Of a DNA stretch of 23,531 nt, positions 1-23,531 are shown piece after piece; position 1 is the first letter of the stretch, and every line of letters begins with the position of its first letter. The notes beneath the pieces are model-generated. The model did not search any database and was not told the origin of the DNA. It saw only the letters and a program-made list of their open reading frames with translations. Source of the DNA: a virus; the IMG/VR virus record IMGVR_UViG_3300020470_000857, positions 1 through 23,531 of that record. One strand, given 5' to 3'. Position numbers and translations under genes: made by a program.

Positions 1-147
1 CCACAAGGCCCAGCGAGCCCGCAGAACAGAACCAGCCCCGGTATTGGCTCTCCTGTGACCAGCGTTCAACAGAGGGGTCCACCGGATTCACTAGCACAGA
101 AGAATCAAGCGGGTATTTCCAATGCGAAGCGCATTAAAGGGGCATAA
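1..147 (+). CDS. C-terminal end of a virion protein, probably portal (partial)
   Basis: The reading frame is open from base 1 to a TAA at 145-147, giving 48 residues rich in Pro, Gln, Ser and Gly and ending in a basic NAKRIKGA. The start lies outside the window. No domain can be recognised in so short a piece. The portal guess rests on gene order: tailed-phage head modules usually run terminase, portal, protease, capsid, and portal proteins often end in a disordered Pro/Gln-rich tail. It could equally be another head protein. The next gene follows after 32 bases. Confidence 0.6.
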   Translation, partial: PQGPASPQNRTSPGIGSPVTSVQQRGPPDSLAQKNQAGISNAKRIKGA

Positions 148-179
148 TTGAAATAAGGGATATAGACTCGGAAGGCGCA

Positions 180-545
180 GTGGCTATTATGAATATAGAG
201 AAAATGGACCCAATGGTGAGGAAGATGGGGGTGCATACCGAAGCATTCCAGAAGGCTTTGGAAGAAGGAGACGCATTGAACGCTCGACTTCACTTAGTGG
301 AAATAAAGAAATTCGCAGAGTATCTTGATGACGATTTGACGGAAGCCATCAAGAAATCAGAGAATCTAGAGGATTTGAGTGGTGTCTCTCACTTCGCTGG
401 TGGCGTTCCACTAGCCAAGTTCAATGAGACTGGACAGAATTTCGATGTATCGCAGAGAGACTCGGTTCTACCGGGCTTCATCCCTGCGGCTCGCTCTCAC
501 GGTCAAATAAAGAAATCCACTGGAACATTCGGACGTAGAGTGTGA
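180..545 (+). CDS. Small head-module protein of unknown function
   Basis: This is a 121-residue soluble protein that I do not recognise. The first 65 residues look helical and acidic (for example KALEEGDALNARLHLVEIKK and a DDDLTEAIKKSE stretch). The C-terminal half is less ordered and ends in a basic segment. There is no signal peptide or membrane segment. The GTG start at 180 is preceded by GGAAGG at 170-175. An in-frame ATG at 189 with AGTGG upstream is an alternative that would remove three residues. It lies between the probable portal end and other small genes in one transcription direction, so a minor head or assembly role is likely but unproven. Confidence 0.7.
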   Translation: MAIMNIEKMDPMVRKMGVHTEAFQKALEEGDALNARLHLVEIKKFAEYLDDDLTEAIKKSENLEDLSGVSHFAGGVPLAKFNETGQNFDVSQRDSVLPGFIPAARSHGQIKKSTGTFGRRV

Positions 546-555
546 GGGTGATTCT

Positions 556-870
556 TTGAGCGAAGAGCCAAGCACCGTAGACACTTTGATGAGCACTCTC
601 ATCACAAAGATGGAGTCTATGGATAATGAGTTGCAGGAACTCAGAAAAATGGTTAGGTCGCCTCAATCTCTTTTGAGAAAGGCAGGCTTCGTTCCTATGA
701 GCACTCCTCTATCCGAGGATGTGATGCCAGATGGCTTCAGAGGCGATGAGATTCTCAAGGAGAATAAGGATATGCCGGATAACTACACCAACGAGGAGAT
801 TCACACCATGACGTGGGAAGAGATTCACGATATGGCCGCACAGCACAAAGAAGTAAAGGAGATGTATTAG
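556..870 (+). CDS. Small scaffold-like head-module protein with WEEIH C-terminal motif
   Basis: A 104-residue protein starting at TTG 556, chosen because GAGGGTGAT lies just upstream at 544-552. The N-terminal third is a predicted coiled coil (TLITKMESMDNELQELRKMV). A loose linker follows, then a C-terminal helix with MTWEEIHDMA at residues 85-94. The same motif, MSWEEVHQLA, ends the protease-scaffold protein about 8 kb downstream, in the same order of coiled coil, linker and motif. Scaffold C-termini commonly bind capsid protein, so I infer a capsid-binding or assembly role. It has no protease residues. It could be a duplicated scaffold tail or a minor internal head protein. It ends in TAG, directly followed by the next ATG. 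Confidence 0.72.
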   Translation: MSEEPSTVDTLMSTLITKMESMDNELQELRKMVRSPQSLLRKAGFVPMSTPLSEDVMPDGFRGDEILKENKDMPDNYTNEEIHTMTWEEIHDMAAQHKEVKEMY

Positions 871-1221
871 ATGAAGCCAAGATACCAAGAGACCTCAGAC
901 GAAGTCAAGAAGATGCTACAGAAGGCAGAGAGCCTAGTGAAGAGAGCAGATGAGATAGAGAAGGGAATACATCACATGGCTACTTCTTTCAGCACAGAAC
1001 CAGCAGGTGAGGAATTCCACATAGTCCAAGGTGAGTCTTCACGCAATGCTTTCTATACCACCAATCAATCTCTACTCGATTCAAGCGATGTGGCTAACAA
1101 GGGAGCCAAGAGTTCATCCGTCAATATGGATGCTCTCTCCAAGAGGCTCAACACTCATGATGCTAACGTGAAGGAAGACAGCACTGGTGGCAAAGAACAT
1201 TCTGGACAGTCTCTTGAGTGA
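871..1221 (+). CDS. Small coiled-coil head-module protein of unknown function
   Basis: A 116-residue hydrophilic protein that begins on the base after the previous stop, with AAGGAGATG as its ribosome site inside the end of the upstream gene. Residues 1-35 form a Lys/Glu-rich amphipathic helix likely to be a coiled coil (EVKKMLQKAESLVKRADEIE). The remainder is Ser, Asn, Gly and Thr rich, looks disordered, and lacks cysteines and membrane segments. I do not recognise the family. The tight coupling to the upstream scaffold-like gene suggests co-translation and a related assembly role, which is inference. Confidence 0.68.
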   Translation: MKPRYQETSDEVKKMLQKAESLVKRADEIEKGIHHMATSFSTEPAGEEFHIVQGESSRNAFYTTNQSLLDSSDVANKGAKSSSVNMDALSKRLNTHDANVKEDSTGGKEHSGQSLE

Positions 1222-1230
1222 GGCTTCAAA

Positions 1231-1401
1231 ATGTCTAAGAAACTAGTTCTAGTGAAGGGAGTGGCCCCTATGGGCAGATGTCGTGAATGCGGTGGTGACT
1301 CTCATACTGGGTGTATGAAGCATGAGGATATGTCTTTTAGGGAATGCCAAGGTTCTCGTGGCTATGGCGGTGCTCCTACACCAGTGATTCAGAGTAGGTG
1401 A
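1231..1401 (+). CDS. Tiny Cys-rich (putative zinc-binding) protein
   Basis: A 56-residue ORF in the gap before the giant gene. ATG 1231 is preceded by GAGTGAGG, and the TGA at 1399-1401 lies just before the ribosome site of the next gene. It contains C17-x2-C20-x4-H25-x2-C28 and a further C39, with Gly-rich flanks. This resembles a zinc knuckle, but the last spacing is two residues rather than the usual four, so the fold is uncertain. The N-terminus is basic, and the C-terminus is a Gly/Pro-rich tail. Its placement between two expressed genes, with good ribosome-site spacing on both sides, supports it being real. The function is unknown. Confidence 0.62.
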   Translation: MSKKLVLVKGVAPMGRCRECGGDSHTGCMKHEDMSFRECQGSRGYGGAPTPVIQSR

Positions 1402-1417
1402 GAGAGGAGATGTTGGT

Positions 1418-4400
1418 ATGCGAGAAGACGCTTTACAGGTCTATCTGAGACAAAGAGACAATCTCTACTCTGCCATTCTCAAGTCTTCTGATTACGATGA
1501 TGAAGCACAGGAATACGCAGAATCCGCTGTCAATCTCATAAGGCATGAAATCGCTTTTCCACGAACTCGATTCGATGCCATATGCCTCGGTGCTATCCTC
1601 AAGGCGGAGAAAAGCGCAAGAAGAAAGAAAAGGGAGAGTAAAATTCTCGATAAGGACAAAAGGGGAAAGGGGAAGTTACTGACTCGTTTTGCCTTGGGTC
1701 ACCCTAATCGTCATATGTTCCAGAGAAACGCTTCCGTAATGGATGCGTTGAGGGCTCTCAAACTAGATTCATTACAGCATATCGATGACCAGAGGGTGTG
1801 GGATGCTCTCGATGAGATAGCAGGTGAGCAGGGCTACCTAGACTTCGATAAAGTTCCAGAAAAGACCGAGGAGGAGAAGGAAGAGAAGAACAGGATGCTA
1901 CAAAGCGTCCTTGAGGAGCATATGGCTGGAGAGGTCAGACCTGCTGGCAGTCATTACCTACCTGTGAACAAACAAGAGCACATTCATTCTGAATGGCCCA
2001 CAGTTGACCCAGATGCAGGCATCAACGACAACTTCCACTATTGGCATGAGAGCACTCATCCTCTGAGGAGGAAGAACTCAAAGACTTCTAGGAGCCATAT
2101 GGCTGAGTTATTGAGGAACTACGTCTGGAAGACTGAGGATAGTGACCCCTTCGGCGGCGAGTGGAACTCAGATATCGAGAGTATGGCCGAGAAGCACGCG
2201 AAGGCCATAGAGAAGCATGAGAATGACAATTCGTCGCATCAGATAATCAGAGGCATGAACAAGACTCTCGCTAAGACCAAAGACGCCTTTGCGAACGACC
2301 ACTTCACCCAATGGAGAGTAGCGAATGGTCATCCGATTCAGCATCACTCTGACGCTCCCACTGAGGAAGAGAGGAAAGCCGAGATAGCGTTGCTGGATGA
2401 ACAGATTAGGAACGATTACCGAAGAGACATAGAGAGAGACCCCCAAGGTAATTACAACAATGAGGACGGTTTGAGTTACGACGCTTGGTTGAGGAGAGAA
2501 TACGAGAAGAGCAGAGAGGCCAAGTCTCCTTTCCTCGGCTCTGTCTTGGGTGGCACTATGGGTGCTCATAGCATGGACTTGCTGTATGAGAGGTCTTTCA
2601 GAAACTGGTTGGAGGAAAATCCAGAGAAGAAGAACCTACCAGTGCGAATACAGAGAAAGGAACACATGGAACAGGCTCAAGCGAACTGGGATAGCCCGGA
2701 CGCCCATCAGAGTGATGCTCTCTCTATCGATGATGCTACTATGGAAGAGCAGGAACTCATCGATGAGGCAGTTATGAATATCGACCCGAGGATAAGTTTC
2801 GGTGACTTGTCGGCAGAGCAACAGCATACCGTAATGAGCAAAGTCTACAGGAAGACTAGGGGCGATACGGAGGCCAAGAAGCACGCTCATCAATTAGGAT
2901 GGATGGGATATATGCTCGGTCTTGAGTGGTTGGAACCCAGAGACAGGACTAAGGTCATCGACCACATAATGGAACATGGCACTGATACTCATGGGAAGCA
3001 GGAAATCGCATTGGGAGATGGGACCAAGATACCGATGGGACTACTGAAGAGAAACTTCTTGATGAGATTCACACCAGAATTCAATCACACTCAACGTAGA
3101 GGTTCCTCCACCGCTCCTAATCGCGGGAAACACGTGGAGAGCGATGAGGACACCAGCGGAGAGAGGCTCTACGAGAGGGGTTCCGTTTGGAATGCCGTAC
3201 AGAGCGTTCTTGGTGAGGGTGGCGCTGATTTGCAGAACTTCCTATCCCAGATGTCCGGTCATGCACCGGGTAGCAATGTTACGATGCCCGTAGTCGGTCT
3301 GAAAGACCCGAAGCGCTTCAAGGCTAAGATAAGGGAGTTCACGGAAGGAACTCATGATGATTTGCTGAATGACGATGGCACTGCTGGTGAGCCTCATGAC
3401 AGACCAGTCCACGCGGCTCTCCAAGAGCAATATGAAGGGGTACTCAACAACAACAAGACCCCAGAGGAGGAGTTGAATTGGAAGGACTTCTTGAGGTTGG
3501 TAGGTTGGAGACAGGATAAGAACGGCGAGTTCCATCAAGTAGAAGCGCATGAGTTCTTCGATGATTGGTCAGAAGACCATCCTAGCAACATCAGCAAAGA
3601 GCAGATGGAGAGGATAGGGGAAGCGAGAGAATCCTTCTTAGGTTTCTCTAGAATGGAGAAGGAAATCAGAAACCTGTTCGGTTTCATAAAGAGCGGTAAT
3701 GGGATTGACGAAGACCCAGATGGGCATTATGTGGAAGACGAGATGGGAATGAAGAGAGGACTCTCTGACTTCTTCGGGAGACTATACGAGCATGGTGGAC
3801 ACCCAATGGACGCTTCTCATCTATTGGAAGCGCTGGCTACCACCTTCGCGCCTAGAGAGAACAACTACACCCAAAGATACAACCCAAAGACCAGACAATA
3901 CGACAAAGTGCCTGTGACTGATGTGAAGGGCGCTTTCGACGGCTTCATGGGAAAAATACACGCAACTGGTCAATTAGTTCCGAAAGGCTCGATGATGGGG
4001 CTCCTAGCACATTTCATACCAGAGGTCTTGTCTCCTTATGTGACCAGCCCCAGCGTACAGGCTGGTGCTCTCGTCAATATGCTATCTCCCATCGACAGTA
4101 GCGCTCCAGACAATCCGAAGAATCCCGGTAAATTCAAGGCTAGGAACAACAAGAACAACACGAAGGAGCATGAATCTGCGATTCTTCATGGATTGAGTAA
4201 TGCGAAAGAGGCCATGAGTATAGAGGAGCATAATGATGCGAGGGAGCATAGTCGTAATGCACAGGGTTTCTTGTTGCATCCATCGGTAGCAGAGAGAAAC
4301 AGCAAGTTCACTGACAATTTCTCCACTGCGCTCGGAATGAAGGGTGACCCCTCTTTCAGCGATAAGAAACTGAGAGAGCAAACGCATGATTACGTTCGCA

Positions 4401-7400
4401 ATGGGACTTCCATGGGGGTCAAGCACAGACCCGGAATGAAATGGAGTCAAGACAGTGATGGTATCTGGAGGGAAGACCCCAATGGAGAAGTCAAATTAGG
4501 TTCACCTTACTCGCATTTGAGCACTGACGAGATGATGAAGTTAGACATAGACCATAGGATGGCCCATCCAGACTCCGATTCAGATTTCTTGAACATCATA
4601 GACGATACTGGTCTAACCAGCGTCATTGACGAATTGACAGAGACCCCGCGAGAGAAGAGATTCAAGAGAGGTAGCGGTAGTCAACTAGACGACCTCAGCA
4701 GTGGTCTTCCAGAGACACTACCAGAAGAGGAGTATCAGATGCCTTTGACTGATTTGGACGCCCCTATGCAAACAGGAATGAGTGCTAGTGGAGAGGGCAT
4801 CGGGGGTGCTAGGTCATTGAGGAATCTCATCTCCACCCCCTCCAACCCCACTGACAGTGGCTTCGGCTCATTCAGCGTGACAGCGCCATCCAATCGCTGG
4901 GGCATCAGAAATCTAGGTGAATTGAGGAGAGTGATAGAGATGGAACAGATGGAGAGCAATCTACCGGAAGGTGATTTGGATGAGTTGATGTCTCTAGAGA
5001 CGGATATGATACAATCCTTCATCTCGGACCAATACAAATCCGGTCAAGCGCATGAGAGTCTTGAAGCCGAACAGTATAGGATGACGAAAAAGAGCATGGA
5101 TGATGCTGTCATGAGGATGGCTTCCGTATTGAAAGAGCATTTCTTGGAGCAAGACCCCGATGCATTCGACCCATCCGACCCGATAAAGTTCATCTCAAAT
5201 CATGCTCAGTTGATGCATGACGCAGAATTGATGACCATGCACTTGTCTCATGAGGAGATAGCGATGATGATGCCTGATGGTAAGGGACTTCATGTCATAG
5301 CACCAGATGTAGGAGTTCAAGAGGTAATGGGCTCAGTCGAGGGTCATCACGGTGAATCAGTCCATCATCCCATAGCCCAACTGCTAGGGATGGGAAGCGA
5401 TTCCTTCATAGGCACTGAGGTGTCCAACCAACACACACCGAAGGAGATATGCAAACTTCTAGGTCTAAACTGGGATGACCCCACAGACAAGGAAGTGGTA
5501 CAGAGGCTTCATGGGAGCCTACCCGAATACAAAGAGGGAGAAGAGCCAGCCATCAGAAGAGTCGCAACCATAGGGGACTTGCTCCAAGTAGATTCCGAAA
5601 TCAGCAAAGTGCATCCCAAGGGCGAGGCTTGGCACGGTCTAGAGAGGAGAGGCGTCAGAACCGAGAGTCAACAGAAGCAGTTGGAAAGACTTGAGTCTAG
5701 GATACAGAAGGTAGCGGAAAGCGGCGATTTGGAGGAACTTGCTAGATTGCAGGTGCAGTTCCATAGGATGCAGACTCAAGGTAATACGTATAGTAGGGGA
5801 CATGACTGGAGTTCTCACGAGACCGCTGAGGAGAGTCTCGATGGAGCCTATGATGATTACGCTGAGAGATTCAGAGCAGAGCATCCTGAGCCTTCTGTTA
5901 GATATGGTGGACGAGTGTTACCAGTCAGTCAAGACTCTAAAGGAAAACCTGCATTTGTAAATGACTTCGTTAGGAATCATCCTGTATTTACCTCTATATC
6001 CGGTCTCATGTCTATGTTCCAATCGCCAAAAAGACATGGCACTGAAGACTTGGCTAACTTCGGACTCTCTCATCATTTCGCTGACGAAGGAAATACGAAG
6101 TTAAAATACGTTAAGAGAGTGGGCTCTTTACCATATGTAGAACAAGCGAGAAGGCGTTTGAGGAACCTAATATCCTATGACCCTCAGATTATAGCGCCTA
6201 ATATGGCCGTGAACAGCAGGCAAGTTCCCTTGGTCTCCACAACCACAGTGCCATTGCATCCCGGTAGACATGGTAGGGTGATGGGTGGGGCATCCATGTT
6301 ATCGCATTACACTAATCCGAAGTTGAGGATGGAAGGTCACCTGTTGTTACCGACTGTGAGCGCCAATGTGGGTGCTACTGGTATGCAACTTGGTACTGAG
6401 ACGACTGAACAGCATCTAGTGTTCCCCAGTCACGATTCGTATGCCACTGTTCATGGTGACGATGTGACTTCTGAATTGCAGACTTCAATGGGAGACTCCA
6501 ATCTGGTTCTACCTTGGAGTAATAGCCAGAGCCCCACTCAGAGGGTGACAGAGACAGAGCCAATGTCAATGGTAGAACAACATGGCCCACAAATAGTGCA
6601 AACCAGCAGACCGACTACGATTTCGGGTCTATTGTTGAAGGAACTACCGAAGGAGATGCCCCTAATAGAGCCGATGCACAAGATTTTCGACATAGAAGAC
6701 CTCAATCAACTAAGGGGTTTCACTGGTGAATGGGTGGTATCGGTATTCTATGAGGGAGAGAGAATCAAGGTCAAGAGGAGGAAGAACAGTCTGACCATTA
6801 CTGATACGAATCACGAGAAGTTCGCTCTCTCGGATGAGATGAACAAGTCCCTCAGAAAGTTATGCAAGCACAACTTCACTGTCGATGCGGTTCTGAACTC
6901 CGGTACGTTGTATGTTTGCGATGTGATGTATTACGATGGTAACGATGTCACTGATATGAGCACTAGAGAACGGGTCAAGATACTCAGAGGGCAGTTCGAT
7001 AGTCATGAGAATGTCATCATTCCTAGCCCCTCTACACTCAAAATAACCGATGAAGACGGGTTAAAGAGTGCTGTAAAGGGGCTTCTAGAGGAGAATAAGG
7101 ACGCCAAATTGCTTCTCAGAGACGCAAAATCGACGTATATGAAGGGTGAGGAGAAGCATCCAAAGTGGATTTTGATGACTAAATCTGACGATGACTTCCA
7201 TATTCCGTTCGGAATGGAGTTAGATGAGGGTCATTTCATCCTTCATTTCTCAGATGACTTGGTGAAATACGACATAATCGATGATAGTCCCCAGAATCCA
7301 ATAGCGGCAATCGCTGGTTTCTCTGGTTCTGACTACCCGATTAGACTAGCGAAGAGCCTTGAGAGGTATTGGAAACCCGCTTTCAGTGAGATGCTGAAGG

Positions 7401-7774
7401 AATCCACACCATTGCAAGAGCCAATGACACCACGGGACACAGAGGAGGAGAGTGCAGGTATCATCAAACCCGACGACGAAGATAGAATCAAGAAGCCGAA
7501 GAAATACCTAGAGGCTCTTCTCAGATTGGAGAAGAGGCTTGATGATTTTGAGAAGGGGCATTATCCGATGTCTGGTAGCAAGGGTATGTATTTCGATGTC
7601 GAATCACCTAGAGGGCCAACTGAACTAGTTCATCCATCAACTCTACCCGATTACGATATGTTGGAACCGGAAGGGCAGGAGTTGGAACAAGAGGAAGATT
7701 ACCCCGGAAGACGCAAGAAAGCGGCAGAAACGGCACATAAGGACGAAGAATTGGAGACTTTTGGGAACCCATGA
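1418..7774 (+). CDS. Giant 2118-residue head-module protein with degenerate DNA-ligase-like domain
   Basis: One uninterrupted 6.4-kb frame starting at ATG 1418 behind GAGGAGATG. The protein is hydrophilic and rich in His, Met, Glu, Asp and Arg, without signal peptide or clear membrane segments. Residues 1 to about 1700 match nothing I know. A likely coiled coil lies at about 1416-1451, and residues about 1590-1700 are more beta-like. Residues about 1745-1925 resemble an ATP-dependent DNA ligase nucleotidyltransferase domain with its catalytic residues replaced (see the separate entry). An acidic and Lys/Glu-rich tail follows. It sits between the portal-proximal genes and the prohead protease, so an internal virion protein, possibly ejected with DNA, or a giant assembly factor is plausible. 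It does not look like a tape measure, which is found elsewhere. The function is unknown. Confidence 0.9.
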   Translation: MREDALQVYLRQRDNLYSAILKSSDYDDEAQEYAESAVNLIRHEIAFPRTRFDAICLGAILKAEKSARRKKRESKILDKDKRGKGKLLTRFALGHPNRHMFQRNASVMDALRALKLDSLQHIDDQRVWDALDEIAGEQGYLDFDKVPEKTEEEKEEKNRMLQSVLEEHMAGEVRPAGSHYLPVNKQEHIHSEWPTVDPDAGINDNFHYWHESTHPLRRKNSKTSRSHMAELLRNYVWKTEDSDPFGGEWNSDIESMAEKHAKAIEKHENDNSSHQIIRGMNKTLAKTKDAFANDHFTQWRVANGHPIQHHSDAPTEEERKAEIALLDEQIRNDYRRDIERDPQGNYNNEDGLSYDAWLRREYEKSREAKSPFLGSVLGGTMGAHSMDLLYERSFRNWLEENPEKKNLPVRIQRKEHMEQAQANWDSPDAHQSDALSIDDATMEEQELIDEAVMNIDPRISFGDLSAEQQHTVMSKVYRKTRGDTEAKKHAHQLGWMGYMLGLEWLEPRDRTKVIDHIMEHGTDTHGKQEIALGDGTKIPMGLLKRNFLMRFTPEFNHTQRRGSSTAPNRGKHVESDEDTSGERLYERGSVWNAVQSVLGEGGADLQNFLSQMSGHAPGSNVTMPVVGLKDPKRFKAKIREFTEGTHDDLLNDDGTAGEPHDRPVHAALQEQYEGVLNNNKTPEEELNWKDFLRLVGWRQDKNGEFHQVEAHEFFDDWSEDHPSNISKEQMERIGEARESFLGFSRMEKEIRNLFGFIKSGNGIDEDPDGHYVEDEMGMKRGLSDFFGRLYEHGGHPMDASHLLEALATTFAPRENNYTQRYNPKTRQYDKVPVTDVKGAFDGFMGKIHATGQLVPKGSMMGLLAHFIPEVLSPYVTSPSVQAGALVNMLSPIDSSAPDNPKNPGKFKARNNKNNTKEHESAILHGLSNAKEAMSIEEHNDAREHSRNAQGFLLHPSVAERNSKFTDNFSTALGMKGDPSFSDKKLREQTHDYVRNGTSMGVKHRPGMKWSQDSDGIWREDPNGEVKLGSPYSHLSTDEMMKLDIDHRMAHPDSDSDFLNIIDDTGLTSVIDELTETPREKRFKRGSGSQLDDLSSGLPETLPEEEYQMPLTDLDAPMQTGMSASGEGIGGARSLRNLISTPSNPTDSGFGSFSVTAPSNRWGIRNLGELRRVIEMEQMESNLPEGDLDELMSLETDMIQSFISDQYKSGQAHESLEAEQYRMTKKSMDDAVMRMASVLKEHFLEQDPDAFDPSDPIKFISNHAQLMHDAELMTMHLSHEEIAMMMPDGKGLHVIAPDVGVQEVMGSVEGHHGESVHHPIAQLLGMGSDSFIGTEVSNQHTPKEICKLLGLNWDDPTDKEVVQRLHGSLPEYKEGEEPAIRRVATIGDLLQVDSEISKVHPKGEAWHGLERRGVRTESQQKQLERLESRIQKVAESGDLEELARLQVQFHRMQTQGNTYSRGHDWSSHETAEESLDGAYDDYAERFRAEHPEPSVRYGGRVLPVSQDSKGKPAFVNDFVRNHPVFTSISGLMSMFQSPKRHGTEDLANFGLSHHFADEGNTKLKYVKRVGSLPYVEQARRRLRNLISYDPQIIAPNMAVNSRQVPLVSTTTVPLHPGRHGRVMGGASMLSHYTNPKLRMEGHLLLPTVSANVGATGMQLGTETTEQHLVFPSHDSYATVHGDDVTSELQTSMGDSNLVLPWSNSQSPTQRVTETEPMSMVEQHGPQIVQTSRPTTISGLLLKELPKEMPLIEPMHKIFDIEDLNQLRGFTGEWVVSVFYEGERIKVKRRKNSLTITDTNHEKFALSDEMNKSLRKLCKHNFTVDAVLNSGTLYVCDVMYYDGNDVTDMSTRERVKILRGQFDSHENVIIPSPSTLKITDEDGLKSAVKGLLEENKDAKLLLRDAKSTYMKGEEKHPKWILMTKSDDDFHIPFGMELDEGHFILHFSDDLVKYDIIDDSPQNPIAAIAGFSGSDYPIRLAKSLERYWKPAFSEMLKESTPLQEPMTPRDTEEESAGIIKPDDEDRIKKPKKYLEALLRLEKRLDDFEKGHYPMSGSKGMYFDVESPRGPTELVHPSTLPDYDMLEPEGQELEQEEDYPGRRKKAAETAHKDEELETFGNP
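6650..7192 (+). other. Pseudo-ligase (nucleotidyltransferase-like) domain inside the giant protein
   Basis: Residues about 1745-1925 follow the order of ATP-dependent DNA ligase motifs. A lead-in (MPLIEPMHKIFDIEDLNQL) precedes motif I, where the canonical K-x-D-G-x-R reads F1777-Y-E-G-E-R1782, so the adenylated Lys is Phe. The motif III position, normally D-G-E, reads D1823-A-V1825. Motif IIIa is well kept (LYVCDVMYYDGNDVTD, from L1831). Motif IV, normally E-G-x-x-x-K, reads A1896-K-L-L-L-R1901, followed by S-x-Y as in ligases. Motif V keeps a Trp and Lys (KWILMTK, 1916-1922). The fold is probably retained and ligation chemistry almost certainly lost. An mRNA-capping-type or RNA-ligase relative is the alternative. 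Confidence 0.6.
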
Positions 7775-7780
7775 GCACCC

Positions 7781-7821
7781 GCTTCATCTATATATCATGA
7801 CAAGACACGGTGGGAATTAGT
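7781..7821 (+). promoter_or_regulatory. Possible promoter/leader upstream of the protease-capsid genes (weak)
   Basis: This lies within one of the longest gaps in the window (47 bases). TATATAT at 7789-7795 is centred about 30 bases before GTG 7822, where an archaeal TATA box would give an almost leaderless transcript. I see no clear BRE upstream, and GGTGGG at 7809-7814 argues that an mRNA leader exists. Both readings are weak. The site matters because capsid genes are often boosted separately. Confidence 0.2.
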
Positions 7822-9183
7822 GTGCAGTACCAGATACATAGACCAAGCAATGAGAGCATCTCTCTCCTCAAGGCAGGGAATGAACTCGTGGTCGCAGGAT
7901 ATGCAAGCGTAGAACTGGTGGACAAGCAAGGCGATTTAATAACAAAGGAGGCATTGAAGGACGCATTTCGGAAGTTCATGGAGAACCCGTCATACAGAAA
8001 CGTCCAGTTAGCGCACTCAAATATACAAGTTGGAGATGTAATTCCTAATTATACAGATAGTGAAGGGAGGTTGTGGAAAAGCGAAGTCGACGATGTCGGA
8101 ATGTTTGTAGTAATACAGTTACGTGATGATATCGAAAAAGCAAAGGAAGTCGCCGCAGAAGTCCGAAAAGGAGCACTTAGGGGTTTCAGTATCGGAGGAC
8201 AGGCATTCAAGCGAGTCAGAAAATCAGACCCGAAGCATGGAGACTACCAAGAAATCAGCAAGTTGGAACTGCATGAAGTGACAATCTGCGAAAAAGGCAT
8301 CAATCCAGAAGCAACATTCAGAATACTAAAAGAAGAAAGGGAAGAAAATAAGGTGAACAAAATGACCGAAATAGAAAATGACGCAATGATGAACCAGATA
8401 GGTGATGTTCTGGGTCGTCTAGAAACCCGTCTGGACTCTCTGGAGAAGGGCAAGAAACCCGAATTCCTAGATGACAAGGACGAGAAGAAAGACGACAAGA
8501 AGAAGGATGACGAAGGCGAGTCAGTCGAGAAGACTGATGAGGATGTCGAGAAGTCAGAATTCTCAGACGTTATCACCTCAGAATACCTCAACTGGATGGA
8601 AGACACCCTAAAGAGCGCTGGTGTGGACACAGATGCCGCACGAGCACACTTTGATGGCGACGATGTCGCCAAGCAGAACATGGGTTCCACTCCCGGTGAG
8701 ATGTCTGCGAACGACCTACAGCGAACAGGTCAGACCAAGGGACGAACGAGCGAGGGTGGCAAGCCATCGACTAACGCTCTATCCCGTGCCGGACTCAAGA
8801 AGTCCGACTACCTGACTGCCGCTGATGTTGACGCAAGCGATGTAGAAGCCGCTTATGAGGTCTACAAGGCCGCGGCTCTAGAGGAGGAGTTTAGGGGAAG
8901 CCTTGAGCACCACTTCGCTGACCGATACAACGCAGAGAGGGCCGAGGAGATTTCCAAGGCTGAGGCCGCGGCTTTCGACGCAAGAAGCCCTCTAGAGGAC
9001 ATCCAGAAGTCAATCGCGGCTCTCGGAGAGAGGATTGACGCAATCGGCACACCAGTCGAGAGCGGCGAGACCATCCAGAAGTCGATGAACGTGACTGCAA
9101 TTCCATCAACGCAAGACCTAGCACAGATGTCGTGGGAAGAAGTCCACCAACTGGCAGGAAGAGCATTTGAGGGGGGTAACTGA
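7822..9183 (+). CDS. Prohead protease (XkdF/HK97-type) fused to scaffold
   Basis: A 453-residue protein starting at GTG 7822, with GGTGGG at 7809-7814. A GTG at 7810 is in frame but poorly placed. Residues 1-170 form the serine protease domain: VDKQGDLIT near 33-41 as in XkdF-like proteases, candidate catalytic His65 (LAHSN) and Ser123 (GFSIGG), and an LHEVTICEKGINPEA segment at 150-164 matching the conserved strand after the Ser. From 181 on it is scaffold-like: coiled coil, a long Lys/Asp/Glu linker at about 208-245, helical Ala/Glu-rich segments, and a C-terminal helix with MSWEEVHQLA at 436-445. It would cut scaffold and capsid subunits during prohead maturation. Codon choice shifts near the domain junction. 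The capsid gene follows after two bases. Confidence 0.9.
   Translation: MQYQIHRPSNESISLLKAGNELVVAGYASVELVDKQGDLITKEALKDAFRKFMENPSYRNVQLAHSNIQVGDVIPNYTDSEGRLWKSEVDDVGMFVVIQLRDDIEKAKEVAAEVRKGALRGFSIGGQAFKRVRKSDPKHGDYQEISKLELHEVTICEKGINPEATFRILKEEREENKVNKMTEIENDAMMNQIGDVLGRLETRLDSLEKGKKPEFLDDKDEKKDDKKKDDEGESVEKTDEDVEKSEFSDVITSEYLNWMEDTLKSAGVDTDAARAHFDGDDVAKQNMGSTPGEMSANDLQRTGQTKGRTSEGGKPSTNALSRAGLKKSDYLTAADVDASDVEAAYEVYKAAALEEEFRGSLEHHFADRYNAERAEEISKAEAAAFDARSPLEDIQKSIAALGERIDAIGTPVESGETIQKSMNVTAIPSTQDLAQMSWEEVHQLAGRAFEGGN
8350..8356 (+). promoter_or_regulatory. Internal ribosome-binding site for in-frame scaffold start
   Basis: AAGGTGA lies inside the protease gene, five bases before an in-frame ATG at 8362. 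Sequence and spacing match the sites in front of the separate genes of this window, such as GAGGTGA before 10383 and GGTGA before 11489. A consensus site exactly at the protease/scaffold domain boundary suggests functional internal initiation. Confidence 0.55.
8362..9183 (+). CDS. Nested scaffolding protein from internal in-frame start
   Basis: Initiation at ATG 8362 would give a 273-residue protein identical to the C-terminal part of the protease-scaffold protein. It starts MTEIEND, directly after the protease domain. It contains a coiled coil (IGDVLGRLETRLDSLEKG), a strongly charged Lys/Asp/Glu linker, helical segments, a second coiled coil (LEDIQKSIAALGERIDAI) and the terminal WEEVH helix likely to contact capsid protein. 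Phage lambda makes its Nu3 scaffold in the same way from inside the C protease gene. That precedent and the strong ribosome site are the basis here. Expression of the short form is inferred, and this entry overlaps the full-length gene in the same frame. Confidence 0.55.
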   Translation: MTEIENDAMMNQIGDVLGRLETRLDSLEKGKKPEFLDDKDEKKDDKKKDDEGESVEKTDEDVEKSEFSDVITSEYLNWMEDTLKSAGVDTDAARAHFDGDDVAKQNMGSTPGEMSANDLQRTGQTKGRTSEGGKPSTNALSRAGLKKSDYLTAADVDASDVEAAYEVYKAAALEEEFRGSLEHHFADRYNAERAEEISKAEAAAFDARSPLEDIQKSIAALGERIDAIGTPVESGETIQKSMNVTAIPSTQDLAQMSWEEVHQLAGRAFEGGN

Positions 9184-9185
9184 TT

Positions 9186-10349
9186 ATGGCAAGAGATTAC
9201 GTACGAACAATAACTGACATGGAGCGCTACTACTATGGCGCTGGAAACGCAATGGGCTACTCATACTCTGGTAGCGAATTGCTGAAGGCCGACAGCCCAA
9301 TGCTGTCCACGACTGCTGGAACCTACCAAGCAATCTACGGGCGCAAGGTCTGGTCGCAACTGAACCAAGAGTTCAACGCTTTCAGCATACTACCCAAGAA
9401 GCCTTGGGACAGGTCTGGATGGCGAGTCATCACTGGCAAGCCCTCGACTACCGTTGGCGGTGGTGTTGCTGAGAACGCAACCCTACCCGAGACGCAGAGG
9501 CCGACCTTCCAGCACATTGCCGCAAAGCCAAAGACCATCGCACACACGTTCGATATGTCTGAGACCGCTATCTTCCTAGCAGACAAGGATGACGGATTGG
9601 GAGACATCCGCTCCGTCCTCAAGGAAGAGATGGGCAAGCACCACGCTGAGATGGTCAACATGATGCTGACCGAGGATGTGGACGAGAAAGCAGGGAACAA
9701 CTTTGAGTCCCTAGACAGGATTACAGCCGCTGACGGAACATCATCTGGTCTGACTGGACTAAGAACAACCGGAGGAACGACACACTGTTCCGCCGCAGAC
9801 CTAGACATCTACTCGATTGACAGGGCGACCAACGAATGGTCCGAGGCAGAGGTATCCTGCGGAGCAGACAAGTCAGCCGCTAACAGGAGAACCATGAGCC
9901 TAGACCATCTGGACGATATGTTCCAGAAGATGTGGGTCCGTGGTGGTAACCCGAAGGTTATCCTAACGCACTACGACACTCTAATGAGGCTACAGCAACT
10001 GCTACAGTCCCAGCAGAGGTTCATGGAAGAGAAGAGGGTCACCCCCACCTACAACGGTGTAAAGGGTGTTCCCGGTATCGAGGCTGGATTCATCGTGGCA
10101 ACCTACAACGGTGTTCCAATCATTCCTTCCAAGGATGTCAAGCCAGACGGAATCGGCAGGCTATACTTCCTAGACACTGACTACCTACACTTCTCCACAG
10201 CAATACCGACCCAATACTTTGAGTCGGGTATCGAGACTGGCGACCCGTTCGCCATCAACAGACTGGGCCAAGAGGGGCTCTACCGAACCATGGGTGAGGT
10301 ATGGACCACTTTCTTCGGAGCACAGGGGAGCATTCGTGACCTTCAGTGA
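9186..10349 (+). CDS. Major capsid protein, HK97 fold
   Basis: A 387-residue protein with ATG 9186 behind GGGGGGTAAC at the end of the scaffold gene. The length and pattern fit HK97-type capsid proteins: an N-terminal arm, an E-loop-like region at about 60-110 (GWRVITGKPSTTVGGG), a long acidic spine helix (SVLKEEMGKHHAEMVNMML), then the P/A-domain core with GGNPKVILTHYDTLMRLQ near residue 255 and QQRFMEEKR near 280, and a C-terminal GEVWTTFFGAQGSIRDL. There is no N-terminal delta domain, which agrees with the scaffold being part of the protease gene. It uses many C-ending codons (AAC, TAC, ATC, GAC) compared with its neighbours, as expected for the most abundant product. The identification rests on pattern and gene order. 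Confidence 0.85.
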   Translation: MARDYVRTITDMERYYYGAGNAMGYSYSGSELLKADSPMLSTTAGTYQAIYGRKVWSQLNQEFNAFSILPKKPWDRSGWRVITGKPSTTVGGGVAENATLPETQRPTFQHIAAKPKTIAHTFDMSETAIFLADKDDGLGDIRSVLKEEMGKHHAEMVNMMLTEDVDEKAGNNFESLDRITAADGTSSGLTGLRTTGGTTHCSAADLDIYSIDRATNEWSEAEVSCGADKSAANRRTMSLDHLDDMFQKMWVRGGNPKVILTHYDTLMRLQQLLQSQQRFMEEKRVTPTYNGVKGVPGIEAGFIVATYNGVPIIPSKDVKPDGIGRLYFLDTDYLHFSTAIPTQYFESGIETGDPFAINRLGQEGLYRTMGEVWTTFFGAQGSIRDLQ

Positions 10350-10382
10350 GGTTGCTGGGAGATAACATAGAGGTGAAATGAT

Positions 10383-10808
10383 ATGGCAAGCGAATTAACA
10401 ATAACAACAGCGGCGGCGGCAAACGGAACCAACACCCTTGTGGGTGCATGGGAACTCAGAGCAGGCTCTCATGACACAGAGGGTTGGCTAGACGGACAGG
10501 CAACATCGGGATACCCCGGTAGCCTTGACGGTTTCAAACCACAGAACGTAGCAGACGGCGGAAGCGAGTCCAACAACCAAGGATATGCCCCAGCACCCAA
10601 GATGGCACTAATTAACTGCACAGGCGGAAGCACCAACTGCAAATTCACACTGGGCGGAGGAATTACAAGCATTCTTTCCATCTTCGTGACGAGCGGTGAG
10701 GCAAGCCCCGGAAGCGCAGTTCTTGGAACCACCGAGTCTGGTTTGGAAGTGACAGTTACAGGACTAGCAAACACCAAAGTAGCAGACCTAATGGTTCTAT
10801 ACAACTGA
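10383..10808 (+). CDS. Putative capsid decoration/head protein
   Basis: A 141-residue protein with ATG 10383 behind a strong GAGGTGA. It is rich in Gly, Ala, Thr and Ser with alternating beta-strand patterns at the C-terminus (ITSILSIFVTSG, GLEVTVTGLANTKVADLMVL), and it has two cysteines (INCTGGSTNCKF) that could pair. There is no membrane segment or signal peptide. Small all-beta proteins coded right after the capsid gene are often decoration or cement proteins on the outer capsid, and this is my best guess. I do not recognise the family. The gap of 33 bases after the capsid gene holds only its ribosome site and no terminator that I can see. Confidence 0.75.
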   Translation: MASELTITTAAAANGTNTLVGAWELRAGSHDTEGWLDGQATSGYPGSLDGFKPQNVADGGSESNNQGYAPAPKMALINCTGGSTNCKFTLGGGITSILSIFVTSGEASPGSAVLGTTESGLEVTVTGLANTKVADLMVLYN

Positions 10809-10817
10809 GGTGGGTAA

Positions 10818-11201
10818 TTGCCCACTGTGACCTACAACGGTGTCCTCAAGTGGAGACCAGCCCCCGGTGGGTTGGGAACCGTCAGAAGAGGACAAGCCAA
10901 TGAGGTTTCCCAAGAGTGGTTGGATAGGCACGGCCTCACCCTCGGTCCAGATTGGGTCGTGGGTGGGGGCGACCTCCCTACTCTCGATGAGGGGAACGAT
11001 GGAATACCAGACTCCTCGTGGACCGTAGCCAACATCAAGAAGTGGCTAGGTGACGAAGGCGTAGAACTCGGATACGGATACAAGACGAAGACAGTTCTTC
11101 TCGGAATGGTCGAGGAACACTTAAATCCCTCAGCGTCTGAGCCAGTAGTAGAAGAAGTGGCTGAAGTCGCTGAAACTGAACTAGAAAACACAATGGAGTG
11201 A
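10818..11201 (+). CDS. Head-module protein with SAP/HeH-like C-terminal domain
   Basis: A 127-residue protein starting at TTG 10818 behind GAGGTGGG. Residues 1-45 look like a small beta domain (TVTYNGVLKWRP, then a VRRGQANEVSQEWLDRHG segment). Residues 67-103 fit a SAP/HeH-like helix-extension-helix (SSWTVANIKKWLGDEGVE and a second helix KTVLLGMVEEHL). The end is acidic and Val/Glu-rich. Proteins of this layout are common just after phage capsid genes and are usually unassigned. They may bind capsid, DNA or another virion protein. The SAP-like part resembles the domain in the acidic protein at 16766. The head location is inferred from order. Confidence 0.75.
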   Translation: MPTVTYNGVLKWRPAPGGLGTVRRGQANEVSQEWLDRHGLTLGPDWVVGGGDLPTLDEGNDGIPDSSWTVANIKKWLGDEGVELGYGYKTKTVLLGMVEEHLNPSASEPVVEEVAEVAETELENTME

Positions 11202-11207
11202 TAGAAT

Positions 11208-11471
11208 ATGGCAACAGTAACTATAGACAGCAGACCTAGTGTAATGGGCAATTTGGTGATGGTAACAGGTAGTTTCACGGCAGACTCAACGTCGCAGACC
11301 GTGTCTCTAGCCGACCACCTATCATCGATTGACTCCTTCACCATAATGCCAGTAAAGGCATCAATCGTGGCAACCCCAATCGTGACAATCGATACGGACC
11401 CAGTCACTGATGTTCTACTGACAGTGGTGGACACGGAAGAATACAGGTTTATGGCTCTAGGTCAGCGCTGA
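11208..11471 (+). CDS. Small beta-rich head protein, unknown
   Basis: An 87-residue protein with ATG 11208 behind GGAGTGA, six bases after the previous stop. The sequence alternates hydrophobic and polar residues (NLVMVTGSFTADSTSQTVSL, SIVATPIVTIDTD, DVLLTVVDTEEYRFMAL), which suggests an all-beta fold without cysteines or membrane segments. It belongs to the run of small genes after the capsid gene. Its shape and place suggest a decoration or head-fibre base subunit, and its C-terminal strand pair resembles the end of the 141-residue protein at 10383. I do not recognise the family. Confidence 0.7.
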   Translation: MATVTIDSRPSVMGNLVMVTGSFTADSTSQTVSLADHLSSIDSFTIMPVKASIVATPIVTIDTDPVTDVLLTVVDTEEYRFMALGQR

Positions 11472-11488
11472 TTAAGGCGGTGACATAG

Positions 11489-11698
11489 ATGGCGGCAGGC
11501 GTAACAGTCCTCGGACCCTATCCACCTACGCAGTTCGACAAGGCTGGTACGGATTACACTTCGTCAGGACAAACTGAGTCCTTGAATGAAAAAATGACTG
11601 GTGATGTATCCGGTCTTGGGAATGCGGCCAATGTGGTGTCAGTGGAGCCAATCGTCGTCTTAGGCAACGTCTATTTGATTGTCTACATGAAGGCGTGA
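11489..11698 (+). CDS. Small head-module protein, unknown
   Basis: A 69-residue protein with ATG 11489 behind GCGGTGAC. The first half is polar and Gly/Ser/Thr-rich (PPTQFDKAGTDYTSSGQTES). The second half ends with a hydrophobic strand pair (VVSVEPIVVLGNVYLIVYMK), too short and too interrupted to be a convincing membrane anchor. The last codons overlap the start of the following zinc-ribbon gene. It may be a third member of the small beta protein group after the capsid gene. The function is unknown. Confidence 0.65.
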   Translation: MAAGVTVLGPYPPTQFDKAGTDYTSSGQTESLNEKMTGDVSGLGNAANVVSVEPIVVLGNVYLIVYMKA

Positions 11699-12009
11699 TG
11701 GTAGTTGGCATGGGATTTGAAGTCAGAACTCTAGACATCGATGACATCTCAAGAGCGCAGAAGCAGAACGTCCGTGTAGATACCGCCTACGACAATGGCG
11801 TAGTCCAAAACAAAGAGCACCCATTGAAGGGAGTGACTCGCTCTCAGAGGGCTAGAACCTCCGAGGTCGGGGATATTCTCAACATAGGTGCTGGAACCAG
11901 ATGCAAGCATTGCGGTATGCTCCACTTCCTATGGAGGGCGGATTGCGGCTCTTGTGGGAAACCGATGGATTATAACTTAGGACACAGGGACGAAGAGGCG
12001 AGGATGTGA
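11698..12009 (+). CDS. Zinc-ribbon protein of the neck region
   Basis: A 103-residue protein. I chose ATG 11698, which shares its A with the upstream TGA. A GTG at 11695 is also in frame. The N-terminal 60 residues are polar with VRTLDIDDISRAQKQNVRV and no known domain. Residues 69-86 hold C69-x2-C72-x10-C83-x2-C86 (RCKHCGMLHFLWRADCGSC), a classic zinc-ribbon pair, followed by a short acidic tail. Zinc ribbons in virion genes can stabilise small structural proteins or bind partners. The gene is coupled to its neighbours on both sides, so a head-completion or assembly role is plausible. It could also be a regulator. Confidence 0.72.
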   Translation: MVVGMGFEVRTLDIDDISRAQKQNVRVDTAYDNGVVQNKEHPLKGVTRSQRARTSEVGDILNIGAGTRCKHCGMLHFLWRADCGSCGKPMDYNLGHRDEEARM

Positions 12010-12013
12010 GGAT

Positions 12014-13846
12014 ATGCCACAAGTTTTCAGCCCCGGAGAGCCAGAGACTCGACCACTAGACCCAGAAGGCGTAGTATATACGACACCACAGAAGGTCGCT
12101 GACCTCCTTGAGATAGGGGCGCAAGAACCAGTGTTGATGTCTGCTAATGCAGAAGCGGCTGGAGTATTCATCACAGGTTCCGATTTCAGAAACATAGGCT
12201 TCTCTGTCGATGATAGCATACTCATCTACAGTGATGCTGACCCACTGGGAGAAGAGCGTATCATAACTGGCATCACATCCACGGCTGGTGGTGTCAAACT
12301 AGCATTCACAGGTGACATAAACCCCGGCCTGTATGAGATAGCGGATAACGGATACGTGCAGAACCAAGCATCTTTCACCAACGGTAAGGGAAAGAATCGT
12401 GGTCTTACGAAGAAGAAGGTGGAAGCCATCATCAAGAGAATGCAGGACAAGATAGACAATCTCACTCATAATGCATGGAGACCATATCTAGTCAGCGCTG
12501 AATACATCAATTTTGACACTTACAAGCCCTATAGACGGCGTTATTACACCGACTACGTGGGAACTACCCCTCTGCTATTTAGGAACGTCCAGCAGATTCT
12601 GAGACTGGAACTTTGGCAGGGTGACGATTACAGGGAGATTGGTGCGGCTGAGGCGCGTATCACCTTGCCGGATAATGTTCGTTCTCTCACTGGCTCCATA
12701 GTCATGTCACCCGGAAACGGCAGTTCTGCTACTCTCGCTATCGGCACAGGGACAGGGCAATGGAGAGCAGACTTCGATAAGGCTACCACTGCTCAGAACC
12801 TCGCTGACCTCATCAACAAGGAGAATAGAGTGGGCAAGACAACCGTGAATTTCGTCGAGCCTACCTTCTTACTGGAGGGTAGCACGTCAAATGTGGCAGT
12901 CAACAATGAGTTCCTCGCTACGGCGAATGCCGATTATGGAACTGGGAAGGTCAAGATAACCAGCATGAGAGACACAGTTGGTGGCGAGAGTTGCACGATT
13001 GTGGCTACTGATAACAACATAGGAATCTCTCAGACCTCTGGTGCTTCCACCACTTTCAGTAGTTGGGACAACCAAGATAACGGTACTGGTGTGATTACGG
13101 TCACCAGCACGATAGGCAACGGCAGTGTGGTTTCTTTCGACTCGCTTGTAGGAGGAACAGGTTATTCCGCCACTAATGGAGTCGCTACTAGCGGTGGCTC
13201 TGGGACTGGTCTCACCGTCAATACCACAGTGACCAATGGTGTCGTGACGGGCGTTGTGATTAATTCGCCGGGTGAGAAATACGCAGTGGACGATGTGATT
13301 ACCATCTCCGGTGGTAGTGGTTCCGCATCCTTCACTGTGACATCGGTCTCTAACACCAGTTTCGCAGATGCTGGTGTGGCTCGTGACACTAGTGGAAATG
13401 TGTTTAGGTACACAGGGAAGACGGCAAGCACGTTCACAGGTTGCAAAATCATAGTAGGTAGTAGTCTTAGTGAGATTGGTGGCACGATAACTCAGAACAG
13501 ACTCAGCATAGACCTACAGGGCGGTAGCGCCAGTGGTGACAAAGGTAGGCTACGGGACTGGTGGATAGACAATGAGATGGGCATAATCTACTTCAACAAC
13601 TCGTATCCGTTCTTTGAGTGGAATGCCATCAAGGTGGCTTACATCTACGGTGAGAGGTATCTGGAACAGGCCATAGAGGACGTATGCACCAAGATGGTCG
13701 CTGTTGATTTACTCATGAGTGATGACAGGAGCGTCCTCATTCCAGAGGGTTCGCAGAACGTAGACCTAGCGTCTAAGATACAGTTATTCAACCTCGATAT
13801 AGAGAAGACCCTTGCTAGATACAAGGAAGTGGTAATCTTTGGGTAA
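12014..13846 (+). CDS. Large head-tail adaptor (connector) protein with inserted beta domain
   Basis: A 610-residue protein with ATG 12014 behind GTGAGG. The two ends look like a head-tail adaptor. The N-terminus has VYTTPQKVADLL and, at about 130-160, helix KKVEAIIKRMQDKIDNLTHN. A middle strand region reads LLFRNVQQILRLELWQGDDY. The C-terminus is helical (YLEQAIEDVCTKMVAVDLLM and LFNLDIEKTLARYKEVVIFG), as in gp6/gp15-type connectors that cap the portal. Between them, about residues 225-500 form a Gly/Ser/Thr-rich beta insertion with a tandem 39-residue repeat. Usual adaptors are about 100-250 residues, so the insert is probably exposed at the neck as collar or whisker material. The assignment is by pattern and order. 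Confidence 0.75.
   Translation: MPQVFSPGEPETRPLDPEGVVYTTPQKVADLLEIGAQEPVLMSANAEAAGVFITGSDFRNIGFSVDDSILIYSDADPLGEERIITGITSTAGGVKLAFTGDINPGLYEIADNGYVQNQASFTNGKGKNRGLTKKKVEAIIKRMQDKIDNLTHNAWRPYLVSAEYINFDTYKPYRRRYYTDYVGTTPLLFRNVQQILRLELWQGDDYREIGAAEARITLPDNVRSLTGSIVMSPGNGSSATLAIGTGTGQWRADFDKATTAQNLADLINKENRVGKTTVNFVEPTFLLEGSTSNVAVNNEFLATANADYGTGKVKITSMRDTVGGESCTIVATDNNIGISQTSGASTTFSSWDNQDNGTGVITVTSTIGNGSVVSFDSLVGGTGYSATNGVATSGGSGTGLTVNTTVTNGVVTGVVINSPGEKYAVDDVITISGGSGSASFTVTSVSNTSFADAGVARDTSGNVFRYTGKTASTFTGCKIIVGSSLSEIGGTITQNRLSIDLQGGSASGDKGRLRDWWIDNEMGIIYFNNSYPFFEWNAIKVAYIYGERYLEQAIEDVCTKMVAVDLLMSDDRSVLIPEGSQNVDLASKIQLFNLDIEKTLARYKEVVIFG
13124..13357 (+). repeat. Tandem 39-residue beta repeat in the adaptor insertion
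   Basis: Residues 371-409 and 410-448 of the adaptor align without gaps. Y384 matches Y423, and SGGSG at 393-397 matches SGGSG at 432-436. The units start SVVSFDSLVGGTGY and VVTGVVINSPGEKY. The G-x-x-Y then S-G-G-S-G pattern is common in beta-rich repeats of marine phage structural and fibre proteins. DNA identity is low, so the duplication is old. Confidence 0.65.
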
Positions 13847-14189
13847 TGAAGTGACTAGAGGATGGCTGGATTCTCTTGAGGATATCTACATTGACCCTAA
13901 GTACCAAGAGGAGATAAGGAACGCTGTAGTCAACAGCCCAGAGGACTATCGTAAGAAAGTAGAGACTGATGAGTTGAGAGAGGCGGGTCTGAAGGAGAAG
14001 GATGGCGAATACATCCTCTCTAATGGACAGAGAGCCCCCAAGGACAAGGTGGATTTCGTCAAGCAGAACATCGACAAGAGGATGTTGACAGAATCCCCTA
14101 CTTTACAGGCACAGAATCTGAGAGTCAAGGGTGGTATGATAGTCCCCGATAGGAAGCATCATTTGAAGCAGAAGACGAAGGTGAAGTGA
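13839..14189 (+). CDS. Small neck-region protein, unknown
   Basis: A 116-residue, highly charged and largely helical protein (YQEEIRNAVVNSPEDYRKKV, VDFVKQNIDKRM) ending in a basic tail. The TTG start at 13839 overlaps the adaptor's last codons by eight bases, with GGAAGTGG upstream. GTG 13851 is in frame but has no ribosome site. It lies between the adaptor and a tail-terminator-like gene, the position normally held by head-closure or tail-completion proteins, but the sequence does not show those folds. I do not recognise the family. Confidence 0.7.
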   Translation: MGNEVTRGWLDSLEDIYIDPKYQEEIRNAVVNSPEDYRKKVETDELREAGLKEKDGEYILSNGQRAPKDKVDFVKQNIDKRMLTESPTLQAQNLRVKGGMIVPDRKHHLKQKTKVK

Positions 14190-14190
14190 T

Positions 14191-14640
14191 ATGGTAGCGA
14201 CATTCAAGGAAGGCATAGAGATAATAGTCGATTTATTCAAGGATGATTGGAATCGCGCTAATACTGATAACTACAAACCCGTCATAGTGGATATCGCTGA
14301 TATCAGCCCAGAGCATGGTAAGCGTCTAGACCTCCAGAAGAGCGATTATGTGCTAGTGTTTGAGACAGCGCATAACGAGGAGATACCAGATATACTGTAC
14401 GATTTCGTCACCACTAGGATAAACATCACAGTTGATATGAGGACGGCTAGGAGTCGCAAGCAATTACAGAGGATGGAGAACGAGATAAGGCGCTTGACCC
14501 ACACTAAGAGGAAGGGAGATGGCATAAACTTCGACAGGTTAGTATACAAGACACGTACGGACTTGTCCGATAGGAGTAAGCGTTTGTACCGTATGACCTT
14601 CCAAATCGAAGTAATTATATTCGCAGAAGCCATCCCATGA
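14191..14640 (+). CDS. Tail-terminator/tail-completion-like protein
   Basis: A 149-residue protein with ATG 14191 behind GAAGGTGAAG. An N-terminal helix (MVATFKEGIEIIVDLFKDDW) precedes a beta strand region (YVLVFETAH), a TTRINITVDMRTARSRKQL strand-helix at about 74-92, helix QRMENEIRRL, and final strands (LYRMTFQIEVIIFAEAIP). This order of helix, strands, helix and strands with length near 150 is typical of tail terminator or neck proteins that cap the tail tube next to the head. Lying between the adaptor and the major tail protein fits. The assignment is by shape and position, not a diagnostic motif. Confidence 0.7.
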   Translation: MVATFKEGIEIIVDLFKDDWNRANTDNYKPVIVDIADISPEHGKRLDLQKSDYVLVFETAHNEEIPDILYDFVTTRINITVDMRTARSRKQLQRMENEIRRLTHTKRKGDGINFDRLVYKTRTDLSDRSKRLYRMTFQIEVIIFAEAIP

Positions 14641-14650
14641 AGTGATATCC

Positions 14651-16756
14651 ATGCCATCGACAGTATACAAGGGAGATTTAGTAGAGGCCTCGTTCGGCCA
14701 TGAGAGCGGTATGGTATTGCATCATGATTTTCAAGGTGCTTCTGGTAGTTTCAGATTTCACGCTTTTGATGTAGATACAGATGCAGGAGAAGGAACAGAC
14801 TACAGTACGCTGTATTTTTCGGGTGGAGCGAGTGATTGGCCTGTCGATAGCGGGGTACTCGCATATCCCGTAGGGATGCTAGTGGGTTCGCAACTGATAT
14901 TCAGAGGCCTTACTCAAAGCAACCCCGCAAATGGTGACACTAAATTCGACAAGGCTAACAACGCCTCAGAGGGTAAGATATTCACAATCATAGAACATAC
15001 CTATGACCACAGTAACACTAGGACTCAGTTGAGGATACATCCTCCTTTAGTGAATCAGAGAGCAAGTGGCGGTGCGATGGAATCCACTGAGGGGGCTATA
15101 GAGATTCTTCCTTTCAAGACTCCGACTATGGATACTGACCAACAGATAAACAATGCCGCTAATGCATCCGCTGAGAGGGTCATGACTGACCAATTCGTAG
15201 GCATCGTCAATACGATAACCCTACCAGAGACGAAGGTCGACCTCAAGAGGTTCCATGTCGTTGGACTAGGTAGGGACGTAGCCATCCAGACTCCCGGTAG
15301 GTTCCTCAATCAAGGAGGGTCATTTGAAGCCAATCTTCACAACTCACGATGGTTGTATTATTGTCTGGGTAGCGAGGTGACTAAACCTTCCAGTCATGAA
15401 GGTGGTGAGAATGGCAATGATTACCGATTGAACGTCGCTTCTCACGCTGGAACCTCGATGATAGTTGTTGGTCAAACAAATGGCAGTAATGCTCCAACTC
15501 AAAAGGATGAAGGCGATAATCAGGTGGGTGTCACAAGGGGTGATTACATCTACCTCAACGATGCAGATACCGTAGACGTAGATGTCCATATGGGTGGCAT
15601 TGCTCCCGGTGATACCGGGGTATGGCCCACCAATTATGTCGAAGATGGTAAGACGACGACTATCTTGAGCAGAGCAAAGAAGAAGGAAGTCAGAAGAGTA
15701 GTGTCTGTCGTTCGTAATTCACCTGTCGATTACATCTGGTTGGACGACCCTTTGAATTTCGCTCATGACCTACATACACCAGTGAAATTCATCAGATACC
15801 TATCTAATGGTGACGCTTCAAGCCCTCATTTCAATTCAGCAACGGCCTCTCTAGAGAATCCAGTGAATAAGATGTATTTCTCAAAGGACACTGTCCCTTC
15901 CTTCGCTCTTGAAGTCAGCATAAGGAGACGTGATGTCGATGATGGGACTCCAACGACTGAAGCCACAGGTGGTGGTATAAACGATAGTAAGCAACTGACT
16001 CGTGTCTTCCGTGGTTGCAAGATAAAGGATTGGTCTGTCACTGCTGATACTGACGCCGCTCTCAGACTCACCGCTAACTTCGATGCGGCTCTATGCTACA
16101 CTGACACAGGAAGGTTGGAAAGCACTAAGGGAGACAGGTATGACACTCATCGGCTATTTGAAGACGCACAAGGTGGTATATCTGGCAATTGGGCGCAAGC
16201 GGCCCAACTCTCGTCCCGTAAGGAGATGGGGTTAGCGAAGGGAACTCAGAAACCATTCATGTTCTACAATGGGACAATCAGAGTAGCGGGTGTTACATTG
16301 GGACAGGTAGTCTCTTTCACTCTCAATGGTAAGACTGGTGTCGAACAGCATTACACGATAAATGGTGTCACTACAGCGGATGCATCGACTGACCAAGTGC
16401 CATTCGCAGGAACTAGGAATGCCAGCATAGCCGTAGAGGGTAAGACCGAATACGATTTGGAGATGGAGATTATCGTCGATGACCCGGTGTTCTATCACAA
16501 CATGAGAAGGTCAATACACAATCATGATGAGGACACCACAGATAAAGTAGACACAGATGTCATCAGACTTTCCTTTACGAAGCAGGGGACTGGAGCGTCC
16601 TCCGCTAGAGAGCAATTGGATTTCGTCATAGATGACTATTACATCACCGAAGCACCGCTCCCCATACCAGAGGATAAGGGTCCAATCAAGAGTACCCTAA
16701 AGATAATGCCCAAGTCTGTGAAAGTGGTTGCTAGAGATACCATACTACACGCATGA
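14651..16756 (+). CDS. Major tail (tube) protein, oversized
   Basis: A 701-residue protein. ATG 14651 is preferred because GAAGTGAT lies five bases upstream. A GTG at 14642 in the same frame lies inside that site. A tube-like signature at residues about 456-473 (CKIKDWSVTADTDAALRL), preceded by SFALEVSIRRRD and followed by TANFDAALCYTD, matches the central sheet of phage tail tube proteins. Earlier, TLPETKVDLKRFHVVGLGRD and a GGSFEANLHNSRWLYYCLGS segment fit the first tube strands. Usual tube proteins have 150-350 residues. Here an N-terminal domain of about 180 residues and a middle insert around 270-390 add mass, probably displayed on the tail surface. The chaperone and tape genes follow shortly after. 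Confidence 0.75.
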   Translation: MPSTVYKGDLVEASFGHESGMVLHHDFQGASGSFRFHAFDVDTDAGEGTDYSTLYFSGGASDWPVDSGVLAYPVGMLVGSQLIFRGLTQSNPANGDTKFDKANNASEGKIFTIIEHTYDHSNTRTQLRIHPPLVNQRASGGAMESTEGAIEILPFKTPTMDTDQQINNAANASAERVMTDQFVGIVNTITLPETKVDLKRFHVVGLGRDVAIQTPGRFLNQGGSFEANLHNSRWLYYCLGSEVTKPSSHEGGENGNDYRLNVASHAGTSMIVVGQTNGSNAPTQKDEGDNQVGVTRGDYIYLNDADTVDVDVHMGGIAPGDTGVWPTNYVEDGKTTTILSRAKKKEVRRVVSVVRNSPVDYIWLDDPLNFAHDLHTPVKFIRYLSNGDASSPHFNSATASLENPVNKMYFSKDTVPSFALEVSIRRRDVDDGTPTTEATGGGINDSKQLTRVFRGCKIKDWSVTADTDAALRLTANFDAALCYTDTGRLESTKGDRYDTHRLFEDAQGGISGNWAQAAQLSSRKEMGLAKGTQKPFMFYNGTIRVAGVTLGQVVSFTLNGKTGVEQHYTINGVTTADASTDQVPFAGTRNASIAVEGKTEYDLEMEIIVDDPVFYHNMRRSIHNHDEDTTDKVDTDVIRLSFTKQGTGASSAREQLDFVIDDYYITEAPLPIPEDKGPIKSTLKIMPKSVKVVARDTILHA

Positions 16757-16765
16757 GGCATTGAA

Positions 16766-17404
16766 ATGGATGAGTTACCACCAGCCATAGCCAGAGTGAG
16801 ATACTTCCGAAGATACGGAAGGGATGCTTATGTCGATTGGTTGATTTCGGAGTTAGGGATTAATGCACAGGATATACCCTATTCGACGAGAGCGAAGATA
16901 GATAGTTTCGCAAAGAGTCTTCTGAATCCACCCGCTTGGGTCGAAGCGGCTCAAGAGGTGATGAGTAAGACCCCAGAGGAGGTCGATGCCGAGTACGAGG
17001 AAAAGTGGGATGAGGCGAAGGAGGCTTTGTCCCCACCCTCTGATTCACTATGGCAAGAGGAAGAGGAGGAGGAAGAAGAGGAAGAGGCTATCGAGGTGGC
17101 GGGTGAGAACAACCCGTTCAGTGATAGCGAGATTGATTACAATTCATGGACCGTCGTTGAACTACGGGCCGAGTGCAAGGAGCGAGGGCTTCCGGTATAC
17201 GGAACCAAAGCGGAGATTGTATTGAGGCTACGAAGAGATGATGACACCGTGACACCACAACCAGAAGAAGATGAGACCGAAGCCCCCTCGGAAGAGGCTG
17301 TTGAGGAATCGTCAGATACCCCCTCGGAAGAGGCTGTAACAGAGGAAGTGAATGAAAATGCCGCAGATAGCGAACAAGGAAGCGATACTGAAGAAGAAGA
17401 ATGA
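16766..17404 (+). CDS. Acidic SAP-domain protein of the tail module
   Basis: A 212-residue protein with ATG 16766 behind TGAGG. An N-terminal helical part contains ARVRYFRRYGRDAYVDWLIS. Ten consecutive Glu codons run from 17057 to 17086 (residues 98-107). Residues about 125-158 are a clear SAP motif (SWTVVELRAECKERGLPVYG, then TKAEIVLRLRR). The tail of about 50 residues is almost entirely Glu, Ser, Thr and Pro, with a duplicated PSEEAV unit. SAP domains usually bind DNA or proteins. The acidic arms are unlike a DNA-binding protein, so a protein-binding assembly factor is my guess. Its end overlaps the start of the tail chaperone gene by 47 bases. I know no named family with this layout. Confidence 0.75.
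   Translation: MDELPPAIARVRYFRRYGRDAYVDWLISELGINAQDIPYSTRAKIDSFAKSLLNPPAWVEAAQEVMSKTPEEVDAEYEEKWDEAKEALSPPSDSLWQEEEEEEEEEEAIEVAGENNPFSDSEIDYNSWTVVELRAECKERGLPVYGTKAEIVLRLRRDDDTVTPQPEEDETEAPSEEAVEESSDTPSEEAVTEEVNENAADSEQGSDTEEEE
17283..17337 (+). repeat. 19-bp direct repeat in the acidic tail coding region
   Basis: CCCCCTCGGAAGAGGCTGT occurs exactly at 17283-17301 and 17319-17337. The 36-base spacing keeps the frame, so it encodes a repeated PSEEAV segment. Perfect identity points to a recent slippage or duplication event in a disordered tail. Confidence 0.85.
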
Positions 17405-17723
17405 ACAGCGACACGAAATACAGGTAGACCCGGAGAACCCGGATTCCGTCATGGAAGTATGGGTTAGGGATATTACCTTCTTCGATGTCCAGAACGCCGC
17501 ACAACGAATGTTCCTCATGAAAGACGGGGAAGCAACACTGGATTTGGCCTCGTATTGGAGATATGCCTTCTCCCATTGGATAGTCAAGACCAATCCAGAT
17601 TTGGATGTGTCAGAACTAATGGAACTCAATGCCTACATTGGGGAACAAATAGCCTCTCTACTACCGAAGCCAGATGAACTGGCGGAGGCCATGCAGGGGG
17701 GGTTTACCAAAGCGAACAGTTGA
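17358..17723 (+). CDS. Tail assembly chaperone, G-like
   Basis: A 121-residue protein. I chose ATG 17358, because GGAAGTGA (17344-17351) lies six bases upstream. ATG 17352 is in frame but too close to that site. It begins with a basic helix (NKEAILKKKNEQRHEIQ), followed by VWVRDITFFDVQNAAQRMFL and helical segments to PKPDELAEAM. Size, all-helical look, and position between the major tail gene and the tape measure match the lambda gpG type of chaperone, which coats the tape measure during tail assembly. Its frame ends with a seven-G run at 17696-17702 and TGA 17721-17723, and the -1 frame leads directly into the T-like ORF. The family varies too much in sequence for a firmer call. Confidence 0.75.
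   Translation: MPQIANKEAILKKKNEQRHEIQVDPENPDSVMEVWVRDITFFDVQNAAQRMFLMKDGEATLDLASYWRYAFSHWIVKTNPDLDVSELMELNAYIGEQIASLLPKPDELAEAMQGGFTKANS
17696..17702 (+). promoter_or_regulatory. Probable -1 ribosomal frameshift site (seven G)
   Basis: GGGGGGG is positioned so that the G-frame codons are GGG 17697-17699 and GGG 17700-17702, preceded by one more G. Both tRNAs can therefore slip back one base and re-pair fully (X XXX XXX). The new frame reads GTT TAC CAA AGC GAA CAG TTG without a stop and enters the T ORF. Such shifts are widely conserved between tail chaperone genes G and T. The expected product has 213 residues (115 from G, 98 from the -1 frame). Confidence 0.72.
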
Positions 17724-17998
17724 AGGTTCAACATTTTCTAAAGAATGGTCAAGTAGAAAATGTTGGAGATGTGTATCTCCATACACAATTGTTCGCCTAC
17801 CGAATAGCGAAACATTACAACATATCACTGGGTGAGGTCTATAGTATGAGTGACGAGTTATTCAAACAATCACTCGTTTGGGCTCTCGCTGTCGAGGAAG
17901 AGGAAGAGAGGAATCGCAAGATAGAGAGCGCTAAGAATAGCACTAATCAAGAAGTCGTGACATTGGACTATGACTTCCTCAATTCGGAGGACTTCTAA
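17720..17998 (+). CDS. Tail assembly chaperone T domain (expressed as G-T fusion)
   Basis: The ORF from TTG 17720 encodes 92 residues, but the frame is open back to the slippery G run, and no good ribosome site precedes the TTG. Frameshift expression as a G-T fusion is therefore more likely than separate initiation. The sequence has a helical core (LHTQLFAYRIAKHYNISLGE and ELFKQSLVWALAVEEEEERN) and an acidic end. In lambda the T part of gpG-T contacts the major tail protein and brings it to the chaperone-coated tape measure. The stop TAA overlaps the tape measure ATG by one base. Confidence 0.72.
   Translation: MKVQHFLKNGQVENVGDVYLHTQLFAYRIAKHYNISLGEVYSMSDELFKQSLVWALAVEEEEERNRKIESAKNSTNQEVVTLDYDFLNSEDF
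17727..17767 (+). promoter_or_regulatory. Strong hairpin downstream of the slippery site
   Basis: Bases 17730-17739 (AACATTTTCT) and 17755-17764 (AGAAAATGTT) are perfect reverse complements. C29-G65, a T28-G66 wobble and T27-A67 (last two digits of 177xx) extend the stem to 13 pairs around a 15-base loop. It lies 24 bases after the G run. That is farther than the usual 5-9 bases for a stimulator, but it is placed to slow ribosomes or to hide the region after TTG 17720. It lies within coding sequence and lacks a T run, so it is not a terminator. Confidence 0.6.
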
Positions 17999-19101
17999 TG
18001 TCAATGGCGGCACTGCTCAACTCGTTGGCCGCAGTATCCAGTTCGACTAGTACCATCTCCAGTGCTATGACTGGTATTGGCAATCTAGTGAGTGGACTCG
18101 GAACAGCATTGAAGAATGCATTTGGCAATGCCGCTGATTGGGCTGTGGAGAAGTTCAATGGACTCAAAGACTGGTTCAATGAGCATATCATGCCTCTGTT
18201 ACAACCCTTCTTAGATATTGGAATAAGCGTCTTCGGGACTTTGCAAGAAGCGTGGGGTCTATTCATGACAACCGCTAAAGATATTTTCAACAGTGTGCTC
18301 ATGCCGATATGGGGAGCAATGGAATCCGCTTTTGGCGTATTGATGAGTCTTTTCTCTGGTGATTGGGAAGGAGCCATGACCAAGGCTCAAGAGCATTTCA
18401 ACACCTACATAATGCCGATATGGGATAATCTGGTGGAGAAGGTGACCGGGGTTGCTGATTTCATAAGGGGCATTCTAGGTGACGCTTGGGATTGGGCGGC
18501 AGGGATGTTTGAGACTCATCTGGGTGGAAAGATAGACTGGTTGCAGGAGAAGTTCGCAAACGTCTCTACTTTCATCAGTGAGAAATGGAGTGGCTTCACA
18601 AGCACAGCACAGGAGTTGTGGAACACCCATGTGCAACCGCTATTCGATAATCTGAGTTCGATAGACCCATTCACACCGTTAAGCAACGCTTTCGACTCCG
18701 CTATGAACACGATGACGAACATCTACGATTCCACACTTGGTCCTGTGATAGATGTCTTGTCTGGTATCACCCTAAGTGACATCATAGGCGAATTGACTGA
18801 TTTGGCAGACAAGGCCGCAGATGTGGCAGGTGGCGCTCTCGGTAAGATAGCAGGTTGGGGGAAGAGCGCCGTTGGTGGAGTCGCTGACGCCGCGAAGAGC
18901 GTCATACCCGGTGGTAGCGATGGTGGCGGTGGAGGAGCAGAAGGTACGACTGGTGCTTCCAGCATCAATCAGACATTCAACATGACCTTTGAGGTCAGTG
19001 GGGTCACAGACAGAAGCGACAAGAGAGCATTGGCTACAGAAATAAGCGCTATCATACAGGAGGAGATAGCGAGAAACTCGGGGACGACTACATTCGGATA
19101 A
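17998..19101 (+). CDS. Tape measure protein (short)
   Basis: A 367-residue protein. ATG 17998 overlaps the upstream TAA by one base and has GGAGG at 17986-17990. The N-terminus is Ser/Ala-rich and helical. Residues 60-207 are four repeats of exactly 37 residues with conserved Phe/Asn, Met-Pro and Trp positions. Hydrophobic helices and a Gly-rich linker near 305-320 follow. The C-terminus (NMTFEVSGVTDRSDKRALAT, then EISAIIQEEIARNSG) is typical of tape measure ends. It sets tail length and is held by the upstream chaperones. At the usual 1.5 angstroms per residue the tail would be about 55 nm, if the whole protein is used. I see no peptidase or transglycosylase domain. Confidence 0.85.
   Translation: MSMAALLNSLAAVSSSTSTISSAMTGIGNLVSGLGTALKNAFGNAADWAVEKFNGLKDWFNEHIMPLLQPFLDIGISVFGTLQEAWGLFMTTAKDIFNSVLMPIWGAMESAFGVLMSLFSGDWEGAMTKAQEHFNTYIMPIWDNLVEKVTGVADFIRGILGDAWDWAAGMFETHLGGKIDWLQEKFANVSTFISEKWSGFTSTAQELWNTHVQPLFDNLSSIDPFTPLSNAFDSAMNTMTNIYDSTLGPVIDVLSGITLSDIIGELTDLADKAADVAGGALGKIAGWGKSAVGGVADAAKSVIPGGSDGGGGGAEGTTGASSINQTFNMTFEVSGVTDRSDKRALATEISAIIQEEIARNSGTTTFG
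18175..18618 (+). repeat. Four tandem 37-residue repeats in the tape measure
   Basis: Residues 60-96, 97-133, 134-170 and 171-207 begin FNEHIMP, FNSVLMP, FNTYIMP and FETHLGG. A fifth, WNTHVQP, starts in phase at 208. Each unit is 111 bases without any gap. DNA identity is weak, so the array is old and kept in phase by selection. Confidence 0.8.
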
Positions 19102-19113
19102 TGGGGTAGGTAA

Positions 19114-20790
19114 ATGGTAGTAGAAAGAAACGGGTATCCAATACGATTGATACAGGACAATGGGAATATCATCGAACTCATGGCTAATCGCATAGACATG
19201 AACGTCACTCGTAAGACGGGTGGCAAACCCATGCCAATGACTGGTAGTAGTAGGTTCTCCATGGACTTAAATCTGAATAAGGCCATGATTACAATTCAAG
19301 GGGTATTCATAGATGACACTATAGCAACTGGTGGTAGCAAGGCTTCTACTGTAATCGACTTCTCCAAGACTGTTACGACTCGTAATAAAAATAGTAATGG
19401 TACTTACGCTGGTCCTAAGAGTGGCGGTTGGTATGGTACTGGTTCTAATTTGCAGTATTTGTACCAAGCAGATGCTAGGGGAAATGAGGCGAATGGAATA
19501 GAATGTGAATTAACGAAGAGGACAGACGCTTCAGCGGGTCGATATTTCATCCCTAATGTCGATGTCATTCGCGGAGCCTTTTCGATACGTTCCTTGGTGG
19601 ATGGTGAGTTGAAGCACATTAATTTCAAGAGTGTGAATAATACTTCTACCCCTCGGACTGATACCACCGCCTATAACTCGGGTCCAAGCGATGCAACCGT
19701 TAATGTCGATTTCAGTGGTAATTTCGCTACTGGGTATGGTAACGATTTGACTGGGGAGAATAATGGCGGCGGTATAACGAACCATCAGCCGTCGTATTCT
19801 AAGAGTTACAAAGCCTCTTGGGACCACCAAGCGCCTTATGCTTACAACGATGGTACTGGCGCTAATATCCGCACTGTGAAGATGAAAGAGAGCGTCAATA
19901 ACGAGATACACGTTGGGCAGATTATATTCGGTGCTGGTATACCCGCTGACACAACTGTCGTTTCAAAGGTGACATACAATGGTGATGATTATGTCAGACT
20001 AAGCGCAGACCCTACTGCGTCTGCTGGTAATGGGTCTTCTTCGTGGGGCGATATATCTCTATCACAATACAGAGGAGTGACTCCCGAAACCCTCGCTACT
20101 GGTGTAGCCGCCGCTATTAATGGGAAGTTAAGTGCTCATTTTACCGCAGAGGTAGTGGAAGTCGAGGATGAGGATAATACAAAGATGAATGGTGGAGTGA
20201 AGATTACACAGGTGAATAATGGAAGCGTTGATGAGACGTATAGTGTGAGTTTCGGAGAGGGAAATTATGGCTATCTACGACCTTTCGTAGAACCGTATAC
20301 AGGTGGCAAATCGGACATTCAGAAATCTGCTGGTGATAAGGTGCAGGACTTATGGGGGGTAATCAACAATAGTAGACCTGCTGATAAGATATCTATTCCC
20401 AGAGAGCGTGCATCTTTTCTACGCAAAATGAATATGAGAGTCCCCGAATTTCTGCAAGATAGAGGGAAGGGAGATTACATAGTTGGTCTTCAATTGCCGT
20501 ATAACTCAATGGTGCAGTCTAGTGAAACGGGGATGTACGTCCCTCGGAATTTCCTAGTTCCCGTTGGAAAATCGACAGATGCGAATGGGCCAGAAGAGGG
20601 TAAAGCAGGTAGACCATTCGGCAATAAGGGCTCAGAGGAGAATAACGAGCCAGCCAATGTAAAGTTCTCCAAGTTAGGTTTCACCTCTGGTATTCAAGGC
20701 ACTGTCACCAAGTTCGATGTCTCATATGATGCTGGTGAGAACGTCTATGTCTTCACTATGATATTCGCACCGATAAACAGGATGATTTGA
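19114..20790 (+). CDS. Baseplate/distal tail protein, probable
   Basis: A 558-residue protein with ATG 19114 behind GGGGTAGG. The N-terminal 70 residues are beta-rich (YPIRLIQDNGNIIELMANRI and MDLNLNKAMITIQGVFIDD) and resemble the opening ring domain of distal tail or baseplate hub proteins. The middle is long, polar and Gly/Asn-rich, with an insert at about 325-385 containing LATGVAAAINGKLSAHFTAE. The last 40 residues return to an ordered beta structure (KFDVSYDAGENVYVFTMIF). Following the tape measure directly, it fits the Dit position, and its ends may form the ring domain while the middle is exposed. No catalytic motif is visible. The family is not firmly recognised. Confidence 0.68.
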   Translation: MVVERNGYPIRLIQDNGNIIELMANRIDMNVTRKTGGKPMPMTGSSRFSMDLNLNKAMITIQGVFIDDTIATGGSKASTVIDFSKTVTTRNKNSNGTYAGPKSGGWYGTGSNLQYLYQADARGNEANGIECELTKRTDASAGRYFIPNVDVIRGAFSIRSLVDGELKHINFKSVNNTSTPRTDTTAYNSGPSDATVNVDFSGNFATGYGNDLTGENNGGGITNHQPSYSKSYKASWDHQAPYAYNDGTGANIRTVKMKESVNNEIHVGQIIFGAGIPADTTVVSKVTYNGDDYVRLSADPTASAGNGSSSWGDISLSQYRGVTPETLATGVAAAINGKLSAHFTAEVVEVEDEDNTKMNGGVKITQVNNGSVDETYSVSFGEGNYGYLRPFVEPYTGGKSDIQKSAGDKVQDLWGVINNSRPADKISIPRERASFLRKMNMRVPEFLQDRGKGDYIVGLQLPYNSMVQSSETGMYVPRNFLVPVGKSTDANGPEEGKAGRPFGNKGSEENNEPANVKFSKLGFTSGIQGTVTKFDVSYDAGENVYVFTMIFAPINRMI

Positions 20791-20796
20791 TGCCAT

Positions 20797-23531
20797 ATGA
20801 CAGCGATAGGTGATTCCAATCACGCCTTCTTCTTCGACGGCGTTAGTGATAGCATAATCGTTCCACAAGGAAACTTCACAGACCTCGGTCACAAGAGACC
20901 GGAGGGGGGTCATGACGCTAGGCGAATCCTCGGTAAAGTCACACATGGTGATGCTTTGGAAGAGCGTGAGCATTCTACTTTCGTGGTAGAAAGTTGGGTA
21001 GTACCCGATTGTGGGGGGACTATCATAGAGAGGGAGGGGCAGTTCAAACTATCAATAGGCGATGTGGACACCCCCGGTCCCGCCACGTTCACGATTCATC
21101 TCAGATACGAGGGGAAGGTGCAGAAATACACTCTTACCACCGCTTCCACGGAGACTAACAACTATGATGGAACCGTATACCCACCCTCGACTCTTGGTGG
21201 TATACATGACTCATACAACAGATTCAACGCATCCTATGATGATGCTACCGATTTGAATAGGAACCATAGACCTCTGATTCACGTTGTTGGTGTGCTGGAT
21301 GACAACAAGATATCGCTCCATGTGAATGGGGTAGAGATGGCTTCCAAATCCTTCTTGAAAACATCTGATTTGACTCTGGTTACTTCTGATTCTCATATCT
21401 TGATAGGTGGAAGAGGTGGTGAGTTCCGAGGTGTCATGGAGTCGGTTCATATTACCAACACCATGACTGATGGTATTCTTGAGGGGGCATCCAAGGCCAA
21501 TGAGGGTACTAGTCTTCTCTATAGGTTTGAGGAACCCATATCACCAATAGAGGACACTTATACGTTCTCGGACACATCTGCCACTGTCATAACTCTGAGT
21601 ACCACAGATGCTATCACACTGGCGAAGAAAATCACCGGGAAGGACGCAGTGAGTGGGACGATAGACTTCACGGCATCTCCATACAGTAGTGGTAATTACA
21701 TTGTGATACAACCCGGTAGTGGGGGAAGCACCACTCACCAAGTGCCTCATGTTCCATTCAATCTGTTAATCAACCCTAACTCAATCAATCCCAACACTAG
21801 GAAACCTAACGGCAAACCACCAGAGAGAGTGAGGCTGGAGAGCATCAATACCTCCAATGGACAACTAACCATATCTAGCGTACATCTCGATTTCGACACC
21901 GCTTCCAATGGAAAGAGGGGTCTACTACATACCACGCACACAGCGAACGTCGATAATCACTTCGTGGTCGTAGGGGCCGATTTGTTGGTCGATGCCGCAA
22001 CAGGAAAGCCGTATCAGCCTCCTCATTACTCCACTCAGATAATAGACAGAACTGGGCAGATGGTTATTGATGAGAGTGGTTTCGATAATCATGGCTTCGT
22101 CTATTCCAGTAGGATGGCTAATACTGTGGACGATACGGATAACCCGTTTGCTGTGACTTGGCCTACTGCTCTGGATGATAAATTCTCAGTGGGTCATAGC
22201 GGTAGGCACATCAAGAATCATGTCGATGGGCATTATGCTATGAGATTCCTCCCCGAAGCATCTGAGGAGATAGTGAATGTCAATTCAGATGGTTCAGCGG
22301 ATATAGTGGAATTGCATTATGATACCGATACCGGAGTTAGTAGTCAAGTCTCTATTAATGGTAAATTGGATGTCTATAGGGAGATAGAGGATTCTAGAGT
22401 CATAGAGGTAGTGAATTCCTCACAGGCCACCAGTGTCTACAACTCCTTCCAAGGAGTTTCAATTACAGGCACGAAGAGGCTTCTGGCTATAGGTGGCGCT
22501 GATTTCGATGTCACACCTTTCCTACTGAAAGGGCCAACGCCAAAAAGAAAAGAGACACCTAGTGATAAACTGAGAACGCACCATCTAAGACCCTCCAAGG
22601 AGAGCAGAGTCGCTCTGTTACACGTTCCTGTATTGCGTTCTACGTATAACATGGCTCCGTATGTGGAAATTCACTACAATGCGATAGATTTGACTGGTGC
22701 TAGTATGGATGGTAGTAACACCAGTGTGCCACTTCTCATGGTGGAGAAGACAGTCCCTGCTTCCAATCTAGATGTAGGGAGTGGTAACTACATCTATGAC
22801 ATAATAGCGACTGCGGTTGCCGCTTCCGGTGGTGCTACTCTTTACTCACCCGGTGGGATGCTGATGATAGATTCTGGAGAATCCAATAGCGTAGTGCTAC
22901 AAGAACCACATTCTCTGATTGGGGATAATAGCGAGGGATATGACAGTGATGACTCTCTCGATGAGTCTCTTACTCCTGTGAATCACACCCCTTACGCACA
23001 GGCTGACGCCATACAGAATACGACACCTCAGATAGTGAAAGACTCTGTTTCTCAGAAGAGCGAGCATAAGTCAGTATTCAATCTACTGACCATGAAGGCC
23101 GCTTCCAATGAGGGAACGGATATCGATATCGGTTCCACTAGCAGGATGAAACCCGCTGTGATTCACGCTTCTCCATCCGATGGTGAATTCGACATAGGTA
23201 TCTCTTCCTCTTCCTCACAGTTGCATGAGGTCTTTGATGTCATAGACAACATAGAGTCCTTAGAGAATAACTCTGATATGATTCTGATTGTTCAACCCTC
23301 AGATAGACGGAGAACCAACCAGTTGCAACACGTCAATGGTGTTCTATCCGAGACCTCTGTGAAGGCGAATAAAATCTCTATTCACTATCTGATGAGTCGC
23401 ACTAAGGTTCGCTCCATATCTGACGCTGAGGATAGCGAGACCGGGTACACCAAATTGGTATGTCATGGTGTCACTGAAGCGCTCAGTAATGCCAATGTGG
23501 ATTTGAGAGGTAAGGGTAGCCCGGACTCTCA
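20797..23531 (+). CDS. Tail tip/fibre protein with LamG-like domain (partial, open at right edge)
   Basis: The frame from ATG 20797 has no stop up to the window end, giving at least 911 residues. I read every codon. The ribosome site is weak (AGGATGAT, about 11 bases upstream). Residues about 48-250 fit a concanavalin-like LamG fold: FVVESWVVPDCGGTIIERE, then LIHVVGVLDDNKISLHVNG near 161-180, HILIGG near 205, and a final FRGVMESVHI strand with YRFEEP. Such domains bind sugars or proteins. The rest is beta-rich, with segments such as NVNSDGSADIVELHY, a Ser-rich stretch and no visible enzyme motif. Its position after the distal tail protein suggests the receptor-binding tip or fibre. The full length and C-terminus are unknown. 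Confidence 0.8.
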   Translation, partial: MTAIGDSNHAFFFDGVSDSIIVPQGNFTDLGHKRPEGGHDARRILGKVTHGDALEEREHSTFVVESWVVPDCGGTIIEREGQFKLSIGDVDTPGPATFTIHLRYEGKVQKYTLTTASTETNNYDGTVYPPSTLGGIHDSYNRFNASYDDATDLNRNHRPLIHVVGVLDDNKISLHVNGVEMASKSFLKTSDLTLVTSDSHILIGGRGGEFRGVMESVHITNTMTDGILEGASKANEGTSLLYRFEEPISPIEDTYTFSDTSATVITLSTTDAITLAKKITGKDAVSGTIDFTASPYSSGNYIVIQPGSGGSTTHQVPHVPFNLLINPNSINPNTRKPNGKPPERVRLESINTSNGQLTISSVHLDFDTASNGKRGLLHTTHTANVDNHFVVVGADLLVDAATGKPYQPPHYSTQIIDRTGQMVIDESGFDNHGFVYSSRMANTVDDTDNPFAVTWPTALDDKFSVGHSGRHIKNHVDGHYAMRFLPEASEEIVNVNSDGSADIVELHYDTDTGVSSQVSINGKLDVYREIEDSRVIEVVNSSQATSVYNSFQGVSITGTKRLLAIGGADFDVTPFLLKGPTPKRKETPSDKLRTHHLRPSKESRVALLHVPVLRSTYNMAPYVEIHYNAIDLTGASMDGSNTSVPLLMVEKTVPASNLDVGSGNYIYDIIATAVAASGGATLYSPGGMLMIDSGESNSVVLQEPHSLIGDNSEGYDSDDSLDESLTPVNHTPYAQADAIQNTTPQIVKDSVSQKSEHKSVFNLLTMKAASNEGTDIDIGSTSRMKPAVIHASPSDGEFDIGISSSSSQLHEVFDVIDNIESLENNSDMILIVQPSDRRRTNQLQHVNGVLSETSVKANKISIHYLMSRTKVRSISDAEDSETGYTKLVCHGVTEALSNANVDLRGKGSPDS

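What the first reader, a model, noticed from the sequence alone, without database searches (positions are those of the whole stretch)
6650..7192. Dead DNA-ligase-like domain built into a giant head-module protein
The full motif order of an ATP-dependent DNA ligase adenylation domain can be followed (lead-in, I, III, IIIa, IV, V), while the catalytic positions are changed: Lys to Phe at 1777, motif III Glu to Val at 1825, motif IV Glu-Gly-Lys to Ala-Lys-Arg (1896, 1897, 1901). Motif IIIa and the Y-x-x-G after motif IV are well kept. A pseudo-enzyme next to the prohead protease suggests a structural, DNA-end-binding or capsid-internal role. I know of no described virion protein like this.
Basis: partly seen in the sequence, partly recalled or inferred. 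Interest (0 to 1): 0.82.

Follow-up and report, generated by a model that had tools for sequence, protein, structure and literature searches.

The report
Dead DNA-ligase domain in archaeal-virus protein
Hundreds of marine archaeal tailed viruses build a catalytically dead copy of a DNA-joining enzyme into a giant protein made by their capsid genes, and keep it as that protein's most conserved part, which suggests that evolution turned an enzyme into a non-catalytic part of the virus.

Summary
Residues about 1750-1922 of the 2118-aa ORF (window 1418-7774, domain 6665-7183) are a nucleotidyltransferase domain related to ATP-dependent DNA ligases. Pfam DNA_ligase_A_M matches above its curated cut-off. 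AlphaFold models of the domain and of relatives that carry an extra OB-like domain match archaeal DNA ligases best (Foldseek E 7e-8 and 3.5e-13). It is dead: motif I Lys is Phe1777, motif III Glu is Val1825, motif IV Glu-Gly is Ala1896-Lys1897, motif IV Lys is Arg1901. At least 534 IMG/VR loci encode relatives. In 133 distinct domains none has the motif III Glu and all have Arg for the motif IV Lys. The domain is nevertheless the most constrained part of the giant protein (dN/dS 0-0.057 versus 0.086-0.296 upstream). The gene precedes the prohead protease in 280/280 loci with room. The window clade lost the OB-like domain that sister clades keep. The hosts are probably marine Poseidoniales (MGII). 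The role is inferred: a non-catalytic DNA-binding or docking module of a packaged or portal-proximal head protein. Packaging is untested.

The parts
1418..7774 (+). Giant head-module protein, 2118 aa, carrying the dead ligase domain near its C-terminus
   Evidence: ORF list; relatives of 1700-2560 aa in the long clades and about 1100-1180 aa in one distant clade
6665..7183 (+). Dead nucleotidyltransferase (DNA-ligase adenylation-type) domain, aa 1750-1922
   Evidence: Pfam DNA_ligase_A_M E 8.2e-7; AlphaFold model and Foldseek to archaeal ligases; most conserved part of the protein
6743..6763 (+). Motif I counterpart VFYEGER; Phe1777 (6746-6748) at the adenylated-Lys position, Gly and Arg kept
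   Evidence: alignment to 4eq5 EFEIKYDGAR; clade table
6884..6898 (+). Motif III counterpart DAVLN; Val1825 (6890-6892) in place of the metal/ribose Glu
   Evidence: 0 of 133 distinct family domains have Glu here
6911..6928 (+). Motif IIIa counterpart YVCDVM; Asp invariant, adenine-stacking aromatic replaced by Cys
   Evidence: clade table
7100..7123 (+). Motif IV counterpart DAKLLLRD; Ala1896, Lys1897 and Arg1901 in place of Glu, Gly and Lys
   Evidence: Arg at the motif IV Lys position in 133 of 133
7118..7168 (+). RDAKSTYMKGEEKHPKW, the best-kept stretch of the whole protein; motif V Trp kept, motif V lysines lost directly after it
   Evidence: invariant columns; clade table
7184..7402 (+). 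Small conserved beta/helical domain that follows directly; in clades B and D a ~100-aa OB-like domain sits between it and motif V, lost here
   Evidence: 62 residues from motif V to the tail motif here versus 163-176 in OB-bearing relatives; alignment A5
7604..7621 (+). Conserved C-terminal motif SPRGPT of the giant protein
   Evidence: P2064, G2066, P2067 and T2068 invariant in 14 diverse members
7810..9183 (+). Prohead protease (Peptidase_S78), always the next gene
   Evidence: Pfam PF04586 E 1.3e-9; next gene in 280/280 loci
9186..10349 (+). HK97-fold major capsid protein, kin of Druskaviridae capsid proteins
   Evidence: PHROG 24667 E 4e-56; 32-34% identity to HVTV-1/HCTV-1
180..1221 (+). 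Three small proteins (180-545, 556-870, 871-1221) between the portal gene (seen in relatives) and the giant gene
   Evidence: synteny with portal upstream in relatives, e.g. L111

Best explanation
Shown by sequence and model: the C-terminal region of this giant head-module protein is a pseudo-enzyme. It is an adenylation (nucleotidyltransferase) domain descended from an ATP-dependent DNA ligase, probably of archaeal LigI type, that has lost every residue of the adenylation chemistry but stays under strong purifying selection. Relatives that keep an OB-like domain point to an ancestor with the two-domain ligase core; the window's clade then lost the OB-like part. Inferred: the domain now works without chemistry, as a nucleic-acid-binding or docking module of a large protein that is made with the portal, prohead protease and capsid protein. 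The most likely course is that it is built into or onto the prohead near the portal and contacts the packaged DNA, or its end, through the retained motif I Arg and the conserved loop after motif IV, and that it may leave the capsid with the genome as polyvalent or MuF-type phage proteins are proposed to do. Identity as a dead ligase-type domain: about 0.93. This particular role: about 0.4.
For: Homology: Pfam cut-off passed; profile to 4eq5 E 8.5e-5 and 3rr5 E 3.6e-4; AlphaFold pLDDT 73 for the window domain and 82 for the OB-bearing clade; archaeal ligases top Foldseek for both, and named viral matches are mostly ligases and capping enzymes. Dead. The lost residues are those that bind AMP, ribose and metal in solved ligases (PMC6698739). 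Still functional: the domain is the most conserved part of the protein, and dN/dS is 0-0.057 versus 0.086-0.296 upstream in close pairs. Head module: portal gene upstream, protease next in 280/280. Related Druskaviridae carry in the same slot, after a MuF-like gene, a 1210-1313 aa zeta-toxin protein, with an added ADP-ribosyltransferase in HVTV-1, the kind of cargo proposed to be packaged and injected (PMC5512222).
Against: No virion proteomics or biochemistry is at hand. The domain is near neutral in charge (pI 7.1 here; family medians 6.1-6.5), which does not argue for strong DNA binding. The DNA-wrapping partner, the OB-like domain, is missing in this clade. The Druskaviridae comparison rests on position only; no homology between the giant proteins was found. 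No other recognised domain was found in the giant protein, so the polyvalent reading is weak.
Confidence: 0.6

Rival explanations
1. The pseudo-ligase fold is now purely a protein-protein docking or scaffolding element in head assembly (portal, protease or capsid binding) and touches no nucleic acid.
For: Fixed place directly upstream of the prohead protease; near-neutral charge; all nucleotide-pocket residues lost and the OB-like domain lost in two clades.
Against: The motif I Arg is kept as Arg in 53 of 62 representatives and His in the rest; the conserved post-IV loop is basic and lies where ligases meet substrate (established ligase biology, inference here).
Confidence: 0.3
2. It is a nucleotide- or cap-like-ligand binding module, as in snurportin-1, whose m3G-cap-binding domain is a nucleotidyltransferase fold without catalysis.
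For: Relative L216 matches Pfam SPN1_m3Gcap_bd above its cut-off (28.3 vs 27 bits); 10 of 24 family members match it; snurportin also appears in the profile search of the PDB at E 0.27.
Against: The window matches it only at E 0.013, below cut-off; the ligase model fits more members (20 of 24) and archaeal ligases top both structure searches; the adenine-stacking aromatic is not conserved.
Confidence: 0.15
3. It is an unconventional but active nucleotidyltransferase, at least in clade C, where a Lys stands at the motif I position.
For: Lys at G-3 in 22 of 29 clade C representatives.
Against: In the same clade 7 of 29 have M, V or R there, motif III Glu is Y/F/V, motif IV Glu is gapped out and the motif IV Lys is Arg. 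In the window's clade no member has the Lys.
Confidence: 0.05
4. It is a decaying remnant without function.
For: Active-site residues are lost.
Against: dN/dS 0-0.057 in close pairs and 20 or more invariant residues across distant clades; more than 500 loci.
Confidence: 0.02

Closest known systems
ATP-dependent DNA ligases, archaeal LigI type (Pfam PF01068; PDB 4eq5, 3rr5, 2cfm)
   Same: Fold of the adenylation domain, motif order I-III-IIIa-IV-V, and an OB-like second domain in sister clades
   Different: Catalytic Lys, motif III and IV Glu, motif IV Lys, IIIa aromatic and motif V lysines are lost; fused to a giant head-module protein; OB-like domain lost in this clade
Snurportin-1 m3G-cap-binding domain (Pfam PF21974)
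   Same: A nucleotidyltransferase-fold domain without catalysis; one relative matches its Pfam model above cut-off
   Different: Eukaryotic nuclear import receptor; the window itself matches only weakly and ligase profiles fit the family better
Catalytically inactive DNA ligase IV acting structurally in end joining (PMC10858965, PMC9638927)
   Same: Shows that a ligase can act by binding DNA ends without sealing
   Different: There the native enzyme is active and the dead form is an engineered mutant; here death is natural, ancient and family-wide
Polyvalent and MuF-type packaged phage proteins (PMC5512222); HVTV-1 gp115 (zeta kinase and ADP-ribosyltransferase) and HCTV-1 gp109 (zeta)
   Same: Large proteins encoded among portal, MuF, protease and capsid genes; HVTV-1 and HCTV-1 use the same gene slot
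   Different: Here the only recognised domain is a dead ligase; no sequence relation to gp115; packaging not shown
T4 RNA ligase 1, the tail-fibre attachment protein gp63 (own knowledge)
   Same: A nucleotidyltransferase used in virion assembly
   Different: An active stand-alone enzyme; no homology at this level was tested

Membership tests
ATP-dependent DNA ligase | Nucleotidyltransferase (adenylation) domain fold | tested here: met
   Pfam above cut-off; AlphaFold and Foldseek, archaeal ligases on top
ATP-dependent DNA ligase | Motif I Lys that is adenylated | tested here: not met
   Phe1777; never Lys in clades A, B and D; Lys in 22 of 29 of clade C
ATP-dependent DNA ligase | Motif III Glu | tested here: not met
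   Val1825; 0 of 133 distinct domains
ATP-dependent DNA ligase | Motif IIIa aromatic that stacks on adenine | tested here: not met
   Cys in the window; aromatic in only 4 of 62 representatives
ATP-dependent DNA ligase | Motif IV Glu and Lys | tested here: not met
   Ala1896 and Arg1901; Arg in 133 of 133
ATP-dependent DNA ligase | Motif V lysines | tested here: not met
   Leu and Thr after W1917
ATP-dependent DNA ligase | OB domain after the adenylation domain | tested here: not met
   Absent in the window clade and clade C; OB-like domain present in clades B and D
ATP-dependent DNA ligase | Ligation or adenylation activity | not testable with these tools
   Needs purified protein
Snurportin cap-binding domain | Match to Pfam PF21974 above cut-off | tested here: inconclusive
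   Window E 0.013, below cut-off; relative L216 28.3 vs 27 bits, above cut-off
Polyvalent / MuF-type packaged protein | Encoded among virion genes next to portal and protease | tested here: met
Polyvalent / MuF-type packaged protein | Two or more recognisable domains of disparate activity in one polypeptide | tested here: not met
   Only the ligase-type domain is recognised in the window protein; one SAP match in one of 14 relatives
Polyvalent / MuF-type packaged protein | Present in the virion and injected | not testable with these tools
   Needs virion proteomics
Magrovirales / Poseidoniales viruses | PolB and chaperonin genes in ~100 kb genomes; capsid protein kin to Druskaviridae | tested here: met
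   In relatives of 86-118 kb: PolB in 14 of 19, chaperonin in 17 of 19; capsid match. Clade C contigs mostly lack PolB and may be another order. The window itself is only 23.5 kb and was not tested for these genes.
Magrovirales / Poseidoniales viruses | Proven host | not tested
   No host link computed; no match in the GTDB genome scan

The most novel reading that the evidence does not exclude
The domain is a dedicated virion DNA-end or nick clamp: a ligase that evolution has stripped of chemistry so that it grips the packaged genome near the portal, is ejected with it, and shields the incoming ends, making it the first naturally dead DNA ligase with a structural job in a virus particle.
Probability: 0.2. 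Interest if true: 0.88.

Novelty: new variant of a known kind. Interest (0 to 1): 0.7.

Why it matters
Conserved pseudo-enzymes show which part of an enzyme's work a cell or virus still wants once the chemistry is gone. Here a dead DNA ligase is fixed in the head module of what appear to be two groups of very abundant marine archaeal viruses, with more than 500 loci and selection stronger than on the rest of its protein. No virion or head-module protein of this kind turned up in the papers I could search. It makes a question about genome packaging and delivery in archaeal tailed viruses directly testable: what does a ligase without chemistry bind in or near the capsid? It also warns that a weak 'DNA ligase' hit in a magrovirus genome may be this dead domain rather than a replication enzyme: of 24 contigs checked, only one had a separate ligase gene detectable here.

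Tried and rejected
Chance resemblance: rejected by Pfam, profile and structure matches. Decaying pseudogene: rejected by dN/dS and invariant residues. A metalloprotease HExxH in the giant protein (HESTH at aa 210): rejected, because only His-Pro of that stretch is conserved. Origin from a nearby intact viral ligase: the only intact one found (L048, in G004) gave no hhalign match to the dead family, so it is not a close source. RNA-ligase family PF09414 in the big contigs: no match. Homology of the giant protein to HVTV-1 gp115: none. Relatives in GenBank phages: none. Relatives in GTDB genomes: none. Reference magrovirus records ON649702, OR863078 and PP497040 were not held; Philosof 2017 and Prabhu 2025 were not held.

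Full report
What was claimed.

The observation. The ORF runs from 1418 to 7774 (2118 aa) and the stated residues are correct. The stretch aa 1695-1971 matches Pfam DNA_ligase_A_M at E 8.2e-7 with 29.3 bits against a cut-off of 26.2. In the pairing with the solved archaeal ligase 4eq5, VVSVFYEGER lies on EFEIKYDGAR, which puts Phe1777 on the adenylated lysine. That single pairing is sub-threshold alone; it is backed by a family profile, which reaches 4eq5 at E 8.5e-5 and 3rr5 at 3.6e-4.

Structure. A model of the window domain (256 aa, 20 sequences) has mean pLDDT 73 and pTM 0.61. Its best PDB matches are archaeal ATP-dependent DNA ligases (4eq5 E 7e-8), followed by viral and human ligases and T4 RNA ligase 2. 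A model of a sister clade with the second domain (362 aa) has pLDDT 82 and pTM 0.72, with archaeal ligase 3rr5 at E 3.5e-13 and a human mRNA guanylyltransferase also among the top 50. TM-scores (query-normalised) stay at about 0.3-0.5, which I ascribe to domain orientation; the fold call rests on E-values, the ligase-dominated list and the sequence evidence. In the viral library the top match is an unnamed protein (A0A516LT18, E 5e-25); the named matches are mostly ligases and capping enzymes.

Is it dead? In solved ligases the motif I Lys carries AMP, motif III Glu contacts ribose and metal water, motif IV Glu binds metal waters, a IIIa aromatic stacks on adenine, motif IV Lys contacts the base, and motif V Lys contacts phosphate (PMC6698739). 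In the window these are Phe, Val, Ala, Cys, Arg and Leu/Thr. In 133 distinct domains the motif III Glu occurs 0 times and the motif IV Lys is Arg 133 times. By clade (62 representatives) the motif I Lys is never present in clades A (window), B and D, and is present in 22 of 29 of clade C, where M, V and R also occur and motif III Glu and motif IV Glu/Lys are lost. What is kept is the motif I Gly and Arg (His in some), the IIIa Asp, an Arg in the helix that follows, and the stretch RDAxSTYMxGExxHPKW.

Distribution and history. Pattern scans of IMG/VR gave 46, 86, 487 and 534 confirmed relatives as the query broadened. A scan of one genome per GTDB species gave none and GenBank phages gave none. 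The tree splits into a long-protein group (clades A, B and D) and a short-protein group (clade C, about 1100-1180 aa) with full support. Clades B and D carry a roughly 100-aa OB-like domain right after motif V; clade A, nested among OB bearers, has lost it. I infer an ancestor with the two-domain ligase core that was already dead, or died early, and later lost the OB-like domain.

Still selected. The domain is the most conserved part of the giant protein. In close pairs with finite dS, dN/dS is 0-0.057 in the domain and 0.086-0.296 upstream.

Context. The gene order in relatives is terminase-like gene, portal (near Pfam cut-off in L111), three small genes, giant gene, S78 prohead protease, HK97 capsid protein. 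The protease follows directly in 280 of 280 loci with room; the 294 loci include repeats of the same contigs and collapse to 155 distinct domain DNAs. The capsid protein is 32-34% identical to those of Druskaviridae. In HVTV-1 and HCTV-1 the same slot, after a MuF-like gene, holds a zeta-kinase protein of 1313 and 1210 aa, with an ADP-ribosyltransferase domain in HVTV-1. No sequence homology was found between gp115 and the giant protein, so this is a positional analogy.

Whose virus. Of 19 relatives of 86-118 kb, 14 encode PolB and 17 a chaperonin, as reported for MGII/Poseidoniales viruses (PMC5332604, PMC10768690). Clade C contigs mostly lack PolB and may belong to another Poseidoniales virus order; that is inference. 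The window is a 23.5 kb fragment and no host link was computed.

Ligase elsewhere. Among 24 contigs (58-118 kb) only one shows a separate intact ATP ligase (G004; L048:1222-2361, KFDGVR, DGEL). Published gene lists report DNA ligase in almost all magroviruses (PMC10160649). I could not check whether some of those calls are this dead domain.

Mechanism. Shown: a dead, constrained ligase-type domain, fixed in a head-module giant protein. Inferred: it binds nucleic acid or a partner protein without chemistry. For DNA: the retained motif I Arg, the conserved basic loop and an OB-like partner in sister clades. Against: near-neutral charge and loss of the OB-like domain here. Dead ligase IV can act by binding DNA ends alone (PMC10858965, PMC9638927), so the idea has precedent. 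A nucleotide- or cap-binding role is a live rival, because a relative matches the snurportin cap-binding model above cut-off. Packaging into virions is untested.

Novelty. The fold and the idea of a dead nucleotidyltransferase are known. A conserved dead DNA ligase in a tailed-virus head module was not found in the papers searched, which exclude most subscription journals. I file it as a new variant of a known kind.

Noticed in passing
window 17352-17998: Two overlapping ORFs in the tail-assembly-chaperone position with a run of seven G (about 17697-17703) just before the first stop; looks like a programmed -1 frameshift.
   Followed up: partly
window 16766-17404: Small protein with a SAP domain (PF02037 E 4e-12) in the tail region.
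   Followed up: no
window 20797-23529: Large open-ended ORF with a LamG/concanavalin-like match just under cut-off (PF13385), likely a tail fibre or adhesin.
   Followed up: no
L048:1222-2361: Intact stand-alone ATP ligase (KFDGVR motif I) in a virus that also carries the dead domain; its own motif IV Lys is also Arg (EGAMVR).
   Followed up: partly
L137:9998-10483 and clade C relatives: Short-protein clade keeps Lys at the motif I position (QKKPKG) although motif III Glu and motif IV Glu are lost.
   Followed up: partly
L138:6539-10480 (HVTV-1 gp115): The same gene slot in cultured Druskaviridae holds a zeta-kinase plus ADP-ribosyltransferase giant protein after a MuF-like gene.
   Followed up: partly
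window 1898-2068 (aa ~161-217 of the giant protein): A WP...HP motif (aa 193-215) near the N-terminus is shared by the long and short giant proteins, suggesting a second common domain of unknown fold.
   Followed up: no
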